64,000 bases of DNA, taken from Urbifossiella limnaea (GTDB lineage Bacteria > Planctomycetota > Planctomycetia > Gemmatales > Gemmataceae). The notes below the pieces were generated by a model, which made no database searches, had not been told where the DNA came from, and saw only the letters and a program-made list of their open reading frames with translations. Location of the stretch: positions 1,534,322 to 1,598,321 of the forward strand of contig NZ_CP036273.1 of the NCBI RefSeq assembly GCF_007747215.1. The letters run 5' to 3'. How positions within the stretch are numbered: position 1 is the first letter of the stretch; every line of letters begins with the position of its first letter. Position numbers and translations under genes: made by a program. This document shows positions 1 to 64,000 of the stretch, in pieces.

Positions 1-307
1 CCGTGTACTCGCCGGCCGGCAGGTCGTTCATCGCCGGCGCGATCGGAAACACGTCGGACGCCGCGTCCAGCGTAGCGGTGCGGCCGGCGGCGAGGTCGGC
101 GCCGAGGACGGGCAGCACGGGCGGCTTGTACTCGGTGAAGTCGGGGGCGCCGTTCTTCGGCCCGACGCCGACGAGCAGCCGGCCGGGTTGCGCCGGCAGC
201 GCCGGGTCGATGCTGACGGTGAAGCGGAGGCCGGGCCGGGCGGCGGGCTGGGCGGCGACCGCGGACGCGACGACGAGCGCCGCGAGGACGGCGAGGCGGG
301 TGGGCAT
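1..307 (-). CDS. N-terminus of a secreted protein (runs off the left edge)
   Basis: The ATG lies at 307 on the minus strand and about 102 residues are visible. They begin with a clear Sec signal peptide (MPTRLAVLAALVVASAVAAQ), then RPGLRFTVSIDP, LLVGVGPKNG and PVLGADLAAG, and end at LPAGEYT. Planctomycete secreted esterase-like (alpha/beta hydrolase-fold) proteins have N-terminal regions of this kind from memory, but no catalytic motif lies inside the window. Safe call: exported protein of unknown function. Confidence 0.7.
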   Translation of the reverse strand, partial: MPTRLAVLAALVVASAVAAQPAARPGLRFTVSIDPALPAQPGRLLVGVGPKNGAPDFTEYKPPVLPVLGADLAAGRTATLDAASDVFPIAPAMNDLPAGEYT

Positions 308-359
308 GGCTCGGCTCGGGCGGGGCGGGGAGGGCGACGTGATTGTAGCGGGATCATCC

Positions 360-427
360 GAGCCGGCCCCGTCAGGGGTCGGAGCGCCCGGCGTGCGGAA
401 CGCTCCGACCCCTGACGGGGCCGGCTC
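360..427. terminator. 27-bp perfect inverted repeat
   Basis: The arms at 360-386 and 401-427 are exact reverse complements of each other (27 bp) around a 14-nt loop. The hairpin lies just past the metG stop and before the next minus-strand gene, so a terminator or mRNA-stabilising role is likely. There is no T-tract, and it may equally be one of the dispersed palindromes found across this window. Confidence 0.7.
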
Positions 428-442
428 GAACGGAGGATCGTC

Positions 443-2005
443 TCACGCGATGCGCGGGAACAGCGGCTTCGGCTTGCCGTCCACGACCTCCGCCGTCACC
501 CGCAGGTCGTCCGGCTGCGCCGACAGCACGGCCGCGTCGGCGTACGTCACCTCGGCCCACGACTTCGGGAAGTTGAAGCTCGTGTAGATGGCCTCCGCCG
601 CCCGCGGGATGAACGGCTTCAGCAGGATGCTCGCCACCCGCAGCGACTGCACCGCGTTGAACAGCACCCGCGCGGCCGCGTCCTTGTCCGTCTTCACCAG
701 CTTCCACGGGGCGTTCGTTTCGAGGTACTGGTTCGTCGGCGTCAGGAAGTCCTGCACGACCGCCTGCAACGCCAGGTTGTACCGGCACCCCTCGACGTGC
801 CCGCGCACCGTCTCGACGAACGCCGCCAGGTCGAGCCCCGGCACGACCGGCTCGGGCGCCTTGCCGGCCGTGTTCGGGAACACGCTGCTGTAATTCTTCG
901 TCACGAGCGTGAGCGCCCGGCTGAGCATGTTGCCGAGGTTGTTCGCCAACTCCGAGTTGTACACCTCCTCGTACCGCTGGCCGCTGTAGTCGCCGTCGCT
1001 CGGGTACGGGCACTCGCGCATGAAGAAGTAGCGGTAGGCATCGGAGCTCGACTTCGCGATCAGCTCCACCGGGTCCACGATGTTGCCGAGCGTCTTCCCC
1101 ATCTTCTCGCCGTTGTTGTTCACGAACCCGTGGCTGAACACCAGCCGCGGTGCCTCCAGCCCGGCCGCCCACAGCATCGCCGGCCAGATGTGGGCGTGAA
1201 ACCGCGTGATGTCCTTGCCGATGAAGTGCGTGTCGCACGGCCACAGCCGCGCGAACAGCTCGGGGTCGTCGGCGTACCCGATGCCGGTGATGTACGTCAG
1301 CAGCGCGTCGAACCACACGTAGATGGTGAACTCGGGGTCGAACGGCAGCCGCACGCCCCACTCCTCGCCGTGCCGCGAGATGTTCAGGTCGTCCAGCCCC
1401 TCGGCCTCGATGAAGCCGATCATCTCGTTCCGCCGGCTGTCCGGCTGCACGAACCCCGGGTTGTCCTTCAGGTACGCCAGCAGCCGGTCCTTGAACGACG
1501 ACAGCCGGAAGTACCAGCACGGCTCGGTGCGCCGCACGAGTGGCCGCTTGTGGTTCGGGCACAGGCCGTCGTTCGCGGCGTGGACCTTGTCGCTCTTGAA
1601 CTCCTCGCAGCCGGCGCAGTACCACCCCTCGAAGTCGCCCTTGTAGATGTGGCCGTTGTCGTACACCTGCTGCGCGAACTTGCGGGCGCAGGCCTTGTGC
1701 CGCTCGCTGCTCGTCTGCACGAACACGTCGTAGGAGATGTCCAGCGCGTCCCACACCTCGCGGAACTGGCGGGCCATGTCGTCGCAGTACGCCTGCGGCT
1801 CCGACCCCAGTTCCTTGGCGCGGTCGGCAACCTTCAGCGTGTTCTCGTCGTTCCCCATCAGGAAGAACACGTCGTACCCTTCCATCCGCCGGTAGCGGGC
1901 CTGCACGTCCGCGCCGACCTTCTCGAACGCCGTGCCGATGTGCGGCCGGCTGTTCGGGTAGTCGATCGCGGTCGTCTGGAACCACTTCCGGCGCGGCTCG
2001 GCCAT
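443..2005 (-). CDS. metG: methionyl-tRNA synthetase
   Basis: Class I aminoacyl-tRNA synthetase that charges tRNA-Met in the cytoplasm. At 520 residues it is the short form without a C-terminal tRNA-binding domain. The HIGH-type motif is HIGT at residues 22-25. The KMSKS-type motif is KMGKT near 301-305, followed by LGN. The connective region has a zinc-knuckle-like CAGCEEF and CPNHKRPL, with the second pair CxxH rather than CxxC. The ATG at 2005 follows a GGAG-like sequence, and the N-terminus MAEPRRKWFQTTAIDYPN aligns well with the family. A hairpin follows on the 3' side and a GGGGTGA palindrome lies upstream. Confidence 0.97.
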   Translation of the reverse strand: MAEPRRKWFQTTAIDYPNSRPHIGTAFEKVGADVQARYRRMEGYDVFFLMGNDENTLKVADRAKELGSEPQAYCDDMARQFREVWDALDISYDVFVQTSSERHKACARKFAQQVYDNGHIYKGDFEGWYCAGCEEFKSDKVHAANDGLCPNHKRPLVRRTEPCWYFRLSSFKDRLLAYLKDNPGFVQPDSRRNEMIGFIEAEGLDDLNISRHGEEWGVRLPFDPEFTIYVWFDALLTYITGIGYADDPELFARLWPCDTHFIGKDITRFHAHIWPAMLWAAGLEAPRLVFSHGFVNNNGEKMGKTLGNIVDPVELIAKSSSDAYRYFFMRECPYPSDGDYSGQRYEEVYNSELANNLGNMLSRALTLVTKNYSSVFPNTAGKAPEPVVPGLDLAAFVETVRGHVEGCRYNLALQAVVQDFLTPTNQYLETNAPWKLVKTDKDAAARVLFNAVQSLRVASILLKPFIPRAAEAIYTSFNFPKSWAEVTYADAAVLSAQPDDLRVTAEVVDGKPKPLFPRIA

Positions 2006-2048
2006 CTCGCTCGCTCCTTACGCTCTCGGCACCCCGTGAAGGGGTGAG

Positions 2049-2112
2049 GGGGTGAGGGGGTGAAGGGGTGACAGGTTCACCCCTTCCGTCACCCCTTCAC
2101 CCCCTCACCCCT
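2049..2112. repeat. GGGGTGA-rich inverted repeat
   Basis: Arms at 2049-2072 and 2089-2112 are complementary and built from short units such as GGGGTGA and GGGGTGAAG. Further copies of the unit extend on both sides (about 2035-2126), filling the gap between metG and the cyclase gene. It looks like an expandable simple-sequence palindrome. It could terminate the upstream cyclase transcript, but no T-tract is present. Confidence 0.75.
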
Positions 2113-2128
2113 ACACCCCTACACCCGA

Positions 2129-4036
2129 CTAAGGTTCGACCGGCACGTAGGACCGGTGCTTGTCCCAGTCCGCGGGTGGCTTTAGCTCGTCGTCGCCGGT
2201 GCCGAGCTTGTTCATCACCCGCCGCAGGCACTGGCTCGCCGGGTCGTCCGGGAACAGTTCCTCCAGCTGCTTGTACGCCCCGGCCCAGTCGCCGTCGGTG
2301 AACTGGTCCACCGCCGACGCCCAGTCGAAGTCCTGGAACTCGTGGATCGGCGGGTTGTCCAGCGAGTACAGCTGGAACGCCGGCACGGGGTCGGGGAACC
2401 CCTTGGCGATGACGTTCCCGAGCTTCCGCGTCCGCAGCTGCCGGCCGCCGCTCGACGCGGTCAGTTTCTCGGCAACCGGCCCGCTGCAAATCGCCCCCAC
2501 GCCGAACGCCTTCGTCATCGATTCGAGCCGGAACGCCAGGTTCACCACCGGGCCGTACAGGTCCACCACCGCGAGGTCGTGCGCCCCCAGCCGGCCGGCC
2601 AGTGTCGCGCCGTGCGTCACGCCGAGGCCGCACTTCATCCCCTTCTGCGTCAGCTTGTCCCAGATGCGGAACGCCGCCTGGCACGTCGATTCGACCTGCC
2701 GGTCCTTCGGCTCGGGCCAGCCCCAGAAGGCCAGCACGGCGTCGCCGCGGAACCCGCTCACCACGCCGCCGTGGTCGGTCACGGTGCTGCTCATGGTGTC
2801 GAGGGCCAGCGAGATGTTCCGCCACGCCCCGGTCAGGTCGTCCTTCGTCTTCCACACGTCGCTGGAGTACCCGCGGAGGTCGCAGAACAGGATGGTGACC
2901 TCCTTCACCCCCGGCTCGAGGACGCGCTCCAGCTCCTCGGGGCGGTCCATGAACGGCCACAGCTCGCGGTGCCACGCCTGCTTGATGACGCTGTTCTGCT
3001 TCGCCAGCCGGTTCATCCGCAGCGTCGTCTCGATCAGCCCGACGATCAGCTCGACCGTCTTCTGGTACTGCGTCAGGTCGTTGACGACCTTGTCCTGGCC
3101 GGGCTTGCCGAGGGCGCCCCACTGGCCGGAGACGCGGCCGGAGACGTAGAGGGCGAACTTCGAGTTGTCCTGGAACGGCGTGCAGATGGCCCACGGGGTC
3201 TGGTTCTGCATCCCCTGCGGGGCGGCGAGCGTCATCTCCTGGGCGCTGCCGGAGTCGGTCGGGTCGGTGGACCAGCAGTGGAGGCAGCTGCGGCGGCGCT
3301 CCTGGATGGCCTTGTGCGCCAGCCGGCGGCTCGGGGCGAACCCGCCGCCGAGCGCAGCCGTCGGCCGGACGTTCGACTCCACGACCGCCAGCCGCCGCTC
3401 GCCGGCGGGGTTGTCGGGCGGGATGCGGACGATGCCGGCGGCGTCGGCCCGCGGCAGCGCCTCCATGATGACCCGGAGCATCTGGCGGAACAGGCCCTGC
3501 TCGTTCACCGCGGCGCGGATGGTGTTCGGCAGCTGCTCCATCGCCTTCAGCACCGTCGCCGGGTTGGTGAAGGCGATCTCCTCCAGCTGCGCCCGGGTCC
3601 GCTCCTCCTGCCGGGCGGCGACCGTGGCGTCGATCGGCGACTCGGGGCCGGTGTCGCCGTCGCCGCGGAGCGTGAACTGGGTCTGGCCGATCCAGAACGA
3701 CTCGCCCGGCCCCACGTCCCAGCCGGTGACGTCGAGGAACCGGTCGCGGGCCTTCGGGTCGCGGACGACGATCTTGTTGACCGGCGCGTCCGGGTAGTCG
3801 GGCGGGACGGGCGGCCGGCGGTCGACGCGGACCTTGTTGGCCTCGAACGACACGTTGGCGTAGTACCGCGAGACCTGGTCGTCCTCGGGGACGGCGAAGT
3901 CCATCTTGGTCTCGTCGCGGCCGAGGCGGAACTGCTTGCCGGGGGCGAGGGCGAACCGGCGGCTGAACTGCGCCGCGGGGACGTGCGGCTTGTCCTTCGT
4001 CGGCCGGATGTCGGTGATCGCTTCCAGCTCAGCCAT
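2129..4036 (-). CDS. FHA-GAF-class III adenylate/guanylate cyclase
   Basis: A 635-residue cytoplasmic signalling protein. Residues about 25-125 form an FHA-like domain (FRLGRDET, VSRYYANVSF), which in the family binds phosphothreonine. About 150-335 is GAF-like. From about 375 there is a class III nucleotidyl cyclase: FCDLRG carries the first metal Asp, GFRGDAVLAFWG the second, and DLYGPVVNLAFRLES the Asn/Arg transition-state positions. The product is probably cAMP; the substrate is not certain from sequence. The Ser/Thr kinase gene ends 70 bases upstream on the same strand, so phospho-dependent control of the cyclase through its FHA domain is an attractive inference. Confidence 0.88.
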   Translation of the reverse strand: MAELEAITDIRPTKDKPHVPAAQFSRRFALAPGKQFRLGRDETKMDFAVPEDDQVSRYYANVSFEANKVRVDRRPPVPPDYPDAPVNKIVVRDPKARDRFLDVTGWDVGPGESFWIGQTQFTLRGDGDTGPESPIDATVAARQEERTRAQLEEIAFTNPATVLKAMEQLPNTIRAAVNEQGLFRQMLRVIMEALPRADAAGIVRIPPDNPAGERRLAVVESNVRPTAALGGGFAPSRRLAHKAIQERRRSCLHCWSTDPTDSGSAQEMTLAAPQGMQNQTPWAICTPFQDNSKFALYVSGRVSGQWGALGKPGQDKVVNDLTQYQKTVELIVGLIETTLRMNRLAKQNSVIKQAWHRELWPFMDRPEELERVLEPGVKEVTILFCDLRGYSSDVWKTKDDLTGAWRNISLALDTMSSTVTDHGGVVSGFRGDAVLAFWGWPEPKDRQVESTCQAAFRIWDKLTQKGMKCGLGVTHGATLAGRLGAHDLAVVDLYGPVVNLAFRLESMTKAFGVGAICSGPVAEKLTASSGGRQLRTRKLGNVIAKGFPDPVPAFQLYSLDNPPIHEFQDFDWASAVDQFTDGDWAGAYKQLEELFPDDPASQCLRRVMNKLGTGDDELKPPADWDKHRSYVPVEP

Positions 4037-4106
4037 AACCCGCGAACTCCCACCCGCGGCTGCGGAACCGCTACCCCGTCATCCTACGGCCGGCGGGCCG
4101 GGGGCG

Positions 4107-6506
4107 TCACCCGTGTCCCGCGAACTCCCACCCGCGGAGCAGGCGGAACAGCCACACCCACAGCACGACCGCCAGCGCCGCCAGGGCCGCCACGAGGACC
4201 GACCCGGCCCACGTCAGCTGGCGCTTCAGCCGGTCCACCGGGGCCAGGGCGACCGCCTCCGGCATCTGCGCCACGAAGCCCCACACCCGGCCGCGGTTCT
4301 CCTCGTACCGGCTGTGCGCCAGCGGGCGGAACGTCAGCGTGTGCGCCAGCAGTTGCTCCCCGCCGGCCGGGGTGTCCAGTGCCACCGGGTCGACGTACCG
4401 GTCGGGGCCGTCTTCGATGCCGCGGTCGATCGACTTCCACGGCACCAGGTCGTCCGGGCGGATGCCGTGCTTCGGGGCCAGCTCCCGGGCGAGCCGCGTC
4501 AGGTTCTCGGGGTCGCGGTGGACGTCGCGGGCGGCGTCGGCCCTGAGCCCGGCCATGCCGGTCTCGTGCCACACCCACGCCCCGCGGTCGTTGACCACGA
4601 ACGCGCTCAGCGCCCGCGCGATCTCCTGCCGGTCGGCCAGCATCGCGTCCGGCATGTCGATCAGGTGGCGGAGGTGGCGGCTCACGTCGAGCCCGACGGA
4701 CAGCAGCCCGACGACCCGGCCGTCGGCCGCCCACACCGGGGTGATGACGTCGAGCCGCCAGCTGCCGTCGCGGCGCGACTGGTACGTCTGCGAGACGTGC
4801 GTGCGGCGGACCACGGGGTGCGGCCGGCCCTGCTCGGCGAACCGGTTGCCGTCGGCGGTGAAGTAGTCGCGGAACGACCACTCGGTGCGGTAGTTCGACG
4901 CCTGCTGCGGGTCGGCCCGGTCGGCCGCGGCGGGGACGCCGGCCTTCTCGCGGGCCAGCGTGAACCCGCGCGCCGGGCCGCCGGTCGGGGTGTCGCCGGC
5001 GACCACGAGCAGCGCCACGGTGCGGCCCTCGACCGCCGGCCACCGCTTCTGCGCGTCCTCGTGGACGTGGGCGACGAAGGCGTCGAACGCGGCGCGGTCG
5101 GTGAGCAGGTCGTGGGCGCGGGTGGCGTCGCCTTCCGCCAGCGCGGCCGTCGCCGCGGCGGCGGTGAGGCGGTCGCGCAGCTCGGGCGTCACCCGGGCGT
5201 GTTGCTCGGCGAACGCGACGTGGTCCTGCAGCGCCCGCTCGACCGCCCCCTTGCCGTACCACGCCGTCCGCGTGAGGCTGCCGTCGATCTCGCGGCTCAC
5301 GTCCGCCGTGGTGCGCTGGTACACGCGGTCGGCGGCGAACGCGCTCCCCCCGGCCACGAGCGCGACGAACACGAACGTGGCCGCGGCGCCGACCGCCAGC
5401 GGGGTGCGGACGTGCCGCCACCACGCCCGCTTCTTCAGCAGGTCGACCACCTCGCCGGCGTCGCGCGGGCGGGCCGCCGGGTCGGTCGCCAGGCAGCGGT
5501 CGACGACGTCGGCCAGCAGCGGGTCCACGAGCCGGCGGTGGGCGGTCGGGTTCGGCGCGGCGGTGACGCCGTCGCGGTAGGCTCGCAGCTTGGTGTCGAG
5601 GTGCTCGGTCTGCTTGATGGCCTTCCGCAGCGCCTCGTCGCGGCGCGGCGGCTCGCCGACGAGCAACTCGTACATCAGGGCGCCGAGCGCGTACACGTCC
5701 CACGAGCTGTCGGACCGGGCCTTCTTGAGCGCGGCGTCGGCCTGGTCCGGCGGCATGTAGAAGAACGTGCCGAGGGCCGGCGTGTCGTCGGTGGCCAGGT
5801 GCGCCTGCCCGAAGTCGGCGAGGAGCGGCTGCGCCGGGTGGCCGGGGTCGGCGGTGTGGAGCAGCACGTTCCGCGGCTTCAGGTCGCAGTGGTGGATGCC
5901 GCGGCGGTGGACGGCGGCCAGCGCCTCGGCCACCCGCGTGAACACCCGCACGGCCTCCGCCACCGGCACGACCGGCTCGCCGGCACGGGCCGCCTTCTTC
6001 GCGGCGCTCACCACGTCGGCGAGGGAGCCGCCGTTGGCCAGCGGCATGACGTAGAACGGCGGCTGCGCGTCGGTGCCCTTGCGGACCTGCTTCACGGTGA
6101 CGATGCCGCCGGTGCCCTCGAGCGCCTGCAGCAGCTTGACCTCGCCGAGCATCGCCTCCCAGCGGTCGTCGCCGGCCGACAGGAACTTGATGGCGACGTG
6201 CTCGCCGGTGTCGAAGTTCTGCCCCTCCCACACGGACCCGAACGCGCCGGTGCCGATGGAGCGGAGGAGCTTGTACTCGCCGACGTCGATGCTGCTGCGG
6301 TTCTGATCGACCCAGCGGTCGAGTTCGCGGATGGCGAGGCCGGACGGCGGCCCGGACGGGCCCGGGCCGGCGGGCGGGCAGGTGAGCGTGGCGTGGACGA
6401 AGTCGCGCCAGCCGCCGGAGGTGCGGGTGCGGCCGTCCTCGTCGTCCGGTGGCGCGGCGACCGGCGGGCGGGCGACCGTGGGATTGTCGTCGGGCAGGGC
6501 TGGCAT
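4107..6506 (-). CDS. receptor-like Ser/Thr protein kinase with extracytoplasmic sensor
   Basis: A 799-residue membrane protein. The Hanks-type kinase domain spans about 75-360: glycine loop GTGAFG at 85-90, Lys107 in VAIKF, catalytic Asp208 in HHCDLKPRN and DFG at 231-233. The usual APE is replaced by PPDQ after GTFFYM. One membrane helix lies at about 368-390. The region after it looks like an extracytoplasmic Cache/PAS-like sensor (VVGLLSVGLDVSRHL, ending GENRGRVWGFVAQM-like text). A second helix lies near 765-785. The kinase is therefore N-terminal and cytoplasmic with the sensor C-terminal. It sits just upstream of the cyclase gene on the same strand. Confidence 0.9.
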   Translation of the reverse strand: MPALPDDNPTVARPPVAAPPDDEDGRTRTSGGWRDFVHATLTCPPAGPGPSGPPSGLAIRELDRWVDQNRSSIDVGEYKLLRSIGTGAFGSVWEGQNFDTGEHVAIKFLSAGDDRWEAMLGEVKLLQALEGTGGIVTVKQVRKGTDAQPPFYVMPLANGGSLADVVSAAKKAARAGEPVVPVAEAVRVFTRVAEALAAVHRRGIHHCDLKPRNVLLHTADPGHPAQPLLADFGQAHLATDDTPALGTFFYMPPDQADAALKKARSDSSWDVYALGALMYELLVGEPPRRDEALRKAIKQTEHLDTKLRAYRDGVTAAPNPTAHRRLVDPLLADVVDRCLATDPAARPRDAGEVVDLLKKRAWWRHVRTPLAVGAAATFVFVALVAGGSAFAADRVYQRTTADVSREIDGSLTRTAWYGKGAVERALQDHVAFAEQHARVTPELRDRLTAAAATAALAEGDATRAHDLLTDRAAFDAFVAHVHEDAQKRWPAVEGRTVALLVVAGDTPTGGPARGFTLAREKAGVPAAADRADPQQASNYRTEWSFRDYFTADGNRFAEQGRPHPVVRRTHVSQTYQSRRDGSWRLDVITPVWAADGRVVGLLSVGLDVSRHLRHLIDMPDAMLADRQEIARALSAFVVNDRGAWVWHETGMAGLRADAARDVHRDPENLTRLARELAPKHGIRPDDLVPWKSIDRGIEDGPDRYVDPVALDTPAGGEQLLAHTLTFRPLAHSRYEENRGRVWGFVAQMPEAVALAPVDRLKRQLTWAGSVLVAALAALAVVLWVWLFRLLRGWEFAGHG

Positions 6507-6730
6507 CCGCGGGCTCGGGGGGGCGGGGTGTACGGACTACTGTACCCCGCGCCGCCCGGGGCATCAATTTCCCGCCGCGGCCGGCGACGGTTTTCGGCGC
6601 GCGGCGAGGCCGGAAGGGCGACGCAGCTTGCCCGGGTTGCCACCGCCGCCACACGCGCCCGTCGTCACGGGTGGGCTTCCTCCCGGCCGCCCTCTAACGA
6701 TAGTTCGGTCCCGACTCCCGAGGCGCGCGC

Positions 6731-8038
6731 GTGTTCCACCCGGTCGAGCTCGTCCTGGCCCTCGTCGCGGTCGCCGTCGGGCTCGGCGTCGTGGCCCGGC
6801 GGATGCGCGTGCCGTACCCCATCCTGCTGGTCGTCGGCGGGCTGTTGCTCGGCCTCCAGCCGTGGGCGCCGAGCGTCGCCCTCGACCCGCAGGTCGTGTT
6901 CCTCCTGTTCCTGCCGCCGCTCCTGTACGCCGCCGCGTTCCAGACCGAGTGGGCCGACTTCCGGCTGAACCTCCGCCCCATTGTGCTCCTGGCCGTCGGG
7001 CTCGTGCTGTTCACCACCGCCGTCGTCGCCGTGGTCGCCCACGCCGTCGTCGGCCTGCCGTGGCCGTGCGCGTTCGTGCTCGGCGCGATCGTGTCGCCGC
7101 CGGACGCCGTCGCGGCCGTGGCCGTCACGCGGCGCATCGGCGTGCCGCCGGTCATCATCACGCTGCTCGAGGGCGAGAGCCTGGTGAACGACGCCACCGC
7201 CCTGGTCGTGCTCCGGGTGGCGGTCGTGGCGGTGAGCGCGGGGTCTTTCTCGGTAGCCGACGCCGGCGTGCAGTTCCTCGTCGTCGCCGCCGGCGGCGTC
7301 GCCCTCGGCCTGGCCGGCGGGTGGCTCGCGGTGAAGCTACACGCCTGGCTCGACCGCGAGGAGCGGGCCGACGCCAAGCTGTTGATCACGGTCACGCTGC
7401 TGACGCCGTTCGCGGTGTACCTGCCGGCCGAGCACCTGCACGTGAGCGGCGTGCTGGCCGCGGTGACGGCGGGGTTGTGGGTCGGCAGCCGGTGCGAGCA
7501 GGTGTTCAGCCCGGCCCTGTACGAGGAGGCGCGGGCCGTGTGGGAGTGGGTCGAGTTCGTGCTGAACGCGCTGATCTTCATCCTGATCGGCTTCGCCCTC
7601 CGCCCGGTGCTCGACCAACTGAGCGACAACTACGACCCGCTCGACCTGCTGGGGTACTCCGCGGCGGTGAGCGCGGCCGTGATCCTGTCGCGGTTCGTGT
7701 GGGTGTTCCCGGGCGCCTACGTGCCGCGCTGGCTGGACCGCCGGCTCGGCCTGCCGACGACGCCGTACCCGCCACCGCGGGCCGTCTTCGTGGTCGGGTG
7801 GACGGGGATGCGCGGCGTGGTGTCGCTGGCCGCGGCGCTGGCCCTGCCGACCGTCACGGCCGACGGCAAGCCGTTCCAAGGCCGCGACCTGATCCAGTTC
7901 CTGACGTTCTGGGTGATCTTCGCCACGCTGGTGGGGCAGGGGCTGACGCTGCCGTGGGTGGTGCGCCGGCTCGGGCTCGGCGGCCCGCCAGTTCCACCGC
8001 CGGCCGAGGGCGCCCACGTTCCGGAGGACGAGCCATGA
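6731..8038 (+). CDS. CPA1-family Na+/H+ antiporter
   Basis: A polytopic inner-membrane exchanger of 435 residues with about 12 hydrophobic segments. The family's ion-binding signature is present as SPPDAVAAVAV (about 120-130) followed by EGESLVNDATA (about 147-157). The start is a GTG at 6731 giving MFHPVELVLALVAV. It is divergent from the kinase gene across 224 bases. Its stop overlaps the start of the next gene (ATGA at 8035-8038), so the two are probably co-translated. The family moves Na+ or K+ against protons; the exact ion cannot be told here. Confidence 0.92.
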   Translation: MFHPVELVLALVAVAVGLGVVARRMRVPYPILLVVGGLLLGLQPWAPSVALDPQVVFLLFLPPLLYAAAFQTEWADFRLNLRPIVLLAVGLVLFTTAVVAVVAHAVVGLPWPCAFVLGAIVSPPDAVAAVAVTRRIGVPPVIITLLEGESLVNDATALVVLRVAVVAVSAGSFSVADAGVQFLVVAAGGVALGLAGGWLAVKLHAWLDREERADAKLLITVTLLTPFAVYLPAEHLHVSGVLAAVTAGLWVGSRCEQVFSPALYEEARAVWEWVEFVLNALIFILIGFALRPVLDQLSDNYDPLDLLGYSAAVSAAVILSRFVWVFPGAYVPRWLDRRLGLPTTPYPPPRAVFVVGWTGMRGVVSLAAALALPTVTADGKPFQGRDLIQFLTFWVIFATLVGQGLTLPWVVRRLGLGGPPVPPPAEGAHVPEDEP

Positions 8039-8409
8039 CGCGGATCGCGTGCGGGATGGGCCTGGCGGTGCTGCTGGCGCTGACCGGCGCCGCGGCCGGG
8101 CAGGAGAAGGACGCGCCGTTCGACCCGGCGAAGCTGATCGGCCGCTGGACGCCGGTTGAGAAGAAGAAGGACGAGGTGTCGGTGGTGGAGTTCAAGACGG
8201 GGAACAAGGTGACGTTCCAGCTCGGCGCCGGCGGCAAGACGGAGACGTACGAGGGGACGTATGCGGTGGCCGGGCAGAAGCTGAAGATCGCGCTGAAGGT
8301 CGGCGAGAAGACGATCACCGAGGAGGTGGTGGTGACGCGGCTGACCGCGGACGAGCTCCACACCGAGGACGCGAAGGGGAAGAAGGAGAAGCTGCGGCGC
8401 GTACAGTAG
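8035..8409 (+). CDS. small secreted protein, TIGR03066-like
   Basis: A 124-residue protein: signal peptide MTRIACGMGLAVLLALTGAAAG, then a beta-rich domain with LIGRWTPVEKKKDEVSVVEF, GTYAVAGQKLKIALKV and a lysine-rich tail ending LRRVQ. The layout (KLIGRW start, EGTYAV repeat, TRLTADEL near the end) matches the TIGR03066 family, defined from paralogues in Gemmata obscuriglobus. It is lipocalin-like in outline; function unknown. The 4-base overlap with the antiporter gene indicates translational coupling. Confidence 0.85.
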   Translation: MTRIACGMGLAVLLALTGAAAGQEKDAPFDPAKLIGRWTPVEKKKDEVSVVEFKTGNKVTFQLGAGGKTETYEGTYAVAGQKLKIALKVGEKTITEEVVVTRLTADELHTEDAKGKKEKLRRVQ

Positions 8410-8419
8410 GCGGGCTGAT

Positions 8420-8558
8420 GTAGGTCGGGTCGAGTCCTCGAGACCGGACGGCTACGCCCTCCAAGAACCCGTAAAACCTCGCCGGTTCGGTGCGATCCGG
8501 GTTCACGTCAAATGTGGTCCGTGCCGCCGTCAGGTCTCGAGGACTCGACCCGACCTAC
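8420..8558. repeat. 26-bp inverted repeat of the GTAGGTCGGGTCGAG family
   Basis: Arms at 8420-8445 and 8533-8558 are perfect reverse complements, 87 bases apart. A shorter relative occurs at 27301-27334. The intervening DNA has no gene. This is one of several palindrome families dispersed between genes in this window. Confidence 0.85.
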
Positions 8559-8590
8559 AACGGCCGGCGCGCTCGCCCCGGAGCATTCCC

Positions 8591-8770
8591 ATGCCCCAAC
8601 CGGTGGTGGCAGTCCACGACCCCGCGGCGCCGGTGCCGGCGGACGTGTTCCCGCTGCTCGCCGACCGCCCGGCAATTGGCGGCGCGCCGACGGTGTACGT
8701 CTGCCGCGACGCGGTGCGCGCCGCGGGTCGGGGTGGAAGCCGTGCGCGAGTGGCTGTCGGGGGCGGCTAG
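8591..8770 (+). pseudogene. decayed C-terminal fragment of a DUF255/YyaL-like protein
   Basis: Translation from 8591 gives ADVFPLLADRPAIGG, then APTVYVCRDAV, and hits a stop at about 8770. The continuation CAPRVGVEAVREWLSGAA is found in the +1-shifted frame. Joined, the pieces resemble the C-terminal tail of thioredoxin-domain proteins of the DUF255/YyaL type, which end in a YVC...C.AP...LR pattern. Only about 60 residues remain and a single-base frameshift separates the two halves. I see no upstream remainder. The family call is from memory of the tail motif and is tentative. Confidence 0.5.
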
Positions 8771-9906
8771 CGCGCCGTCACTTCGACCGGCACGAGGTGG
8801 TTGATGAGGTACGAGCGCCGGTCCGGGTCGCGGGTCGGCGGCTGGGTGGCGCCGGCGGCGTCGGTGCAGCGGGCCACCACCCGCGCCGGGCCGCGGGCCG
8901 GCGTCCAGTCGAACGACCAGAACACCCACCGGTGCGGTTTCGCGTCGCCGTCCAGCTTCGCCGCCGTCCACGTCGCCCCGCCGTCGGTGCTGAGTTCGAT
9001 CTTGGCCACCGGCGACTCGCCGGCCCACGCCGCGCCGCGGACGGTGAACGGCCGGCCGGCGGGGATCACCTCCTGCGGCCCGAGGTTGGCGATCACCGCC
9101 TTCGGGAGCATCGTCGTGAGCGGCACCGTCTCGGGCTCGCCGCCGGCCCCGCGGGCGTACAGCGAATAGTCCATCGTCTGCCAGAACCCGCCGTAGGGGC
9201 GGTCGGTGACGACGATGCGGGTCAGCCACTTCACCGCGGCGCAGCCGAACCACCCGCCGACGACGGCCCGCAGCGGCGCCCCGTGGCTGCGCGTCAGCGG
9301 CTCGCCGTTCATGGTGGAGGCGAGCAGCACCTCGTCCTTGCGGGCCTTCGCCAGCGGCAGACCACGGCCGTAATGGATCGGCCCGGGGCTGGCCGGGTCG
9401 GCGGTGACGGCCCCGCGGTCGGCGCCGAACAGCACCACGTCCGCGGCGCCGGCCTTCGGGCGGGCGCGGTCGAGGACGGCGCCGAGCGGCGTGCCGGCCC
9501 ACGCCGCGGTACCGACGCCCCCCGTCGCCCACTGAAGGCCGCGGGCCTGCGGGACCAGGAAGACGCGGCCGTTGCCGGCGCACTCCACGGTCAGCGTCTG
9601 CTCGGCCTTGGCCAGCTGGGCCACCTCGGCGAGCGTCAGTTCGAGGCGGTTCTCGACGTGCCCCTCGACGACGAGTTTGAATGTGTTGGGATCGACGACC
9701 GGCGCCGCGAAGTGGCTGCGGACGAAGAACTGCTCGGTGGGCGTGACCGCGTGGGCGAAGCCGGACGGCGGCATCTCCAGGTTCCGCGGCTCGTGCATGC
9801 GCACGATCATGCCGCGGAACGGCTCCGGCTGACGGGCGGACGCGGCGCCGGCGAGCGGCAGCAGTGCGGCGGCCCGGAGCGCGTCGCGGCGGGTGGGGGC
9901 GGGCAT
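8767..9906 (-). CDS. sulfite-oxidase-like molybdopterin oxidoreductase (SorA/SoxC family)
   Basis: A 379-residue exported molybdoenzyme. The N-terminus has a twin-arginine signal (TRRDALRAAALLPLAGAAS). The Mo-coordinating cysteine is Cys109 in ECAGNGR, the hallmark of the sulfite oxidase superfamily. PLRAVVGGWFGCAAVKW matches the cofactor-domain signature. From about 285 there is the immunoglobulin-like dimerisation domain (IELSTDGGATWTAAKL). The substrate could be sulfite or another S-oxide. No cytochrome partner lies next to it. Confidence 0.9.
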   Translation of the reverse strand: MPAPTRRDALRAAALLPLAGAASARQPEPFRGMIVRMHEPRNLEMPPSGFAHAVTPTEQFFVRSHFAAPVVDPNTFKLVVEGHVENRLELTLAEVAQLAKAEQTLTVECAGNGRVFLVPQARGLQWATGGVGTAAWAGTPLGAVLDRARPKAGAADVVLFGADRGAVTADPASPGPIHYGRGLPLAKARKDEVLLASTMNGEPLTRSHGAPLRAVVGGWFGCAAVKWLTRIVVTDRPYGGFWQTMDYSLYARGAGGEPETVPLTTMLPKAVIANLGPQEVIPAGRPFTVRGAAWAGESPVAKIELSTDGGATWTAAKLDGDAKPHRWVFWSFDWTPARGPARVVARCTDAAGATQPPTRDPDRRSYLINHLVPVEVTAR

Positions 9907-9930
9907 GGTGTCGCTCCGAAAACCGGATTA

Positions 9931-10053
9931 ACTACAGAGTCACAGAGAGCACAGAGGGAAGACCGAAAGCAGAGGGAAGACAAGAATCTGGTCTCAAACT
10001 CTGCTTCGCTCCGTCTTCTGTCTTTCCTCTGTGCTCTCTGTGACTCCGTGGTT
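9931..10053. repeat. ACAGAGTCACAGAGAGCACAGAGG inverted repeat, copy 1
   Basis: The left side begins near 9931 (TAACTACAGAGTCACAGAG) and the right side ends near 10053 with the complementary CTCTGTGACTCCGTGGTT; the middle is imperfect. The same element occurs at 11154-11281. It fills the gap between two minus-strand genes. No transposase or target duplication is visible, so it looks like a REP/MITE-type intergenic palindrome. Confidence 0.8.
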
Positions 10054-10068
10054 GAATCGCTCTCTTGC

Positions 10069-11106
10069 TCAGAACCCCAGCCCGCGCGTCGTGGTGCGGA
10101 CGCGGACGAGCTTGTCGTTGGCGCAGATGTACAGCGTCGCCCCGTCGTCGCCGAACCCGCAGTTGGCGTTCTTGTCGCCGATGACGATCTTGCCCAGGTA
10201 GGTGAAGTCCGGGGCGAACACGTACACGCCGTCGGGGCCGGTGGCGAAGATGTTCCCCTTCGCGTCCACCTTCATGCCGTCCGGCAGGCCCGGCTTCTTC
10301 GCCACCACCTCGGGCGTGGCGTCGAAGATGACCCGGCCGGCGCCGCTGATGGCGCCGTCGGCGCCGAGCGGGAAGGCCATCCAGATCGCCCGCGCGGGGT
10401 CGGAGTTGGCCACGTACAGCGTCTTGTTGTCCGGCGACAGCGCGATGCCGTTCGGCCGGCTCATCTCCTTCGTCAGCAGCGTCAGCTCGCCGTTCGGCTT
10501 CAGCCGGTAGACGCCCTGGAACTGCAGCTCCTTCGCCGGGTCGTCCATCTGCTTCGGCAGGCCGTACGGCGGGTCGGTGAAGTACAGGTCGCCGTTCGGG
10601 TGGTACACCAGGTCGTTCGGGCTGTTGAACCGCTTCCCGTTGTACTTGTCCGCGACCGTCTGGAACTTGCCGTCGGCGGTGAGGCGGGAAATCCGCCGGT
10701 CGCCGTGCTGGCACAGCACGAGGGCGCCGTCCTTGTCGAACGCGAGGCCGTTGGCCCCGGGCTCGTAGCCGGTGAACGGCTCCTTGCCGGTGTAGCCGCT
10801 CGGCTTCAGGAACTCCTTGAGCCCGTCGGCCGGCGACCAGCTCATGACGCGGTTGTTGGGGATGTCGGTGAACAGCACCCGCTTGGCCTTCTTGTCCCAG
10901 ACCGGCCCCTCGGTCCACTTGAACCCGCCGGCGAGCACCTCGATGACGGCGCCCTTGGGGAGGAGTTCGTCGATCTTGGCGTTCTTGCGCTCGATGCTAC
11001 CGATGGTGGCCTTCTTCTCGCCGGGCTGCGCCGCGGACGGCGCGGGGGCGAGGGCGACGAGGGCGGCGGCGGCGAGGGCGGCCGGCGCGGCGAACACGCG
11101 CAACAT
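10069..11106 (-). CDS. SMP-30/gluconolactonase-like secreted propeller
   Basis: 345 residues with a signal peptide (MLRVFAAPAALAAAALVALA). The six-bladed SMP-30/gluconolactonase fold is marked by GGFKWTEGPVWDKKAKRVLF, GANGLAFDKDGALVLCQHG, FNSPNDLVYHPNGDLYFTDP, SRPNGIALSPDNKTLYVANS and LPDGMKVDAKGNIFATGPDG. The conserved Glu (TEGP) and Asn/Asp (SPNDL, PDGM) are the usual metal ligands. I placed the start at the internal ATG at 11106 because it begins the signal peptide and has GGAG upstream. Sugar lactone hydrolysis is the family activity; substrate unknown. Confidence 0.9.
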   Translation of the reverse strand: MLRVFAAPAALAAAALVALAPAPSAAQPGEKKATIGSIERKNAKIDELLPKGAVIEVLAGGFKWTEGPVWDKKAKRVLFTDIPNNRVMSWSPADGLKEFLKPSGYTGKEPFTGYEPGANGLAFDKDGALVLCQHGDRRISRLTADGKFQTVADKYNGKRFNSPNDLVYHPNGDLYFTDPPYGLPKQMDDPAKELQFQGVYRLKPNGELTLLTKEMSRPNGIALSPDNKTLYVANSDPARAIWMAFPLGADGAISGAGRVIFDATPEVVAKKPGLPDGMKVDAKGNIFATGPDGVYVFAPDFTYLGKIVIGDKNANCGFGDDGATLYICANDKLVRVRTTTRGLGF

Positions 11107-11153
11107 GGGGCGGGGCTCCGGGAGAGACTGTGGACGGGATACAGAAAGCAGAT

Positions 11154-11281
11154 TAACCACAGAGTCACAGAGAGCACAGAGGGAAGACCGAAAGCCGAGC
11201 GGAAATCCTATTCGAAAACAAGGTCTTCATTCTTCCTTGCTTTCGGTCTTCCCTCTGTGCTCTCTGTGACTCTGTGGTTAA
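11154..11281. repeat. ACAGAGTCACAGAGAGCACAGAGG inverted repeat, copy 2
   Basis: Starts near 11154 (TTAACCACAGAGTCACAGAG) and ends near 11281 with the complement (CTCTGTGACTCTGTGGTTAA). Outer arms of about 40 bases pair almost perfectly, including the AGGGAAGACCGAAAG segment. Same element as at 9931-10053, here between the SMP-30 gene and a DUF1501 gene. Confidence 0.85.
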
Positions 11282-11305
11282 TCGGCCTCCGGCCTCCCGT
11301 CCCCG

Positions 11306-12715
11306 CTAAGCCAGCGCCTTTTCGACCACGCGCCCCGCCACGTCCGTCAGCCGCTCGTCGCGGCCGTCGTGCGGGTACGTCAGCCGCTCGTGGTCGAAGC
11401 CGAGCAGGTGCAGGATCGTGGCGTGGAAGTCGTTCACGCTCACGCGGTCCTCGATGCCGTGCAGGCCGAACTCGTCGGTGGCGCCGACGACGGTGCCGCC
11501 CTTCGATCCGCCGCCGGCCAGCCACATGGTGTAGCCGAGCGGGTTGTGGTCGCGGCCGCGCCCGCCCTGGCTGTTGGGCGTCCGCCCGAACTCGCTGCAC
11601 CACACCACCAGCGTGTCCTTCAGCAGCCCGCGCCGCTTCAGGTCCGTCAGCAGCGCCGCCACCGGCCGGTCGGCGTGGCCGCACATCGTCTCGTGGTTGC
11701 CGTTGATGTCGTCGTGCGCGTCCCACTGCGTGATCAGCGGCCCGCCGCCGCTGTACACCGTGACGAACCGCACCCCGCGCTCGACGAGCCGGCGGGCCAG
11801 CAGCAGCCGCGTGCCGAAGTCGGCCGTCTTCGCGTCGTCGGTGCCGTACAGCGCCTTCGTCTCGGCCGTCTCGCGGCTCAGGTCCACGGCCTCCGGCGCG
11901 TGCTGCTGCATCCGGAAGGCGAGTTCGTAGCTGGCGGTGCGGGCGTCGAGGTCGGGGTCGCCGGGCGGGGCGTGCAGCTCGTTGAGCCGCCGCACCAGGT
12001 CGAACGAGCGGCGGTTCTGCTCCGGCCCGGTGCCGGGCGGCGGCCGCAGGTTGAGGATCGGGCTCGCCCCGCGGCGCAGCAGCGTCCCCTGGTACACGGC
12101 GGGGAGAAAGGCGCTCCCCCAGCACGGCGCCCCGCCCTCGGGCACGCCTTCGGGCTGCGGCAGCACGCAGTACGCCGGGAGGTTCTGGTTCTCGGTGCCG
12201 AGGCCGTACGTCACCCAGCTGCCGAGGCTCGGGAAGCCCATGAGCGTGCGGCCGCTGTGCAGCTCGTACATGGCCGGGGCGTGGACCGTGGACGTACACC
12301 AGCACGCCCGCAGGAAGCAGATGTCGTCCGCACACGCGGCGGTGCGCGGCATCAGGTCGGACAGCTCGATGCCGCTCTTGCCGTAGCGCTGCCAGCGGCG
12401 CGTGCTCGGCAGGATGACCTCGTTGCCGGTGGTGAACTGGCTGCGGGCGCGGCCGGCCGCCTCGGGCAGCGGCTTGCCGGCCTGCCGTTCGAGTTCGGGC
12501 TTGCGGTCGAACAGGTCCATCTGGCTCGGCCCGCCGACGGCGAAGATGAAGATGACGCGCTTGGCCTTCGGCTCGAAGTGCGGCCGCTTGGCGGCGAGCG
12601 GCGAGCGGGGCTGGGCGTGGGCCTCGTTCAGTAGCGCGTGGAGGGCAATGCCGCCGAGGCCGCCGCCGGCGGCGTAGAGGAAGTCGCGGCGGCTGCGGGG
12701 GGTGTGCGGGGTCAT
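11306..12715 (-). CDS. DUF1501 twin-arginine exported protein
   Basis: 469 residues, starting at the ATG at 12715 so that a Tat signal opens the protein ([20 protein letters not shown]). The DUF1501 family belongs to the alkaline phosphatase/sulfatase fold and is very abundant in planctomycetes. Typical segments are [56 protein letters not shown] and [20 protein letters not shown] followed by DHNP. Upstream in-frame sequence belongs to a palindromic repeat and is not part of the gene. Function unknown; in many planctomycete operons these genes pair with DUF1549/DUF1553 cytochrome genes, which are absent here. Confidence 0.9.
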
Positions 12716-12765
12716 GGGTTGAGCGTACCCGCGGGGCGGGGGCGCCGCAAGCGGCGAGGCGGTCA

Positions 12766-12879
12766 GAGCCCCGAAGGGGCGGCAGCCAATAGCCCGGGGC
12801 GTAAGCACTGGGAGGCCTACGGCGGAGACGCACCCAGGGCTTGCGCCCCGGGCTATTGGCTGCCGCCCCTTCGGAGCTC
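12766..12879. repeat. 41-bp inverted repeat with CCCGGGCTATTGGC core
   Basis: Arms at 12766-12806 and 12839-12879 pair closely (GAGCCCCGAAGGGGCGGCAG on the left, complement on the right). The intervening loop holds GGCCTACGGCGGAGACGC, whose start also occurs next to the 18512-18633 palindrome, so the two elements share a family. It fills the 315-base gap between divergent genes; no promoter could be picked out. Confidence 0.85.
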
Positions 12880-13030
12880 CGGACCAAAGCCGCGGGCGTC
12901 TCCGACTGATCACATCGAGCCACCCGCGTCCGGCGGCCAGTATACCCTGCCCGGTGGGCGTTCGCGCCCGCCGCGTCTAAACCATCACCCGCCGGCGCCC
13001 CCTCCCCGCGTCCCTCACGGAGAGCGACCG

Positions 13031-15112
13031 ATGACTCGCAGACTGACCGCCGCACTCGGAGTGCTCCTCATGGCCGCCACCCCCACCTTCGCCGACGAAG
13101 GGATGTGGCTGTTCAACAACCCGCCCGCCGCCCAGCTCAAGGCGAAATACCAGTTCGAGCCCACCCCCGACTGGCTCGACCACCTGCGGCTCTCGTCCGT
13201 CCGGTTCAACTCCGGCGGGTCCGGCAGCTTCGTCAGCGCCGACGGCCTCGTCATGACCAACCACCACGTCGGCGCCGACGACCTGGCCAAGCTGTCGGAC
13301 GAGAAGAACAACTACCTCCGCGACGGGTTCCACGCCAAGACCCGCGACGCCGAGATCAAGTGCAAGGGGCTCGAACTCAACGTCCTGCTCGCCATCAAGG
13401 ACGTGACCAACGACGTGAACGCCGCGGTGAACCCGGGCATGGCCCCGGCCGACGCGTTCAAGGCCCGGCAGGCCCGCATCGCCGAGATCGAGAAGGCCAA
13501 CGCCGACGAGAAGGCCAGCGTCCGCGCCGACGTGGTGAGCCTGTACGCCGGCGGGCAGTACCACCTGTACACGTTCCGCAAGTACACCGACATCCGCCTC
13601 GTGTTCGCCCCCGAGAAGGGCATCGCGTTCTTCGGCGGCGACCCGGACAACTTCGAGTACCCGCGCTACGACCTCGACGTGTGCTTCTTCCGCGTCTACA
13701 ACGGCGGCGCCCCGCTGAAGACGCAGCACTACCTGAAGTGGAGCGCCGCCGGGGCCAAGGAGAACGAGCTGGTGTTCGTCTCGGGTCACCCCGGCCGCAC
13801 CAACCGGCAGAACACCGTCGCCGAGCTGCAGTACCTCCGCGACACCGGCTACCCCTACCTCCTCCAGCGGCTCGTGCGGCTGGAAGTGCTGCTGAGCGCC
13901 TGGGGCGGCCGCACGGCCGAGAACATGCGCCGCGCCGAGGACGACCTGTTCAGCATCCAGAACAGCCGCAAGGCCCGGCTCGGCGGCCTCGCCGGGCTGC
14001 TCGACCCGAAGCTGTTCGGCCGCAAGGTGGCCGACGAGCAGCGGCTCCGCGAGTTCATCGGCAAGAGCATGAACACCGACGTGAAGGCCGCCGAGGGGGC
14101 GTTCGCCGCCGTCGAGAAGGCCGAGAAGGTGCGGGCCGAGCTGATCCGCGACCTGACGCTGCTGGAGAACGCGGCCGGGTTCAACAGCGCGTCGTTCGGC
14201 ATCGCCCGCACCCTGGCCCGCGCCGCCGACGAGCTGCCGAAGGCGCCCGCCGAGCGGCTCCGCGAGTTCGGCGACGCCCGCATCCCGTCGCTGAAGTTCC
14301 AGCTCTTCTCGGACGAGCCGATCCACGAGGACATCGAGACGGTGAAGCTCACCGACGGCCTGACGTTCCTGGCCACGAGCCTGGGGCCGGACCACGAGCT
14401 GGTGAAGAAGGTGCTCGCCGGCAAGTCGCCGCGCGACCGGGCCTACGAGGTGGTGAGCAAGACGAAGGTCCGCGACCCCGAGTTCCGCAAGAAGATGTTC
14501 GAGGGCGGTAAGGCCGCGGTGGACGCGGCCGCCGACCCGATGATCGAGCTGGCGCGGCTGGTGGACCCGGCGTCGCGGGCGGCCCGGCGGCGGTTTGAGA
14601 CGGAGGTCGAGGAGCCGAAGCGGCAGGCGCACTCGGCGCTGGCGAAGGCCCGGTACGCGATGGACGGCGACCAGGTGTACCCGGACGCCACGTTCACGCT
14701 GCGGCTGGCGTTCGGCACCGTGAAGGGGTACACCGAGGCCGGCAAGGCGGTGCCCCCGTTCTCGACGATGGACGGCCTGTACGCCCGGAGCAAGGAGCTG
14801 GGGAACACCGGGCCGTTCGAGCTGCCGAAGCGGTGGGTCGACCGCAAGGACAAGCTCGACCTGAAGACGCCGTTCAACTTCGTGTGCACGGCGGACATCA
14901 TCGGCGGGAACAGCGGCAGCCCGGTGGTGAACAAGGCCGGCGAGGTGGTCGGGCTGATCTTCGACGGCAACATCCAGAGCCTGGTGCTGGACTTCATCTA
15001 CGACGAGTCCGAGGCCCGCGCGGTGAGCGTGGACAGCCGGGCGATCGTGGAGGCGCTGCGGAAGGTGTACGACGCCGACGCGCTGGTCGCGGAGCTGACC
15101 GGGAAGAAGTAA
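13031..15112 (+). CDS. S46 family serine peptidase (dipeptidyl-peptidase 7/11 type)
   Basis: 693 residues with a signal peptide (MTRRLTAALGVLLMAATPTFA), then DEGMWLFNN, the usual start of mature S46 enzymes. The catalytic His lies in VMTNHHVG (about 78-79), the Asp region in FGGDPDNFEYPRYDLD (about 203-217) and the Ser in IIGGNSGSPVV (about 629). S46 enzymes release dipeptides from peptide N-termini in the periplasm. The start at 13031 gives the signal peptide directly; in-frame sequence upstream belongs to the palindrome. A 25-bp hairpin follows 12 bases past the stop. Confidence 0.93.
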   Translation: MTRRLTAALGVLLMAATPTFADEGMWLFNNPPAAQLKAKYQFEPTPDWLDHLRLSSVRFNSGGSGSFVSADGLVMTNHHVGADDLAKLSDEKNNYLRDGFHAKTRDAEIKCKGLELNVLLAIKDVTNDVNAAVNPGMAPADAFKARQARIAEIEKANADEKASVRADVVSLYAGGQYHLYTFRKYTDIRLVFAPEKGIAFFGGDPDNFEYPRYDLDVCFFRVYNGGAPLKTQHYLKWSAAGAKENELVFVSGHPGRTNRQNTVAELQYLRDTGYPYLLQRLVRLEVLLSAWGGRTAENMRRAEDDLFSIQNSRKARLGGLAGLLDPKLFGRKVADEQRLREFIGKSMNTDVKAAEGAFAAVEKAEKVRAELIRDLTLLENAAGFNSASFGIARTLARAADELPKAPAERLREFGDARIPSLKFQLFSDEPIHEDIETVKLTDGLTFLATSLGPDHELVKKVLAGKSPRDRAYEVVSKTKVRDPEFRKKMFEGGKAAVDAAADPMIELARLVDPASRAARRRFETEVEEPKRQAHSALAKARYAMDGDQVYPDATFTLRLAFGTVKGYTEAGKAVPPFSTMDGLYARSKELGNTGPFELPKRWVDRKDKLDLKTPFNFVCTADIIGGNSGSPVVNKAGEVVGLIFDGNIQSLVLDFIYDESEARAVSVDSRAIVEALRKVYDADALVAELTGKK

Positions 15113-15123
15113 GCGCGGCGAGC

Positions 15124-15190
15124 GTCCCGAGTCCGCGGGCTGTTCCCGAGCGCGTCTGGTGCGCCCGGGAACAGCCCGCGGACGCGGGAC
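15124..15190. terminator. 25-bp hairpin after the S46 peptidase gene
   Basis: Arms at 15124-15148 and 15166-15190 pair with one mismatch around a 17-nt loop, beginning 12 bases after the stop. There is no U-tract. A terminator or 3'-end stabiliser is likely. Confidence 0.65.
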
Positions 15191-15261
15191 GAGAAGCTTC
15201 CGTTCCGGGAATATTCTTGCGACCACTCGCCACCCCGCGGTACGCTCCGTCGGACGGGCCG

Positions 15262-15402
15262 TGCCCGCCGCGGGGGTGTTCGTCCGCTGGACGATCCGGC
15301 CGTGGAAGGTGATCTTCGGCAACCCCCGGCTGCTGCCGTCGGTCTAGCCGCGATTCTTGTTTCCGGCCGAGGGGGGTCGATCCCCGGAAACATGTCACCG
15401 AC
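15262..15402 (+). pseudogene. duplicated 3' tail of the YciI-like gene
   Basis: Bases 15262-15402 are nearly identical to the reverse complement of about 28621-28757, which holds the last roughly 28 codons of the YciI-like gene (GVFVRWTIRPWKVIFGNPRL, then LPSV and stop) plus about 60 bases beyond the stop. No start or N-terminal part exists here. The reading frame and stop are intact, with small differences near the hairpin GTTTCCGGCCG...CGGAAAC. It appears to be a segmental copy, not a gene. The rest of 15191-15590 shows no feature. Confidence 0.85.
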
Positions 15403-15590
15403 TCATAAAAAAGTTCGTTGACGCGATCGGCCGCCCGTGCGTCGGCCGGAACCCTTTCTCCAACTGAATCTTCCGGCTGTGCGACTACCGTCGATCGCTG
15501 GTGACCCACACCTTCCCACACGTCTCGTCAACCCACTACACAGCAGGCTGATCATGCGATCTTTCACGAATTCGAGCACGACTGCGGGTG

Positions 15591-16172
15591 CTATTTCACT
15601 ACTGGCTTGAACAGGGCCGTGACCGATCTTCTTCGATCCGTGACATAAACGGCCACCGTATTGTCCTCGCCGGGCAAGAACAGGTTGGTGTTCCCAAACA
15701 AGTAACGCTGGGTCTCATCATCGAATCGTGCTAGCAGCCGTTGCTTTTCCTCAGCCTTCTCTTTCGACGCAGCGAGGAGCAGCAGACGCTCTGCAGACTG
15801 CAAGGTTTCGAGAAGGGCGAGTCCGGGTCGTGGCTGGCCCTTCCGGTACATCACGTTATTTATCTCTTGTGCTTTGCTCTCAGCCAAGCGACTAATAACG
15901 ACCGTATCCATATTCGAGTGACTGTAAATAATGTCATATGCAGCGTCGTACTTAAGACCGTTGAATTCGTAGACGCCGTCTTTGTTGGTTATCACACTGT
16001 GAACCGAGTCGTTCTTGCCAGTAGGGTGGAGCTCAACGCTTACCCCCTGGATGGGTTGCTTCGTGGAGTCGACCACAACACCTTTGACCTTCTGGCCGTG
16101 TGCTATGGCAGGTAGGCCAACGAGAGCGATGAGAACGGAACATGGGCGGAGTAATCGGATGCTCTGGACCAT
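15591..16172 (-). CDS. secreted carboxypeptidase-regulatory-like domain protein
   Basis: 193 residues from the ATG at 16172: signal peptide (MVQSIRLLRPCSVLIALVGL), then a CarboxypepD_reg/CNA-B-like beta domain (VKGVVVDSTKQPIQGVSVEL, DGVYEFNGLKY) and a more helical C-terminal half rich in E/K/R. The upstream gene's stop and this start share a base (TGATG), so translation is probably coupled. Base composition is clearly below the window norm (32 of 60 bases G+C at 15661-15720). Function unknown. Confidence 0.75.
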   Translation of the reverse strand: MVQSIRLLRPCSVLIALVGLPAIAHGQKVKGVVVDSTKQPIQGVSVELHPTGKNDSVHSVITNKDGVYEFNGLKYDAAYDIIYSHSNMDTVVISRLAESKAQEINNVMYRKGQPRPGLALLETLQSAERLLLLAASKEKAEEKQRLLARFDDETQRYLFGNTNLFLPGEDNTVAVYVTDRRRSVTALFKPVVK

Positions 16173-17110
16173 CACTTCGCTCCTGTACTGGTTGTGCGGG
16201 GCGTAGTAGCCTTGATCTGCTGGTTCAGCTTCGTCGGAAATGGTCGGTGATCCTTCAGCGTAACCCGGAGGATGCCGAAAACGCGGTCGCCGGGTTCTGA
16301 AGCTGGAATTGACAGCGTAAGAATGTCATCGACCGATTGGTCAGCGGGGACAGGTTCGTAGGCACGCACTTCCCGACCATCGCGCACCCTAAACACGTAC
16401 CCGGTGACTTCGAACCACCCAGGTTCGACAGACTGTAAAGTTAGCTGGAATGGCTTCGTGGGATGCGGGAACGGGTGCGTCTCGAACAAGACGATCTTGT
16501 AGCGCTGCCCTTCTCCATTACCTTCCGCGGCAAGAGAGGTGCGGATCGCATTGAGAAACGGGGCCTTTTCGATCACTACTTTGTCCTGAGTAGGATCAAA
16601 GTACCGGGCCTCATGAAAAGTAATTTCCGCCGGAATGTCCGTGCGGACATGGTGCAAGAGGGGCGCCAGCCCTATCGACGCGACCAAGCCGACAAAGGTG
16701 GCACCTGCGGCAAACACCCAGCAGCGATGTCGGCGGTCTAACGATTCAAGGTAGCTGGCAAGACCATCTCGCTCCGCCTTGCTGAAAGGTCTGCTGGCCC
16801 GACGGATTTCTTTAGCCGCCTCTGCTGTACGTGCCGACGGCGTCCCCAGCCAACGGATGAAAAACGCTGCGAGCAGTGCAAGGAACCCAAGCAAAAGCGA
16901 GACATACCGATCCGATAGGATACCAGGAAGCCAACCTGGAAGCCATTGCGCAAAACCGACTGCCACAGGGGACAGGAACATAAGTACGTAGCTGACTATC
17001 TCGCTGACCTTCCACCATCCAGTCAGGTTCGACAGGTCTTTGGGTAGGTCCGGCAAGTGGCTACCGGAGTTCCCCTCTCCATTTGAGTCTTCTTGTTTGT
17101 CGATGGGCAC
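16172..17110 (-). CDS. uncharacterised membrane protein with three hydrophobic segments
   Basis: About 312 residues. I chose the GTG at 17110 because AAGGAG sits 6 bases before it; the in-frame TTG at 17125 would put that site inside the gene. Hydrophobic helices are near 35-55 (VSYVLMFLSPVAVGFAQWLP), 58-80 (YVSLLLGFLALLAAFFIRWL) and 120-142 (CWVFAAGATFVGLVASIGLA). The C-terminal 150 residues look like an extracytoplasmic beta-rich domain (PGWFEVTGYVFRVRDGREV). No family recognised. Lower G+C than the neighbours, as for the coupled downstream gene, which suggests acquisition as a pair. Confidence 0.75.
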   Translation of the reverse strand: MPIDKQEDSNGEGNSGSHLPDLPKDLSNLTGWWKVSEIVSYVLMFLSPVAVGFAQWLPGWLPGILSDRYVSLLLGFLALLAAFFIRWLGTPSARTAEAAKEIRRASRPFSKAERDGLASYLESLDRRHRCWVFAAGATFVGLVASIGLAPLLHHVRTDIPAEITFHEARYFDPTQDKVVIEKAPFLNAIRTSLAAEGNGEGQRYKIVLFETHPFPHPTKPFQLTLQSVEPGWFEVTGYVFRVRDGREVRAYEPVPADQSVDDILTLSIPASEPGDRVFGILRVTLKDHRPFPTKLNQQIKATTPRTTSTGAK

Positions 17111-17162
17111 TGCACACTCCTTCAAAGCACCTTGCCCGTGAGACGGAGCGGCGGAGTCGTCG

Positions 17163-17543
17163 TCACATCAGCGCCGGCCCGTCGGGGTCCACGGCGACCA
17201 CCCCGGGGAACGACCGCAGCACCTCGACGACCGTGTGGAAGTCGGCGAGGTGCTCGACGAACGGGTCCGGCGTGTCGCTCCACACCTCGACCCGGCGGTC
17301 GCACCGGGCGAGCCCCTGGCCGTCTTCCAGGCCGGCGATCCTCTCGGCCATCTCGACCGACTCGGCCAGCGCGGCGGGTCCGGCGTTCAGGATCAGTTCA
17401 ATCTCCCAGTCGCCCTTCTGCACGGTGACCTGGGCGCCGGCCTGCGACACCGCCGCGTCCGGGAAGCGGGCGCGAAGGCGGGCGGCGGCGTCGTCCAGCG
17501 TGAACGGGCAGTCCGGCGGGAGCAGGCCGTAGGCACGGTACAT
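17163..17543 (-). CDS. conserved hypothetical protein, 126 residues
   Basis: A cytoplasmic-looking protein with no signal peptide or membrane segment: MYRAYGLLPPDCPFTLDDAA, alternating helical and beta stretches, ending VVAVDPDGPALM. Codon use is normal for the window. It lies 34 bases after the SMP-30 gene on the same strand and may be its downstream operon partner. No family recognised. Confidence 0.7.
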   Translation of the reverse strand: MYRAYGLLPPDCPFTLDDAAARLRARFPDAAVSQAGAQVTVQKGDWEIELILNAGPAALAESVEMAERIAGLEDGQGLARCDRRVEVWSDTPDPFVEHLADFHTVVEVLRSFPGVVAVDPDGPALM

Positions 17544-17577
17544 CGCAAGTCTCCGGGGTGTGGGGGCCGGCGCTGCC

Positions 17578-18474
17578 CTACTGCCGGGCGGCGCCCTTGG
17601 TCTTCATCTTCACCGCGTACAGGCTCTTGCCGGTGGTGATGAACAGCGTCCGCATGTCGGCGCCGCCGAAGCACACGTTGGTGCAGCCGCCGTCCGGCGT
17701 GTCGATCTGCGCGATCTTCTTGCCCGCCTTGTCGTAGACCTGCACGCCGCGCGTCGTGAAGTACACGTTGCCGGCGTCGTCCACGGTCATGCCGTCGGAC
17801 GCCTGGTTGGCGAACACGCGGCGGTTCTTCAGCGTGCCGTCCGCCGCGATGTCGTAGGCGTGCGTCTTGTTCACCCCGAAGTCGGCCACGTACAGCGTCT
17901 TCCCGTCCGGCGTGCCGATGATGCCGTTCGGCTGCTTCACGTCCGCGTCCGCCTTCGACAGCGTCCCCTCCTTCGACAGGAAGTACACCGCCTGCGGCTG
18001 CTCCTGGGGGCCGCGCTTCCAGTACGGCCGCTTGTACAGCGGGTCGGTGAAGTACGCCCCGCCGTCGGGCCGCACCCAGATGTCGTTCGGGCCGTTCAGC
18101 AGCTTGCCGGCGTGGTCCTTCACCACCACCGTCACCTTCTTCGTGGCCACGTCGATCTTCCACAGCTCGTTCTGGGCGTCGGCGCAGGCCCAGAGGGTGC
18201 CGGCTGCGTCGAAGCAGAGGCCGTTCGACCGGCCGCAGGGCTCCATGAAGGTGGTGAGCTTGCCGTCGGCGGACCACTTGTGGATGCGGTCGTTGGGCTG
18301 GTCGGTGAAGTAGACGTTGCCGGCGGCGTCGGGGGCCGGGCCCTCGGTGAACGCGAACCCGCCGGCGAGCTTCTCGGGCACCGCCCCGTCGGCGACGGGC
18401 GAGACCGGGGGCGGGAGTTGTGCGGCGGTGGGGAGGGCGGCGAGGAGCGCGAGCGCGAGGGAGAGGGGGCGCAT
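17578..18474 (-). CDS. SMP-30/gluconolactonase-like secreted propeller
   Basis: 298 residues, signal peptide MRPLSLALALLAALPTAAQL. Propeller signatures: GGFAFTEGPAPDAAGNVYFT, GRSNGLCFDAAGTLWACAD, LNGPNDIWVRPDGGAYFTDP, KQPNGIIGTPDGKTLYVADF and SDGMTVDDAGNVYFTT. The metal-ligand Glu (TEGP), Asn (GPND) and Asp (SDGM) are present. It is related in plan to the protein at 10069-11106 but clearly diverged. It is transcribed away from a large palindrome. Confidence 0.9.
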   Translation of the reverse strand: MRPLSLALALLAALPTAAQLPPPVSPVADGAVPEKLAGGFAFTEGPAPDAAGNVYFTDQPNDRIHKWSADGKLTTFMEPCGRSNGLCFDAAGTLWACADAQNELWKIDVATKKVTVVVKDHAGKLLNGPNDIWVRPDGGAYFTDPLYKRPYWKRGPQEQPQAVYFLSKEGTLSKADADVKQPNGIIGTPDGKTLYVADFGVNKTHAYDIAADGTLKNRRVFANQASDGMTVDDAGNVYFTTRGVQVYDKAGKKIAQIDTPDGGCTNVCFGGADMRTLFITTGKSLYAVKMKTKGAARQ

Positions 18475-18511
18475 GGGGATGTTCCGAGAATGCGGATGAG
18501 ACAGCGCGAAC

Positions 18512-18633
18512 GCCGCCCGGGGTTGCCACCCCGGGCTAACGACGGCCGCCCCTCCGGGGCTTAATCCGGCTCGGGGCTTGAGCCCCGGAGGGGCGTTCGT
18601 GCTGAGCCCGGGGTGGCAACCCCGGGCGGCCTA
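18512..18633. repeat. long inverted repeat with CCCGGGGTTGCCACCCCGGG cores
   Basis: The arms (about 18512-18562 and 18579-18633) pair over about 50 bases, and each arm contains its own hairpin (CCCGGGGTTGCCACCCCGGG on one side, the complement on the other). GGCCTACGGCGGAG follows the right arm, as in the loop at 12766-12879. It lies between the divergent SMP-30 gene and rplC. The rest of the gap (18634-18805) has no feature I can support except a possible leader for rplC. Confidence 0.85.
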
Positions 18634-18805
18634 CGGCGGAGCGCCGGAAGCGTCACGCGCGTCTGGCCGTTCACCGCCGCGGTCGTATCCTATACGCTTT
18701 CGCCCCCGGGTTCACCAACCGACTGATGCACGGCGCTCCCCGCGCCGGATCGCAGGTCGGCCGGGGCCACCACCAGAGCCGCCGTTCCACGGCGGGAGCG
18801 TTCCC

Positions 18806-19714
18806 ATGTCGCTGGGTCTAATCGGGTACAAGGTCGGCATGACGCAGTTCTTCACCGCCAGCGGGGCGGTGGAGCCGGTCACGGTTCTCCGCGTCGGGCC
18901 GTGCCCCGTGCTGCAAATCAAGTACGAGGGCACCACGGACGGCAACCGCAAGGTCGTGAAGGACGGCTACACCGCCGTGCAGATCGGGTTCGACGACAAG
19001 CCGCGCAAGAACGCCACCCGCCCCGAGCAGGGGCACGTGGCCGCGAACCTGAAGTCGAAGCGGAAGGAGGCCCGCCAGAAGGCCGGCGTCAAGCTCCCGC
19101 CGAAGGCCGACGTGGAGCCGCAGCGCCACATCCGCGAGTTCCGCCTCGACCGCGTGGGGGCGTTTACCCTCGGCGTGAAGTCGGCCGACGCCGAGTCCGC
19201 CACGGTGACCGTGGAGCGCGTCAAGAGCACCGGCAACATCCTGAAGCCGCACGAGGGCTACCAGGAGGACGTGACGCTGACGGTGGGCCAGAAGCTGACC
19301 GTGGCGGACGTGTTCAAGGACGTGGTGGCGGTGGACGTGATCGGCACCACGAAGGGCCGCGGCACGCAGGGCGTCATGAAGCGGCACAACTTCGCGGGCT
19401 TGCCGGCGGCGCACGGTGCGAAGAAGGTCCACCGGCAGGCCGGGTCGACCTCGTCGCTGGCGAGCAACCGCGGTAGCGGCCGCCCGAAGAAGGGCATGAA
19501 GCGGGCCGGCCGGTACGGCAACGAGCGGGTGACGATCCGCAACCTGACGGTGGTGAAGGTGGACGCGGAAAACAACCTGATCCTGGTGCGCGGCGGCGTG
19601 CCGGGCCACCCGAACGCGGTGGTGATGGTGCGGCCGACGAACAAGGTCGGCCCGGGTTCGCCGCGGGCGAAGGCGAACAAGAAGGAATCGGCCCCGACCG
19701 GGAAGAAGAAGTAA
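18806..19714 (+). CDS. rplC: 50S ribosomal protein L3
   Basis: 302 residues, far longer than the roughly 209 of E. coli L3. The core is plain: MSLGLIGYKVGMTQFF start, DVIGTTKGRGTQGVMKRHNF, and the universal SLASNRGSGRPKKGMKRAG followed by RYGNERVT near the peptidyl-transferase-reaching loop. Extra length comes from an insertion around 65-115 (GHVAANLKSKRKEARQKAGV and on) and a basic tail ending in APTGKKK. The gene normally sits in the S10 operon after rpsJ and before rplD; here its neighbours are an SMP-30 gene and a leucine-rich-repeat gene. Confidence 0.96.
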   Translation: MSLGLIGYKVGMTQFFTASGAVEPVTVLRVGPCPVLQIKYEGTTDGNRKVVKDGYTAVQIGFDDKPRKNATRPEQGHVAANLKSKRKEARQKAGVKLPPKADVEPQRHIREFRLDRVGAFTLGVKSADAESATVTVERVKSTGNILKPHEGYQEDVTLTVGQKLTVADVFKDVVAVDVIGTTKGRGTQGVMKRHNFAGLPAAHGAKKVHRQAGSTSSLASNRGSGRPKKGMKRAGRYGNERVTIRNLTVVKVDAENNLILVRGGVPGHPNAVVMVRPTNKVGPGSPRAKANKKESAPTGKKK

Positions 19715-19724
19715 GGTCCCCATT

Positions 19725-19768
19725 CGCCGCTTGCGGCGTAGCGTCGCGACGCTACGCCGCGAGCGGCG
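19725..19768. terminator. 21-bp hairpin after rplC
   Basis: Arms at 19725-19745 and 19748-19768 pair almost perfectly around a 2-base turn. The same GCGGCGTAGCG motif forms the hairpin at 61865-61906. It directly follows the rplC stop and precedes the next start by 16 bases; probable terminator or processing site. Confidence 0.7.
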
Positions 19769-19784
19769 TGTATACACTTCGGGC

Positions 19785-21449
19785 ATGTCCGCCGCCCCGG
19801 CACTTCTGGCCGCGATCCGCGACCGCCCCGACGACGACACCCCGCGCCTGGCCTACGCCGACTGGCTCGACGACGCCGGCGACGCCGCCCGCGCCGAGTT
19901 CGTGCGCGTGCAGGTGCAGCTGGCCCGCCTCCCCGACCACGACCCCGCCCGCCCCGAACTGGAGGACCGCGAGCACGAGTTGCTGGCGGCGCACGAGCCC
20001 GCGTGGCTCGGCGTGCCGGGCGACGCGCTCACCGAGTGGGAGTGGGAGCGCGGCTTTGTGAACGAGGTGGCATGCGGCCCCGACGCCCTGGCCGAGCACG
20101 GGTCGGCCCTGTTCGCCGGCCACCCGGCCCGCCGCTGGCGGGTGGTCGGGCACCGGTCCGATTGCTGCGCCCAGGTTGCCCACGCTTGGGGCGACCGCAT
20201 CGAGGCGCTCGACCTCCGGGTCGCCCCTCTATCGACCGGCGCAACGGTGCAGTGGCTGGCCGACCACGACTGGTCCCGGCTCGCGGACGTCACACTGGGC
20301 GGGTTTGCCGACACCCGGTGGCAGGCCGATCCGGCCTCAGGGATGCGATTCCGCGCCCAGCTCCGAGCGTTCCACGCGAGCGGACCCACGGGAGAGTACC
20401 GACTCGGTCCGGTGGCCCGGTTCATCGAGCCGGCGGGGCTCGCCGACCTCGGCATCCAGGGCTGCCGCGCGACCGCTCCCGGGCTGGAGTGGCTCCTCGC
20501 CGCCGCGGCCTGCCGGCCGCTGACCCGACTCGACCTTTCTGACAGCAGCCTCGCACCGGACGCCCACCGGGCCTTCGCCCGCCCCGCGCCCGCGCTTACC
20601 GCCCTCGACGTGTCCAGCACCCCGCTCGCCGCGTTCGCACTCGAACCGCTGCTGAACGCCCCCGCGCTCGCCGGGCTGCGCGAGCTGAGCGCCAACCGCT
20701 GCGGGTCGGCCGCGGCCGTGGTGCGGGCGCTGCTCGGGTCGCCCTTCTGGTCGCAGGCCGAAACCCTCCGCCTCGCCGACGCCACCGCCCCCACGCGGCT
20801 CGTCGAGCCGCTGTTCGCCGCCGACGGCCCGGCCGCGCTCCGAACCCTCGACCTGTCGAACAACTTCCTTTACGACGCCGGCGTCGCCGACCTGTGCAAC
20901 GCGAACTGGTCCGGCTCCCTGACGTGGCTCGGCCTCGGCCGGAACTATCTGACGGACACCGCCGCCGAGCGCATCGCCGCGTCCGGCCGCTTCCGCCACC
21001 TGCGGACGCTCCACCTCAGCTACAACCACCCGCGCTGGCTGGAAGACAACGACTTCGACGGCCGCGTGACGGACCGCGGCGCGGTGGCGCTGGCGTCGAG
21101 CCCCGGGCTGGCGGCGCTGCGCGTGCTGACGCTCACCGGTGTCAGCCTGTCCGCGGCGGGCGTCGATGCGCTGCTGAATGGCCCGTTCTGGCGGCTGGCC
21201 GGGTTGGGCCTCGGTCGTTGCGAGCTGACGGCGGAGGCGGTGCGGGTGCTGGCCCGGTCGCCGCGACTGGCGCGGCTGTCGTTCCTCGACCTGAGCGGCA
21301 ACCGCGACCTGCGCGGCGACGCCCTCCGGCCGCTAGCCGAGAGCCCGTACCTGTCGCCGCTGCTGGAACTCGACATCCACGGCTGCGGCGCGTCGGAGGC
21401 GGTGGGGACCGAACTGCGGTCGCGGCTCGGGCGCCGGGTGGGGTTGTGA
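19785..21449 (+). CDS. TIGR02996-domain leucine-rich-repeat protein
   Basis: 554 residues with no signal peptide. The first 45 residues (LLAAIRDRPDDDTPRLAYAD, WLDDAGDAARAEFVRVQ) match the TIGR02996 'repeat-companion' domain, which is characteristic of Gemmata-type planctomycetes. The rest carries irregular leucine-rich repeats (LTRLDLSDSSL, LRTLDLSNNFLYDAGVADL, LTWLGLGRNYLTDTAAERI, LRTLHLSYNH, LSFLDLSGNRDL). It is probably a cytoplasmic interaction protein; partner unknown. The ATG at 19785 starts exactly at the domain. Confidence 0.9.
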   Translation: MSAAPALLAAIRDRPDDDTPRLAYADWLDDAGDAARAEFVRVQVQLARLPDHDPARPELEDREHELLAAHEPAWLGVPGDALTEWEWERGFVNEVACGPDALAEHGSALFAGHPARRWRVVGHRSDCCAQVAHAWGDRIEALDLRVAPLSTGATVQWLADHDWSRLADVTLGGFADTRWQADPASGMRFRAQLRAFHASGPTGEYRLGPVARFIEPAGLADLGIQGCRATAPGLEWLLAAAACRPLTRLDLSDSSLAPDAHRAFARPAPALTALDVSSTPLAAFALEPLLNAPALAGLRELSANRCGSAAAVVRALLGSPFWSQAETLRLADATAPTRLVEPLFAADGPAALRTLDLSNNFLYDAGVADLCNANWSGSLTWLGLGRNYLTDTAAERIAASGRFRHLRTLHLSYNHPRWLEDNDFDGRVTDRGAVALASSPGLAALRVLTLTGVSLSAAGVDALLNGPFWRLAGLGLGRCELTAEAVRVLARSPRLARLSFLDLSGNRDLRGDALRPLAESPYLSPLLELDIHGCGASEAVGTELRSRLGRRVGL

Positions 21450-21499
21450 CGGGCCAACCGTCATTGCCCCGCACCCCCGCTCCGGGGTAGCGTGGGGGC

Positions 21500-23821
21500 A
21501 TGGAAACCCTCGAGCTTAACCCAACCTCGATCACCCCGCTCGACACCCCCGTCGGCATCTACGCCGACATCGTCTTCGACCGCCCGCTCGACCACCCGTA
21601 CACCTACGCCGTCCCCGCCGCGCTCGCGGGCAAGGTCGGCACCGGTAAGCGCGTCGAAGCGCCGTTCGGCCGCGGCGGGCGGACCACGTCCGGGTTCTGC
21701 GTCCGCGTCGGCCACAACCCGCCGGCCCGCGGCGAGGTCAAGGACATCGCCCGCGTCCTCGACGACGACGCCCTCGTCGACGAGCACCTGATGAAACTCA
21801 CCCGCTGGATGGCCGACTACTACCTGTGCGGCTGGGGCCAGGTGCTCCACGCCGTCGTCCCGGCCGGGGTCCGCGACAACGCCGGCACCCGGCAGGCGAC
21901 GTTCGTCGAGCCGGTGGCGAAGGCCGAGCTGCCGAACCCGCTGCCGACGATCACCGCAGTGCAGAAGGCGGCGCTCGACTGCCTCAAGAAGGAGAACCGC
22001 CCGCTGGAGCTCGGCCAGCTCGCCCGGCTGGCGAAGTGCGGCCCCGGCGTCGTCGCGTCGCTCGTCAAGAAGCGGCTGCTGAAGAAGTTCACCGAGCGCG
22101 TCGAGAGCGAGGCGGGGGGCCAGCACGAGCGCGCCGCGGAAGCCGATGACAGCCCGGTGTCACCGCCGCCCGACATCCAGCTGAACGCCGACCAGACCGC
22201 CGTCTGGGACAAGCTCAACCCGATCCTGCACGCGGGCGGGTTTCATGCGTTCCTGCTGCACGGCGTCACCGGCAGCGGCAAGACGGAGATTTACCTCCGC
22301 GCCATCGAGGAGGTCGTGAAGCAGGGGAAGGAGGCGATCGTCCTCGTCCCCGAAATCTCGCTGACGCCGCAGACGCTGGAGCGGTTCCGCGGCCGCTGCG
22401 GGAACGTCGCCGTCCTCCACAGCCACCTCACCGACGCCGAGCGCGGGGCGTACTGGCGGCGCGTCGCCACCGGGCACGTGCAGGTCGTCGTCGGCGCCCG
22501 CAGCGCCGTGTTCGCCCCCACCCGCAAGCTCGGCCTCATCGTCATCGACGAGGAGCACGAGACGACGTTCAAGCAGGAGGCGACGCCGCGCTACCACGCC
22601 CGCGACGTGGCCGTGATGCGCGCCCGGCTCGAAGACATCCCCATCGTCATGGGCTCCGCCACGCCGAGCCTCGAAAGCTGGGCCAACGCCGCCCGCGGGG
22701 CGTACACGCTGCTGGAACTGCCGAAGCGCGTGGAGGACCGGCCGATGCCGCCGGTGCAGGTGATCGACCTGCGACACGAGCCGAAGCCGCAACACGGGCG
22801 GCCGGGCGCGATCAGCCCGACCCTCGAAGCCGCGATGCGCTCCACACTGAAGGCGAAGGGGCAAGTCATCCTGATGCTGAACCGCCGCGGGTTCAGCACG
22901 CACGTCCACTGCCCGGGGTGCGGCCACGTCGCGCAGTGCGCCCACTGCGACCTGGCGCTGACGTTCCACCGCACGAAGGCGGCGCTGGTGTGCCACTACT
23001 GCGGCTGGGAGACCGCCCCCTACGCCAAGTGCCCCGGCTGTGGCCAGGCGGCGATCCGCTACCAGGGGCTGGGCACCGAGAAGCTGCATGTCGAGATCGA
23101 GGAGAAGTTCCCTGGCAGCGTGTGCCAGCGGATGGACTCGGACACGATGAGCAAGCCCGGCAGCCACCAGCGCGTGCTCGACGCCTTCCGCGACGGGCTC
23201 GTTCACATCCTGGTCGGCACGCAGATGATTGCGAAGGGGCTGGACTTCCCGAACGTCACGCTGGTGGGCGTGGTGAACGCCGACGTGGGGCTGCACCTCC
23301 CCGACTTCCGCAGCGCCGAGCGGACGTTTCAGCTGCTGGCGCAGGTGGCGGGCCGCGCCGGCCGCGGCGAGAAGGGCGGGCGGGTGCTGGTGCAGACGTA
23401 CACGCCCGAGCACCCGTGCATCACGCTGGCGGCGGGCCACGACTACGCCACGTTCGCGGCCCAGGAGCTGGTCCACCGCAAGCAGCACAAGTACCCGCCG
23501 TACGAGCGGATGGCCCGGCTCATCGTCCGCAGCGAGAAGGAGGAGGCGGCCGGCGCCTTCGCCGACACGCTGGCGGGCGCCTTCCAGAGCGCGCTGGCAA
23601 CGCACGCGCGGGACTCCGCCGGCAAGCCGCCGCCGGTGCGGCTGCTCGGCCCGGCGGAGTGCCCGGTGTTCCGGCTGAAGAACTTCTACCGGTTCCACTT
23701 CCAGGTGCAGGCCGACAGCAGCGCCGCGCTGCACGACGTGCTCCGCGCCGCGCTGGCGACGGCCCGCCCGCCGAGCGGCGTCGAGTTCCAGGTGGACATC
23801 GACCCGTACAGCATGTTGTGA
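21500..23821 (+). CDS. priA: primosomal protein N' (replication restart helicase)
   Basis: 773 residues, normal length for PriA, the superfamily 2 helicase that reloads the replisome at stalled forks. An N-terminal DNA-binding domain (FDRPLDHPYTYAVPAAL) is followed by Walker A HGVTGSGKTEIYLRA (about 253-262), DEEH (about 350) and the motif GSATPSLESW. The zinc-binding cysteines lie at about 472-518 (CPGCGHVAQCAHCDLAL, CHYCGW, CPGCG). Helicase motifs V/VI are VGTQMIAKGLDFPNVTLVG and QVAGRAGRGEKGG. An ATG at 21500 precedes a typical N-terminus. Confidence 0.97.
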   Translation: METLELNPTSITPLDTPVGIYADIVFDRPLDHPYTYAVPAALAGKVGTGKRVEAPFGRGGRTTSGFCVRVGHNPPARGEVKDIARVLDDDALVDEHLMKLTRWMADYYLCGWGQVLHAVVPAGVRDNAGTRQATFVEPVAKAELPNPLPTITAVQKAALDCLKKENRPLELGQLARLAKCGPGVVASLVKKRLLKKFTERVESEAGGQHERAAEADDSPVSPPPDIQLNADQTAVWDKLNPILHAGGFHAFLLHGVTGSGKTEIYLRAIEEVVKQGKEAIVLVPEISLTPQTLERFRGRCGNVAVLHSHLTDAERGAYWRRVATGHVQVVVGARSAVFAPTRKLGLIVIDEEHETTFKQEATPRYHARDVAVMRARLEDIPIVMGSATPSLESWANAARGAYTLLELPKRVEDRPMPPVQVIDLRHEPKPQHGRPGAISPTLEAAMRSTLKAKGQVILMLNRRGFSTHVHCPGCGHVAQCAHCDLALTFHRTKAALVCHYCGWETAPYAKCPGCGQAAIRYQGLGTEKLHVEIEEKFPGSVCQRMDSDTMSKPGSHQRVLDAFRDGLVHILVGTQMIAKGLDFPNVTLVGVVNADVGLHLPDFRSAERTFQLLAQVAGRAGRGEKGGRVLVQTYTPEHPCITLAAGHDYATFAAQELVHRKQHKYPPYERMARLIVRSEKEEAAGAFADTLAGAFQSALATHARDSAGKPPPVRLLGPAECPVFRLKNFYRFHFQVQADSSAALHDVLRAALATARPPSGVEFQVDIDPYSML

Positions 23822-23951
23822 CGCGAGCCGGGCGATCGGCCCGCTCACGACGGCCGCTCGCCGGGTCTGTCGCTTCCCCGGCGCGGGGTGGTATGATAAA
23901 CCCAATTCTCCCCGGCCCCGGCCGCCCCCGGACCCCCTCACCGCCCGGACT

Positions 23952-26900
23952 ATGAGGCTCGACGAACTCGGTCGCATCCTCCGGGACACCGACCCGGCCG
24001 CCGTCCTCGTGGACCCGCCGGTCCTCGCCCGCGTCGCCCAGGCCGAGGCCGGCATCGGCTGGGCCTTTTGGGCCGTCCCGCACGACCACTGCTGGGTGGT
24101 AGACCGGCAGGCCCTCTTCCGGCACGTCGCGCGCGACGAACTCCTCCTGCCGCCGGACTACGCCCTCCCCGAAGCCGTGCTACTGCTGGCCCGGCCGAGC
24201 AACGCCGAGCTCGAAGGGCCGCCCGGCGACCTGCTCAGCCGGTACTGGCGGCTCCTGTTCCACGCCGCCGCCCACCGCGAACTCAACCGCACCCTCGCCG
24301 GCGTCGGCCCGGCCGCGCTCCGCGAGCGGGTCGAGCGCGTCGGCCCGGCCGCGTTCGAGGAGGCGCGGAACGTGCTGGTGCAGGACAACCTCCTCGCCCC
24401 GAAGGCCGACGACAAGGCCGCCTACGCCGAGTTCGCCGCGGTGTTCCTGGAGATGCGGCTGTTCAACCCGGCGCTGGTGGCGGTGAACTTCCCGAGCCTG
24501 CCGCCGGCGGCCGCCGTCGAGGGCGTGCTCGCCGCCGACGTCGACGCGCCGCGGCTGTTCGCGGCCACGCGCCCGGCCGGCGCCCCGACCCCGGCCCCGA
24601 AGTCCGACGACCAGGCCGACGAGTCCTACGACTTCTACTACCGCCTCCGCCGCCAGGCCACCCGCGCCGCCGCCCTCGGCGACACCGTGGCCGCGGCCAT
24701 CTCACACACCCGCGCGGCCCGCGTCGCCCCCGGCAACCTCACCGCCTCGGCCCAGGACTCCGCCCGCAACGACATCTACGCACTCGTCCGCCGGATGGAG
24801 CTGGCGCTGGGCGTGACCGACGACGAGGCCGTGGGGTGGAAGGCCGTGCTGCCGCGGCTCCTCGACAAGGCCGACCAGGGGAACCGCACCGTCGAGGCGG
24901 CCCTCCTGCACGACCTGCAGCGCGCCTGCCGCGAGCACGAGCTGCCGACCTACGCGCTGGACGCGGTCGAGTACGCGCTCTCCGCCGGCCGCACGAAGCT
25001 CCGCCGCGAGCTGAAGGGCCAGCCGTACGTGCGCGTGCCGGCGCACCTGCGGCTGGCCGCGCGCCGCCTCGCCGCGGCGCGCCTCACCGACGCCGACCGG
25101 CAGGCGCTCGGGTCGCTCATCCAGGGCGCCGTCGCCCGGGCCGAGACGCGCCTCCGCGAGCAGTTCCGCCCCATCCTCGCCACCGCGCTGAAGGACGCGG
25201 GGCTCCAGCCGAGCACGGTCCCCGAACAGGCGGCGCTCGCCAAGACGGTCGAGGAACTGCTCGACCGCGTCTCCGCCACCGGGTTCCTCGGGTTCGCCGA
25301 CGTGCGCGACGCCATCGCCCGCGGGCAGATGAAGCTGCCCGACCTCGGCGGCGCCAACGAGTACGTCCGCGGCGACCCCCTCCTGCGGCTCGACAGCCGG
25401 CTCGCGGCCGAGCTGGACGGCGTCTACCGCCGGGCCGAACTCTACACCCGCGGGCTGGAGCAGCTCACCGCCATCGGGTTCGGCACCGAGACCGGCCGGC
25501 GGCTGACGCGGAACGTGTTCCTGCCGTTCGGCGCCGCGTTCCTGGTGGCGCAGTTCGTCTGGCTGATGGTGTTCGAGTACGGCCCGCACCCGAGCGGCCC
25601 GGAGGGCGAGCAGGCCGGCACCTTCCTCGGCGGCTGGAACCAGCAGACGTGGTTCCACCTGAGCTGGCTCGGGCTCGGGGTCTTCTTCCTGCTGGTGGTG
25701 CGGTCGGCGGCGGTGCGGCGGGTGCTGCACGCCGTCGGCCGGAAGCTGTACCGGGCGGCGCGGTTCGTGTTCTGGGAGGTGCCGTACCGCCTGTGGGCGA
25801 GCCCGTGGGTGCAGCGCCTCATCGACAGCGTCCCGGTGCAGTTCCTCTGGAATTTCGTGGTGAAGCCGGCGGCGCTGACGGGCGTGCTCGTCGCCGCGTT
25901 CCAGCCCTACCTGTGGGACGCCGGCGGGGCGCCGCAGGCGCTCACGTTCCTGGCGTCGGTCCTCGTCGTGAACACGCGCCCCGGCCGGGTCGCGGGGGAA
26001 CTGCTGCTCGAGGCCGCGCGCCGCCTCATCGACGTCGCCCGCTCGCTCCCCGCCCTGCTCCACTGGATCAACGACTTCTTCCGCGATTTCGTCGACTTCC
26101 TCGAATGGGTGCTGGCCCGCGTCGAGGACTGGCTGCGCCTCCGCGGCGACGGCGGCCGCGTGGCGGTGGCCGTGCGCGCCGTCGCCGGCGTGCTGTGGAT
26201 GCCGGTCGAGTTCCTGATCCGCTTCTACACGGTCGTGCTGATCGAGCCGATGATCAACCCGCTGAAGCTGCCGCTCTCGATCCTGTTCGCCAAGTTCGTG
26301 TACCCGCTGCTGGCCATCCTCGGGCTGTTCACGCTCTCCCCGCTCGGCTCGCCGCTGGTCGAGAAGCTGACGCCGGCGGTGCCGTACCCGGTGGCCTGGC
26401 TGCTGGTGGTCGGCACCTTCTACCTGTTGCCGGACGCGTTCACGTTCCTGTTCTGGGAGATGCGCGAGAACTGGCGGCTGTACCGCGCCAACCGGCCGAC
26501 GGGGTTGCGGCCGGTGTCGGTGGGGCCGGGCGGCGAGACGGTGAAGGGGTTGCTGCACATCGGCTTCCACTCGGGCACGGTGCCGCGGCTGTTCGCGAGG
26601 CTGCGGGCCGCCGAGCGGGAGGCGGCGCGGACCGACGTGTGGCAGGAGGTCCGCCAGCACCGCGCCTCGCTGCGCGACGTGGAGGAGGCGGTACGGCGGT
26701 TCGTGGCGCGGGACTTCCTGGCGGTGCTGAACAACCCGCAGTCGGGGTGGACCGGGCCCGTGCTGTCGGTCGGCGAGGTGAACCTGGGCACGAACCGCAT
26801 CCGGCTGGAGGTGGTGCCACAGGACGGCACGCCGGCGTGGCTGGAGTGGGAGGACCGCAGCGGCTGGCTCGTGGCCGGGTGGGCGAACCCGGGCTTCCTG

Positions 26901-27302
26901 ACGGGGCTGCCCGACGACCAGGCGGGGGCGCTGGCGAACGCGCTCGGCTACCTGTTCAAGCGGGCCGGCGTGGACGTGGTGCGCGAGGAGGTGCGGGCGG
27001 CGCTGCCGAAGGACGCGGCCCACTTCGACGTGGGGCCGGCGGGCTTGCTGGTGTGGTACGGGGCGCGCGAGGGCGAGCCGGTGATCTACGACCTGGGCGA
27101 CCCGGGGACGAAACTGCGGCCGCTGACGGCCCGGCGGCGGGCGGCGTCGGGCGAGTTCCTGGATGCGGACCGGGTGGCGTTCGGCCGGCGGCCGCTGACG
27201 TGGTCGCAGTGGACGGGCGTGTGGCCGGCGACGCCGGGGGCGGCGCCGACGGAGCGGGATCTGGCGCTGCTGCCGCCGCGGCCGAGACCGCCGCTTCCGT
27301 AG
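23952..27302 (+). CDS. very large uncharacterised membrane protein (1,116 residues)
   Basis: No family recognised. The first 520 residues are soluble and rich in Ala/Arg/Leu, mostly helical (HAAAHRELNRTLAGVGPAAL, RAPAHLRLAARRLAAARLTD). Hydrophobic segments follow between about 525 and 850 (FLPFGAAFLVAQFVWLMVFE, WLGLGVFFLLVVRSAAVRRV, PYPVAWLLVVGTFYLLPDAF), with amphipathic stretches rich in Trp and Phe between them. The last 230 residues are soluble again. HAAAH is not a metalloprotease HExxH. The start (ATG 23952) is 130 bases after priA. A hairpin follows the stop. Probably planctomycete-restricted. Confidence 0.8.
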   Translation: MRLDELGRILRDTDPAAVLVDPPVLARVAQAEAGIGWAFWAVPHDHCWVVDRQALFRHVARDELLLPPDYALPEAVLLLARPSNAELEGPPGDLLSRYWRLLFHAAAHRELNRTLAGVGPAALRERVERVGPAAFEEARNVLVQDNLLAPKADDKAAYAEFAAVFLEMRLFNPALVAVNFPSLPPAAAVEGVLAADVDAPRLFAATRPAGAPTPAPKSDDQADESYDFYYRLRRQATRAAALGDTVAAAISHTRAARVAPGNLTASAQDSARNDIYALVRRMELALGVTDDEAVGWKAVLPRLLDKADQGNRTVEAALLHDLQRACREHELPTYALDAVEYALSAGRTKLRRELKGQPYVRVPAHLRLAARRLAAARLTDADRQALGSLIQGAVARAETRLREQFRPILATALKDAGLQPSTVPEQAALAKTVEELLDRVSATGFLGFADVRDAIARGQMKLPDLGGANEYVRGDPLLRLDSRLAAELDGVYRRAELYTRGLEQLTAIGFGTETGRRLTRNVFLPFGAAFLVAQFVWLMVFEYGPHPSGPEGEQAGTFLGGWNQQTWFHLSWLGLGVFFLLVVRSAAVRRVLHAVGRKLYRAARFVFWEVPYRLWASPWVQRLIDSVPVQFLWNFVVKPAALTGVLVAAFQPYLWDAGGAPQALTFLASVLVVNTRPGRVAGELLLEAARRLIDVARSLPALLHWINDFFRDFVDFLEWVLARVEDWLRLRGDGGRVAVAVRAVAGVLWMPVEFLIRFYTVVLIEPMINPLKLPLSILFAKFVYPLLAILGLFTLSPLGSPLVEKLTPAVPYPVAWLLVVGTFYLLPDAFTFLFWEMRENWRLYRANRPTGLRPVSVGPGGETVKGLLHIGFHSGTVPRLFARLRAAEREAARTDVWQEVRQHRASLRDVEEAVRRFVARDFLAVLNNPQSGWTGPVLSVGEVNLGTNRIRLEVVPQDGTPAWLEWEDRSGWLVAGWANPGFLTGLPDDQAGALANALGYLFKRAGVDVVREEVRAALPKDAAHFDVGPAGLLVWYGAREGEPVIYDLGDPGTKLRPLTARRRAASGEFLDADRVAFGRRPLTWSQWTGVWPATPGAAPTERDLALLPPRPRPPLP

Positions 27303-27334
27303 GTCGGACCTCGCAAAGCCTCGACCCGACCTAC
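27301..27334. repeat. small TAGGTCGG inverted repeat
   Basis: GTAGGTCGGACCTCGC and the complementary CTCGACCCGACCTAC fold into a short imperfect hairpin directly after the stop of the large membrane-protein gene. It is a degenerate relative of the element at 8420-8558. Confidence 0.6.
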
Positions 27335-27365
27335 GGAAGCCCCGCGCCGGTGGCCCGAAACGGGC

Positions 27366-27400
27366 GACGCCCGCCGGGGGTACATCCCCGGGCGGGCGTC
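27366..27400 (+). terminator. rho-independent-like terminator for the large membrane-protein gene
   Basis: GACGCCCGCCGGGGG and its complement pair around a short TACAT loop (stem 27366-27380 with 27386-27400), followed on the plus strand by GGTGTTTGTT. It lies between convergent genes, so it may serve both. Confidence 0.7.
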
Positions 27401-27427
27401 GGTGTTTGTTCGGTGTCCGCGGGCGAC

Positions 27428-27841
27428 TCAGTACCGGCCGCCGCCGCCGCCGCCGTAGCCGCCGCCGCCGCCGCCGTAGCCGCCACGGCCGCCGCCGCCG
27501 CCGCCACCGTAGCCGCCGCCACCGCCGCCGCCGCCGTAGCCGCCACGGCCGCCGCCGCCGCCGCCGTAGCCACCACGGCCGCCACCGCCGCCGCCGCGGT
27601 CCTCACGCGGCTTGGCCTCGTTGACCGTCAGGGTGCGGCCCTGGAAGTCCGCCCCGTTGGTCCCGGCGATCGCCTCTTCGGCGCCGCTCGACATCTCGAC
27701 GAACCCGAACCCCCGGCTCCGGCCGGTTTCGCGGTCGGTCACCACCGACGCGCTGGCGACCTCCCCGAACTGGCTGAACAGCTGGGTGAGGTCCTCGTTG
27801 GTGGTCCCGAACGACAGGTTTCCGACGTACAACTTCTTCAC
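27428..27841 (-). CDS. glycine-rich RRM RNA-binding protein
   Basis: 137 residues. Residues 1-80 form a single RNA recognition motif with RNP2 LYVGNL (4-9) and RNP1 RGFGFVEM (44-51); the tail from about 83 is almost entirely Gly with regular Arg and Tyr (RGGYGGGGGG-type repeats). This is the plan of cyanobacterial and planctomycete Rbp proteins that bind RNA and are often cold-induced; the tail may promote condensate formation. The tail-coding DNA is a near-perfect CCGCCG tract liable to slippage. The gene is convergent with the large membrane-protein gene. Confidence 0.92.
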   Translation of the reverse strand: MKKLYVGNLSFGTTNEDLTQLFSQFGEVASASVVTDRETGRSRGFGFVEMSSGAEEAIAGTNGADFQGRTLTVNEAKPREDRGGGGGGRGGYGGGGGGRGGYGGGGGGGGYGGGGGGGRGGYGGGGGGYGGGGGGRY

Positions 27842-28123
27842 GAGTCACCTTCTGCGACCGGCTGCCCGGCCGCGGCTACGGATACGGCCCCCGCGCCGAC
27901 GGTCGGCCGGGGGCGGCGAGCGAACCGGGCGCGGGGAACGGCCCCTCTCGCCGGGCGGCAACATCGGTCGGTCGATCCTGGGGGGCGGCTTCGGGAGGTG
28001 ATCTCGGAGCACCGACACCAAGAAGGGCACGAGTGACGCTGCGGGTTCGTCGTCGGGGCGGGCCGGACGTCGGCCCACCGTACCCACACGATACCCGGTG
28101 CAAATCGGAAATCCAGACGATTC

Positions 28124-28149
28124 CGAAAAAATGACGGGCGGGCGCCCGT
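28124..28149 (-). terminator. rho-independent terminator for infA
   Basis: On the minus strand ACGGGC and GCCCGT pair around GCCC (28134-28149) and run into CATTTTTTC (28124-28133). This is a textbook stem plus T-tract, 10 bases after the infA stop. The rest of 27842-28123 is the G/C-rich leader of the RRM gene with no further feature I can support. Confidence 0.8.
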
Positions 28150-28158
28150 TGGGGCAGG

Positions 28159-28389
28159 CTACCCGCGGATGCGGAACGTGATGCGACCCTTCGTCAGGTC
28201 GTATGGCGAGATCTCGACCTTTACCCGGTCGCCCGGGATGATGCGGATGTAGTGTTTCCGCATCTTGCCGCCGATGTGGGCGGTGATCTCGCCGCCGATG
28301 TCCAGCTCCACCCGGAAGGTGGTGTTCGGCAGCGCCTGCTTGACGCGGCCCTCGACCTCGATCGCCTCCTCCTTGACCTTCTGCGACAT
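28159..28389 (-). CDS. infA: translation initiation factor IF-1
   Basis: 76 residues, a single OB-fold that binds the 30S A site during initiation. [40 protein letters not shown] and [13 protein letters not shown] are the standard signatures. It stands alone with its own terminator. It does not sit in the alpha/spc ribosomal cluster, unlike infA in many bacteria. Confidence 0.96.
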
Positions 28390-28452
28390 AGAGCCTCCGA
28401 ACGGGGAACGATGGGCCCGGTACGCCGCACGCGCGGCCCCGAGTGGTTAGGT

Positions 28453-28481
28453 ATTCTAACCCGCCGGGGCGGGTTTTGCGA
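28453..28481 (-). promoter_or_regulatory. possible sigma-70 promoter of infA
   Basis: On the minus strand TAGAAT (28458-28453) could be the -10 and TCGCAA (28481-28476) a weak -35, 17 bases apart, about 60 bases upstream of the infA start. The -10 is good and the -35 matches only half the consensus, so this is tentative. The remainder of 28490-28672 shows no gene. Confidence 0.35.
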
Positions 28482-28672
28482 CGGGAATATGACGCGACCC
28501 GGCTGGACGGCTCGCGGCGTCAACGCCGAACGCTCGGAACACACCCATCCGGCCGGAGCGCGCGATCCGCGAATGGGTACCGTCGAAACCCGATCCGATG
28601 TCGCCGGTCATTCTGGCCGCGTGACATGTTTCCGCGACCCGACCCCCCCCCGGCCGGAAACAAGGATCGCGG

Positions 28673-28963
28673 CTACACCGACGGCAGCAGCCGGGGGTTG
28701 CCGAAGATCACCTTCCACGGCCGGATCGTCCAGCGGACGAACACCCCCGCCGCGTGGAACGGGTCGGCCCGCAGCAGCGCCTCGGCCGCCGCCGCCGACT
28801 CCGCCTCGTACACGATCAGCGCCCCCGGCGCGTCGTCGAACGGGCCGGACGCGAACAGCTGGTCCTTCTCGACCAGACTCGTCAGGTACGCCCGGTGTGC
28901 CGGCCGGTGGGCGTTCACCTTGTCGGCGTCGGCGATGTACTCGATGGATGCGGCGTACTTCAT
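28673..28963 (-). CDS. YciI-like protein
   Basis: 96 residues of the YCII-related fold (ferredoxin-like). MKYAASIEYIADADKVNAHR, then PAHRAYLTSLVEKDQLFASG, holds the conserved His and the FASGPF turn; FVRWTIRPWKVIFGN ends the protein. Family members are small cytoplasmic proteins of unclear, possibly enzymatic, function. The start overlaps the stop of the peptidase gene upstream (ATGA), so the two are translationally coupled. The last 28 codons were copied to 15262-15402. Confidence 0.88.
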   Translation of the reverse strand: MKYAASIEYIADADKVNAHRPAHRAYLTSLVEKDQLFASGPFDDAPGALIVYEAESAAAAEALLRADPFHAAGVFVRWTIRPWKVIFGNPRLLPSV

Positions 28964-29751
28964 GACGGCTCCGGGAACCAGCGGGCGGGGTCCACCTTGT
29001 AATACGCCGCGAACAGCTCGTAGACCGCGGGGAACTCCGCCCGGAAGCCGTGCGGCTGGCAGTAGAACGCCTCGGTGGCGTCGGCGAAGAACTCGTCCTC
29101 CGTCTCCGCCGCCTGGTCGGAGAAGAACGGCTCCTCGCCCCCCTTCTCGAACCGGTCCACCGCCCGCCGGTGGTCGCGGAACGCCACCGTCATCACGTAC
29201 TTCCAGCGGGTCTGCGTCTCGCGGTCGGGCAGGTCCGGGGTGCCGTTCAGCTCGCCGTCGAGGAGGTCGAGCTGGTGGGCGAACTCGTGTAGCACGAGGT
29301 TGTACCCGCAGCCGGGGTCGCGGGCCTCGGCGAGCACGTTGTCCCACGACAGGATGACCGGCCCGCGGTGGCCCGTCTCGCCGTCGCGCTCGCCCTCGGC
29401 CAGTAGTTCGTCGTCCCAGTCGTCCTCGCGGACGGGGTTGCGGAACGCCGTCGGGAACACGACGACGGAATCGACCTGGGCGAAGTAGTCGTGGTCGTCG
29501 CCGAGCAGGAGCAACGCGGCCTGCGCGGCGATGGTGACCTTCATCTCCTCGGTGACGAACAGCCCCGGGCCGCCTTCCCACTGCTTCTCGGCGACGAGGA
29601 CGCGGACGGCGTCGCGGAGCCGGGCTTGTTCGGCGGGCGCGAGCCGCGGGAAGTGGGCGACGTTCTCCGCGAGGAACCGCTCCCAGCGGAGGGGGAACGG
29701 CTCGGCGAGGAGCTTCCGTCGGCGGCGGGTGCGGAGCCAGGAGAAGAGCAT
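28960..29751 (-). CDS. MtfA-like (M90 family) zinc metallopeptidase
   Basis: 263 residues starting at the ATG at 29751 (MLFSWLRTRRRRKLLAEPFP). The zinc motif is NLVLHEFAHQLDLLDGELNG (HExxH near 150), with the third ligand probably in EDEFFADATEAFY, as in MtfA, the aminopeptidase that binds the Mlc repressor in E. coli. The N-terminal ERFLAENVAHFPRLAPAEQA matches the family. It is followed by the coupled YciI-like gene. No Mlc or PTS gene is nearby, so the E. coli role should not be assumed. Confidence 0.9.
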   Translation of the reverse strand: MLFSWLRTRRRRKLLAEPFPLRWERFLAENVAHFPRLAPAEQARLRDAVRVLVAEKQWEGGPGLFVTEEMKVTIAAQAALLLLGDDHDYFAQVDSVVVFPTAFRNPVREDDWDDELLAEGERDGETGHRGPVILSWDNVLAEARDPGCGYNLVLHEFAHQLDLLDGELNGTPDLPDRETQTRWKYVMTVAFRDHRRAVDRFEKGGEEPFFSDQAAETEDEFFADATEAFYCQPHGFRAEFPAVYELFAAYYKVDPARWFPEPS

Positions 29752-29756
29752 CGGCG

Positions 29757-30053
29757 CTACCCGGCCACCGGGCTCGGCACGTCGGTTCCGGCCGGCGGCG
29801 GGGCGGTGAACGGCGGGGCGCCGGGGGCGAGCATCTCGACCCGCGTTACGTGCATGTACCAGACGGTTGTCCACCAGCTCAGGAACCGCTCGTTACGGCC
29901 CTTGTCGGGCAATCCGACTACCGCGAACGTCTTCCCAGGCATCACCATCTCCCGGCTCGGCACATCGACCGTCCCGCCGTCGCTCAGGTGGAACCGGAAC
30001 GGGGTAAACGGCCGGGCGTCGAGCAACGCAAGCATCGCGTTCCCGTTGAACAT
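29757..30053 (-). CDS. conserved hypothetical protein, 98 residues
   Basis: MFNGNAMLALLDARPFTPFR, then FHLSDGGTVDVPSREMVMPG and a VWYMHVTRVEML strand, with a proline-rich end. ARPFTPFRFHLSDGGT is a recurring motif of small planctomycete proteins of unknown function, from memory. I prefer the ATG at 30053 to the one at 30071 because GAGGG lies about 7 bases upstream. It ends 5 bases before the MtfA-like start, suggesting one operon of three genes. Confidence 0.7.
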   Translation of the reverse strand: MFNGNAMLALLDARPFTPFRFHLSDGGTVDVPSREMVMPGKTFAVVGLPDKGRNERFLSWWTTVWYMHVTRVEMLAPGAPPFTAPPPAGTDVPSPVAG

Positions 30054-30089
30054 CGTCGACCCTCGGGGCATTCGCCCAGCGTCATCCTA

Positions 30090-31103
30090 TCACACCGTCC
30101 GCCCCAGGATCGGCGCGACCTGGCGGAGCTGCGCGAGCAGCTTCTCCAGCGTCGGGAAGTCGATCGTCTGCGGGCCGTCGGACAGCGCCTTGTCCGGCTC
30201 CGGGTGCGCCTCCACCAGCAGGCCGTCGGCCCCGCTCGCCAGCGCCGCCAGGCTCATCGCCGGCACGTAGGCCCACTTGCCGGTGCCGTGGCTCGGGTCC
30301 ACGAACACCGGCAGGTGCGACAGCGCCTTCGCCGGCGGCACCACCGACAGGTCGAGCGTGTTCCGGCTGTGGTCGGCGAACGTCCGCACGCCGCGCTCGC
30401 ACAGGATCACGTCGTAATTCCCGCCGGCGAGGATGTACTCGGCCGCCATCAGCCACTCGTCCAGCGTCGCGCTCATGCCGCGCTTCAGCAGCACCGGCTT
30501 GCGGCACTTGCCGACCCGCTTCAGCAGCGAGAAGTTCTGCATGTTGCGGGCGCCGATCTGGATCACGTCTGCCGCCTCCTCTACGGCCGACGCGTACTCC
30601 GTGTCCATCAATTCGGTCACGATGCCGACGCCGGTCTTCTCGCGCACCTTTGCCAGCAGCTTCAGCCCTTCCAGGCCCATCCCCTGGAAGGCGTAGGGGC
30701 TCGTCCGCGGCTTGAACGCCCCGGCGCGGAGCAGCTTCACGCCCTTCGATACGAGGAACTCGGCTGTGCGCATCACGAGCGCTTCGCTCTCGCACGAGCA
30801 CGGCCCGGCGACGACGGTGAACGTGGTCGGGCCGACGTTCACCCCGGCGATCGTCATGCGGGTGTCGTCCTTCTTCATCTCCCGGCTGGCGAGCTTGAAC
30901 GGCTTGGTGACGCGGATGGCCTGCTCGACGCCGTCGAGCCCCTCGAACAGACCCGGGTCGACGGCGGCGGTGTTGCCGGTCATGCCGATCGCGGTGCGCG
31001 TGGCCCCCGGCAGGACGTGCGGGGTGAGCCCCTGCGCGGTGATGACCGCGACCACCCGGTCGATCTGCGGGGCGGTGGCGTGCGACTGCATGACGACGAG
31101 CAT
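30090..31103 (-). CDS. aroF: 3-deoxy-7-phosphoheptulonate (DAHP) synthase, AroF/KDPS-like class
   Basis: 337 residues; first step of the shikimate pathway (phosphoenolpyruvate plus erythrose 4-phosphate). An N-terminal ferredoxin-like regulatory domain (1-70) precedes the TIM barrel: VVAGPCSCES, RAGAFKPRTSPYAFQGMG, MQNFSLLKRVGK, PVLLKRGMSATLDEW, and DPSHGTGKWAYVP with metal ligands. This is the Thermotoga-type enzyme with a feedback domain. It is divergent from the next gene across 73 bases. Confidence 0.95.
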   Translation of the reverse strand: MLVVMQSHATAPQIDRVVAVITAQGLTPHVLPGATRTAIGMTGNTAAVDPGLFEGLDGVEQAIRVTKPFKLASREMKKDDTRMTIAGVNVGPTTFTVVAGPCSCESEALVMRTAEFLVSKGVKLLRAGAFKPRTSPYAFQGMGLEGLKLLAKVREKTGVGIVTELMDTEYASAVEEAADVIQIGARNMQNFSLLKRVGKCRKPVLLKRGMSATLDEWLMAAEYILAGGNYDVILCERGVRTFADHSRNTLDLSVVPPAKALSHLPVFVDPSHGTGKWAYVPAMSLAALASGADGLLVEAHPEPDKALSDGPQTIDFPTLEKLLAQLRQVAPILGRTV

Positions 31104-31175
31104 CGGACCGGTCTCCTGTCACCCAACTCCGGGCTGGTACTATACGAGGGTGATTCGACCCGCAGCGGGGGCCGC

Positions 31176-32021
31176 ATGACCGAGCCGGACGACCTGACCC
31201 GCGCCCGGGAGGAGCTCGGCGACCCGGAGGCGATCTACCAGGTGAACCCGGCCTGGTTCCGTACCAAGCTGCTCGTCGGCCTCGCCCTCGTCGGCGTCGG
31301 CGTCGCCGCGGTCGGGCTGGCCGTGGTGTTCGGGTTCAAGCTGTTGCAGCACCTCTTCCACTTCATCATCTGGCCGCTGCTGGCCGGCGGCGGCCTCGTC
31401 CTGAACCTGTACCGGCAGCGCGGGCTGCACGTCCTCATCTACCCGACCGGGCTGCTGCGGCTGCGGCGCGGCGAGGTCGAGTCGTTCCCCTGGGACGAGG
31501 TCGCCGAGGTCCGGCTGAAGACGAAGCGGGTGGACACGGCGGTGCTGGTCCGCGGCCCGGACGGCGAGCCGGCGGAGTGCTGGCTGCCGGCCGAGGTGCC
31601 CGACGTACAGGTGTGGACGGCCGGGCTGACGGTCGTGCGGGCCGACGGGGCGAAGGCCGAGTTCAGCCCCGCGCTCACCGGGTACGCCCAACTGGCCGAG
31701 GAGGTGCAGCGCCGCACCTTCCCGCCGCTGTGGCGCGACGCCTTCCGCCGCTTCCGCGACGGCCGCACGCTCGCGTTCGGCAAACTCGACGTGAACCTGT
31801 TGGGCATCCACCACAAGGGGCAACTCCTGCCGTGGCACGAGGTCGGCAAACTGACCGTCGCCCAGGGCCAGGTCGGCATCTCGCAGAAGAAGAAGTGGCT
31901 GCCGTGGGCCACGATCAAGCCGGCCGCGGAGGTGCCGAACCTCCATGTGCTGTTCGCACTTGCGGCCTACGCCATGGACGCGCCCCCCGCCCCGGAGTCG
32001 GAGCCGGACGAGGAATCCTGA
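31176..32021 (+). CDS. two-helix membrane protein of unknown function
   Basis: 281 residues. Two adjacent helices at about 30-75 (LLVGLALVGVGVAAVGLAVV, HFIIWPLLAGGGLVLNLYRQ) are followed by a cytoplasmic region of PH-like beta strands (HVLIYPTGLLRLRRGEVESF, PWDEVAEVRLKT; a second copy VNLLGIHHKGQLLPWHEVGK). The pair of 'PW.EV' repeats suggests two related PH-like domains, as in DUF6585-type proteins, a call made from memory. Acidic tail PESEPDEES. Stop at 32021; the tRNA array begins about 295 bases later. Confidence 0.75.
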   Translation: MTEPDDLTRAREELGDPEAIYQVNPAWFRTKLLVGLALVGVGVAAVGLAVVFGFKLLQHLFHFIIWPLLAGGGLVLNLYRQRGLHVLIYPTGLLRLRRGEVESFPWDEVAEVRLKTKRVDTAVLVRGPDGEPAECWLPAEVPDVQVWTAGLTVVRADGAKAEFSPALTGYAQLAEEVQRRTFPPLWRDAFRRFRDGRTLAFGKLDVNLLGIHHKGQLLPWHEVGKLTVAQGQVGISQKKKWLPWATIKPAAEVPNLHVLFALAAYAMDAPPAPESEPDEES

Positions 32022-32212
32022 AAGATTCCGCGCCGGAGCGCGAACCATTCCCCGGGTAGCACGTCCATCTACCATCACCACCGCGGCGACGACCGACGCG
32101 AAAAAGTGGTGAACCAACGACCGGGCTCGAACGTCACACGAATACCATGACCCGCCACGACGGTTATACCCTGACGCTCGACGCGGCTGCCGCCGGCAGC
32201 CGGGCGCTCGGG

Positions 32213-32240
32213 TTGTGGCTGGCGGGTGAGAGCGGATAAT
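32213..32240 (+). promoter_or_regulatory. candidate promoter of the tRNA array
   Basis: TTGTGG (32213-32218) and GATAAT (32235-32240), 16 bases apart, form a fair sigma-70 promoter about 75 bases before the first tRNA. It is the only good -10 box in the 294-base gap. The rest of the gap contains only the hairpin at 32267-32294. Confidence 0.5.
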
Positions 32241-32266
32241 CCCCCACGTCGGAACGCGACCAGCGT

Positions 32267-32294
32267 ACCGGCCGGGGGTTGTCCCCCGGCCGGT
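32267..32294 (+). other. 12-bp hairpin in the tRNA-array leader
   Basis: ACCGGCCGGGGG and its complement pair perfectly around TTGT. It lies between the candidate promoter and the first tRNA. No T-tract follows (next bases CGGCGTTTG), so leader structure, attenuation or processing are all possible. Confidence 0.6.
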
Positions 32295-32315
32295 CGGCGT
32301 TTGTAGGTCACACAC

Positions 32316-32388
32316 GGGACCAAGGTGCTAGCGGCAGCATCGGGGACTCTTAATCCCACGGGTGGAGGTTCAAGTCCTCCTGGTCCCA
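32316..32388 (+). tRNA. tRNA-Lys (CTT)
   Basis: Acceptor GGGACCA/TGGTCCC pairs fully; T-arm GGAGG-TTCAAGT-CCTCC; anticodon loop CTCTTAA gives CTT. The universal T8 and A14 are exchanged to A8 and T14, and pair 27-43 is G-A. Discriminator A; followed by CTG, no CCA encoded. Confidence 0.85.
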
Positions 32389-32399
32389 CTGTTGAGTAT

Positions 32400-32470
32400 G
32401 CATCCGTGGTGTAGCGGAAACATACCGCCCTCCCACGACGGTGACGCGGGTTCGAGCCCCGCCGGGTGCT
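32400..32470 (+). tRNA. tRNA-Gly (CCC)
   Basis: Acceptor GCATCCG/CGGGTGC (one G-T), T-arm GCGGG-TTCGAGC-CCCGC, anticodon loop CTCCCAC. The anticodon stem CCGCC/GACGG has one C-A mismatch and position 38 is C. Discriminator T, usual for bacterial tRNA-Gly; followed by CTG. Confidence 0.82.
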
Positions 32471-32475
32471 CTGGG

Positions 32476-32510
32476 GAATGACGAATGACGAATGACGAAT
32501 GACGAATGAC
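32476..32510. repeat. five tandem copies of GAATGAC in a tRNA spacer
   Basis: Exact 7-nt unit repeated five times between two tRNA-Gly genes. A related tract (one variant AAATGAC and three GAATGAC) occupies the spacer at 32762-32789. Simple-sequence expansion; not a CRISPR. Confidence 0.9.
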
Positions 32511-32517
32511 GAGCAAC

Positions 32518-32589
32518 GCGCCTGTGGTGTTAATGGGAGCACGTCGGCGTGCCAAGTCGGCGGTGCGGGTTCGACCCCCGCCAGGCGCT
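32518..32589 (+). tRNA. tRNA-Gly (GCC)
   Basis: Acceptor GCGCCTG/CAGGCGC fully paired; D-stem GTGT/GCAC; anticodon loop GTGCCAA gives GCC; T-arm GCGGG-TTCGACC-CCCGC; discriminator T; CTG follows. Anticodon stem has two wobble pairs and position 32 is G. Confidence 0.85.
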
Positions 32590-32600
32590 CTGTCGGTAAT

Positions 32601-32671
32601 GCCTCTGTGTTGTAGTGGGAGCCAGCCGCTCTCGTAACGCGGAAGCGTGGGTTCGATTCCCACCGGAGGCT
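32601..32671 (+). tRNA. tRNA-Thr (CGT)
   Basis: Acceptor GCCTCTG/CGGAGGC; T-arm GTGGG-TTCGATT-CCCAC; anticodon loop CTCGTAA. D-stem TTGT/GCCA has a T-C mismatch and pair 31-39 is T-C. Discriminator T; CTG follows. Confidence 0.8.
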
Positions 32672-32684
32672 CTGGTCGGGAACC

Positions 32685-32755
32685 GCCCCCGTGTTGTAAC
32701 GGGAGCCTGCCGTCTTGGTATGGCGGAAGCGTGGGTTCGATTCCCACCGGGGGCT
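32685..32755 (+). tRNA. tRNA-Thr (GGT)
   Basis: Acceptor GCCCCCG/CGGGGGC perfect; anticodon stem CCGTC/GGCGG with loop TTGGTAT; T-arm GTGGG-TTCGATT-CCCAC. D-stem is weak, with only two pairs. Closely related to the preceding tRNA-Thr. Discriminator T; followed by CTT. Confidence 0.8.
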
Positions 32756-32796
32756 CTTAGAAAATGACGAATGACGAATGACGAATGACGAATTCC

Positions 32797-32870
32797 GACA
32801 CGGTACGCGAACTGGTATAGCGACCGGCCTTAAGCCCCGGGGCTTGTGGGTTCGACTCCCACCCGTGTCA
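32797..32870 (+). tRNA. tRNA with Leu anticodon (TAA), no long variable arm
   Basis: Acceptor GACACGG/CCGTGTC perfect; Leu-type D-arm (3-bp CGC/GCG with an 11-nt loop GAACTGGTATA); anticodon loop CTTAAGC gives TAA with G37; T-arm GTGGG-TTCGACT-CCCAC. Only 5 nt (GGCTT) lie between the anticodon and T stems, where tRNA-Leu normally has an arm of 10 nt or more. Discriminator A; followed by CAG. Confidence 0.72.
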
Positions 32871-32880
32871 CAGTGGGTCT

Positions 32881-32965
32881 GCCTTCGGACGTGCGGTGGT
32901 CCGCCGGGCCGCCTGTAAAGCGGCCGCCCCGTGGGGCAATGTGGGTTCGATTCCCACCCGGGGCA
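32881..32965 (+). tRNA. tRNA-Tyr (GTA)
   Basis: Anticodon stem GCCGC/GCGGC with loop CTGTAAA; long variable arm GCCCC/GGGGC as expected for bacterial tRNA-Tyr; T-arm GTGGG-TTCGATT-CCCAC. Best acceptor is GCCTTCG/CCGGGGC with one mismatch and two wobbles. The D region is hard to fold (GGAC/GTCC is possible but leaves extra bases). The 5' end is therefore uncertain. CTG follows. Confidence 0.65.
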
Positions 32966-32978
32966 CTGTCAGTGTAAC

Positions 32979-33050
32979 GGCTCGTTGGTCTAGTGGAAAT
33001 GATTCCAGAGTGTCAACCTGGAGACCGGGGTTCAATTCCCCGACGAGCCG
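32979..33050 (+). tRNA. tRNA-Asp (GTC)
   Basis: Acceptor GGCTCGT/ACGAGCC perfect; discriminator G73, an Asp identity element; anticodon loop GTGTCAA; T-arm CGGGG-TTCAATT-CCCCG. Pair 31-39 is A-C. CTG follows. Confidence 0.88.
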
Positions 33051-33062
33051 CTGATGGGGTAT

Positions 33063-33134
33063 GGCCCGTTCGTCCAGCGGACAGGACGCCTGGTTCTCAA
33101 CCAGAAAACGGGGGTTCGATTCCCCCACGGGTCA
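33063..33134 (+). tRNA. tRNA-Glu (CTC)
   Basis: Acceptor GGCCCGT/ACGGGTC, D-stem GTCC/GGAC, anticodon loop TTCTCAA, T-arm GGGGG-TTCGATT-CCCCC, discriminator A. A close match to ordinary bacterial tRNA-Glu except C-A at pair 27-43. CTG follows. Confidence 0.9.
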
Positions 33135-33143
33135 CTGGTGTTG

Positions 33144-33225
33144 ATGACTGATGATCGAGGATTGATGATTGAAGCACGGCCTGGCTTCCGGAAATCTTCG
33201 GTCCTCGATCACCAATCATCAATAC
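33144..33225. repeat. imperfect palindrome in a tRNA spacer
   Basis: ATTGATGATTG and CAATCATCAAT-like arms, plus a GGATTTCCG-type centre, lie in the 96-nt spacer between tRNA-Glu and tRNA-Leu. No gene. Confidence 0.65.
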
Positions 33226-33230
33226 GAACC

Positions 33231-33304
33231 GGTGATGTAGACCAACGGCAGGAGTCGCCACGCTCAGAACGTGGACAGTGTGGGTTCGAATCCCACCGTC
33301 ACCA
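33231..33304 (+). tRNA. tRNA with Leu anticodon (CAG), no long variable arm
   Basis: Acceptor GGTGATG/CGTCACC; Leu-type 3-bp D-stem GAC/GTC with an 11-nt loop; anticodon stem CCACG/CGTGG perfect, loop CTCAGAA; T-arm GTGGG-TTCGAAT-CCCAC; discriminator A. The variable region is only ACAGT, 5 nt. CTG follows. Confidence 0.8.
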
Positions 33305-33316
33305 CTGGAAGTGAAT

Positions 33317-33384
33317 TGCGGACGGGCGGGCGCCCGGTCGGGTCTCATAAGCCTGAAGGCCGGGTTCGACTCCCGGGTCCGCAA
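33317..33384 (+). tRNA. tRNA with Met anticodon (CAT), shortened D-arm
   Basis: Acceptor TGCGGAC/GTCCGCA perfect; anticodon loop CTCATAA; T-arm CCGGG-TTCGACT-CCCGG; discriminator A. Only 15 nt lie between acceptor and anticodon stem, foldable as GGG/CCC with a 6-nt loop. There is no GGG:CCC anticodon-stem signature, so it is not an initiator. A CAT anticodon could also be a tRNA-Ile2 after modification. CTG follows. Confidence 0.72.
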
Positions 33385-33390
33385 CTGACT

Positions 33391-33471
33391 GACCTCGTGC
33401 TGGAACTGGTATACAGGTCCGGTTGAGAGCCGGTGCCGAGAGGCGTGTGGGTTCGACTCCCACCGGGGTCA
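33391..33471 (+). tRNA. tRNA-Leu (GAG)
   Basis: Acceptor GACCTCG/CGGGGTC; 3-bp D-stem CTG/CAG with loop GAACTGGTATA, shared with the TAA tRNA; anticodon loop TTGAGAG; a proper variable arm GCC-GAGA-GGC; T-arm GTGGG-TTCGACT-CCCAC; discriminator A. The only Leu gene here with class II form. Begins 6 nt after the Met tRNA. CTG follows. Confidence 0.86.
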
Positions 33472-33492
33472 CTGCGGCTACAGCCGCACAAC

Positions 33493-33561
33493 GGGGCCGC
33501 CCGCGGGCGGGGGCTGTGTCTTGCAAACACGGACGCGTGGGTTCAACTCCCCGCGGCTCCA
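33493..33561 (+). tRNA. tRNA-Ala (TGC), short D-arm and bulged T-stem
   Basis: Acceptor GGGGCCG/CGGCTCC with the G3:T70 pair that defines Ala identity, discriminator A. Anticodon stem TGTGT/ACACG, loop CTTGCAA. Only 15 nt between acceptor and anticodon stems. The T-stem pairs best as GCG-(T)-GGG with CCC-CGC, leaving a bulged T. CTG follows. Confidence 0.75.
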
Positions 33562-33565
33562 CTGC

Positions 33566-33648
33566 GGGGGACAGGAGCCAGGGGACGGGAGACAGGAAAC
33601 GACCGCCAGTACTGCGTTTCCTGTCTCCCGTCCCCTGCTCCCTGACTC
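33566..33648. repeat. long palindrome in a tRNA spacer
   Basis: GGGACAGGAG...GGGACGGGAGACAGGAAACG on the left pairs with CGTTTCCTGTCTCCCGTCCC...CTCCTG on the right. About 35-bp imperfect arms in the 94-nt spacer between tRNA-Ala and tRNA-Ser. Confidence 0.85.
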
Positions 33649-33655
33649 CTGACAC

Positions 33656-33739
33656 GGAAGGGTGCGCGGAACTGGTAACGCGCCGGCCTGCTAAGTCGGG
33701 GCCCGCAAGGGCGTGAGGGTTCGACTCCCTCTCCTTCCG
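33656..33739 (+). tRNA. tRNA-Ser (GCT)
   Basis: Acceptor GGAAGGG/TCCTTCC; discriminator G; 3-bp D-stem CGC/GCG; anticodon stem CCGGC/GTCGG, loop CTGCTAA; variable arm GCCC-GCAA-GGGC; T-arm GAGGG-TTCGACT-CCCTC. A well-formed class II tRNA. CTG follows. Confidence 0.92.
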
Positions 33740-33751
33740 CTGACGGTGCAT

Positions 33752-33824
33752 ACCCTGGTGGTCCAACGGATCACGACACCACCCTCCGAAGGTGGGGATC
33801 CAGGTTCGACTCCTGGCCGGGGTA
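33752..33824 (+). tRNA. tRNA-Arg (CCG)
   Basis: Acceptor ACCCTGG/CCGGGGT; anticodon stem CCACC/GGTGG perfect, loop CTCCGAA; T-arm CCAGG-TTCGACT-CCTGG; discriminator A. D-stem GTCC/CGAC has one C-C mismatch. CTG follows. Confidence 0.88.
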
Positions 33825-33827
33825 CTG

Positions 33828-33880
33828 CGGGAGGGATGAGGGATGAGAATCGGTGTCTTCCCTCATCCCTCATCCCTCCC
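33828..33880. repeat. GGGATGA palindrome in a tRNA spacer
   Basis: GGGAGGGATGAGGGATGAG and its complement CTCATCCCTCATCCCTCCC flank a short centre in the 61-nt spacer between tRNA-Arg and tRNA-Val. Confidence 0.9.
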
Positions 33881-33885
33881 CAGAT

Positions 33886-33958
33886 GGTCCCGTGGTCCAG
33901 CGGCGACGACGCCTCCCTGACGCGGAGGAGAGCGGTGGTTCGAGTCCACCCGGGATCA
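33886..33958 (+). tRNA. tRNA-Val (GAC)
   Basis: Acceptor GGTCCCG/CGGGATC; anticodon stem CCTCC/GGAGG perfect, loop CTGACGC; T-arm GGTGG-TTCGAGT-CCACC; discriminator A. D-stem GTCC/CGAC with a C-C mismatch, as in tRNA-Arg. CTG follows, in a palindromic spacer (TGCCCCGACCGGGGCA). Confidence 0.88.
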
Positions 33959-33978
33959 CTGCCCCGACCGGGGCACAT

Positions 33979-34053
33979 GCGGCGTGTGGTGTAACGGCTT
34001 GCACGCGGCGCTGTGAACGCCGAGGAGCGGGGTTCGACTCCCCTCACTGCCGC
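33979..34053 (+). tRNA. tRNA-His (GTG) with bulged acceptor stem
   Basis: The extra G at -1 opposite C73 is encoded, the hallmark of tRNA-His. Acceptor CGGCGTG pairs with CA-TGCCG if one C (34047) bulges out. D-stem GTGT/GCAC, anticodon stem CGGCG/CGCCG with loop CTGTGAA, T-arm CGGGG-TTCGACT-CCCCT (last pair C-T). CTG follows. Confidence 0.82.
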
Positions 34054-34060
34054 CTGACAC

Positions 34061-34130
34061 AGAGGGATGCTCCTGGGAGAGCACGCGGCCTCCAAAGCCG
34101 CCCCACAGGGTTCGAATCCTTGTCCCTCTG
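34061..34130 (+). tRNA. tRNA-Trp (CCA)
   Basis: Acceptor AGAGGGA/TCCCTCT perfect, discriminator G73 as in bacterial tRNA-Trp; D-stem GCTC/GAGC; anticodon stem GCGGC/GCCGC, loop CTCCAAA; T-arm CAGGG-TTCGAAT-CCTTG. Last gene of the array, 7 nt after tRNA-His; followed by CTC. Confidence 0.88.
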
Positions 34131-34142
34131 CTCGCGCCGACG

Positions 34143-34739
34143 TTAGCCCGTTCGGTCGGGGGCGGTGTGCAGCATCCGGTGGCCCTTCACCAGGTACTGC
34201 ACGCCGCTCCCGACCGTCGCCGCCACCATCAACCAGAACAGCACCAGCTGCACCGGTTCCAGCAGCGCCAGCACGTCCGCCGAGAAGCCTTCCGTTCGCC
34301 ACCACTGGATCAGGAACACGCCGATCAGCACGGCGCACTGAAACCCCATCTTCAGCTTGCCGAACCAGTCGGCGCCGAACTTCTGGCCCGTCGCCTCGAT
34401 CACCCCGCGCACGGCCGTGACGATCAACTCGCGGCTCAGCACCAGCACCGCGGCCCACGTCGGGATGCCGGCCTCCGGTACCGGGGCCAGGTACACGAAC
34501 GTGCCGCACACCAGCACCTTGTCCGTCACCGTGTCGAGGTTGCGGCCGACCAGCGTCAGCGGGCCGAACCGCCGCGCCCACCAGCCGTCGAGCCAGTCGG
34601 TGAACGCCGCGACGAGGAACAGCAGCAGGCCGGCGAGCCACCACCGCTGCACGACGCAGACGAACAGCACGACCGCGAGCGGGATGCGCGCGAACGACAG
34701 GAGGTTGGGGATGTTGGCGAGCGATTCGGGGGCCGGCAT
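34143..34739 (-). CDS. pgsA: CDP-diacylglycerol-glycerol-3-phosphate 3-phosphatidyltransferase
   Basis: 198 residues, integral membrane. The CDP-alcohol phosphatidyltransferase motif D-G-x2-A-R-x8-G-x3-D-x3-D is exact: DGWWARRFGPLTLVGRNLD followed by TVTD. NIPNLLSFARIPLAVVLF is the usual N-terminus of PgsA; I start at the ATG at 34739. It makes phosphatidylglycerophosphate, the precursor of phosphatidylglycerol and cardiolipin. It is convergent with the tRNA array, its stop being 12 bases past the last tRNA. Confidence 0.9.
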   Translation of the reverse strand: MPAPESLANIPNLLSFARIPLAVVLFVCVVQRWWLAGLLLFLVAAFTDWLDGWWARRFGPLTLVGRNLDTVTDKVLVCGTFVYLAPVPEAGIPTWAAVLVLSRELIVTAVRGVIEATGQKFGADWFGKLKMGFQCAVLIGVFLIQWWRTEGFSADVLALLEPVQLVLFWLMVAATVGSGVQYLVKGHRMLHTAPDRTG

Positions 34740-34766
34740 GAGGTCCAGTTTACGGACCACGCCGCG

Positions 34767-36068
34767 TTAGTACCGCAGGATGAAGTCGAGGGTGAACCGC
34801 GAGTTGAAGAAGTCGCGCGGGCCGGCGAGCGGGATCTCGTACGCGGCACCAATCTGGGCGCTCTCCGTGAACTTGTACCGCGCCCCGATCGCGCCGGACA
34901 GCAGGCCGTGCCCCTGCGCCGCGCCGCCGAGGTTGAAGGCGTCGCGGCCCTCGCTGCCGACCAGCGGGCGGGCGGTGCCGTTGGTCGTCACGAGCGTGTA
35001 GTTCAGTTCCAGCAGCGGGTAGAACCGGTGCCAGTTCATCACGTCCCAGTCGAGGTGGCCGCTCAGCGACAGGTAGTCGCTGCGGGCGTCGGTCGTGCTG
35101 AAGGCGTAGGCCACGTTCGCCATCGCGTTCATGCCGCCGAGCGGGGCGTTGCAGAAGAAGTTCTGCGCGTAGGTGGCGTACGGCACGATCGACAGCGAGC
35201 CGGTGTTCTGGTACACGCTGCCGCTGCCGATCGGAATCTGGAACTGCAACCCGCCGGCCAGCAGGCTGCCGGTCTCCTCGTTGCGGATGAACGTGAACTT
35301 CGGCCCGAGCCAGATTTCCGAGAAGCCCACGCTGTCGGGCACCACGACGTCGCTCGACGGGCTGAACCACGTGCCGCCGAACTTGCTGATGGTGAACGAC
35401 AGACGGTTGGTGATCGCCACCCGCCCCTGCAAGCCCAGGTAGCTGACGCTGCCGCCGCCGGTGTCCGGCTGGCCGCCCGGGATGCGCTGGTAGAAGTAGA
35501 TCAGTCGGGCCTCGGTGACCGAGCGCGGGTCCTCGAACAGGAACGGGTTCGTCACCGGCGAGATGAACCCGTCGAACGCGTGGTCGCTGCAAAACCAGCC
35601 GTCGTGGTCGCCGATGATGTCGTGGATGCGGTCGCCGAACTTCCCCGACGTGCGGCGGCCGGGGTCGGCAGCCTTGTCCTTTTCCGGGGGGCCGGCGCGG
35701 CGGGCCAGGAAGTCGTTCACCGGGTCGGCGGGCACCGCGTCAGGCCGGGCGGTGCGGACCGTCTCCGCGGCCCCGGCCGGAACGACGGCTCCGACCGGCT
35801 CGCCGCCCACCACCGACGGCGCCCCGAGCGCCACCCGCGCGGGGCGCGGGGGCTCGGCGGGTGGTGCGGGCGGAGCGGCAGTCGGTTCGGGTGTGCTGCG
35901 GACGGGGAAGCCGGCGACGGCAACGGGTGCCCCGAGGATCGACGGTTCGGCGCTGGCGGTCCGGCGGACGGGTGTGGGGTCGGCGGGGGGAAGCGGCTGC
36001 GCGACAGCCGGGGCCGACGCCGCGAGCGCCGCCAGCACCGTCCCGGCAACCCACACCCAACGCGGCAT
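34767..36068 (-). CDS. outer-membrane beta-barrel-like protein
   Basis: 433 residues from the ATG at 36068 (GGAGG upstream; in-frame sequence further up is non-coding). Signal peptide MPRWVWVAGTVLAALAASAP, a proline/alanine-rich linker to about 150, then alternating amphipathic strands (SVTEARLIYFYQRIPGG, RLSFTISKFGGTWFSP, AQIGAAYEIPL) ending RFTLDFILRY. The aromatic last residue is typical of BAM-assembled outer-membrane proteins. Similar proteins occur widely in planctomycetes; cargo unknown. Confidence 0.78.
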   Translation of the reverse strand: MPRWVWVAGTVLAALAASAPAVAQPLPPADPTPVRRTASAEPSILGAPVAVAGFPVRSTPEPTAAPPAPPAEPPRPARVALGAPSVVGGEPVGAVVPAGAAETVRTARPDAVPADPVNDFLARRAGPPEKDKAADPGRRTSGKFGDRIHDIIGDHDGWFCSDHAFDGFISPVTNPFLFEDPRSVTEARLIYFYQRIPGGQPDTGGGSVSYLGLQGRVAITNRLSFTISKFGGTWFSPSSDVVVPDSVGFSEIWLGPKFTFIRNEETGSLLAGGLQFQIPIGSGSVYQNTGSLSIVPYATYAQNFFCNAPLGGMNAMANVAYAFSTTDARSDYLSLSGHLDWDVMNWHRFYPLLELNYTLVTTNGTARPLVGSEGRDAFNLGGAAQGHGLLSGAIGARYKFTESAQIGAAYEIPLAGPRDFFNSRFTLDFILRY

Positions 36069-36247
36069 CCGCCGGCCCTCCTGGCCACGCACCACGTCTG
36101 GTATCGACCCCCGCGGCCGGCGGCGTGAGGGAAATCGTCGGCGCGGTAAACTGGGGCGGCGCGGGGAGCCCGGGGTTGCCCCGCCCGCGGATTTGCGGTT
36201 ACGCGGGTGCAGGGCTAAAACACCCCGCACCGCACTCCGGGACCGCC

Positions 36248-37390
36248 ATGACCCCCACCGACCCCGCCCTCGCCGCGATCCGCGACAAGGTTCTCGCCGG
36301 CACCCGCCTCACGTTCGACGACGGCCTCGCCCTCGAAGCCAGCACCGACCTGTTCACCCTCGGCGAACTGGCCAACCACGTCCGCGAGCAGAAGAACGGC
36401 AACGTCACGTACTACAACGTGAACCAGCACCTGAACCCGACGAACGTCTGCGTCTACCGCTGCACCTTCTGCTCGTTCCGCTCCGACCTGAAGGGGCCGA
36501 CCGCGTTCGTGATGAACGGCGAGCAAATCCTCGCCCGCGCCCGGGAGGCCACCGAGCAGGGCGCGACCGAGCTCCACGTCGTCGGCGGGCTCCACCACCA
36601 GCTCCCCTACGAGTGGTACCTCGGCATCATCAAGGTGATCCACCGCGAGTTCCCCGCCCTCCACCTCAAGGCGTGGACGGCCGTCGAGTGGGACTGGTTC
36701 GAGCGGCTCACCAAGCGGCCGACGAAAGACCTCCTCGCCGAGATGAAGGCGGTCGGCCTCGGCAGCCTGCCCGGCGGCGGGGCCGAAATCTTCCACCCCG
36801 ACGTGCGCACGGTCATCTGCGACTACAAGGCCGACGCCGACCAGTGGCTCCGCGTCCACCGCGAGTGGCACGAGCTGGGCGGCAAGTCCAACGCCACGAT
36901 GCTGTACGGCCACATCGAGAAGCCCGAGCACCGCATCGACCACCTGCTGCGGCTGCGCGGCCTCCAGGACGAGACGGGCGGCTTCCAGACGTTCATCCCG
37001 CTGGCCTTCCACCCGACGAACAACCCGCTCGGGAAGGACATCCCGAAGCCGAGCGGTCTGATGGACCTGAAGACGATGGCGATTTCGCGGCTGATGCTGG
37101 ACAACTTCCCGCACGTGAAGGCCTACTGGCAGATGCTCGGCATCAAGACGGCGCAGGTGGCCCAGAGCTACGGCGCCGACGACATCGACGGCACGGTGGT
37201 GCACGAGACGATCTACCACGCCGCCGGCAGCGACTCGCCGCAGCAACTGAGCGTGGCCGACCTGCGGCGGCTGATCGAGGAGGCGGGCCGGGTGCCGGTG
37301 GAACGCGACACGCTGTACCACGAGGTGGTGCGGACGCAGCCGGCCGAGCGCCGCTGGAGCACCGGCCGGCCGCTGGTGACGCTGAACTGA
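36248..37390 (+). CDS. mqnE: aminofutalosine synthase (radical SAM)
   Basis: 380 residues. Radical-SAM cluster motif CVYRCTFC (CxxxCxxC, near 75-82) after TYYNVNQHLNPTN. HVVGGLHHQLPYEWY, SLPGGGAEIF and FIPLAFHP are typical of MqnE. The enzyme joins 3-[(1-carboxyvinyl)oxy]benzoate and S-adenosylmethionine to form aminofutalosine in the futalosine menaquinone pathway. The paralogue MqnC is similar, but the length and the H-x-x-G-G-L-H-H segment fit MqnE better. No other mqn gene is in the window. Confidence 0.9.
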   Translation: MTPTDPALAAIRDKVLAGTRLTFDDGLALEASTDLFTLGELANHVREQKNGNVTYYNVNQHLNPTNVCVYRCTFCSFRSDLKGPTAFVMNGEQILARAREATEQGATELHVVGGLHHQLPYEWYLGIIKVIHREFPALHLKAWTAVEWDWFERLTKRPTKDLLAEMKAVGLGSLPGGGAEIFHPDVRTVICDYKADADQWLRVHREWHELGGKSNATMLYGHIEKPEHRIDHLLRLRGLQDETGGFQTFIPLAFHPTNNPLGKDIPKPSGLMDLKTMAISRLMLDNFPHVKAYWQMLGIKTAQVAQSYGADDIDGTVVHETIYHAAGSDSPQQLSVADLRRLIEEAGRVPVERDTLYHEVVRTQPAERRWSTGRPLVTLN

Positions 37391-37395
37391 TCCGG

Positions 37396-38493
37396 TCAGC
37401 CGCAGCCGAACAGCCCACAGCCGGCCCGCGGGCCGCCCTTCCGCAGCGCCCGCACCAGTGCCACCACGCCCACCACCACCACGACCCCGAAGTAGACGAA
37501 GATCATCGGCAGGCTTATCGGCGGGGTCGGCTCGACGGGCTTCGGCCGGGCCTCGATCGCGGCGTGGATCGCGGCGCGGTGCTCCATGAACGCCATGCGG
37601 TTGCCGTACTGGCGCGACCAGGCGCACTCGTCGAGGATGATGACCGCCTCGTCCAGCTTGTTGTCCGCGGCGTACAACTCGGCCAGCAGCCAGTACAGCC
37701 GCGTGTCGCCGGGGAAGAGCATCAGTAACTGCTGCGTCACCGCCAGCGCGTCCGGCGGCAGCTTCGCCTTCTCCGCGGCCGCCAGCGCCCCCGGCTCGTA
37801 CACGCCCGCGTCGTTCACGAACCGCACCGGGGTTGCCTTGCCGTCCCTGTCCGGCAGCGGGAACAGCGGCGTCGGCAGCTCGGCTTCGGGCGCAGGCCGC
37901 GGTTTCGCCTCCGACTCCGTGCGCTGGATGCGGTAGTAGTGCGGCAGGTAGGTGTCGTCAAACTTGCGGAGCCAGTCGCGCTGGGCGCCGCTCCACCCCT
38001 TCACGGCCGCGGGCATTTCGGCGTCGAACAGCGCGGCGGCGTGGGCCTCCTCGGCCATGCGCCACTCCCCGCGGGCCGCGTACACGACGGCGAGCGTGGT
38101 GAACACGAAGTAGTTCGGCTGCCGGCCGCCGCGGAACGGGTAGAGGAGCTTCAGCGCCTGGTCGGCGTAGGCCACCTGACCGCCGTTGCCGAGGCGGATC
38201 AGGTCGGCGGCAGCGGCCGCGGCGTCGTCGGGCGCCTTTGCCGGCGGGCGGTCCTTGACGCGCTTCAGCACCTTGGCCCGGTCCGCGTTCGGCTGCCCGT
38301 TCGGCCCCGGCTGCGGGTTGGCGACGTTCCCGAGCTGCGCGAGGCGGAGGCGGAGTACGTCGAACGGCAGCGCCTCGGCTGTGCCGTCCGGGCGGACGGG
38401 GGCGACCATCGGGTCGTCGGGGGAGTACAGCACGGCGCGGCCCGGCAGCACGCCCAGCAGCCCGACGCCAACTACGAGCGCGAACCGACGCAT
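37396..38493 (-). CDS. TPR-like exported protein with C-terminal membrane anchor
   Basis: 365 residues. N-terminal signal segment (MRRFALVVGVGLLGVLPGRA); helical TPR-like region around 100-300 (ADQALKLLYPFRGGRQPNYF, VYAARGEWRMAEEAHAAALF, RLYWLLAELYAADNKLDEAV); one membrane helix at about 327-350 (MIFVYFGVVVVVGVVALVRA) and a basic Cys/Gly-rich end. It probably scaffolds something outside the membrane. Convergent with mqnE with a 5-base gap. Confidence 0.78.
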   Translation of the reverse strand: MRRFALVVGVGLLGVLPGRAVLYSPDDPMVAPVRPDGTAEALPFDVLRLRLAQLGNVANPQPGPNGQPNADRAKVLKRVKDRPPAKAPDDAAAAAADLIRLGNGGQVAYADQALKLLYPFRGGRQPNYFVFTTLAVVYAARGEWRMAEEAHAAALFDAEMPAAVKGWSGAQRDWLRKFDDTYLPHYYRIQRTESEAKPRPAPEAELPTPLFPLPDRDGKATPVRFVNDAGVYEPGALAAAEKAKLPPDALAVTQQLLMLFPGDTRLYWLLAELYAADNKLDEAVIILDECAWSRQYGNRMAFMEHRAAIHAAIEARPKPVEPTPPISLPMIFVYFGVVVVVGVVALVRALRKGGPRAGCGLFGCG

Positions 38494-38520
38494 ACACGGC
38501 CCCCGGGGAACCGGGGCATT

Positions 38521-39993
38521 CTAGCCGCCCCCCGCCAACCGGCCGCGCGCCGCGGCGACCTCGGCCGCGCGCATCGCCCGGAACCGCTCCAGCCAACCCG
38601 CCACGCGCTGCGACGGCTCCCAGCGCGCGAATCGGCCCCACGTCCGCTCCGCCCGGTCGCGCTGCGCCGCGAAGTCCTCGCCGTACACGACGCGGCCCTG
38701 ATCCACCAACTTCACGAACAGCGGCTCGCCGTCCACGTCCTCGCCGGCGTCGGCCGCGACCAGCACGTCGCCGCGGGCGTACACCCGCACCGTGCCCGGC
38801 AGGCTCTCCTTCCCCGGCGAGTTCGAGAACTTGATGTTGGGCACCCCCGCCGTGGACGCCCGCTTGAACGCGGCACTGACGCTGTCGCGGTGGACGAGCC
38901 GCCACCAGTAGCCGCCCGCGCCGGGGAACAGCATCGTCGGCTCGGTGCCGGTGCGCTGGCGGAACACGTCGTAGACGCGGCGGACCTGCTCGGGCGTCAC
39001 CTCGTCCTCGAACACGATCGTCCGCGGCGGCACGCCCAGCGCGGCGATGCGCTCGAAGTACAGGACGCACTGCGCCGCGATGTCGCCGCTGTCCACGCGG
39101 ATGCCGACGCGGTTCGTCTCGGGGTGGGCGCGGATCACCCTCAGCGCGTTTTCGAGTCCCACCGTTTCGGCGTCCACCAGGTCGCACAGCAGCGACGCGG
39201 TGCCCATGCGACTCACGTAGCGGTCCATCATCTCGTACTCGGCGTCGGCCAGGGTGCGGTCGAAACTCTGGGCGGCGCACATCATCTCGTGGCCGATCGT
39301 GCCGACGCTGCGGAACAGCTCGGGCCACAGGAACTCGGCCGTGTCGTTGCTGGTGAGCTGGCCGCCGCCGCCGACGTACCGGGCCAGCAGCAGCACGAGG
39401 TTGTTCACCTCGGCCGGGGCGCTGCGGAGGCCGAACTCGGCGTCCCGCGGCGTGGCCTCGGCCATGAGCCGCGCCTTGGTCGCCTGAATGACCGGGGCGA
39501 AGTAGCGGCACATCGCCGGCTCGAGGTACGAGACGAGCCCGCCCGGCCCCTCGAACGACAGGCACGGCACGCCAGCCAGGAACGTCTGCCCGCCGGGGAA
39601 GCCCCACACGTCGAGCGGCAGCGTCAGGTCGTCGCCGGGAGTCGCGGCGAGCACGGCGTCCCACACCTCGTGCGGGAACGCCTGCACCGCGGAGTGCTCG
39701 GCGTACCAGCGGCGGGCCAGCTCCACGTCGGCGCGCCGCAGCGGCCGGTGGAACCACTGCGCGAGCATGGCCTCGTGCCCGGCCATGACGAGGCGGTTGC
39801 CGGCGCCGGGCTCGGCGAGCGGCTTGCGGAACGTGAGGTGGTACGCGGCCGGTTGCAAGGCCACGTCGGGCACGGCGGCCCACATGGTGCGCTTGTACGT
39901 GTCGGTGCCGCCGATCCAGCCGCCGAGGAGGAACAGCTTGGCGAAGAACTCGTCGCGCATCGCCTGGCGCGCGGCGGCGAACGGGTCCGGCAT
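38521..39993 (-). CDS. pncB: nicotinate phosphoribosyltransferase family protein
   Basis: 490 residues from the ATG at 39993. Type II phosphoribosyltransferase fold: GGTDTYKRTMW, SFEGPGGLVSYLEPAM, IGHEMMCAAQSFDRT, VGIRVDSGDIAAQ (the R-x-D-S-G-D site that binds the phosphoribosyl group), and NIKFSNSPGKESLPGTVRVY. It salvages nicotinate into nicotinate mononucleotide for NAD. A nicotinamide-specific enzyme of the same fold cannot be excluded. 27 bases upstream of the TPR-like gene on the same strand. Confidence 0.88.
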   Translation of the reverse strand: MPDPFAAARQAMRDEFFAKLFLLGGWIGGTDTYKRTMWAAVPDVALQPAAYHLTFRKPLAEPGAGNRLVMAGHEAMLAQWFHRPLRRADVELARRWYAEHSAVQAFPHEVWDAVLAATPGDDLTLPLDVWGFPGGQTFLAGVPCLSFEGPGGLVSYLEPAMCRYFAPVIQATKARLMAEATPRDAEFGLRSAPAEVNNLVLLLARYVGGGGQLTSNDTAEFLWPELFRSVGTIGHEMMCAAQSFDRTLADAEYEMMDRYVSRMGTASLLCDLVDAETVGLENALRVIRAHPETNRVGIRVDSGDIAAQCVLYFERIAALGVPPRTIVFEDEVTPEQVRRVYDVFRQRTGTEPTMLFPGAGGYWWRLVHRDSVSAAFKRASTAGVPNIKFSNSPGKESLPGTVRVYARGDVLVAADAGEDVDGEPLFVKLVDQGRVVYGEDFAAQRDRAERTWGRFARWEPSQRVAGWLERFRAMRAAEVAAARGRLAGGG

Positions 39994-40106
39994 GGCGCAC
40001 TCGCGGGGTAACGTTTCGGCTATCGTACCACGCCCCCACCCGGTTGCACCCCCGGCCGCGGCGGCGTACAACGGCCCCCACCCCGCCCCCTCCCCGGAGC
40101 CCTCCC

Positions 40107-43100
40107 ATGCCCGGCGGTCGTGCCCTGCTTGTCGCCCTCCCGCTTGCCGTGGCCGTCGCCGCGTGGCAGCGCCCCGAGCCCGCCGCGGCGCAGCCTGCCG
40201 CCTTCCGCCTGGAGCGCGGCGACCACGTCTGCTTCGTCGGCAACACCCTCGCCGAGCGGATGCAGCACGACGGCTGGGTCGAAACGTACCTCCACGCCCG
40301 CCACCCCGAGCACGACCTGACGGTGCGCAACCTCGGGTTCAGCGGCGACGAGGTCGGCGGGTACACGGCGCAACCCGACTTCAACAAGCGGCTCCGGTCG
40401 CAGGACTTCGGCAGTGCCGACCAGTGGCTCGCCGGCGCGGCGCCGGTGCCGAACCCCGGCGCCGTTGGCGACAAGAGCGCCGTGAAGCTCAACCGGTTCG
40501 AGAACGTCGGCACCAACGCGGACGTGATTTTCGCCTTCTTCGGCGGCAACGAGAGCTGGGCCGGGGAGGCGGGGCTGCCGAAGTTCAAGCAGCAACTCGG
40601 CGAGTTCGTCGAGCACGTCCGCGCCCAGCGCTACAACGGCAAGACCGCCCCGCAGGTGGTGCTGTTCACCCCGACCGCGGTCGAGAACCACAAGAGCCCA
40701 AACCTGCCGCGCGGCGACGACCGCAACAAGCAGCTCGCCCTGTACGCCGCCGCCGTGAAGGAGGTTGCCGCGAACGCCCGCGTGCCGGTCGTGGACCTGT
40801 ACACGCCCACGCTCGCCCGGTTCGCCGAGGCAATGGAGCGGCTGACGATCAACGGCGTCCACTTCACTGAGGACGGGAACCGCGTCCTCGCCGCCCTCAT
40901 CGACGGATACCTCTTCCCCACCGACGGCAAGTACCTCCCGCCGCCCGACGACGTGCTGAACCGCATCCGCCCCGCGGTGGTGGAGAAGAACGCACTGTTC
41001 TTCCAGCGCTACCGCGCCACCGACGGGTACAGCGTGTTCGGCGGCCGGGCGTGGCTGAAGTTCGTGAACGGGCAGACGAACTACGAGGTCGCCCAGCGCG
41101 AGCTCGAAGTCATCGACCAGATGGTCCGCAACCGCGACAAGGTGGTGTGGGCCGCCGCCCGCGGGCGTGTCGTGAAGGCCGACGACTCCAACCTCCCGCC
41201 GCTGATTCCGGTCGTCACCAACAAGCCGGGGAAGGGGCCGGGCGGCACCCACCTGTTCCTCACCGGCGAGGAGTCGATCAAGAGCATGACCGTGGCCAAG
41301 GGGCTGAAGGTCACGCTGTTCGCCGACGAGCAGACGTTCCCGGAGTTGATCAACCCGGTGCAGATGGCGTTCAGCCCCGACGGCAAGCTGTACGTCGCCG
41401 TGTGGCCGACGTACCCGCACTGGACGCCGGGGCAGCCGATGAACGACAAGCTACTCGTCCTGGAGGACACGAACGGCGACGGCAAGGCCGACAAGATGAC
41501 CGTGTTCGCCGACGGCCTCCACAACCCGACCGGGTTCGAGTTCGCCAACGGCGGCGTGCTGCTGGCCGGCGCCCCGGACCTGTGGTTTCTGAAGGACACC
41601 GACGGCGACGGCAAGGCCGACGTGCGGCAGCGCGTGGTCCACGGTCTCGACACGGCCGACACCCACCACACGGCCAACAGCTTCGTCACCGACCCGGGCG
41701 GAGCCATCTACTTCCAGGAAGGGACGTTCCACCACTCGCAGGTCGAAGACCCCTACGGCCCGCCGAAGCGCGTCGCCAACGGCGCCGTGTTCCGCTACGA
41801 GCCGCGCACACAGCGGTTCGACGTGTACGTCACGTTCGGCTTCGCCAACCCGCACGGCCACGTTTTCGACCGCTGGGGCCAGGACATCGTGATCGACGGC
41901 ACCGGGGCGGTGCCGTTTCACGCGCCGCTGTTCAGCGGTCACCTGCCGTTCCCGATCAAGCACGGCAGCCCGCCGCACGTCTACCAGCAGAAGACGCGGC
42001 CCTGCGCCGGTATGGAGGTGCTGTCGAGCCGGCACTTCCCGCCGGAGTACGACGGCAACCTGCTGGTCACCAACGTGATCGGCTTCCAGGGCATCCTGCG
42101 GTACAAGCTGACCGACAGCGGCAGCAGCCTCGGGGCGGAGGAGCAGACGCCGCTCGTGAGCAGCACCGACCCGAACTTCCGCCCGAGCGACCTGCGGGTC
42201 GGGCCGGACGGGGCGGTGTACTTCACCGACTGGCACAACCCGATCATCGGCCACATGCAGCACAACCTCCGCGACCCGAGCCGGAACCGCACCCACGGCC
42301 GCGTCTACAAGGTGACCGCCGAGGGGCGCGAGCCGTCGAAGTCGCCTGCCGTCGCCGGCCGGATGATTTCCGACCTGCTGCCGCTGCTGACGCACCCGGA
42401 GGACCGCGTGCGGAGCCGCGTGCGCGCCGAGTTGGGGGCGCGCGACACCGACGCCGTCATGCTGGCACTGAAGGACTGGGTGCGGATGATCACGTCCGGC
42501 GCCGTGCCGCTTCAGGGCGAGGAACTGGAACACGCGCTGCTCGAAGCGGCGTGGCTGCGGCAGGCGCACAACGTCGTCGATCCGACGGCACTCGAGCGCG
42601 TGCTGCGCTCGCCCGACTTCCGCGCCCGCGCCGCGGCCGTGCGCATCCTGACGTACCAGCGCGAGCGCATCCCCGACGCGCTGGACCGCCTCAAGACCGC
42701 CGCCGCGGACGAGCACCCGCGGGTACGGCTGATGGCCGTGTGGGGCGCCAGTTACTTCACGACCGCGGAGGCGGCCGAGGTGGTGTTCATCGCCCAGGAG
42801 AAGCCGACCGACCAGTACCTGACGTTCCTCATGGGCGAGACCATGAAGGCGCTCGAGCCACTGGTGCGGGCCGCGGTCGCGGCGAAGCGGCCGATCGCGT
42901 TCACCACGCCGGCCGGCGCTCGCTACTTCCTCCGCGCCGTGGACACCGACCAGCTTCTGCGGATGGAGAAGACCGCGGCCGTGAGCGCCGAACTCCTCGC
43001 CCGCCCCGGCGTGCGCGACGAGGCCCGCCGTACGGCGGCCACCGACCTGGCCGCCCGCACCGGCCGGCCGCTCGCGTCGGTGCTGATCGAGGCCATCCGC

Positions 43101-45206
43101 GACCACGACGCCCGCGAGAACGCTGCCGACGGCGTGACCTTCGACCTGTTCCGCCTCCTGCCCACGTCCCCGGCCGAGGCGCCGGACCTCCATGCCGCCG
43201 TCGGTCGGCTCGCCGCGACCGGCAAGCACGCCCTCACCCGGCAGCTGGCGTTCGCCACGATGGTCACCCGCGACGGCGTGGAGCCGGCGTGGAACGCCGG
43301 GATGCAGACCGTCAGGACGCTGCAAGACCTCGTCGCGGCGATGCCGCTGGTCCGCGACCCCGGACAGCGGGCGGAGCTGTACCCGAAGGTGGAATCGCTC
43401 CTGACGGGGCTGCCCGCAAAGCTCAAGACGGCTGACGCCGGCAAGACCGTCCGCGGTCGCTTCGTGCGGGTCGAACTACCCGGCAAGCAGCGGACGCTGA
43501 CGCTGGCCGAGGTCGAGGTGCTGTCCGACGGGAAGAACGTGGCGCTGCGGAAGGCCGCGAAGCAGGTGAACACCGGCTACGGCGGCGCGGCCGGGCGGGC
43601 GGTCGATGGGAACGCCACCGGCGAGTACAGTGCCGGCACCTCGACACACACCCAGGAAGGCACCGACGAGGCGTGGTGGGAAGTCGATCTGGGCCGGGAG
43701 TACCCGATCGAGCTGGTCCGCGTGTTCAACCGCACCGACGGCAACCTCGGCAGCCGGCTCAACAACTTCACGCTGAAGGTGCTCGACGCCGACCGCGGCG
43801 TCGCGTTCCAGCAACTGAAGAACCCCGCGCCGAAGGGGAAGGCCGACGTCGCCGTCGGCGCCGCCAACCCGGAGCGCGTCGTGCGCCGCTCGGCGATGCT
43901 GGCGCTGGCGAGCGTCCGCGGCAAGGAGGCGGACGCCTTCACCGCCGTCTCCAAATTCGTGGCCGACGCCGACGAGCGGCCCGCGGCCGTGTCGGCGCTG
44001 CTGCGCATCCCCGCGAAGGAGTGGCCGAAGGACCGCGCGAAGCCGCTACTCGACGTGGTGATGGCGAGTATCCGCGCCCTCCCGGCGGATCAGAAGACGA
44101 CGCCCGCGGCGCTCGACGCGATGCAGTTCGGCGAGGCACTGGCCGGCCTGCTGCCGCCCGAAGAAGCCCGCCGCGCCCGCCGCGAGTTGAGTGACATCGG
44201 CGTCCGCGTCGTGCGCGTCGGCACGCTCACCGACCAGATGCTCTACAGCACGGATCGCCTCGTGGTGCAGGCGGGCCGGCCGGTGGAGTTCGTGTTCGAG
44301 AACACGGACATCATGCCGCACAACTTCGTGATCACCCGGCCCGGGGCCCTGGCCGAGGTCGGCAACCTCGCCGAGGCCTTCGCCACGCAGCCCGGCGCGG
44401 CCGAGAACCACTACGTACCGCCGGCGCCGCCCGGCAGTATTCTCCTCGCCAGCAACCTCCTCGCGCCGCAACAGGCGCAGCAGCTCCGCTTCCAGGCGCC
44501 GGCCGCGCCGGGCGTGTACCCCTACGTCTGCACGTACCCCGGCCACTGGCGGCGGATGCACGGCGCGCTCTACGTCGTGGCCGACCTCGACGCCTACCTG
44601 GAGAACCCGGAGGCGTACCTCGCCAGGAACCCGACCGAGGCGCAGGACGACCTGCTGAAGCACATCCGCCCGCGCACCGAGTGGAAGTTCGACGACCTGG
44701 CGGGAGCCGTCGGCGAGATGGACAAGGCCGGCGGTCGCAGCTTCGCCAACGGCCGGCAGATGTTCACCGTGGCGACGTGCGCCGCGTGCCACAAGCTCGG
44801 CGGGCAGGGAAACGAGTTCGGCCCCGACCTGGCGAAACTCGACGCCAAGGTGTTCCCGAACAGCACCGAACTGCTGCGCCACGTCCTCGACCCGTCGCTG
44901 CGGATCGAAGACAAGTTCGCCACGTTCCGCTTCGTGAAGACGGACGACACGGTCGTCACCGGGATGATTCTGACCGAGAAGGACGGCGTGGTGAAGGTGA
45001 TCGAGAACCCGCTGGCCGCCGCGACGGCGAAGGAGCTGAAGCTGGCCGACGTCGCCAGCCGGACGAAGGCGGCCACGTCGATGATGCCGCGGGGCCTGCT
45101 CGACCGCCTGAGCCGCGACGAGGTGCTGGACCTGCTGGCGTACGTGCGCGCCGCGGGCGACGCCCGGCACCGGCTGTTCGGCGCGGGGCACGACCACCAC
45201 CACTGA
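40107..45206 (+). CDS. 1,699-residue exported fusion: SGNH, PVC-type propeller, HEAT, discoidin, cupredoxin, cytochrome c
   Basis: A signal peptide opens the protein. Domains in order: SGNH-hydrolase-like (36-300; block I is FVGNTL and block V is NGVHF, so the Ser and Asp of the triad are not obvious); beta-propeller of the PVC 'membrane-bound dehydrogenase' type (about 400-740) with DTNGDGKADK and DTDGDGKADV calcium-like loops; HEAT-like helices (740-1110); F5/8C discoidin (1115-1245, WWEVDLGREYPIELVRVFNR); azurin-like cupredoxin (1365-1495) with His1405, Cys1475, His1480 and Met1484 in CTYPGHWRRM; cytochrome c (CAACH at 1558-1562). The His-rich end is GHDHHH. Electron transfer between copper and haem in one chain is likely; substrate unknown. 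Confidence 0.93.
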   Translation: MPGGRALLVALPLAVAVAAWQRPEPAAAQPAAFRLERGDHVCFVGNTLAERMQHDGWVETYLHARHPEHDLTVRNLGFSGDEVGGYTAQPDFNKRLRSQDFGSADQWLAGAAPVPNPGAVGDKSAVKLNRFENVGTNADVIFAFFGGNESWAGEAGLPKFKQQLGEFVEHVRAQRYNGKTAPQVVLFTPTAVENHKSPNLPRGDDRNKQLALYAAAVKEVAANARVPVVDLYTPTLARFAEAMERLTINGVHFTEDGNRVLAALIDGYLFPTDGKYLPPPDDVLNRIRPAVVEKNALFFQRYRATDGYSVFGGRAWLKFVNGQTNYEVAQRELEVIDQMVRNRDKVVWAAARGRVVKADDSNLPPLIPVVTNKPGKGPGGTHLFLTGEESIKSMTVAKGLKVTLFADEQTFPELINPVQMAFSPDGKLYVAVWPTYPHWTPGQPMNDKLLVLEDTNGDGKADKMTVFADGLHNPTGFEFANGGVLLAGAPDLWFLKDTDGDGKADVRQRVVHGLDTADTHHTANSFVTDPGGAIYFQEGTFHHSQVEDPYGPPKRVANGAVFRYEPRTQRFDVYVTFGFANPHGHVFDRWGQDIVIDGTGAVPFHAPLFSGHLPFPIKHGSPPHVYQQKTRPCAGMEVLSSRHFPPEYDGNLLVTNVIGFQGILRYKLTDSGSSLGAEEQTPLVSSTDPNFRPSDLRVGPDGAVYFTDWHNPIIGHMQHNLRDPSRNRTHGRVYKVTAEGREPSKSPAVAGRMISDLLPLLTHPEDRVRSRVRAELGARDTDAVMLALKDWVRMITSGAVPLQGEELEHALLEAAWLRQAHNVVDPTALERVLRSPDFRARAAAVRILTYQRERIPDALDRLKTAAADEHPRVRLMAVWGASYFTTAEAAEVVFIAQEKPTDQYLTFLMGETMKALEPLVRAAVAAKRPIAFTTPAGARYFLRAVDTDQLLRMEKTAAVSAELLARPGVRDEARRTAATDLAARTGRPLASVLIEAIRDHDARENAADGVTFDLFRLLPTSPAEAPDLHAAVGRLAATGKHALTRQLAFATMVTRDGVEPAWNAGMQTVRTLQDLVAAMPLVRDPGQRAELYPKVESLLTGLPAKLKTADAGKTVRGRFVRVELPGKQRTLTLAEVEVLSDGKNVALRKAAKQVNTGYGGAAGRAVDGNATGEYSAGTSTHTQEGTDEAWWEVDLGREYPIELVRVFNRTDGNLGSRLNNFTLKVLDADRGVAFQQLKNPAPKGKADVAVGAANPERVVRRSAMLALASVRGKEADAFTAVSKFVADADERPAAVSALLRIPAKEWPKDRAKPLLDVVMASIRALPADQKTTPAALDAMQFGEALAGLLPPEEARRARRELSDIGVRVVRVGTLTDQMLYSTDRLVVQAGRPVEFVFENTDIMPHNFVITRPGALAEVGNLAEAFATQPGAAENHYVPPAPPGSILLASNLLAPQQAQQLRFQAPAAPGVYPYVCTYPGHWRRMHGALYVVADLDAYLENPEAYLARNPTEAQDDLLKHIRPRTEWKFDDLAGAVGEMDKAGGRSFANGRQMFTVATCAACHKLGGQGNEFGPDLAKLDAKVFPNSTELLRHVLDPSLRIEDKFATFRFVKTDDTVVTGMILTEKDGVVKVIENPLAAATAKELKLADVASRTKAATSMMPRGLLDRLSRDEVLDLLAYVRAAGDARHRLFGAGHDHHH

Positions 45207-45221
45207 CGACGGTCGAGTCGA

Positions 45222-45271
45222 GTTGCCGCTTAGGGCTTTGCGTTCCCCCGCGCGAAGCCGCAAGCGGCAAC
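45222..45271 (+). terminator. hairpin after the fusion gene
   Basis: GTTGCCGCTTAGGGCTTTGCG (45222-45242) and its near-complement at 45251-45271 form an imperfect 21-bp stem 15 bases past the stop. The GTTGCCGCT end resembles the hairpin at 61861-61906. Confidence 0.6.
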
Positions 45272-45314
45272 GGAACCACACCGTTGGCCCGCCGGTTGCA
45301 CTCGGCTCTCACCC

Positions 45315-46787
45315 ATGTCCGTCACCACCCGATCCGCCGGCGTCCTGCTCCACCCGACGAGCCTCCCCGGCCCGTTCGGCGTCGGCGACCTAGGCCCGGC
45401 CGCGCACCGGTGGGTCGAACTGCTGGCCCGCGCCGGGCTGGCGTGGTGGCAGGTGCTGCCGGTCGGGCCCACCGGCTACGCCGACTCGCCGTACCAGTCG
45501 CCGTCCACGTTCGCCGGGAACCTCAACCTCCTGAGCCCCGAGGCGCTCGCCGCCGACGGGCTGGCGTCCGCTGCCGATGTGTGCGCGTGCGAACTTCCGG
45601 CCGACGGCCCGGTGGTGTTCGCGGACGTGATCCCCCGGAAGCGACAGCTGGTGCGCGCCGCGTGGGAGCGGTTCGAGGCCGGCGACGGGCGGCCCGCGTT
45701 GCACGCGGCGTTCGACGCCTTCACAGCGGCCGAGGCCGACTGGCTCGACGACTACGCCGTATTCGCGGCGATCAAGGACGCCCACGGCGGCGCCCCGTGG
45801 TGGGAGTGGCGGAGCAACGATTACACCGCGGATGGCGTCGCCGTGCACCGGTTTGGGCAGTTCTTGTTCGCGCGCCAGTGGTCGGCACTGCGCCGGCACG
45901 CGGCCGGGCTCGGCGTCAAGCTCATCGGCGACCTGCCCATCTACGTCGCCCACGACTCGGCCGACGTGTGGGCGAACCCGCAGCTGTTCCGACTCGACGC
46001 CACCCATACGCCGACGCACGTGGCCGGGGTGCCGCCCGACTACTTCGCCGCGACCGGCCAGTTGTGGGGCAACCCGCTGTACGCCTGGGACCGCCACCGG
46101 GCCGACGGCTTCGCGTGGTGGGCGAAGCGCGTCCGCGGCATCCTGAAGCACGTCGACCTGATCCGCCTCGACCACTTCCGCGGGCTCGAAGCATACTGGG
46201 CCGTGCCGTTCGGCGACCCGACCGCCGAGCACGGCACCTGGCAACTCGCGCCCGGCCAGGAGTTGCTCGCGGCGCTGAAGGCGCAGCTTGGCACGTTGCC
46301 GATCATCGCGGAAGACCTGGGCTTCATCACGCCGGAGGTGCACGCGCTGCGGACGGGCTTCGGCCTGCCGGGGATGCGTATTCTGCAGTTCGCGTTCGGC
46401 GGCGCCGTGGAGCCGCGCTTCCGGCCACACCGGTTCACGCCGGATGCGGTGGCCTACACCGGCACCCACGACAACGACACGACCGCGGGCTGGTACGCGA
46501 GGCTGACCTCCGCCGAGCGAGCCGATTTCGCCCGCTACGCGGCGGGGGCGGAGGACCCGGTGCGGGCGCTGCTCCGGCTGGCGTGGGCGTCGGTGGCGGA
46601 ACTGGCGGTGTGCCCGCTGCAAGACCTGCTCGGCCTCGGCAGCGAGGCACGGATGAACACGCCCGGAACGACGATCGGCAACTGGACGTGGCGCGCCCCT
46701 GCCGCGGCCCTGGCCGCGCCCGACTGGCTGGACTTCCTCCGCGAGGTCACTGCGACCTACGAGCGCAGTACGCGGCCGGCTGCTTGA
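45315..46787 (+). CDS. malQ: 4-alpha-glucanotransferase (amylomaltase)
   Basis: 490 residues, GH77 family. SAGVLLHPTSLPGPFGVGDL and WWQVLPVGPTGYADSPYQS are signature N-terminal segments. The catalytic nucleophile Asp is in LIRLDHFRG (about 285), the acid/base Glu in IIAEDLG (about 331) and the third carboxylate in THDNDT (about 389). It rearranges maltodextrins in the cytoplasm in glycogen and maltose metabolism. ATG at 45315. A palindrome follows between it and the convergent membrane-protein gene. Confidence 0.96.
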   Translation: MSVTTRSAGVLLHPTSLPGPFGVGDLGPAAHRWVELLARAGLAWWQVLPVGPTGYADSPYQSPSTFAGNLNLLSPEALAADGLASAADVCACELPADGPVVFADVIPRKRQLVRAAWERFEAGDGRPALHAAFDAFTAAEADWLDDYAVFAAIKDAHGGAPWWEWRSNDYTADGVAVHRFGQFLFARQWSALRRHAAGLGVKLIGDLPIYVAHDSADVWANPQLFRLDATHTPTHVAGVPPDYFAATGQLWGNPLYAWDRHRADGFAWWAKRVRGILKHVDLIRLDHFRGLEAYWAVPFGDPTAEHGTWQLAPGQELLAALKAQLGTLPIIAEDLGFITPEVHALRTGFGLPGMRILQFAFGGAVEPRFRPHRFTPDAVAYTGTHDNDTTAGWYARLTSAERADFARYAAGAEDPVRALLRLAWASVAELAVCPLQDLLGLGSEARMNTPGTTIGNWTWRAPAAALAAPDWLDFLREVTATYERSTRPAA

Positions 46788-46792
46788 CGTGG

Positions 46793-46841
46793 GGCCGGTT
46801 TCCAACTGGCCGGGTCAGGCACGGCCGGTTGGAAACCGGCC
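46793..46841. terminator. 20-bp hairpin between convergent genes
   Basis: GGCCGGTTTCCAACTGGCCG (46793-46812) pairs with 46822-46841 with one mismatch. It sits between the malQ stop and the stop of the convergent gene, so it can serve both as terminator. Confidence 0.75.
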
Positions 46842-46847
46842 GCAGGG

Positions 46848-47225
46848 TCAACCGGTCCGGAGCCAGAACGTCACGTCCACCACCAGCAGGAACGCCCCCT
46901 GCACGACCACCGCCGCGCCGAACCCCTTCAGCCGCGCCGGCCGGCGCGTCAGGAGCGCGACGCCGGCCAGCACGTAGAGCACGTCGAGACCCGCGCTTAC
47001 CTTCAACAGCGTTGCAAGGTCGGCCGGCGGCGGCGCCACCAGGCCGTACCACGCGATGCCGCCGTCGATGACGGCCCACAGGCCGTTCATGACCAGGAAC
47101 GCCCGCCCCCACTCGCCCGGCGGCCGGACCGTCGCTGCCGTCAGCGCTGCGAGCCACAGCAGCGCCCACGCGAATAGTACCGCCACCAGTTGCCCGAGCA
47201 GCGTGTCGAATGCGGCCATGCTCAT
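46848..47225 (-). CDS. small four-helix membrane protein
   Basis: 125 residues with four predicted helices (LVAVLFAWALLWLAALTAAT, AFLVMNGLWAVIDGGIAWYG, GLDVLYVLAGVALLTRRPAR, AAVVVQGAFLLVVDVTFWLR). No family recognised; DUF-type inner-membrane proteins with this outline are common. The ATG at 47225 overlaps the stop of the upstream gene (ATGA), indicating coupled translation with the larger membrane protein. Confidence 0.75.
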   Translation of the reverse strand: MSMAAFDTLLGQLVAVLFAWALLWLAALTAATVRPPGEWGRAFLVMNGLWAVIDGGIAWYGLVAPPPADLATLLKVSAGLDVLYVLAGVALLTRRPARLKGFGAAVVVQGAFLLVVDVTFWLRTG

Positions 47226-48766
47226 CTCACCCGGTACAGGTGGTACGCCTCGTCCGCGAACACCGGCTCGCCGAGCGCCGGCAGCGGCTTGTCCCGCGGC
47301 GACACCACGAGTGTGATCCCCGCCCGCCGCAGCGCGGCCGCGTCGGGAGCCGCCGCGTACCACGCCTCGGCCCACGCCACCCGGCGGTGCCACTCCAACA
47401 CCTCGTCGTCGGCATACGGCACCGACTTGAAGTCGACGTAGATCGGTACGCCGGTTGCCAGCCGGAACCGCTGTAGGTCCACGGGAATGAGGTTCGAGCC
47501 CGGCCGCGGTCGCGGCGGGGGCGTGAAGCTCGTCGAGACGGAACCGCGGCCGGTCCCCACCGCCGGGAACCTCGTCGGGATCAACACCACGTCCCCGGCA
47601 CCCGCGTGCGTGCGGACGAATTCCAGTAGCGGCTCCTCGGCCGTGTTCGTGGCGTAGCCGACGCGCGCCGCCATCACCCACACCCCGGCCGCGGCCATCG
47701 CCGCCAGCGCGACCGCCGACACGCCGGCCGGCAGGTGCGCCGCGGCGCGGGCGGCGACGGCGAGCGTCGCCACCGGCACCAGCACCGCCGACAACCGCCA
47801 CGGGAACAGCAGCATCAGCGAGGGGTTTGGAACCGCCGTCACCACCAGCGTCAGCACCAGCGCGCCGGTGGCGGCGACGGTCAGCGGCAGGAACACCCGC
47901 GTGCGGCGGAGCGTGAGCAGGCCGAGCGCTACCCACACGAGCTGTGCCGCGGCGACGGCGTCGAACCAGCGCGACACGACGGCGTGGTGCGGGATGCGCA
48001 CCTCGGCCAGGATGCGCTGCGCCTCCGCGAACGCGGCGCGGTCGTCCGGGGCGAACGTCACGCCGGCGTAGGTCAGCGTCGGCAGTACGACCAGCAGTGA
48101 CACCGCACCGACACTCGCAGCCGCGCCGGGGCGCCTTTCGCGCAGCATCGCTACAAGATAGCCGCACACGAGGAGCCCGCCCGGCAGCAGGTAGGTGGCG
48201 TGCATCAGCCCCGCGGCCCCGGCGAGCGCCCCGGCCAGCACCGCCCGCCCGGCGGCGAACGCGGCCACCGACACCAGCAGCAGCCCGCCGAACGCCGACG
48301 GCTGGATCCCCGGGCCGAGGAGGTACTGTCCCGCGACGCCCGCCTGGAAGATCCACGGGTAATCGACACCGGTCAGCCACACCGACAGCACGCGGAACAC
48401 GGCCGCGTGCGCCGCGGTGAACAGCGCCGCCCACGCCAACAGCCGCGGCGTCGCGGTCAGGTCGGCGACGCGCCCGGCGAGCCAGGCGGCGGCGGCGAAG
48501 TAGCCCATCAGCAGCGCGAAGTACGCAGCCTGGAGCGGCCACAGTCCGGCGGCGCGGTACGCGGCGGCGACGCCGGCCGAGAACAGCGGCGTCGGGTCGG
48601 CGGTGGTCGAGAGCCAGTCGGCGGACAGTTGGCCGTAGCCGGCGGTCGCGAGGCCGTGGAGGAGGTACTGGTTTTGGTTCGAGTAGAACAGCGGCGCCTG
48701 GGTGTGGGCGGCGGCGAACCCGACCGCCAGGATCGTGACGAGGAACGGGCGGGGGAGGGCGGGCAC
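47222..48766 (-). CDS. polytopic membrane protein (DUF6798/GT-C-like)
   Basis: About 514 residues from the GTG at 48766, chosen because GGGAG lies just upstream; an earlier in-frame GTG at 48820 would overlap the rpiA promoter region. About ten hydrophobic helices, then a soluble C-terminal domain of roughly 110 residues (PIYVDFKSVPYADDEVLEWH, AGITLVVSPRDKPL). The first loop HTQAPLFYSNQNQYLLHGLA and the overall plan recall GT-C-type polyisoprenyl glycosyltransferases or DUF6798 proteins, but no catalytic motif is certain. Divergent from rpiA. Confidence 0.75.
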   Translation of the reverse strand: MPALPRPFLVTILAVGFAAAHTQAPLFYSNQNQYLLHGLATAGYGQLSADWLSTTADPTPLFSAGVAAAYRAAGLWPLQAAYFALLMGYFAAAAWLAGRVADLTATPRLLAWAALFTAAHAAVFRVLSVWLTGVDYPWIFQAGVAGQYLLGPGIQPSAFGGLLLVSVAAFAAGRAVLAGALAGAAGLMHATYLLPGGLLVCGYLVAMLRERRPGAAASVGAVSLLVVLPTLTYAGVTFAPDDRAAFAEAQRILAEVRIPHHAVVSRWFDAVAAAQLVWVALGLLTLRRTRVFLPLTVAATGALVLTLVVTAVPNPSLMLLFPWRLSAVLVPVATLAVAARAAAHLPAGVSAVALAAMAAAGVWVMAARVGYATNTAEEPLLEFVRTHAGAGDVVLIPTRFPAVGTGRGSVSTSFTPPPRPRPGSNLIPVDLQRFRLATGVPIYVDFKSVPYADDEVLEWHRRVAWAEAWYAAAPDAAALRRAGITLVVSPRDKPLPALGEPVFADEAYHLYRVR

Positions 48767-48840
48767 GATTTCTCCCGGGCGGCGACGGCGACCCGGATGT
48801 AGTATGAGGGGCCACCGCACAGTTCACCGGGAGTCCGCCC

Positions 48841-49515
48841 GTGACCAACGTCGAAGCCGCGCTCGCCCTGGTAGCCGACGGCATGACCCTCGGCCTCGGC
48901 TCCGGGAAGGCGTCCGAGAAGTTCATCGCCGCGCTCGGCGACCGGGTCCGCGCCGGCCTCCGCGTCCGCGGCGTCCCCACGTCGCGCGGGTCGGCCGAGC
49001 TGGCGGCGCGCGTCGGCGTGCCGCTCGTCGAACTGGCCGACGGTCTGCCCCTCGACATCACCTTCGACGGCGCCGACGAGGTGGACCCGCAGTTGAATCT
49101 GCTGAAGGGGTACGGCAACGCCCTCGTCCGCGAGAAGGTTGTGGCCGCGGCGTCCGGCCGGCTGGTGATCCTGGTCGGCCCGGAGCGGTCGGCGGAGAAG
49201 CTGGTGCCGGCGCTCGGCTCGCGCGGCAAGCTGCCGGTGGAGGTGGTGGCATTCGCGCTGCCGCTGGTGGCCGACCGGCTGGCGAGGCTCGGCTACCCGG
49301 CCGACCCGCTGCGGACGCCCGGCGGTGACGTGTTCCTGAGCGACAACGGCAACCCGATCTTGCACGCGAGGGTCGGCCCGCTCGCCGACCCCGGGGCGCT
49401 CGACCGGGCGCTGCACGCCGTGCCCGGCGTCGTGGACACGGGCCTGTTTCTCGGCATGGCGGAGCGGGTGATCGTGCAGCACGAGGACGGCCGCGTCGAG
49501 ACGCGAACGCGCTGA
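48841..49515 (+). CDS. rpiA: ribose-5-phosphate isomerase A
   Basis: 224 residues. Phosphate loop GLGSGKASEKFI, catalytic-region TFDGADEVDPQLNLLKGYGN and LVREKVVAAASGRLVILV, and the C-terminal GNPILHARVGPLADPGALD and GVVDTGLFLGMAERVIV are standard RpiA. It interconverts ribose and ribulose 5-phosphate in the pentose phosphate pathway. GTG start at 48841. Its stop is 3 bases from the stop of the convergent gene. Confidence 0.95.
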   Translation: MTNVEAALALVADGMTLGLGSGKASEKFIAALGDRVRAGLRVRGVPTSRGSAELAARVGVPLVELADGLPLDITFDGADEVDPQLNLLKGYGNALVREKVVAAASGRLVILVGPERSAEKLVPALGSRGKLPVEVVAFALPLVADRLARLGYPADPLRTPGGDVFLSDNGNPILHARVGPLADPGALDRALHAVPGVVDTGLFLGMAERVIVQHEDGRVETRTR

Positions 49516-49518
49516 CCG

Positions 49519-50766
49519 TCACCGCACCGGCTTGCTGTCCTCCACGTCCTCGATGTGAGTGCGGATGCCGCCGCGGACGGCGCCGACCGCCCGCGCGTAG
49601 CAGCCGAACACCAGCAGCCAGCCGAGCATTTTCGCCGCCTCTTCCATGAACTTCCAGTCGGCGTCCAGCGGCTTGGGGCGGCCGAGGTCGGAGCCGTGCT
49701 TCACGTACTGCTCCCAGCCCACCGTCGCTACCAGGTACGCCAGCCCGACGAGTAGCGCGAAGCGGCCGACGGCGCGCGCCGCGGCCGGCTTCCGGACCGC
49801 GCCGGCGGCGTTGCCGAGGGCCATCAGGAACCAAAACTCGGCGAGCGCGCCGCCGACCACCAGCGCCGTGGTGGCGTACCTGCCGGCGTCGTAGAAATGG
49901 ACCTTCTCGCACACCGGGATCGACAGCGCCCCCACGAGCGCCATCAACGTGAACAGGCCCGAGAAGAAGAACAGCCCCTTCGCCCCACTGCCGCCCGGGG
50001 CGCCGCCGGCGATCAACCGGCCGAACACCATCAGGAAGCCGCCCAGTAGCACCGGAAGGCCGTAGGCCAGCACGTCGATGTCTTCGCGCTGGGTGGTGTG
50101 GATCACGTCCACACCCTCGGTGTTCAAGTAGCCGTCGATCTTCAACCAGCCGGGGCCGTTGGGCAACTCGCCGACGGCCCGCTCGTACACCAGCTTGCCG
50201 AACGGCACCATGCCGATCAGGGCCAGGAAGCACAGCCCGAACGTGACCCAGCGCAGCCCGCGGTAGGCGGCCCGCCAGCCGGGCACGCTCTCGGCGTCGG
50301 CCGGGCGCGGCTTCTTGCCGCCCTTCTTCTCGGTGCGGTCCGGCGGGGTGTACGTCGGCTCGTCGGTGACCGCCGGGCGGTGCGGCCAGGGGCGCTCGCG
50401 GTCCTTCGCCGGCGGGCTCGCCTCCACCTCCAACAGCAGCGGCTGCGAGGCGGTCCGGTCGGCGCCCCAGTCGGCGGCCTGGGCCGGGGCCACGGGGACG
50501 GGCTTCGGCTTCGGCACGGGCGGCGGCGTCGGCGGGTCTACCGGTGGCAGCGCGAAGTCGGGGGACGACGGCGCCGGCTTGCGGATCGGCGGGGGCGGGG
50601 CGGACGCCGACAGCGACTCGGTGGGGGCGCCGGCGGCGGCCGACTCTTCGGCCGTGGGGACGGGGACGGCGGCCTGGCAGAACGGGCACTTGACCCGCTT
50701 CCCGGCCGACTCGTCGCGGGCGCGGAACCGCTTCCCGCACGACGGGCAACCCAGGGTGATCGGCAT
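49519..50766 (-). CDS. zinc-ribbon membrane protein
   Basis: 415 residues from the ATG at 50766. Residues 1-35 are a zinc ribbon (LGCPSCGKRFRARDESAGKR, then CPFCQ), the MJ0042-like type widespread in planctomycete proteins. A long proline/alanine-rich linker follows to about 165, then four to five membrane helices (WVTFGLCFLALIGMVPFGKL, GLFTLMALVGALSIPVCEKV, TALVVGGALAEFWFLMALGN). Function unknown; cytoplasmic nucleic-acid or protein binding through the ribbon is possible. Confidence 0.8.
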   Translation of the reverse strand: MPITLGCPSCGKRFRARDESAGKRVKCPFCQAAVPVPTAEESAAAGAPTESLSASAPPPPIRKPAPSSPDFALPPVDPPTPPPVPKPKPVPVAPAQAADWGADRTASQPLLLEVEASPPAKDRERPWPHRPAVTDEPTYTPPDRTEKKGGKKPRPADAESVPGWRAAYRGLRWVTFGLCFLALIGMVPFGKLVYERAVGELPNGPGWLKIDGYLNTEGVDVIHTTQREDIDVLAYGLPVLLGGFLMVFGRLIAGGAPGGSGAKGLFFFSGLFTLMALVGALSIPVCEKVHFYDAGRYATTALVVGGALAEFWFLMALGNAAGAVRKPAAARAVGRFALLVGLAYLVATVGWEQYVKHGSDLGRPKPLDADWKFMEEAAKMLGWLLVFGCYARAVGAVRGGIRTHIEDVEDSKPVR

Positions 50767-50876
50767 GGGGGTGTCTCCGACCGGCGGGGAGGGCGGCACG
50801 ACCGGCCGCGGGTTGGGACATGCTATGACAGCCGGCCCAGCGGCGGAAGGGCGAACCGCCGGGCCGGCCGACCCGC

Positions 50877-52988
50877 TCAGGACAACAGCCAGCGGACGAC
50901 CGCGGCGTCGTCCTGCTTCTCGGCGTGCCGCACCAGCTTGTCCTTCGCCCCGGCCGCGTCGTAGGCGCCCTCCGCGAGCCGGCCGATGCCCGTGCCCGCG
51001 TGGTTGTGAACGTACACGTCCGCCGGCGCCGCCAGCGCCAGCGCCGCGCCGAGGCCGCCGTACTTCACCGCCCCCGGCAGCAGCATCGGGTCCGACGTGG
51101 TGGTGATGCCGTCGAAGCGGAAGCGGTTCAGGTCGGCGGCCGTGCGCGCCACCGCGTCGCCGGCCACGCCGCGGGCCAGCGCCACGGCCGGCCCCATCGC
51201 CCCCCACCCCACCAGCAGCACGCGCCGGGCCTTCAGCACGGTGCGGGCGAAGGCGACCGTCGTGAGGACGTCGCGCACCTGCTCGGCGAGCCGCGGCAGG
51301 TTGTAGCCGAACGTGTAGCCGGCGAACTTCGCGTCCACCGGCACCGGCTTCGCCGGCGTCGCCTCACCCACGCCCAGCACGTCCGGGGCGAGTACGGCGG
51401 CGCCCGCAGCGAGGATCGGGAGCGCCGCCGCGGCCGGCCGGTTCGCCGCGACGAGGCTGCTCTTGCCGTCCGGGTGCACCCACACGACGACCGTCTCGCC
51501 GCGGAACGTCGGGCTCAGCATCCCCACCGTCGGCACCGCGTCCGCGCCGCCGACGCGGCCGATCACGGCGCGGTGGAGCACGGCCCCGTCGATCTTCGTC
51601 TCCTGCGGTCCGAACCGAACGGCGGCCTGGCCCGGCAGCCCGCCGCCGAGCATCACCCGGAACGCCGTGCCGACCACGCGGCGCCACTCGTCGCGGGTGA
51701 GGGCCAACTTCGCCAGCTGCGCCTCGGACGCGGCCGAGAGCGCCGCCCGCAGGCGCGGCGCGTCCAGCTCGTCGGCCGGGCGCGGGTGGGCGGCGTCGTA
51801 CACGCGGAGTTCGGCGGGCGGCACCGGCGTGTACGGCGGCTCGGCGTGCGCGGCTTGCGCCTCGGGCACGCCCTGGAGGTGGCGGCGGAACCAGGCGTAC
51901 ATCATCTGCCGGGCGTGGACGTTGTACTGGTGCCCGTACTCGAGCCACGCCCGCGCGGCGAAGTTGTCGGGGGAGCCGAGCAGCGTGTAGAGCGCCTTCA
52001 ACTCCGGGGCGCCCTTCGTGTCGATGTCCTTCGTCCAGTCGTTGGCCGCGCTCAGCGCCAGCGGCTTCGGCGCGAACACGGCCGCCACCTCGACGTTGCC
52101 GGTGCCGACGCGGAGGTACGAGCAGTTCTCGCACTGGCAGCCGCCCTGCATCGCGGTGCTCACCATCACCGCCGGGAACGCCGCCGCGAGGCGGTCGTCG
52201 ATCGCGGCGAGGATGAACGTCTGCGTGCCGCCGCCGCTCGCGCCGGTCATGCCGACCTTCGCCGCGTCGACGTCCGGGAGGCCGCACACGAAGTCGAGGG
52301 CGCGGACGCTGTTCCACGTCTGCAACCCCATCGCCGACTGGAGCCGCAACTCGGCGGCCGCGTCGGTGAAGCCGCCGCCGTGGGGGATCGCGGTGCTGTC
52401 GGCGACGCCGACCATGTCGTACTGGAAGACGACGAACCCGAGGCGGGCGAGGGTCGCGGGGATGGCCTGCATGAAGTAGCGGGCGCGCTCCAGGTCGGGC
52501 TCGCCCTTCTCCTTCACGCTGGCGGCCGCTGCCGAGTCGGTGGCGACGTGCAGCCGGCCGTTGGCCCAGTGGCCGTGGGCGAACAGCACGGCCGGCGACT
52601 TCGTCCCGCCCTTACCCGCGGGCCGGTACAGGTTGCCGCTGACGTAGTGACCCGGCGTGCTGGCGAAGAACACCTTCTCGATGGTGTACCCGTCGCGCTC
52701 GATCTTCCCGTGAACGACGGGGTTCAGCGGCGTCTTCTCGGGCAGCGGCCACAGCCCGTTGGCGACGAGCACCTGCTCGCGGACGGCCTGCCGGCGCGCG
52801 GCCCACTCCTCGCGCGTCTTCGGCACGACGAACGGGAAGTCGCCGTTGAGCGTCTTGGGGGCGCCGCGGCGCGGGTCGACTGGCCCGCGGGCGTCGGCGG
52901 GGAGGCGGGTGGGGTCGGCGTCCTGGCCGAGGGCGGCGGTTCCGATACCGGCGAACCAGAGGGCGAGGGCGTCGCGGCGGGTCAGCAT
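50877..52988 (-). CDS. secreted alpha/beta hydrolase (acetyl xylan esterase / S9-like)
   Basis: 703 residues from the ATG at 52988 (GGAG before it). Twin-arginine signal TRRDALALWFAGIGTAALG. The first hydrolase region has PAVLFAHGHWANGR (oxyanion), the nucleophile elbow GMTGASGGGTQT and a downstream LEYGHQYNVHARQMMY. A second alpha/beta-like half spans about 470-703 (RRVLLVGWGAMGPAVALARG) without a clear nucleophile. Such proteins are common in planctomycete polysaccharide loci; substrate unknown. Confidence 0.85.
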   Translation of the reverse strand: MLTRRDALALWFAGIGTAALGQDADPTRLPADARGPVDPRRGAPKTLNGDFPFVVPKTREEWAARRQAVREQVLVANGLWPLPEKTPLNPVVHGKIERDGYTIEKVFFASTPGHYVSGNLYRPAGKGGTKSPAVLFAHGHWANGRLHVATDSAAAASVKEKGEPDLERARYFMQAIPATLARLGFVVFQYDMVGVADSTAIPHGGGFTDAAAELRLQSAMGLQTWNSVRALDFVCGLPDVDAAKVGMTGASGGGTQTFILAAIDDRLAAAFPAVMVSTAMQGGCQCENCSYLRVGTGNVEVAAVFAPKPLALSAANDWTKDIDTKGAPELKALYTLLGSPDNFAARAWLEYGHQYNVHARQMMYAWFRRHLQGVPEAQAAHAEPPYTPVPPAELRVYDAAHPRPADELDAPRLRAALSAASEAQLAKLALTRDEWRRVVGTAFRVMLGGGLPGQAAVRFGPQETKIDGAVLHRAVIGRVGGADAVPTVGMLSPTFRGETVVVWVHPDGKSSLVAANRPAAAALPILAAGAAVLAPDVLGVGEATPAKPVPVDAKFAGYTFGYNLPRLAEQVRDVLTTVAFARTVLKARRVLLVGWGAMGPAVALARGVAGDAVARTAADLNRFRFDGITTTSDPMLLPGAVKYGGLGAALALAAPADVYVHNHAGTGIGRLAEGAYDAAGAKDKLVRHAEKQDDAAVVRWLLS

Positions 52989-53149
52989 GGGAGGGGCTCC
53001 GGACCGGTGGGATGCCCGGAAAGTACGCGGCCGCTCGGGGCGCGTCAACCGGTCAGGCTTGAACGTGGCGCTCGCTCGGCCGGCCGGGGCTGTGGAGCCG
53101 CGCGGCAGAATCGGGGGATGACCCCCGGCTCGCCGCGCCGGCGGGATGA

Positions 53150-53959
53150 TCAGGAAGAGGCTCGGACCCCGACGCGGTACAGGTCGAACCGGCCGCCGCG
53201 CTCGCCGACGAACACCACCGCCCGGCCGTCCAGCGTCCACGTCGGGTAGTCGCTCCGCTCGGCGGCGCCGGCCAACTTCACCAGCCCCGTGCCGTCCGCG
53301 TTCACGGCGTGAATCTCGTACACGCCGCCGCGGTTCCACGTGAACGCCAGCCGCCGGCCGTCCGGCGACCACGCCGGCCGCGCCTGCATCCCGTCCAGGG
53401 CCGCCACCCGCCGCACGCCCGTGCCGTCGGCCGACATCACGTACAGGTCGAAGGTGCCGTCGCGGCTCGAACAGAAGGCGATGCGGCTGCCGTCCGGCGA
53501 GTACGCGGGCCAGTTGTTGATGCCGCCCGTAGTCAAGGTGCGGCGGTTCTTGCCGTCGGCCCCCACGAGCGCGATCTCCTGCCCGGTGGTAGCCGGGATG
53601 GCGAAGCAGACGCCGTCGCCGCGCGGGTGGAAGCTCGGCCGCCGCACCGCCGCGAAGCCGCCGCCGGGGTCGAACACCGACTCGCGGCCGCCGGCGTCGC
53701 GGATCACCAGCTTCATGTTCAGGTTGCCGCGGCTCTGCACGAAGGCGTACGCAGCACCGTCGGCCGTGAACGTCGCCTCGAACTCGTTCGTGGTCGCCTC
53801 CGGGTGGAGCGGCGTCGCCGCGGACCCGCGCAGCCGCACGAGCCGCAGTTGCACGGCGCTTTCGAGCACGGTGTAGACAATGTCGCCGGTCGGCAGCACG
53901 ACCGGGTCGAACTTCGCGGCGCCGTCGGTGGTGAGGCGCACGGGGTCAGAAGAGTTCAT
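53150..53959 (-). CDS. TolB-like PD40 propeller protein
   Basis: 269 residues with no signal peptide. Repeats with the PD40/WD40-like pattern occur: NNWPAYSPDGSRIAFCSSRD, QARPAWSPDGRRLAFTWNRG, SDYPTWTLDGRAVVFVGERG, each followed by xxYxxxxDG. It probably folds as a six-bladed propeller. The gene overlaps the end of the DUF1501 gene upstream by 14 bases, so they form one operon. Function unknown. Confidence 0.85.
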   Translation of the reverse strand: MNSSDPVRLTTDGAAKFDPVVLPTGDIVYTVLESAVQLRLVRLRGSAATPLHPEATTNEFEATFTADGAAYAFVQSRGNLNMKLVIRDAGGRESVFDPGGGFAAVRRPSFHPRGDGVCFAIPATTGQEIALVGADGKNRRTLTTGGINNWPAYSPDGSRIAFCSSRDGTFDLYVMSADGTGVRRVAALDGMQARPAWSPDGRRLAFTWNRGGVYEIHAVNADGTGLVKLAGAAERSDYPTWTLDGRAVVFVGERGGRFDLYRVGVRASS

Positions 53960-55256
53960 GGATGGCCCTCGCCCCCGGCAGCACCCGCAGCTCGGCCCGC
54001 GCCTGCGAATCGACGCCGGCCAACTCCAGCACCGTCGCCCCGACCATGCCCGGCGTGATTGGTTCCGTGAGCGGCGCGGCGCCGGTGCGGTCGCTGTCGC
54101 CGACGACGGTGCCCCCGCGGACGCCGCACCCGGCCCACAGCGAGAAGTAGCACTGCGGCCAGTGGTCGCGGCTCGCCTGGCCGTTCACCCGCGGCGTGCG
54201 GCCGAACTCCCCCATCGCCAGCACCAGCGTGCTGTCCAGCATCCCCCGGTCGCGCAGGTCGTCGAGCAGCGCCGCGTACGCGCGGTCGAACACGGGGCCG
54301 TGGCGGTCCGGCAGCAGGTCGAAGTTGAAGACGTGGGTGTCCCAGCCGAAGTCGCAGTTGGGCGTCATCGCCTCGACGTACTGGCTCCAGTTCACCTGGA
54401 TGTACGGCACGCCGGCCTCGGCGAGGCGACGCGCCAGGAGGCAGCTCTGGCCGAACGACGTGTGCCCGTAGGCGTCGCGGGTCGAGCCACGTTCGCGGCT
54501 CAGGTCGAGGGCCGCGCGGGCGTCGGGCGTGGTGAGCAGGGCGTAGGCGCGGCGGGTGGCCGCGTCCCACCTGCCGGGCGCGGCGGCGTCCCCGGTGCGG
54601 GCGACGCGGTCGAGCTCGGCGAGCAGCCGACGGCGGTCGTCGAGCGCGGCGGGGGACAGGCCGTCGAGCAGGCGCAGTGCGGGGATGTCGGTCTCGCCGG
54701 CCGGGGTGCAGCCGACGAGGAAGGGGTCGTAGTTGCGGCCCCAGGTGCCGCCGCCGAAGCCCTTCATGGGGCCGACCACGTCGCGCGGGTTGCCGCGGCC
54801 GAGGGCCACGAACGCGGGCAGGTCGCCGCCGCCGCGGTGCCGCGCCACGACCGAGCCGAAGTTCGGCGCCGCACCGTCCTTCCCTTCGAGCACGCCGGTC
54901 AGGCCGATCGACCCGGCCTTGAGGTGGTCGCCGTCGAAGTTGACGTTCGAGCGGACGAGGGCGAACCGGTCCGACCGCGCGGCGGTCTTCGGGAACAGCT
55001 CGGTGACGCGGACGCCGGCGGTGCGGGTGGGGATGGTGCCGAACGGCCCGCGGACCTCGGCGGGGGCATTCGGCTTCGGGTCGAACGTGTCGATGTGGCT
55101 GGGGGCGCCCCACAGCCACAGCACGATGACCGACCGCGCTCGCCCCGGGGTGGCGGCGGCGGTGCCGGCGAAGGGGACGGCCGCGGACGCGGCGAGGAAC
55201 GCCCGGCGGGAGACGCCGCCGTGCAGGGCGGAGGGGAAGCTGCCGACCTCGAACAT
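53946..55256 (-). CDS. DUF1501 exported protein
   Basis: 436 residues. Tat-like signal SRRAFLAASAAVPFAGTAA. Family segments: SVIVLWLWGAPSHIDTFDPK, FALVRSNVNFDGDHLKAG, WDTHVFNFDLLPDRHGPVFD, TLVLAMGEFGRTPRVNGQAS followed by RDHWP. Same family as 11306-12715 but clearly distinct. Alkaline-phosphatase-fold; function unknown. Followed by the overlapping PD40 gene. Confidence 0.9.
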   Translation of the reverse strand: MFEVGSFPSALHGGVSRRAFLAASAAVPFAGTAAATPGRARSVIVLWLWGAPSHIDTFDPKPNAPAEVRGPFGTIPTRTAGVRVTELFPKTAARSDRFALVRSNVNFDGDHLKAGSIGLTGVLEGKDGAAPNFGSVVARHRGGGDLPAFVALGRGNPRDVVGPMKGFGGGTWGRNYDPFLVGCTPAGETDIPALRLLDGLSPAALDDRRRLLAELDRVARTGDAAAPGRWDAATRRAYALLTTPDARAALDLSRERGSTRDAYGHTSFGQSCLLARRLAEAGVPYIQVNWSQYVEAMTPNCDFGWDTHVFNFDLLPDRHGPVFDRAYAALLDDLRDRGMLDSTLVLAMGEFGRTPRVNGQASRDHWPQCYFSLWAGCGVRGGTVVGDSDRTGAAPLTEPITPGMVGATVLELAGVDSQARAELRVLPGARAIHELF

Positions 55257-55347
55257 GGGACGACCCGGCGGAGGGGCGGCGGGGGAAGGCTGTTCTTCAG
55301 TGTCCGCCGACGCGCGGCCCGGGTCAAATCCAATTTCCGGCCCCGCG

Positions 55348-55827
55348 TCAGTCCGGCAGCGCCCGGTACTCCGCCTCCAGCCGGGCCGACAGTTCCGCCC
55401 ACGCGGCCGGGTTGTCCAGGTACTCGTTGGCCAGCTTGTCGATCGCGTACCGCGCCACCCGGCGGCGATGCGTCGGGGCGGTCGGGTGGGCGTACTCCAG
55501 GCCGTCCTGCCAGGCCGTACGACCCTGGTTCAGCACGATCAGCTCGTCGACCGCCCTGTCGAGCGTCAGCCGGCCGTCGGCCAGCCGCGTCACCACGCCG
55601 AGCGAGCCGCGGATCTGGCTCATGATCGACTCGTGCTCCACGGCCAGGTCGTCACCGCGGGCCAGCGTCACGGCCAAGTCGGCCCGCGCGTCGCCGGCGT
55701 TCCACACGTCCAGGCCGGCGGCCCGCGACCACTCGGGGGCCACCGCGTGGGCCACCCCCAGGGTCAGCACGATGCCGGCCAGCGTGGCGGCGGACGCGAT
55801 CCCGGGGCGGCGGTGTAGGGCGGTCAT
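55348..55827 (-). CDS. small secreted protein with AAGxDxWN motif (paralogue A)
   Basis: 159 residues from the ATG at 55827 (GAGGAG upstream). Signal peptide (ALHRRPGIASAATLAGIVLT), then AAGLDVWNAGDARADLAVTL, a helical region with ESIMSQIRGSLGVVTRLADG and DELIVLNQG, and a charged C-terminus. Paralogue of the gene at 55937-56404: both have AAG[LV]D[VF]WN..DARA[DE]LA after the signal, then a helix of similar length. No family recognised. Confidence 0.78.
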   Translation of the reverse strand: MTALHRRPGIASAATLAGIVLTLGVAHAVAPEWSRAAGLDVWNAGDARADLAVTLARGDDLAVEHESIMSQIRGSLGVVTRLADGRLTLDRAVDELIVLNQGRTAWQDGLEYAHPTAPTHRRRVARYAIDKLANEYLDNPAAWAELSARLEAEYRALPD

Positions 55828-55936
55828 AACGAGCTCCTCGGCAGCAAAACGGGTCACGCCCCGGCCTCGCGGCCGGGTCGGTTAAGGAGTGGAGAGGGGG
55901 GAGATGCGCCGCCGAGAGGGGGCGGCGCGGGAGAAG

Positions 55937-56404
55937 TTACCGCGCGGCGGGGAGGTCCGCGTCCTGCATCCGCGACAGCTCGGCCTCCAGCCGGTCGAGT
56001 ACGGCGGCCCGCTCGGCGGCGGACGCCCGCGCGGTGGCGTAGTCGATCACGTTCCGGGCCGCCAACTCCAGGTCCGAGTCTTCGGGAGCGGACGTGCGAA
56101 GCACCGACAGGTACGACGGCTCGTCGGCAGACAGTTCCAGGAACTGGTGGGTGACGGCGGCCAGGTCCGTCTGTCCGGCCAGGAGCTGACCGATGAGATC
56201 TTCCTTGACGATGATTCGCCGCAGGATGGCGTCGTCGCGGTCGGTGAGGGTCTCGGAGTGCTGCACCTCGGTGGCCAACTCGGCGCGGGCGTCGGTGAGG
56301 TTCCAGAAGTCCACGCCGGCGGCGCGGGCCAGGCCGGGGTGCAGGACCACGACGGCGGCAAAGACCGCAGTCAGAAGCATGTAGCGGACACGCAGGCGGA
56401 TCAT
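55937..56404 (-). CDS. small secreted protein with AAGxDxWN motif (paralogue B)
   Basis: 155 residues from the ATG at 56404. Signal peptide (MIRLRVRYMLLTAVFAAVVV...ARA), then AAGVDFWNLTDARAELATEV, DRDDAILRRIIVKEDLIGQL and a helical C-terminal half ending DLPAAR. It is in tandem with paralogue A, 109 bases apart. Probably a periplasmic helical protein. 56405-56926 beyond it holds no gene I can support; it is somewhat lower in G+C and has only short unconvincing frames. Confidence 0.78.
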   Translation of the reverse strand: MIRLRVRYMLLTAVFAAVVVLHPGLARAAGVDFWNLTDARAELATEVQHSETLTDRDDAILRRIIVKEDLIGQLLAGQTDLAAVTHQFLELSADEPSYLSVLRTSAPEDSDLELAARNVIDYATARASAAERAAVLDRLEAELSRMQDADLPAAR

Positions 56405-56926
56405 CACGCGGAGAGTCTCCAAATACCAGGAGAACAGCGCCCCCCAACCGGCGGTGCGGGCCGACGGGCGGGTGCCGGGGCAGTTTAGCCGGCGGCTGTT
56501 GTGGGCCGATGGCCGTCGGGTGAAGCTTCCGGGAGGGTTCCCGGGGCCGCCCGAGTGGGTCGGGTGCGCGGACGGGCCGCGCGGGAGGGGCCGCCGAACG
56601 GATCGGGTCGGTGTTCCAGGCCGACCCGCCGCACGGGGCAGGGGGTGGGAGTTCGCTCTTCCAACCGTAGCTCGCGGGTACACCGCGTGCGACAACTATC
56701 TGATAGGCAACCGCGGTGCCGCGTTCCCGATTCGGCGCAAGGTTGCCGTAACTGCCTGATTTCGGAAGGGGTTGCCGCGTGTGAAGCCGGCGTGATGGGA
56801 GGGCGAGAGTCGCGGAGGTGCTGCGGGCTCGGGCGAGGGTGCTGCGAAATGATACAGTCGGGGTCGCCGCCGCTCGCGGGAGTGCTGTGGGGCGCGGCAC
56901 CGCCACGAGCGGCAGTAATCTGCTGA

Positions 56927-57244
56927 TCAGACCACCGGAGCCGGCTCCGGGGTGGGTTCCGGCGCGGGAGCCGGGGCCGGGGCCGCGATCGGCTCCGCGG
57001 CGGGCACCGGGGCCGGGCTGGCGGCCGGCGTCTTGGCCACGACGCGCTTCCTGGCGACCGGCTTCTTCTTCACCTGCGCCACGGCCGGGGCCGCCTTCGC
57101 GGGGGCCTTCTTGGCCGGCACCTTCTTGGCCGGGGCCTTCTTGGCGGCCGGCTTCTTGGTCACCTTCTTCGCCGCCGGGGCCGCCTTCGCGGCGGGCTTC
57201 TTGGCGGCGGGCTTCTTGGCCGCCGGCTTCTTCGCAGTCGCCAT
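56927..57244 (-). CDS. histone H1-like (AlgP/Hc1-type) DNA-binding protein
   Basis: 105 residues from the ATG at 57244 (AGGAGA 9 bases upstream). Residues 1-50 repeat KKPAAKKPAAK-type units, as in the C-terminal tail of eukaryotic H1, Hc1 and AlgP. From about 70 the lysines stop and Ala/Pro/Glu dominate (APVPAAEPIAAPAPAPAPEP), giving a basic half and an acidic Pro-rich half. It should bind and condense DNA non-specifically, which fits the compact nucleoid of Gemmata-like cells. The repetitive codons make length variation likely. Confidence 0.85.
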   Translation of the reverse strand: MATAKKPAAKKPAAKKPAAKAAPAAKKVTKKPAAKKAPAKKVPAKKAPAKAAPAVAQVKKKPVARKRVVAKTPAASPAPVPAAEPIAAPAPAPAPEPTPEPAPVV

Positions 57245-57472
57245 CGAGAAATCTCCTGAGAAAGGACGTGCGATCGGCCCGACCGCCGGAACCGGAACGG
57301 TCGTTACCGGACCATCGTCCGCGGCCCGGGCGTCGGCCAACGGAAATTGCGCCGGTTGCCGCCGTCCCGCGGGTTACCGCCGGAGTGACCGTCAAACCCG
57401 GCGGGGCCGACACAACCGGTCAACTCGGGTGCGGCCGACGGCCGATGAGAAAGGACGACCGGGAGGGCGGTT

Positions 57473-58258
57473 ATGAGGTGGAAGCGGGTGGTCTGGGCGG
57501 GCTGGCTGGCCCCGGCGCTCGGCGGGTGCCACACCCCCGGCGCGCCGGGCGTGCCCGAGTTGCCGTCCGGCGGGCTCGTCGCCCACACCCAGGCGGCGAT
57601 CGAGCACCGCATCCGCGCCGACGCCCGCGAGGCGTGGAAGGCGGTGCGCGCCGAGTACCCGCGCCGCTGCTTCACGGCCGAGTTCCACGACGGCTTTCTC
57701 GACGGCTACGCCGACCACCTGGACCGCGGCGGCGACGGCACCCCGCCGCCGACGCCGCCCCTGCGCTACACCCGCCACGCCCGCTACTTCACGCCCGAGG
57801 GGCACGTCCTGCTGAAGGACTATTTCCTCGGCTTCAAGTACGGCGCCGACGTGGCGGTTGCGACCGGCCAGCGCCAGTTCCTGACGGTGCCGGTGCTCGT
57901 GCCCGACGGCGGCTCCGCGGCGCTTGCCGACGTCGTGACGCCGGCCGCGCCGCCGACGCCGCCGTCGGACCGGGCGGCGCCGCTGCCTCAGCCGTTGCCG
58001 CCGCCGAACGCCGTGCCCAAGAGTGACCAACCAGCCGCCCCGCCGGGGCCGTCGCTGTCGAAGTTCCCGGAGTCGGTGGCCCCGGCCGCGCTGCCGGTGA
58101 GCCTGCCGGTGCCGCGCCTGCCCGAGCCGCCGGCCGCGGTGCCGACGCTGCCCGCCCACGTGCCGACGCCGCCGGTGACCGACGACCTGCCGCTGTTCCG
58201 CCCGGACCACGACGCGCCGATGCCGATGCCGGTCGTCCACCCGGACCCGACGCGCTAA
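57473..58258 (+). CDS. proline-rich lipoprotein
   Basis: 261 residues. Lipobox LAPALGGC places the lipidated cysteine at about 19. A short globular region (VAHTQAAIEHRIRADAREAW, RYFTPEGHVLLKDYFLGFKY) is followed by a Pro/Ala-rich tail. The FTAEFHDGFLDGYADHLD and ...GFKYGADVA text is typical of small planctomycete lipoproteins. It ends 20 bases before the Wza-like gene, so both may belong to one export system. Confidence 0.75.
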   Translation: MRWKRVVWAGWLAPALGGCHTPGAPGVPELPSGGLVAHTQAAIEHRIRADAREAWKAVRAEYPRRCFTAEFHDGFLDGYADHLDRGGDGTPPPTPPLRYTRHARYFTPEGHVLLKDYFLGFKYGADVAVATGQRQFLTVPVLVPDGGSAALADVVTPAAPPTPPSDRAAPLPQPLPPPNAVPKSDQPAAPPGPSLSKFPESVAPAALPVSLPVPRLPEPPAAVPTLPAHVPTPPVTDDLPLFRPDHDAPMPMPVVHPDPTR

Positions 58259-58278
58259 CCGGACTTCGTCCTCGACGG

Positions 58279-59454
58279 ATGCGACCCATGACCCGCCCCG
58301 CCGCCGCCCTCGCCGTTCTGGCCGTCGCGCTCGCGGGCGGCTGCGCCGGCGGGCCGCAGCCGGTCGCCGACGGCATCCCCGTGCGCCGCCTCCCCGCCGA
58401 GGTGCTCGGCCGGCCCAAGAGCGGCCTCGAACCCGTGCCGCTGCCGCTCCTCCGCAGGCAGGCGGAGCCGGCGTACCGCGTCGACAGGGGCGACGTGCTC
58501 ACGGTCTTCGCCGAGGACGTACTCGGCGTGCGGAACCAGATTCCCGTTCAGCCGAACCCCAACCCGACGGCCCCCACCCCCGCCGCGCAAGGCTACCCGG
58601 TCACGGTCGCCGACGACGGCACGCTGAGCATCCCCGAGGTGCCGCCAATCCCGGTGAAGGGGAAGACGCTGCCCGAGGTCCGCGACGCCGTCGCGAAGGC
58701 AATCACGGTCGACAGGAAGCTCATCATCCCGGGCAAGGAACGCGTCTCGGTCGACCTGCTGCAGAAGCGCCGCGTCCGGGTGCTGGTGGTGCGCGACGAC
58801 CTGAACCCCGGCGCCGGCGGTGCCTCGCTGCTGCTCGACGCCGACCGGTCCGACGTACTCGAAGCGCTGACGCGGACCGGCGGTCTGCCGGGGCCGAACG
58901 GCAAGCCGGAGGTGCTGATCCGCCGCGGGCCGAACGTGAGCGACCAGGACCAGTTGACGGTGCGCGTACCGCTGCGGGTGCCGCACGGGCTGCCGATCGC
59001 GCTGACGGAGGCGGACATCACCCTCGGCGAGGGCGACACGCTGCACGTGTTGGCGCGGGACGCGGACGATGGCTACACGGTGGTGGGCGGGACGGGCTGC
59101 GGCTCGCACCCGTTGCCGCGGGACGCGGACCTGCGGGTAGTGGAGGCGCTGTCGCGGGCGGGCTGCCCGGCGCCGGCGTGCGGGTGGGTGACGGTGGTGC
59201 GGAAGCTGGGCTGCGACCGGACGCTGCCGATCCGGGTGGACCTGGCAGAGGCGCTGCGCGACCCGCGCGAGAACATCCTGGTTCAGCCGGGCGACACGCT
59301 GGTGCTGCCGGCGGCGCACGGCCACGGGGGGTGCGGCTCGCCGTGCGGGACGACGTGTCCGCCGCACCACTGGTTCAAGCTGCCGGGCTGGCTCTCGCCG
59401 CTCGGCCCGCGGTCGTGGCCGGTCCTCGGGTGCGACGACTGCGGCGACCTGTAG
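58279..59454 (+). CDS. polysaccharide export protein, Wza-like lipoprotein
   Basis: 391 residues. Lipobox LAVALAGGC. The poly_export domain starts at AYRVDRGDVLTVFAEDVLGV and continues VTVADDGTLSIPEVPPIPVK and GKTLPEVRDAVAKAI; SLBB-like repeats follow (LDADRSDVLEALTRTGGLPG, RVVEALSRAGCPAP), then ILVQPGDTLVLP. It has an unusual Cys/Gly/His-rich tail (HGHGGCGSPCGTTCPPHHW). Expected to form an outer-membrane channel for exopolysaccharide. No glycosyltransferase or kinase partner lies in the window. Confidence 0.88.
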   Translation: MRPMTRPAAALAVLAVALAGGCAGGPQPVADGIPVRRLPAEVLGRPKSGLEPVPLPLLRRQAEPAYRVDRGDVLTVFAEDVLGVRNQIPVQPNPNPTAPTPAAQGYPVTVADDGTLSIPEVPPIPVKGKTLPEVRDAVAKAITVDRKLIIPGKERVSVDLLQKRRVRVLVVRDDLNPGAGGASLLLDADRSDVLEALTRTGGLPGPNGKPEVLIRRGPNVSDQDQLTVRVPLRVPHGLPIALTEADITLGEGDTLHVLARDADDGYTVVGGTGCGSHPLPRDADLRVVEALSRAGCPAPACGWVTVVRKLGCDRTLPIRVDLAEALRDPRENILVQPGDTLVLPAAHGHGGCGSPCGTTCPPHHWFKLPGWLSPLGPRSWPVLGCDDCGDL

Positions 59455-59459
59455 CCGCC

Positions 59460-59849
59460 TCAAGCCGGCCAGGCCGCATTCTGCAGCACGACGCGGTAGC
59501 CGTCGGGGTCCGTGAAGGTGCGGCCGAGGCGGTCCCAGTACGGGTTCTCCGCCGGCACCGGCCGGTGCCCGAGCCCTTCCAGCCGCGCGACCGCGGCCTG
59601 CCACGCCTCCGCGTCCGGCAGGTAGAAGACGAGCAGGTGCTCGCCGCTCGGGGCGCCGCCGGCCCGGTGGCCGGGGCGGCGCGTGAACTCCAGATGGTAG
59701 CCCGCACCCGCCCGGCCGAGCATGACGCCGTCGAACCCGTCGTGGTCGCGGAACGACGCCAGCACGTCGAACCCGAGGCCGTCGCGGTAGAAGGCGACGA
59801 GCGCGTCCAGGTCGTTGGTCGGCCGGGCGACGCGGAGGTGGGCGTTCAG
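59460..59849 (-). CDS. VOC (glyoxalase/bleomycin-resistance) family protein, apparent CTG start
   Basis: 129 residues if begun at CTG 59849: NAHLRVARPTNDLDALVAFY, RDGLGFDVLASF, the first beta-alpha-beta-beta module, then EHLLVFYLP and the second ending FTDPDGYRVVLQNAAWP. The conserved His and Glu of the metal site are plausible (HLR, HLEF, D-G-Y). The reading frame has no ATG, GTG or TTG between an upstream TGA and the VOC fold, whereas GGAGG lies 7 bases before the CTG. The next annotated ATG-like codon (GTG 59765) would remove the first strand and helix. Confidence 0.85.
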   Translation of the reverse strand: MNAHLRVARPTNDLDALVAFYRDGLGFDVLASFRDHDGFDGVMLGRAGAGYHLEFTRRPGHRAGGAPSGEHLLVFYLPDAEAWQAAVARLEGLGHRPVPAENPYWDRLGRTFTDPDGYRVVLQNAAWPA

Positions 59850-59891
59850 GTTCGTGCCTCCGCTGTCACGGGTTGTGTTTTCGGTTGCAGG

Positions 59892-60449
59892 TCAAACGTT
59901 ACCCCCCACCGCGCGGAACAGCCACGCCCGCGCGTAGGCCCAGTGGCGCTTCGCCGTCGCCGCCGACACGCCCATCGCCGCCGCGGCCTCGTCGAGCGTC
60001 AGGCCGGCGAAGTAGCGCAGCTTCACCATCTCCGCCTTCTCCGGGTGCTCGGCCGCAAATCGGTCCAGCGCCGCGTCCAGGGCCAGCAGCTCCTCCGCCG
60101 GCGGACCCGACGGTGCCGCCACCTCCAACTCCGTCACGTCCACGCGGGTCATCGCGCCGCCGCGCTTCAGGGCGTCGCGGCGGCGGGCGGCCTCGACCAG
60201 GATGCGGCGCATCGCCTCGGCCGCGGCGGCGAAGAAGTGGCCGCGGCCGTCGAACGTCTGGTTCCCCACCAGCCGCAGGTACGCCTCGTGAACCAGGCCC
60301 GTCGGGTCGAGGGTGTGGCCCGGCCGTTCCGCGGCGAGGCGCGCCGCCGCCAGCCGGCGCAGCTCGGCGTACACCAGCGGCAGCAACTCGGCCGCCGCCC
60401 CCGCGTCGCCCCGGGCGGCGGCCGCCAGCACCTCGGTCACGGCAGCCAT
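59892..60449 (-). CDS. ECF-type RNA polymerase sigma factor
   Basis: 185 residues from the ATG at 60449 (GGAGG before it). Region 2 around 20-95 (LVYAELRRLAAARLAAERPG, TLDPTGLVHEAYLRLVGNQ, FFAAAAEAMRRILVEAARRR) and region 4 around 125-180 (KAEMVKLRYFAGLTLDEAAA, MGVSAATAKRHWAYARAWL). It matches the TIGR02999-type sigma factors expanded in planctomycetes. It is divergent from a Ser/Thr kinase gene, and kinases and these sigma factors are often paired. Confidence 0.92.
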   Translation of the reverse strand: MAAVTEVLAAAARGDAGAAAELLPLVYAELRRLAAARLAAERPGHTLDPTGLVHEAYLRLVGNQTFDGRGHFFAAAAEAMRRILVEAARRRDALKRGGAMTRVDVTELEVAAPSGPPAEELLALDAALDRFAAEHPEKAEMVKLRYFAGLTLDEAAAAMGVSAATAKRHWAYARAWLFRAVGGNV

Positions 60450-60692
60450 GCACCGCCTCCTCGACCCCCAATCATTCTCCCGCCGACCCCCCGCCGCGTC
60501 ACGGGAACATTCACCCGGATCGGGATGAGGCGCCGACGAATAATTCGGCCCCCGGTGCAATAACCGGCACCGTCGGATTATCCGGCGCAACCCGTCGGAA
60601 ATGTCGTCGGAGGTATCAAGCCGACCGGATTCGTCAGTCGATGTGTCCTAGGTTTACGCACTCGCTGTATCACCCAACCCTCGGGGCGCCCC

Positions 60693-61859
60693 TTGAGTAC
60701 CAGCACCCGGCTCCAGCTCCGGTCGCCGTTCCTCCAGGCCGTGCTCAAGAGCGGCCTCCTCGCCGCCGACGACCTCGTCGGCGTTCTCTCCGTCTACGAC
60801 CCGGACCAGATCGCCGCCGCCGAGCCGCTCCAGCTCGCTACCTTCCTCGTCCGGAAGAAGCTGCTGACGAAGTTCCAGGCGATGCAGCTCCTCAGCGGCC
60901 GGACGCACGGGTTCGTGCTCGGCCAGTACAAGATCACTCAGGGGCTGCGCCAGGACCGCGTCGGGATGGTGTTCCTGGCCGAGGACACCGACACCAAGGC
61001 CACCGTCGTCGTGAAGGTACTCCCCACCGACCGGGTGAACGACGACACGATCTACCGCCCGTTCCTCACGGAGGCGCGGGCGGCGTCGAAGGTCGTTCAC
61101 GCGACGGTGGCGCGGGTGCTCGACGTCGGCATGTGGAACGGCACGCACTACGTGGCCTGCGAGTACGTCCCGGCGCCGACGCTCGACAAGGTGGTCGCCG
61201 AGAAGGGGCCGCTGAGCCCGCACCTCGCGGGGCAGGTGATCGCGCAGGCGGCCGTCGCGCTGATGCACGCCCACGGCAAGGGCCTGCTGCACCGCGACCT
61301 GAAGCCGGCGAACATCGCCGTGTTCCCCGACCGCCGCGTGAAGTTGCTCGACCTCGGCCTCACCCACATGCTCGACAACCCGTGGGCCAAGGTGACGAAG
61401 CGGATCAACCTGAAGGAGTACGCGGAGGAGATCGCGTTCATCGCCCCGGAGCAGGCGTGGGGCAGCGAGCTGGACGCCCGCTCCGACATCTACAGCCTCG
61501 GCAGCACCGCGTACTACCTGATGACGGGCGAGTTCCCGTTCCCGGGGTCGGCCAACGAGATGATGACGGAGCGGCAGCTGCACGGGGTGCCGAAGCCGTC
61601 GCTGGTGCGGGCGGGGGTGCCGCGCGAGCTCGACGCACTGGTCGAGAAGATGGGGGCGAAGGACCCGCACGCGCGGTTCCAGACGGCGGCCGAGGTGGCG
61701 GCGGCGTTCCAGGCGTGGCTGCCGATGGGCGAGTGGGCGGCGCTCGGGCTGCCGTCGATGGTTGTGCAGACGCCCCCGCCGCGGCGGGCGGCCGCGGTGC
61801 CGGCGGCGAAGAAGAAGAGCTTCTGGGCGCGGATGGTGGGGATGTTCAGCGGGAAGTAG
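60693..61859 (+). CDS. Ser/Thr protein kinase with degenerate glycine loop
   Basis: 388 residues. TTG start at 60693; there is no better in-frame start downstream of the preceding stop. An N-terminal helical region (1-75) ends LLTKFQAMQLLSGRTHGFVL, then the kinase domain: LGQYKITQGLRQDRVGMVFL in place of GxGxxG, Lys in VVVKVL, HRDLKPANI, DLG instead of DFG, APE intact. Tail is basic and hydrophobic (KKKSFWARMVGMFSGK). Catalysis is possible but the loop and DLG deviate from active kinases. Divergent from the ECF sigma gene. Confidence 0.88.
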   Translation: MSTSTRLQLRSPFLQAVLKSGLLAADDLVGVLSVYDPDQIAAAEPLQLATFLVRKKLLTKFQAMQLLSGRTHGFVLGQYKITQGLRQDRVGMVFLAEDTDTKATVVVKVLPTDRVNDDTIYRPFLTEARAASKVVHATVARVLDVGMWNGTHYVACEYVPAPTLDKVVAEKGPLSPHLAGQVIAQAAVALMHAHGKGLLHRDLKPANIAVFPDRRVKLLDLGLTHMLDNPWAKVTKRINLKEYAEEIAFIAPEQAWGSELDARSDIYSLGSTAYYLMTGEFPFPGSANEMMTERQLHGVPKPSLVRAGVPRELDALVEKMGAKDPHARFQTAAEVAAAFQAWLPMGEWAALGLPSMVVQTPPPRRAAAVPAAKKKSFWARMVGMFSGK

Positions 61860-61864
61860 TGTTG

Positions 61865-61906
61865 CCGCTCGCGGCGTAGCGCCCGAGGGCGCTACGCCGC
61901 GAGCGG
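61865..61906. terminator. 19-bp hairpin between convergent genes
   Basis: CCGCTCGCGGCGTAGCGCC (61865-61883) pairs with 61888-61906 around a 4-base loop. It lies between the kinase stop and the stop of the convergent phosphatase. Same family as 19725-19768. Confidence 0.75.
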
Positions 61907-61914
61907 TGAAAACA

Positions 61915-63660
61915 CTATCGCCCGAGCGTCTCGGGCACCCCGTACTCGGCGTCGTCGGGCGGCGGTAGCCCCACGAACCGCGCCAGAATCGCCGCCGCCG
62001 CCTGGGGCGTCACCAGTTCCTCGCGGCGCCCGCCGCTCACCCCCGGCCCGTACGCCAGCAGCGGCACCCACGTGTCGTAGGGGTACGGCGTGCCGTGCGT
62101 CGTGCCGGTGTTGCCGGCCTTCCCCGGCAGGTCGAACGGCTTCATGAGCAGGTACACGTCGCCGCACCGCTCCGCGTAGTACGACCGCCGCACCTGCTCC
62201 GTCAGCGCGTCCGCCGGCCCCGCTCGCCCCAACTCCTCGCGGGTGAACGCCCGCGCCACGTCCGGGTGCGTGCCCAGGTACGCCGCCAGGCTGCGGGCTA
62301 CCTCCGTCTTCGTCGTCTTCTTCGCGGCGATGACCCGGTCGTTGAGGTACACCCACGGGGCGCTCACGGCCTCGATCCACGCGGTCTTCTTCTCCTTCGG
62401 GTCGGGGCCGCCGAACGCCGCCGCCAGGTGCTTTTCCATCCCCTTCTGCAACTCCGACAGGTCGACCCGCTTCGCCCCGCGCGCCCGGCCGGTCGGCGAC
62501 TCGGGGAGCGGGCAGACGCCGTGGTCCGCGGTCAGCGCCACGGCGTAGTTGTCGCGGCCGACCTGCCGGTCGAGGAAGCGGAGGAACTCGGCCATCAGCG
62601 CGTCCGAGCGGAGCGTCACGTCGAGCACTTCCTGCGAGTCCGGCCCCCAGGTGTGGCCGATCAGGTCGTTCGAACTGAAGCTCACCGTCAACAGGTCGGG
62701 CACGTCGTCGGCCCCGAGCTTCTCGGCGACGACGCACCGCTTGGCGAGTTCGAGGAGCATCTCGTTGCCGAACGGCGAGTTGGCCAGTGCCTCGTAGTAC
62801 GCCTTGCCGGGGGTCTTGAGGCCGCCGGTGGTGGCGTGCGGGAATGTCCGCCCCTGTTTGCTGCCGCCGCCCTCGCCGGTCGCGTCGTCGTCGCCGCTGT
62901 GGGCGGGGTAGTCGAGCCCGGGGGCGAACCGCGTCCAGTCGCGGCCGAACCAGCGGTCGGCGACCTTCTCGTCGTTGAACGCCGTCACCCACGCCGGCAC
63001 CGGCCGCTCCAGCCGGTCGGTGTAGTAGGTGGACGTGACGAACCGCCGGTTGAACCAGAACGCCCCGTTCGGGCGCATCCCGGTGGGGAGGATGGCAGAG
63101 CGGTCCTTGAGCGACAGGCCGAACACTTTGGACTGCTCGCCGAAGGCGCGGCGGATGGCGTCGGCCAGGGTGAAGGCGCGGAGGCGCTCCGGGTTGCCGG
63201 CGTCGGGCGGCTTGATCTCCTTGCCGGTCTTGGCGTCCACCTCGCGCGGCGGCGGCGGCACGAACGTGTAGCGGTCGCTGGCGGCGCAGTACGTGTCCCT
63301 CCCCTTCTCGTGCCAGTTGTTGTTGACGATGCCGTGCCGGGCCGGGGTGGCGCCGGTGGACACGGAGGCGTGCCCGGGGCCGGTGGTGGTGGTGGCGTAG
63401 GGGTAGTGGCAGCGGGCGAACCAGGCGCCGTCGGTTTGCAGGCGGGCGAACCCGTCGGGGCCGAACAGCGGCCGCCACTTGTCGAGGTAGTCGCCGCGGA
63501 GCTGGTCGAACATGACCAGCACGGCGAGCTTGACGCGGGGCGGCACCGCCTTCGGGGCGGGGGCGACGGGCGGCGGCGCGGCGCGGGTGAGGCCGGAAGC
63601 GACGGCCCCGGTGCCGACGACGATGGCGAAGAGTGGCAGGAGTGCGAGGGGGAGGCGCAT
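61915..63660 (-). CDS. exported alkaline-phosphatase-superfamily enzyme (nucleotide pyrophosphatase type)
   Basis: 581 residues, signal peptide MRLPLALLPLFAIVVGTGAV. Type I phosphodiesterase/NPP-like core: LVMFDQLRGDYLDKW (metal Asp), the nucleophile Thr/Ser in TTTGPGHASVSTGATPA, HGIVNNNW, SFSSNDLIGHTWGPDS and LTADHGV (metal Asp/His), and the last His near TTHGTPYPYDTWVPLLAYG. Acts in the periplasm on a phosphodiester or sulfated substrate; which one cannot be told. Planctomycetes carry many paralogues. Confidence 0.9.
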   Translation of the reverse strand: MRLPLALLPLFAIVVGTGAVASGLTRAAPPPVAPAPKAVPPRVKLAVLVMFDQLRGDYLDKWRPLFGPDGFARLQTDGAWFARCHYPYATTTTGPGHASVSTGATPARHGIVNNNWHEKGRDTYCAASDRYTFVPPPPREVDAKTGKEIKPPDAGNPERLRAFTLADAIRRAFGEQSKVFGLSLKDRSAILPTGMRPNGAFWFNRRFVTSTYYTDRLERPVPAWVTAFNDEKVADRWFGRDWTRFAPGLDYPAHSGDDDATGEGGGSKQGRTFPHATTGGLKTPGKAYYEALANSPFGNEMLLELAKRCVVAEKLGADDVPDLLTVSFSSNDLIGHTWGPDSQEVLDVTLRSDALMAEFLRFLDRQVGRDNYAVALTADHGVCPLPESPTGRARGAKRVDLSELQKGMEKHLAAAFGGPDPKEKKTAWIEAVSAPWVYLNDRVIAAKKTTKTEVARSLAAYLGTHPDVARAFTREELGRAGPADALTEQVRRSYYAERCGDVYLLMKPFDLPGKAGNTGTTHGTPYPYDTWVPLLAYGPGVSGGRREELVTPQAAAAILARFVGLPPPDDAEYGVPETLGR

Positions 63661-63719
63661 GGTGTGGCGTCCGAGGGGTGAGTGCGGATAGAGATACCGA
63701 GAGCCCCACCGGGTCGGGA

Positions 63720-63806
63720 ATGACCAATTTCCAATGACCCACCAATGACCAAGGAAGACAGCCGGGGTTTTCCTTGGTCATTGGTGGGTCATTGGAAATT
63801 GGTCAT
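63720..63806. repeat. 36-bp perfect inverted repeat (TGACCAATTTCCAATGACCC)
   Basis: Arms 63720-63755 and 63771-63806 are exact complements over 36 bp with a 15-nt loop. The right arm runs into the stop codon of the last gene (63803-63805). It resembles the GAATGAC and ACAGAG elements in being a long A/T-richer palindrome in a high-GC gap. Confidence 0.9.
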
Positions 63807-64000
63807 TTTGCCCCCTGCCACCGGTACATCACGTCCGTCCGCAGCACGTACTTCCGGCCGCTCTCGACCGGCGCCCCCCGGTGGAGGATGCGGTGCGCGA
63901 ACACCAGCGCCATCCCCGGCTCCGGCACCACCGACACGACCGGGTCGTCGTCCTGCAAGCGGCCGAAGGTGAGGAAGTTGAACTCCGTCGCGCCGCCGGT
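63803..64000 (-). CDS. C-terminus of a 2OG-Fe(II) oxygenase (runs off the right edge)
   Basis: The last 65 residues are visible: EFNFLTFGRLQDDDP, PGMALVFAHRILHRGAPVES and GRKYVLRTDVMYRWQGAK, then stop. The second metal His (ILHRG) and the 2-oxoglutarate-binding Arg (YVLRTD) are those of prolyl-4-hydroxylase-like dioxygenases. The first HxD is outside the window. Its stop codon lies in the palindrome above. Confidence 0.75.
   Translation of the reverse strand, partial: TGGATEFNFLTFGRLQDDDPVVSVVPEPGMALVFAHRILHRGAPVESGRKYVLRTDVMYRWQGAK

Follow-up and report, generated by a model that had tools for sequence, protein, structure and literature searches.

Gene content of the tRNA array

The DNA analysed here (the window) is a 64,000-nt stretch of NZ_CP036273.1, the single contig of the 7.8-Mb genome of Urbifossiella limnaea. 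Using ARAGORN and hand reading, we identified 18 tRNA genes, all on the + strand, at 32316-34131 (Table 1). ARAGORN called 17 of them. The remaining gene, tRNA-Ala(TGC), was called by neither ARAGORN nor Rfam and was read by hand; it aligns with the Ala(TGC) of relatives' arrays, including the G3:U70 pair. The Rfam scan of the window at the gathering threshold scored 13 array tRNAs, and the whole-genome Rfam search added Leu(GAG) and Tyr. The Rfam E-values of the array tRNAs (1e-3 to 1e-10), combined with their conservation in relatives, exclude a chance origin. An earlier sequence-only reading had described the same 18 genes in the same order on one strand, with C or G as the first anticodon base in all but two, and both descriptions hold (16/18 for the latter). 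The unit begins earlier than that reading had it, with a leader ORF and a hairpin at 32147-32294. Two further ARAGORN matches, at 7942 and 21189, lacked Rfam support and are probably false. Long hairpins resembling those of the array spacers also occur elsewhere in the window.

Table 1. Features of the array and its leader (window coordinates).
Feature	Position	Strand	Basis
Predicted leader ORF, 30 aa, MTRHDGYTLTLDAAAAGSRALGLWLAGESG, then stop	32147..32239	+	Position and C-terminal pattern as in 17 other Gemmataceae arrays; translation inferred
Terminator-like hairpin, 12-bp stem, 4-nt loop, then weak T tract (CGGCGTTTG)	32267..32294	+	Stem common to relatives
tRNA-Lys(CTT)	32316..32389	+	ARAGORN; Rfam 47.9 bits
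tRNA-Gly(CCC)	32400..32471	+	ARAGORN; Rfam 51.8 bits
Spacer, GACGAAT direct repeats	32472..32517	+	
tRNA-Gly(GCC)	32518..32590	+	ARAGORN; Rfam 49.0 bits
tRNA-Thr(CGT)	32601..32672	+	ARAGORN; Rfam 51.9 bits
tRNA-Thr(GGT)	32685..32756	+	ARAGORN; Rfam 48.3 bits; 96% identity to G015 orthologue
Spacer, GACGAAT direct repeats	32757..32796	+	
tRNA-Leu(TAA), short variable arm; Leu(CAA) there in most relatives	32797..32871	+	ARAGORN; Rfam; relatives
tRNA-Tyr(GTA)	32881..32966	+	ARAGORN; Rfam 24.5 bits; 95% identity to G092 orthologue
tRNA-Asp(GTC)	32979..33051	+	ARAGORN; Rfam 53.1 bits
tRNA-Glu(CTC)	33063..33135	+	ARAGORN; Rfam 59.7 bits
Spacer with long hairpin, -46.8 kcal/mol	33136..33230	+	
tRNA-Leu(CAG), short variable arm	33231..33305	+	ARAGORN; Rfam 56.3 bits; 100% identity to G017 orthologue
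tRNA-Met(CAT), end pair T1-A72 as in the genome's presumed initiator (L041)	33317..33385	+	ARAGORN; relatives
tRNA-Leu(GAG)	33391..33472	+	ARAGORN; Rfam 42.7 bits
tRNA-Ala(TGC), G3:U70	33493..33561	+	Alignment with relatives' array Ala(TGC)
Spacer with very stable hairpin, -67 kcal/mol	33563..33655	+	
tRNA-Ser(GCT)	33656..33740	+	ARAGORN; Rfam 47.5 bits
tRNA-Arg(CCG)	33752..33825	+	ARAGORN; Rfam 55.1 bits
Spacer with long hairpin, -42.3 kcal/mol	33826..33885	+	
tRNA-Val(GAC)	33886..33959	+	ARAGORN; Rfam 57.2 bits
tRNA-His(GTG)	33979..34051	+	ARAGORN; Rfam 35.8 bits
tRNA-Trp(CCA)	34061..34131	+	ARAGORN

The array is flanked upstream by a gene for a DUF6585 protein, in place of the DAHP synthase named earlier, which was not found in the ORFs scanned, and downstream by the expected pgsA-like CDP-alcohol phosphatidyltransferase gene. 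The neighbouring ORFs scanned (DUF6585, pgsA, radical SAM, PriA, and others) include no integrase, as had been noted, and by their content the array lies neither on nor beside a mobile element. Gemmata and the congener G092 share the array itself, but have ribD and ArsR/MATE beside it, not pgsA; in Gemmata, the ArsR gene encodes a regulator and the MATE gene a pump. The check proposed earlier, whether close relatives have this array at the same site, thus has a divided outcome. Synteny with pgsA was rejected: conservation extends to the array and its leader only. This comparison indicates that array and leader have moved together in U. limnaea.

Redundancy and decoding capacity

The ordinary tRNA set outside the array, which we pieced together from separate stretches of the genome (whole-genome Rfam search and fetched stretches), comprises 47 genes for all 20 amino acids. 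Each array anticodon is also present in this set, although Gly-CCC is represented there by one low-scoring gene only. The array is therefore redundant, and constitutes a long predicted tRNA operon duplicating a complete housekeeping set, as in the Anabaena trn type. Its tRNAs share only 63-78% identity with the ordinary tRNAs of the same genome, which rules out a recent duplication of the latter.

Six amino acids are missing from the U. limnaea array, and satellite genes elsewhere carry these six. The satellites are low-scoring. A second Gemmataceae cluster contains the counterparts of the Asn, Gln, Lys, Phe, and Pro satellites, and the Glu, Arg, and Cys satellites have their matches among array tRNAs. 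By standard wobble, the U. limnaea set can read ~82% of codons and is thus not self-sufficient. The major codons GCC, GTG, and CCC are among those left uncovered. In the long ORFs of the window, ~93% of codons have C or G as their last base.

Conservation and selection

Array matches were detected in 65 of the 95 Gemmataceae genomes, and the arrays examined in this family are collinear. The U. limnaea array tRNAs are 82-100% identical to their orthologues in these collinear arrays. A recognisably similar order is present in several other planctomycete families, in which the arrays reach 37 genes and cover all 20 amino acids. The relatives' arrays are longer than that of U. limnaea; the fuller ones include tRNA-Arg(GCG) and tRNA-Ile(TAT), and those of other families include rarely used tRNAs. 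No phage or plasmid record matched more than about two adjacent tRNAs, with a query cover of at most 7% in any of them.

This pattern is not the sporadic distribution expected of a phage, plasmid, or ICE array, and the family-wide collinearity, together with the lack of multi-tRNA relatives among the phage and plasmid records, led us to reject a recent import. The sequence-only reading is hence partly supported as a whole: its proposals of a horizontally acquired array and of a decaying import fail; a separate tRNA set and, as a predicted role, a stress-tRNA reserve are the proposals that find support. The array is best read as an old, vertically inherited second tRNA set.

The variable stem positions of the array tRNAs form pairs in 95.3% of cells, as compared with 77.2% after shuffling (maximum 78.6%). 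G3:U70 is retained in 43 of 46 array tRNA-Ala genes, the discriminator bases are nearly invariant inside isoacceptor groups, and the anticodon loops are mostly ordinary. The co-varying stems, the retained discriminators, and the Ala G3:U70 pair indicate that the array tRNAs are under selection as chargeable tRNAs.

A predicted leader ORF and terminator

A short predicted ORF followed by a hairpin precedes the tRNA genes in all 28 arrays examined, with a stop-to-stem spacing of 26-34 nt (27 nt in U. limnaea). The hairpin is nearly always a strong intrinsic terminator, scoring at least 25 in 24/28 arrays versus 0.2% of random stretches. It is weak in U. limnaea, where the CCGGCCGGGGG/CCCCCGGCCGG stem is the same as in relatives, but the T tracts of the relatives are stronger; a consensus terminator scan missed the U. 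limnaea hairpin. The leader pN/pS values in nine pairs ranged from 0.14 to 0.82, all below 1, and the ends of the leader ORFs are conserved among arrays. Rfam matched no known family in the leader of one relative, and a sigma-70 promoter scan upstream of the array found none, the sigma-70 consensus being uninformative for a planctomycete.

The segment around the leader stop codon is the best complement of the terminator 5' arm in 15 of 28 leaders, and further small hairpins lie in the same interval. Since some other segment pairs better in nearly every second leader, we regard the antiterminator as a candidate. The arrangement, an intrinsic terminator between a short ORF and the first tRNA, looks like the layout of a leader-peptide attenuator and is a candidate translation-sensing switch. 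Attenuators of this kind control antibiotic-response genes, such as whiB7, whose short leader ORF likewise ends shortly before an intrinsic terminator; in the planctomycetes the controlled genes would be tRNAs, with the regulation predicted only. The occurrence of a leader and a hairpin before these arrays is a new observation, and we know of no leader-peptide attenuator of this kind for a tRNA operon.

RNA repair genes and related systems

In other families, the arrays adjoin genes for Ro60, slipin, RNA ligase, and HNH proteins, and tRNA-like (Y-RNA-like) elements also lie near them. Our searches covered slipin, Ro60, HNH, and an RNA ligase of the RNA_ligase (PF09414) type. A tRNA-like gene was located within 1.5 kb of 27/30 slipin loci and of 17/30 Ro60 loci (2/30 for the pgsA control), and at least two tRNAs accompanied 16/30 HNH loci; these fractions are biased upwards, because the hit lists start from array-linked queries. 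For the tRNA-like elements near slipin, Rfam returned tRNA-type matches only and no Y RNA family. None of the four genes is adjacent to the U. limnaea array, and, at the thresholds used (E <= 1e-20 for Ro60, TROVE), searches of the genome detected neither Ro60 nor a slipin nor an RNA ligase of the types covered. A cyanobacterial link through the HNH protein was rejected, as the only good plasmid match (Acaryochloris) showed no tRNA array in the annotation inspected.

In Anabaena sp. PCC 7120, the trn operon of 26 tRNAs is kept silent by the repressor TrcR, as are rtcB, a slipin gene, and an HNH gene, and translation-targeting antibiotics induce this operon (PMC10272220). The protein kinds beside the planctomycete arrays are the same, except that RNA ligase and Ro60 take the place of RtcB. 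The Anabaena operon, however, is plasmid-borne, and a ribbon-helix-helix repressor acts at its promoter, whereas the planctomycete array is chromosomal, class-wide, predicted to be controlled by a leader ORF and a terminator, and in several families includes tRNAs for every one of the 20 amino acids. Mycobacteria, Firmicutes, phages, and plasmids also have tRNA array units (e.g., PMC5966550) that are dense, lie on one strand, and mix anticodons, but their occurrence is sporadic and often tied to mobile elements; the planctomycete order is conserved family-wide and recognisable class-wide, with no mobile element found. The Rtc/Ro60/Y RNA repair operons, as in Salmonella (PMC7790460), share Ro60, slipin, and a tRNA-like element with the surroundings of many planctomycete arrays, but differ in the type of the neighbouring ligase, and U. 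limnaea lacks these neighbours. Our literature search, which covered open-access rather than subscription papers, found no planctomycete description of such arrays.

Interpretation of the array

We consider it probable (roughly 60%) that the array is a reserve tRNA operon, controlled by its leader and switched on when translation is impaired. The array would represent the main block of a second translation-competent tRNA set. A single transcript would start at a promoter upstream of 32147, with the leader ORF and the terminator between promoter and tRNA genes. During normal translation of the leader, a ribosome at the stop codon, 27 nt before the hairpin, would cover the RNA able to compete with the terminator, so that the terminator can fold and the tRNA genes remain off. 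Under conditions that impair translation (ribosome-targeting antibiotics, or the loss of tRNAs that are charged or intact), ribosomes would stall upstream or become scarce; the stop-codon segment could then pair with the terminator 5' arm, and the polymerase would read into the array. The spare tRNAs would undergo processing and CCA addition, the ordinary synthetases would charge them, and they might sustain translation during the clearance or repair of damaged tRNAs.

A special case of this mechanism with another trigger would be a reserve that specifically counters weapons cleaving tRNAs (anticodon nucleases, phage-triggered defence, and toxin-antitoxin or bacteriocin tRNases), in which the diverged tRNAs escape cleavage or replace the cleaved ones. 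The presence of Ro60, slipin, RNA ligase, and tRNA-like elements next to arrays of other families, and the regulation of the Salmonella RNA repair operon by damaged tRNAs (PMC7790460), point in this direction. However, nucleases that read the mostly ordinary anticodon loops would still cut them, and U. limnaea lacks the repair neighbours at the thresholds used, and we regard this trigger as a minor possibility. It is unlikely that the array is a constitutive gene-dosage supplement, serving the codons that a GC-rich genome uses most. The prevalence of C or G at the first anticodon position matches the codon endings in the window's long ORFs, and the co-varying stems imply functional tRNAs; yet the array tRNAs do not resemble recent duplicates of the genome's own, they leave GCC, GTG, and CCC uncovered, a terminator stands before the first tRNA in nearly all arrays, and other families include rarely used tRNAs.

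The U. limnaea copy looks weaker than those of its relatives, with its poor T tract, 30-aa leader, three long-hairpin spacers, and very low Ala and Tyr scores. These features, along with the scattered satellites and the longer arrays of relatives, might suggest a formerly functional relic now being lost in this species. We consider such decay distinctly unlikely, because ARAGORN still finds 17 of the 18 genes, the identity to orthologues and the kept discriminators argue for continuing selection, and the leader is still intact after the unit moved. A recently acquired phage, plasmid, or ICE array would account for the dense, mixed gene content known from such elements and for flanks that differ from those of relatives, but is very improbable in view of the conserved gene order, the short phage and plasmid matches, and the lack of an integrase among the neighbouring ORFs scanned. 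Equally improbable is a non-translational pool, for example of amino-acid donors for peptide or cell-envelope modification: the redundancy with a full ordinary set is in keeping with it, but the range of 20 amino acids, the intact anticodon loops, and the synthetase identity elements all indicate a role in decoding.

Beyond the reserve operon itself, we judge the odds to be about even for a wider reading, in which a class-wide, inherited, order-conserved, and near-complete tRNA set would stand behind a translation-sensing leader-peptide attenuator, be linked to Ro60, slipin, and RNA ligase repair genes, and serve as an emergency translation kit. In the fuller arrays, Arg(GCG) and Ile(TAT) occupy places for which inosine or lysidine modification is the usual bacterial solution; if the emergency-kit reading is true, these two tRNAs would make the kit partly independent of tRNA-modifying enzymes. 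Most of the known large redundant tRNA arrays in bacteria lie on mobile elements. The planctomycete array provides a chromosomal case, with class-wide inheritance, selection as functional tRNAs, and a candidate switch tied to the translation state. This case also suggests that the array, the trn/TrcR regulon of Anabaena, and RNA repair follow a common logic, and the idea of an emergency reserve would be directly testable in cultivable Gemmata.

tRNA Genes of the Array and Its Surroundings

ARAGORN identified 17 tRNA genes on the forward strand of the window, extending from 32316 to 34131. An eighteenth gene, Ala(TGC), was missed by both ARAGORN and Rfam, and was assigned to 33493–33561 by alignment with the Ala(TGC) genes of the relatives' arrays. 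With this addition, the tRNA order and anticodons of the sequence-only reading were correct. The array is flanked by a gene for a DUF6585 protein on one side and by a pgsA-like gene, on the opposite strand, on the other.

A whole-genome tRNA search of the 7.80-Mb, single-contig Urbifossiella limnaea genome, in which the window spans 1534322–1598321, followed by ARAGORN on the places found, detected 47 ordinary tRNA genes besides the array, representing all 20 amino acids and mostly scoring 50–75 bits. The idea of a separate, redundant set was thereby borne out, as every array anticodon has a further gene outside the array. For Gly(CCC), this is a single low-scoring gene at 5360147, which may itself be a satellite. 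We found ten or eleven further low-scoring tRNA genes in small groups, referred to here as satellites (see table). Array and satellites jointly represent all 20 amino acids and, under standard wobble, decode about 82% of the codons in the window's long ORFs, with the main gaps at GCC, GTG, and CCC. Based on sequence, the Asn, Gln, Lys, Phe, and Pro satellites match a second Gemmataceae cluster (genomes G011 and G045), and the Glu(TTC), Arg, and Cys satellites match array tRNAs of relatives; the origin of the low-scoring Ile, Met, and Gly(CCC) genes is ambiguous.

Leader features upstream of the array (window positions) and satellite tRNA genes (genome positions) in U. limnaea
Feature	Position	Strand	Remark
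Predicted leader ORF	32147–32239	+	
Hairpin	32267–32294	+	T tract poor in U. limnaea
Satellites Arg(ACG) and Cys	440 kb		low-scoring
Satellite Glu(TTC)	1410 kb		low-scoring
Satellite Asn	6363 kb		low-scoring
Satellites Gln-Lys-Phe-Pro	6384 kb		low-scoring
Satellites Ile and Met			one gene each, low-scoring

Very long hairpins composed of short repeated words, with folding energies of −42 to −67 kcal/mol, form in three array spacers (33136–33230, 33563–33655, and 33826–33885), and similar hairpins occur at 2036–2124 and 63719–63807. Two ARAGORN calls without Rfam support, at 7942–8014 and, within an LRR-protein ORF, at 21189–21264, are probably false positives. Acido-Lenti-1 RNA matches also occur in the window as two head-to-head pairs (12767–12878 and 18507–18635), one of which sits in a 61-nt inverted repeat.

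Conservation and Selection

We consider the array to be an inherited, selected second tRNA set, with a probability of roughly 0.9. Matches to the array DNA were present in 65 of 95 genomes of the family, which named hits, Gemmata sp. IIL30 among them, identify as Gemmataceae. ARAGORN revealed a common order in 20 Gemmataceae regions of 10–24 tRNAs each, Glu(TTC)-Trp-Asp-Lys-Gly-Gly-Thr-Leu-Tyr-Glu(CTC)-Leu(CAG)-Met-Leu(GAG)-Ala-Ser-Arg-Val-His-Thr. Genes have been lost from it locally, and genome G052 has it split into two blocks. Searching 394 genomes for three T arms at array spacing uncovered many arrays across the phylum; the examples examined from other families of the class contain up to 37 tRNAs for all 20 amino acids, in a recognisably related order. 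The U. limnaea array tRNAs are 82–100% identical to their Gemmataceae array orthologues, 69–88% to other-family arrays, and 63–78% to the organism's own ordinary tRNAs. Phage and plasmid collections yielded matches of one or two tRNAs only.

Among 21 Gemmataceae arrays, stem cells were paired in 88–100% per isoacceptor group. Where stem positions vary, pairing holds in 95.3% of cells, compared with 77.2% (maximum 78.6%) with shuffled partners; because ARAGORN itself favours pairing, the weight rests on this shuffle control rather than on the raw percentage. Discriminator bases are nearly invariant within isoacceptor groups, except for Tyr, whose parsing is uncertain. The alanine identity pair G3:U70 occurs in 43 of 46 array tRNA-Ala, versus 17 of roughly 700 other tRNAs. 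Most array tRNA-Leu (75–77 nt) have short variable arms, which is unusual for tRNA-Leu in bacteria.

These class-I-like arms include those of the genes at 32797–32871 and 33231–33305. The other-family arrays recurrently carry tRNA-Arg(GCG) and tRNA-Ile(TAT), for example in stretches L174, L176, and L186, two anticodons that bypass inosine and lysidine modification. In G103 (stretch L193), a planctomycete from outside the class, 21 tRNAs form an array whose order differs and which may be an independent one.

Genomic Relocation

The sequence-only reading had raised the case of the same array in the same place in close relatives. The array recurs, as collinear Gemmataceae arrays; the place does not, as pgsA does not adjoin them. 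In 12–17 of the relatives examined, including the congener G092, the upstream neighbour is ribD, and genes for an ArsR-type regulator and a MATE transporter follow downstream, co-directionally. In a separate named collection, array tRNAs lie within 5 kb of 9 of 13 Gemmataceae MATE loci, versus 0 of 8 distant MATE genes. The U. limnaea MATE orthologue (441564–442910) is about 1.2 kb from the Arg and Cys satellites and convergent with them. We therefore conclude that the unit was relocated in U. limnaea.

Predicted Leader ORF and Terminator

Alignment of the DNA preceding Gemmata arrays revealed a conserved hairpin with a short ORF before it. Upstream sequence was usable for 28 arrays (18 from Gemmataceae and 10 from other families), and in each of them the ORF ends 26–34 nt before a GC-rich hairpin located shortly before the first tRNA; the ORF was chosen by its C-terminal pattern, so that its count is partly by construction, which does not apply to the constant spacing, shared starts, shared ends, and pN/pS. 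The starts are MTxWHxSxEL in Gemmata and M-FLR in other families, the ends are DTSG* or LRL/LRM*, and pN/pS ranges from 0.14 to 0.82. No clear leader was found in G088, G033, and G054 by a looser scan, or, in other families, in G266, G377, and the second blocks of G328 and G408, all outside the 28. The terminator score (stem plus T tract) was at least 25 in 24 of the 28, versus 0.2% of 1499 random stretches.

The stop-codon segment can pair with the terminator 5′ arm. Both sequences differ between Gemmataceae and the other families, with the complementarity kept, and the stop window is the best leader complement of the 5′ arm in 15 of 28. The layout is that of a translation-sensing attenuator, whose pairing logic we infer from sequence. 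Leader and terminator are likely to control the array in Gemmataceae.

RNA-Repair Neighbours in Other Families

An HNH endonuclease gene occupies the tRNA-His/tRNA-Trp gap, or the corresponding gap, in six other-family arrays. Others contain or adjoin genes for an RNA_ligase-family protein, Ro60 (TROVE plus vWA), or a slipin (Band_7), and in one (G377, L183 3138–4310) a paralogue of EF-Tu, complete with its three domains, lies between tRNA-Val and tRNA-Ser. We searched the class with each protein and ran ARAGORN on the matches plus 1.5 kb. At least one tRNA-like gene accompanied 27/30 slipin, 17/30 Ro60, and 4/6 RNA-ligase loci, and at least two accompanied 16/30 HNH loci, fractions that are biased upwards by the use of array-derived queries and of the best matches. 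Of the pgsA control loci, 2/30 had at least one tRNA, one being the U. limnaea array itself. Of 298 genomes, 291 contain HNH relatives, most of which lie away from arrays; the one in U. limnaea has no tRNA nearby. Ro60, slipin, and RNA ligase were not found in the U. limnaea genome at the thresholds used.

Many slipin loci (L264–L291) have one tRNA-like element roughly 0.4–0.6 kb upstream of slipin. Its D and T arms are conserved, its anticodon is random, and it lacks a proper acceptor stem. We take it to resemble a YrlA-type Y RNA, and it is possibly one; Rfam scores it as tRNA only. Several arrays encode a protein family without a Pfam match (L184 of G328, reverse strand; L186 5964–6761; L176 5635–6309).

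Relation to Known Systems

Among described systems, the Anabaena trn operon comes closest: its redundant tRNAs are silent until translation is inhibited, and TrcR represses it together with rtcB, slipin, and an HNH gene; an exporter operon also belongs to the TrcR regulon (PMC10272220). These partner genes strikingly parallel the neighbours of the planctomycete arrays, a likeness in the kinds of genes. The parallel leads us to propose that the array may serve as a translation-stress reserve controlled by attenuation, a full mechanism that we somewhat favour. The reserve tRNA operon as a kind is already known from Anabaena; within the open-access literature searched, inheritance across the class, a leader-peptide attenuator, and an association with Ro60 and slipin appear to be new.

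Follow-up and report, generated by a model that had tools for sequence, protein, structure and literature searches.

Nearly all tRNA genes of Urbifossiella limnaea, those of a dense array of 18 included, carry C-U directly after the discriminator base, and a pyrimidine followed by U at the start of the trailer is common to tRNA genes of the class as sampled. C-U probably makes up the part of the RNase Z site that lies downstream of the cut in tRNA precursors without an encoded CCA, which would be cleaved between positions 73 and 74 before CCA is added.

The tRNA array and its trailers

The window, a stretch of 64,000 nucleotides analysed as a whole, contains the array at positions 32316..34130 of the forward strand, and none of its 18 tRNA-like genes encodes CCA (0/18). 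Seventeen genes were found by ARAGORN, whose two extra matches, at 7942 and 21189, were left out of the counts, and Rfam was used beside it. The Ala-TGC gene (33493-33561), missed by ARAGORN, was placed by eye; the Rfam match there is weak and tmRNA-like. The anticodons of the array are redundant with tRNA genes elsewhere in the genome.

On this strand, the trailer starts with CTG after Lys-CTT (32389..32391), Gly-CCC (32471..32473), Gly-GCC (32590..32592), Thr-CGT (32672..32674), Tyr-GTA (32966..32968), Asp-GTC (33051..33053), Glu-CTC (33135..33137), Leu-CAG (33305..33307), Met-CAT (33385..33387), Leu-GAG (33472..33474), Ala-TGC (33562..33564), Ser-GCT (33740..33742), Arg-CCG (33825..33827), Val-GAC (33959..33961) and His-GTG (34054..34056). 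The exceptions are CTT after Thr-GGT (32756..32758), CAG after Leu-TAA (32871..32873) and CTC after Trp-CCA at the array end (34131..34133). tRNA-His usually has a G-1:C73 pair, and its discriminator C73 was taken at 34053; with Rfam's own His end the CTG count is 14/18 instead of 15/18. Our recount agrees with the first-pass annotation, which had reported CTG in 15 of 18 genes with these three exceptions, C at position 74 in every gene, and a preference for A followed by C or T upstream. We count C74 in 18/18, C or T at -1 in 18/18 and A at -2 in 13/18. Elsewhere in the spacers CTG stands at 7 of 402 positions, and in the window at 1,079 of 63,998; the binomial probability of at least 15 CTG trailers in 18 is about 3e-24.

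The 55 tRNA matches outside the array carry C74 in 51 cases and T75 in 45, and one of them encodes CCA. Over all 73 tRNA genes of the genome, position 74 is C in 69 and T in the other four, and the information content is 1.69, 1.19 and 0.35 bits at positions 74, 75 and 76 and at most 0.11 bits thereafter; a shifted check, with C-T placed at 75-76, gave a single match in the genome. Since C-T is about as common in the scattered genes as in the array, it is no array mark, and an array-specific C-T signal was rejected. Only G76 (16/18 in the array vs 16/55 outside) and A at -2 (13/18 vs 15/55, p=0.0015) are array-biased. Comparison with the non-array genes thus went against an array-restricted motif as far as C-T is concerned, whereas CTG as a whole is array-enriched (15/18 vs 14/55, p=2e-5).

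Constraint at positions 74 and 75

We compared 23 pairs of orthologous array genes. Identity was found in 22, 20 and 13 of the 23 pairs at positions 74, 75 and 76, and in 3-11 of 23 at positions 77-83, which is near chance. The spacers have therefore drifted past position 76 while 74-75 stayed fixed, which argues for a constraint on the site rather than for copy descent or a recombination boundary. Copy descent was rejected on this comparison as the source of C-T, in agreement with the first-pass annotation, which had considered the conservation to exceed what copying alone would give. Its suggestion that the motif may bound a recombining unit is not supported, because single scattered tRNAs share C-T and orthologue spacers are randomised right after position 76.

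CTG is frequent in the arrays of the family (12/18, 6/12, 5/6, 5/12, 5/10 and 5/8), with 2/6 in each of two further arrays, and the arrays of two genomes from other families, G035 and G038, favour CTT (9/12 and 4/11). The expectation that relatives would share the motif thus held within much of the family but not for these two genomes. This difference in the third base, together with the array bias of G76 in the genome and in the family (49/78 in arrays vs 20/91 outside), is what would be expected if CTG were inherited with array units, as ancestral copies of gene plus trailer or as the boundary of a recombining unit, with no function at the RNA level. We consider this very unlikely, as scattered genes carry C-T equally, orthologue spacers are near chance past 76, and the agreement at 76 itself (13/23) matches the 13.5 predicted from column make-up alone. 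A phage origin of the array was also rejected: a blastn search of 50,697 phage records returned 16, and those listed cover at most 7% of the query. Where annotated, these matches were located on tRNA genes. In a pattern scan of viral contigs, one contig matched, of which 601 bases around the match were read.

In the sampled class, 260 trailers show T75 in 221, C74 in 158, T74 in 77 and CCA in none; T, A or G stands at position 74 in 102 of them. In other phyla, all 158 of the CCA-less trailers counted begin with C or T, and C74 is found in 34/34 actinobacterial trailers. These GC-rich actinobacteria, and an upward trend of C74 with GC content (rho 0.41, p=0.095, 18 genomes), are consistent with C74 being a vestige of a lost CCA, or a matter of base composition, kept by chance or high GC. 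Such an origin is nevertheless highly improbable, since T75, an A-T base, is retained in a window of 71% GC, no signal is seen from position 77 onward, and drift at 77-83 stands directly beside the fixed 74-75.

Candidate enzymes and a proposed pathway

A single good RNase Z candidate stands out in the genome, a homologue of the plant/Thermotoga (TM) type, assigned by similarity and motifs (G000:C1:2973863-2974714; L117:1330-2184, plus strand). It matches rice RNase ZS1 at 6e-55 and the T. maritima tRNase Z at 4e-8 and reaches only 55.5 of 293 bits against TIGR02651; its similarity to the plant/Thermotoga type lies above that to the bacterial type. The KL motif KLKxxYxxLxGxxIxxLK is present, as KLKDEYVGLPGNQIRDLK, and the PxKxRN, HEAT and HST motifs are absent by the patterns used. 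A nucleotidyltransferase gene is also present (L140:709-1947, minus strand), with PF01743 above its cut-off and the best NCBIfam model below its own. With these two genes and tRNA genes that almost never encode CCA, the gene content of the genome fits maturation of CCA-less tRNAs by RNase Z.

According to the available parts of two sources, the RNase Z cut falls after the discriminator and cytidines there impair the enzyme (PMC7479834); ordinary RNase Z is reported to be inhibited most strongly by C74, and the plant TM-type enzyme is predicted to be free of inhibition by C74 or CCA (PMC3161902). From the sequence we infer that the array is transcribed into CCA-less tRNA precursors, whose 5' ends would be made by RNase P. 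An RNase Z, probably the TM-type candidate, would cut directly 3' of the discriminator, and the CCA-adding enzyme would then place C-C-A on the cut tRNA. Since the TM type is predicted to lack the C74/CCA block, C74 could have become the rule. G76 and the A-pyrimidine before the gene may be weaker, array-biased preferences beside the two cut sites. The first-pass annotation offered three readings, a 3'-processing signal, an anti-determinant for premature CCA addition and a boundary of the recombining unit. Of these the 3'-processing signal appears best supported, for the genome-wide C-T part and not as a mark of the array.

The reported inhibition of ordinary RNase Z by C74 and the trend of C74 with GC count against this pathway, and the link between C74 and the type of RNase Z is loose. 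Pooled C74 counts are 136/205 in genomes with the TM type only and 10/32 in holders of the bacterial type (p=3e-4, relatedness ignored). The actinobacteria, and G006, which has the bacterial-type enzyme only and C74 in 4/6, weaken enzyme type as the sole cause of C74.

The presence of C74 in 69/73 genes and of a TM-type candidate would also fit a half-templated CCA, in which the cut by the TM-type RNase Z falls 3' of C74, this base is retained in the mature tRNA, the nucleotidyltransferase adds C75 and A76 only, and U75 is the first base removed. This is unlikely: 102/260 class trailers and the four T74 genes here cannot keep base 74, and T75 is steadier than C74 across the class. A broader scheme built on the same idea is rather improbable. 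C74 would be kept as the first CCA base in almost all tRNA genes, a plant-like RNase Z that is not blocked by C74 would cut after it, and the nucleotidyltransferase would add only C and A; base 74 and RNase Z type would have co-evolved, T74 with C74-blocked enzymes and C74-U75 with the plant type, and arrays would bear a stricter code, A-pyrimidine before and C-U-G after. Trimming of 3' ends back to C by exonucleases, with no RNase Z, is hardly credible; according to the available part of PMC8549757, RNase T or RNase PH does act in bacteria with encoded CCA, but trimming leaves the conserved U75 without a role, T74 genes exist, and the literature, as far as available, gives CCA-less tRNAs to RNase Z.

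Relation to known systems

The proposed pathway, for which C-U would be a lineage-specific form of known CCA-less processing, resembles RNase Z maturation in Bacillus subtilis and Streptococcus in its CCA-less genes, RNase Z homologue, CCA-adding enzyme and pyrimidine after the discriminator (PMC7479834, PMC8549757; both in part). A Streptococcus in which all tRNA genes are CCA-less requires RNase Z, according to the same part of PMC8549757. However, trailers of Streptococcus and Enterococcus begin with T (35/35), whereas here C, in 69/73, is followed by T, and B. subtilis and Streptococcus have a bacterial-type RNase Z where we find a TM-type candidate. In this type, assigned by similarity and the KL motif, and in genes with C74 but no CCA, the system resembles that of plant tRNase Z(S) and the chloroplast (PMC3161902, available part). 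By a table of that paper, 17-32% of chloroplast genes encode C74 or more, against 69/73 here, and the host here is a bacterial cell. The dense tRNA run with redundant anticodons is like bacterial tRNA array units (PMC5966550 and others); unlike those, it shares its trailer rule with scattered genes, and no mobile element was established for it.

No paper found in a literature search describes, by title or abstract, C-U as the rule for tRNA trailers of this phylum, which is weak evidence of novelty, and the available portion of PMC5143459 contains no mention of Planctomycet, partial, C74, RNase Z or position 74. The survey of TM-type enzymes could not say, in the part available, whether the type is widespread beyond plants and Thermotoga (PMC3161902). 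Of 70 genomes chosen here from a single bacterial phylum, 54 have a homologue. In other organisms C74 is reported to be what chiefly blocks RNase Z, yet this lineage has C74 on nearly every tRNA gene and also carries an RNase Z of the plant type. Should C74 and the enzyme type be causally linked, the kind of RNase Z that a lineage uses could be read from the base after the discriminator, and sequence alone would suffice to judge whether array tRNAs can be processed.

The tRNA array and its surroundings

The window occupies positions 1534322-1598321 of the single contig (C1) of the 7.8-Mb U. limnaea genome (G000). The array (32316-34130) consists of 18 plus-strand tRNA-like genes, with a DAHP synthase gene some distance upstream (30090-31103, minus strand) and a CDP-alcohol phosphatidyltransferase gene downstream (34143-34760, minus strand). 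A PVC-type heme-binding CxxCH protein is encoded at 40044-45206 (TIGR02604, 222 bits against a cut-off of 122), in line with membership of the PVC group. According to ARAGORN, all 18 array anticodons are also present elsewhere in the genome, and the array is thus redundant by anticodon. The genes with leucine anticodons at 32797-32870 (TAA) and 33231-33304 (CAG) measure 74 nt and have a short variable loop, unlike ordinary leucine tRNAs, which are long-arm; their amino acid is uncertain. Three long spacers harbor large palindromes, imperfect or perfect (33138-33225, 33567-33649 and 33829-33880, with arms of 33, 35 and 19 nt, respectively). An AATGACG tandem repeat, found also at several other places in the genome and in relatives, lies in the spacers at 32476-32514 and 32763-32794. 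Minus-strand open frames at 32370-32747 and 33299-33766, antisense to the tRNAs and containing repeats such as GIEPTLPPYQDGRL, are probably spurious translations of tRNA genes. ARAGORN matches at 7942-8014 and 21189-21264 are absent from the 69 tRNA matches of Rfam in the genome and are probably false.

Trailers inside and outside the array

The array trailers, read from base 74, begin with CTG in 15 genes and with CTT, CAG and CTC in one each, so that C74 is present in 18/18, as the first-pass annotation had described; the count of 15 presumes a tRNA-His with G-1:C73, and becomes 14 with Rfam's end for this gene. The 55 Rfam matches outside the array carry CTC (24), CTG (14), CTT (4), CCT (2) and eleven single trailers, one of them CCA. 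C74 (51/55) and T75 (45/55) are about as frequent there, without difference from the array at either position (p=0.57 and p=0.27), whereas G76 (16/18 versus 16/55, p=1.3e-5) and CTG as a whole (15/18 versus 14/55, p=2e-5) are enriched in the array. The array bias of CTG thus lies in its third base and in the triplet, but not in C74 or T75. Over all 73 genes, information amounts to 1.69 bits at position 74, 1.19 at 75 and 0.35 at 76, and does not exceed 0.11 further on. Upstream, A at -2 is favored in the array (13/18 versus 15/55, p=0.0015); pairing between bases -2 and 74 is therefore possible in 0/18 genes of the array, versus 17/55 others.

A second cluster of four tRNA genes (G000:C1:6384321-6384638) has the trailers CTG, CAG, CTC and CTC. 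At G000:C1:6454609-6454681 (minus strand), the 3' half of the Lys-TTT tRNA encoded at 6479600 is duplicated and joined to an unrelated 5' half, possibly as an integration-site remnant.

Conservation among relatives and other phyla

Array blastn matches occur in 29/41 genomes (own included), many through spacer repeats only. Twenty regions were taken, with 135 Rfam tRNA matches. CTG is frequent in several family arrays (G002 12/18, G003 6/12, G005 5/6, G008 5/12, G009 5/10, G015 5/8), less so in others (G021 2/6, G023 2/6) and mixed in smaller pieces (G004 1/5, G020 1/4), but arrays of other families favor CTT (G035 9/12, G038 4/11). In eight pooled family relatives, whose genes are not mutually independent, arrays exceed TAGCTCA-type genes for G76 (49/78 versus 20/91, p=7e-8), C74 (67/78 versus 61/91, p=0.007) and T75 (69/78 versus 69/91, p=0.046).

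We compared 23 orthologous pairs between the array and those of four genus relatives (body identity at least 0.78). Bases 74, 75 and 76 are identical in 22, 20 and 13 pairs, and bases 77-83 in 7, 3, 11, 5, 7, 5 and 10; column make-up alone predicts 22.0, 20.2 and 13.5 at 74-76 and 5.7-9.1 at 77-83. Spacers of orthologous genes have drifted close to chance, and G76 is a column preference, not a gene-wise memory. Trailer conservation is a site constraint rather than descent, which supports the earlier view that copying alone does not explain it.

Across 26 genomes of the class, 260 TAGCTCA-type trailers comprise 221 with T75, 158 with C74, 77 with T74, 25 with A or G at 74, and none with CCA. 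Other phyla were sampled with ten genomes and eight of ten from a second set. CCA-less trailers there start with C or T in 158/158 cases: C 34/34 in Actinobacteria, T 35/35 in Enterococcus and Streptococcus, T 46 and C 17 in Cyanobacteria, C 13 and T 7 in Gemmatimonadota, C 5 in a flavobacterium and C 1 in a chloroflexus. A separate, pattern-biased sample gives 171/175 (summed from its table). Since Gemmatimonadota also favor T75 (12/20), C-T extends beyond this class.

Candidate RNase Z and a proposed processing signal

The best RNase Z candidate of U. limnaea (284 aa; G000:C1:2973863-2974714, plus strand; positions 1330-2184 of the fetched piece L117) is of the plant/Thermotoga (TM) type by similarity and by its KL motif. 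The protein aligns with rice RNase ZS1 (6e-55) and T. maritima tRNase Z (4e-8), and its TIGR02651 score is 51.6 bits, below the cut-off of 293; a pattern check found no PxKxRN, HEAT or HST motif. A second candidate is better fitted by other MBL hydrolases. PF01743 identifies one nucleotidyltransferase gene above cut-off, and the best fit for the 412-aa frame of this gene, below cut-off, is a CCA tRNA nucleotidyltransferase model.

Homologues of the TM-type protein occur in 54/70 chosen genomes of the phylum, the sole match in G017 being weak (29 bits). Of the 16 others, 12 belong to CCA-encoding families, and the remaining four are G006, G011, G009 (79% complete) and G023 (1,500 contigs). A bacterial-type RNase Z is present in G006 (278 bits) and G011 (293 bits), and G015 and G020 have both types; the bacterial-type proteins of these four family genomes (L120, L121, L122, L123) lack a strict PxKxRN in a pattern check. 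Among the matches listed for the wider phylum, CCA is encoded in some families. By eye, among the matches listed, CCA is found in 25/26 rows from 11 genomes without the TM-type enzyme and in 1/41 rows from 17 genomes outside the class with it, a contrast that tracks deep kinship and does not amount to independent evidence.

Passages of PMC7479834 state that RNase Z cuts 3' of the discriminator and is impaired by cytidines there, and of PMC8549757 that a Streptococcus with only CCA-less tRNAs depends on it. Passages of PMC3161902 attribute the strongest inhibitory effect to C74, predict no block for plant TM-type enzymes, and report C74 encoded by some chloroplast genes and a spinach fraction that cuts after C74. 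C74-U75 beside a TM-type enzyme fits this picture. A cut strictly after C74 is opposed by the 102/260 class trailers that have T, A or G at this position. Actinobacteria and G006, which like G011 is CCA-less yet without the TM type, speak against a strict link between enzyme type and C74, as does a tendency of C74 to rise with GC (rho 0.41, p=0.095). The simplest reading of the sequences is that C-T at 74-75 would be an RNase Z cleavage determinant: the signal is two bases long, flush with the expected cut, common to scattered and clustered genes, and kept despite flank drift. The 3'-processing signal first proposed for the array thus stands as a predicted determinant but not as an array mark: the trailer signal is real, was correctly described at first and is, judged from sequence, mostly a genome-wide 3'-processing rule viewed via the array. 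The plant-type RNase Z alongside the C74 rule is a reason for a bench test.
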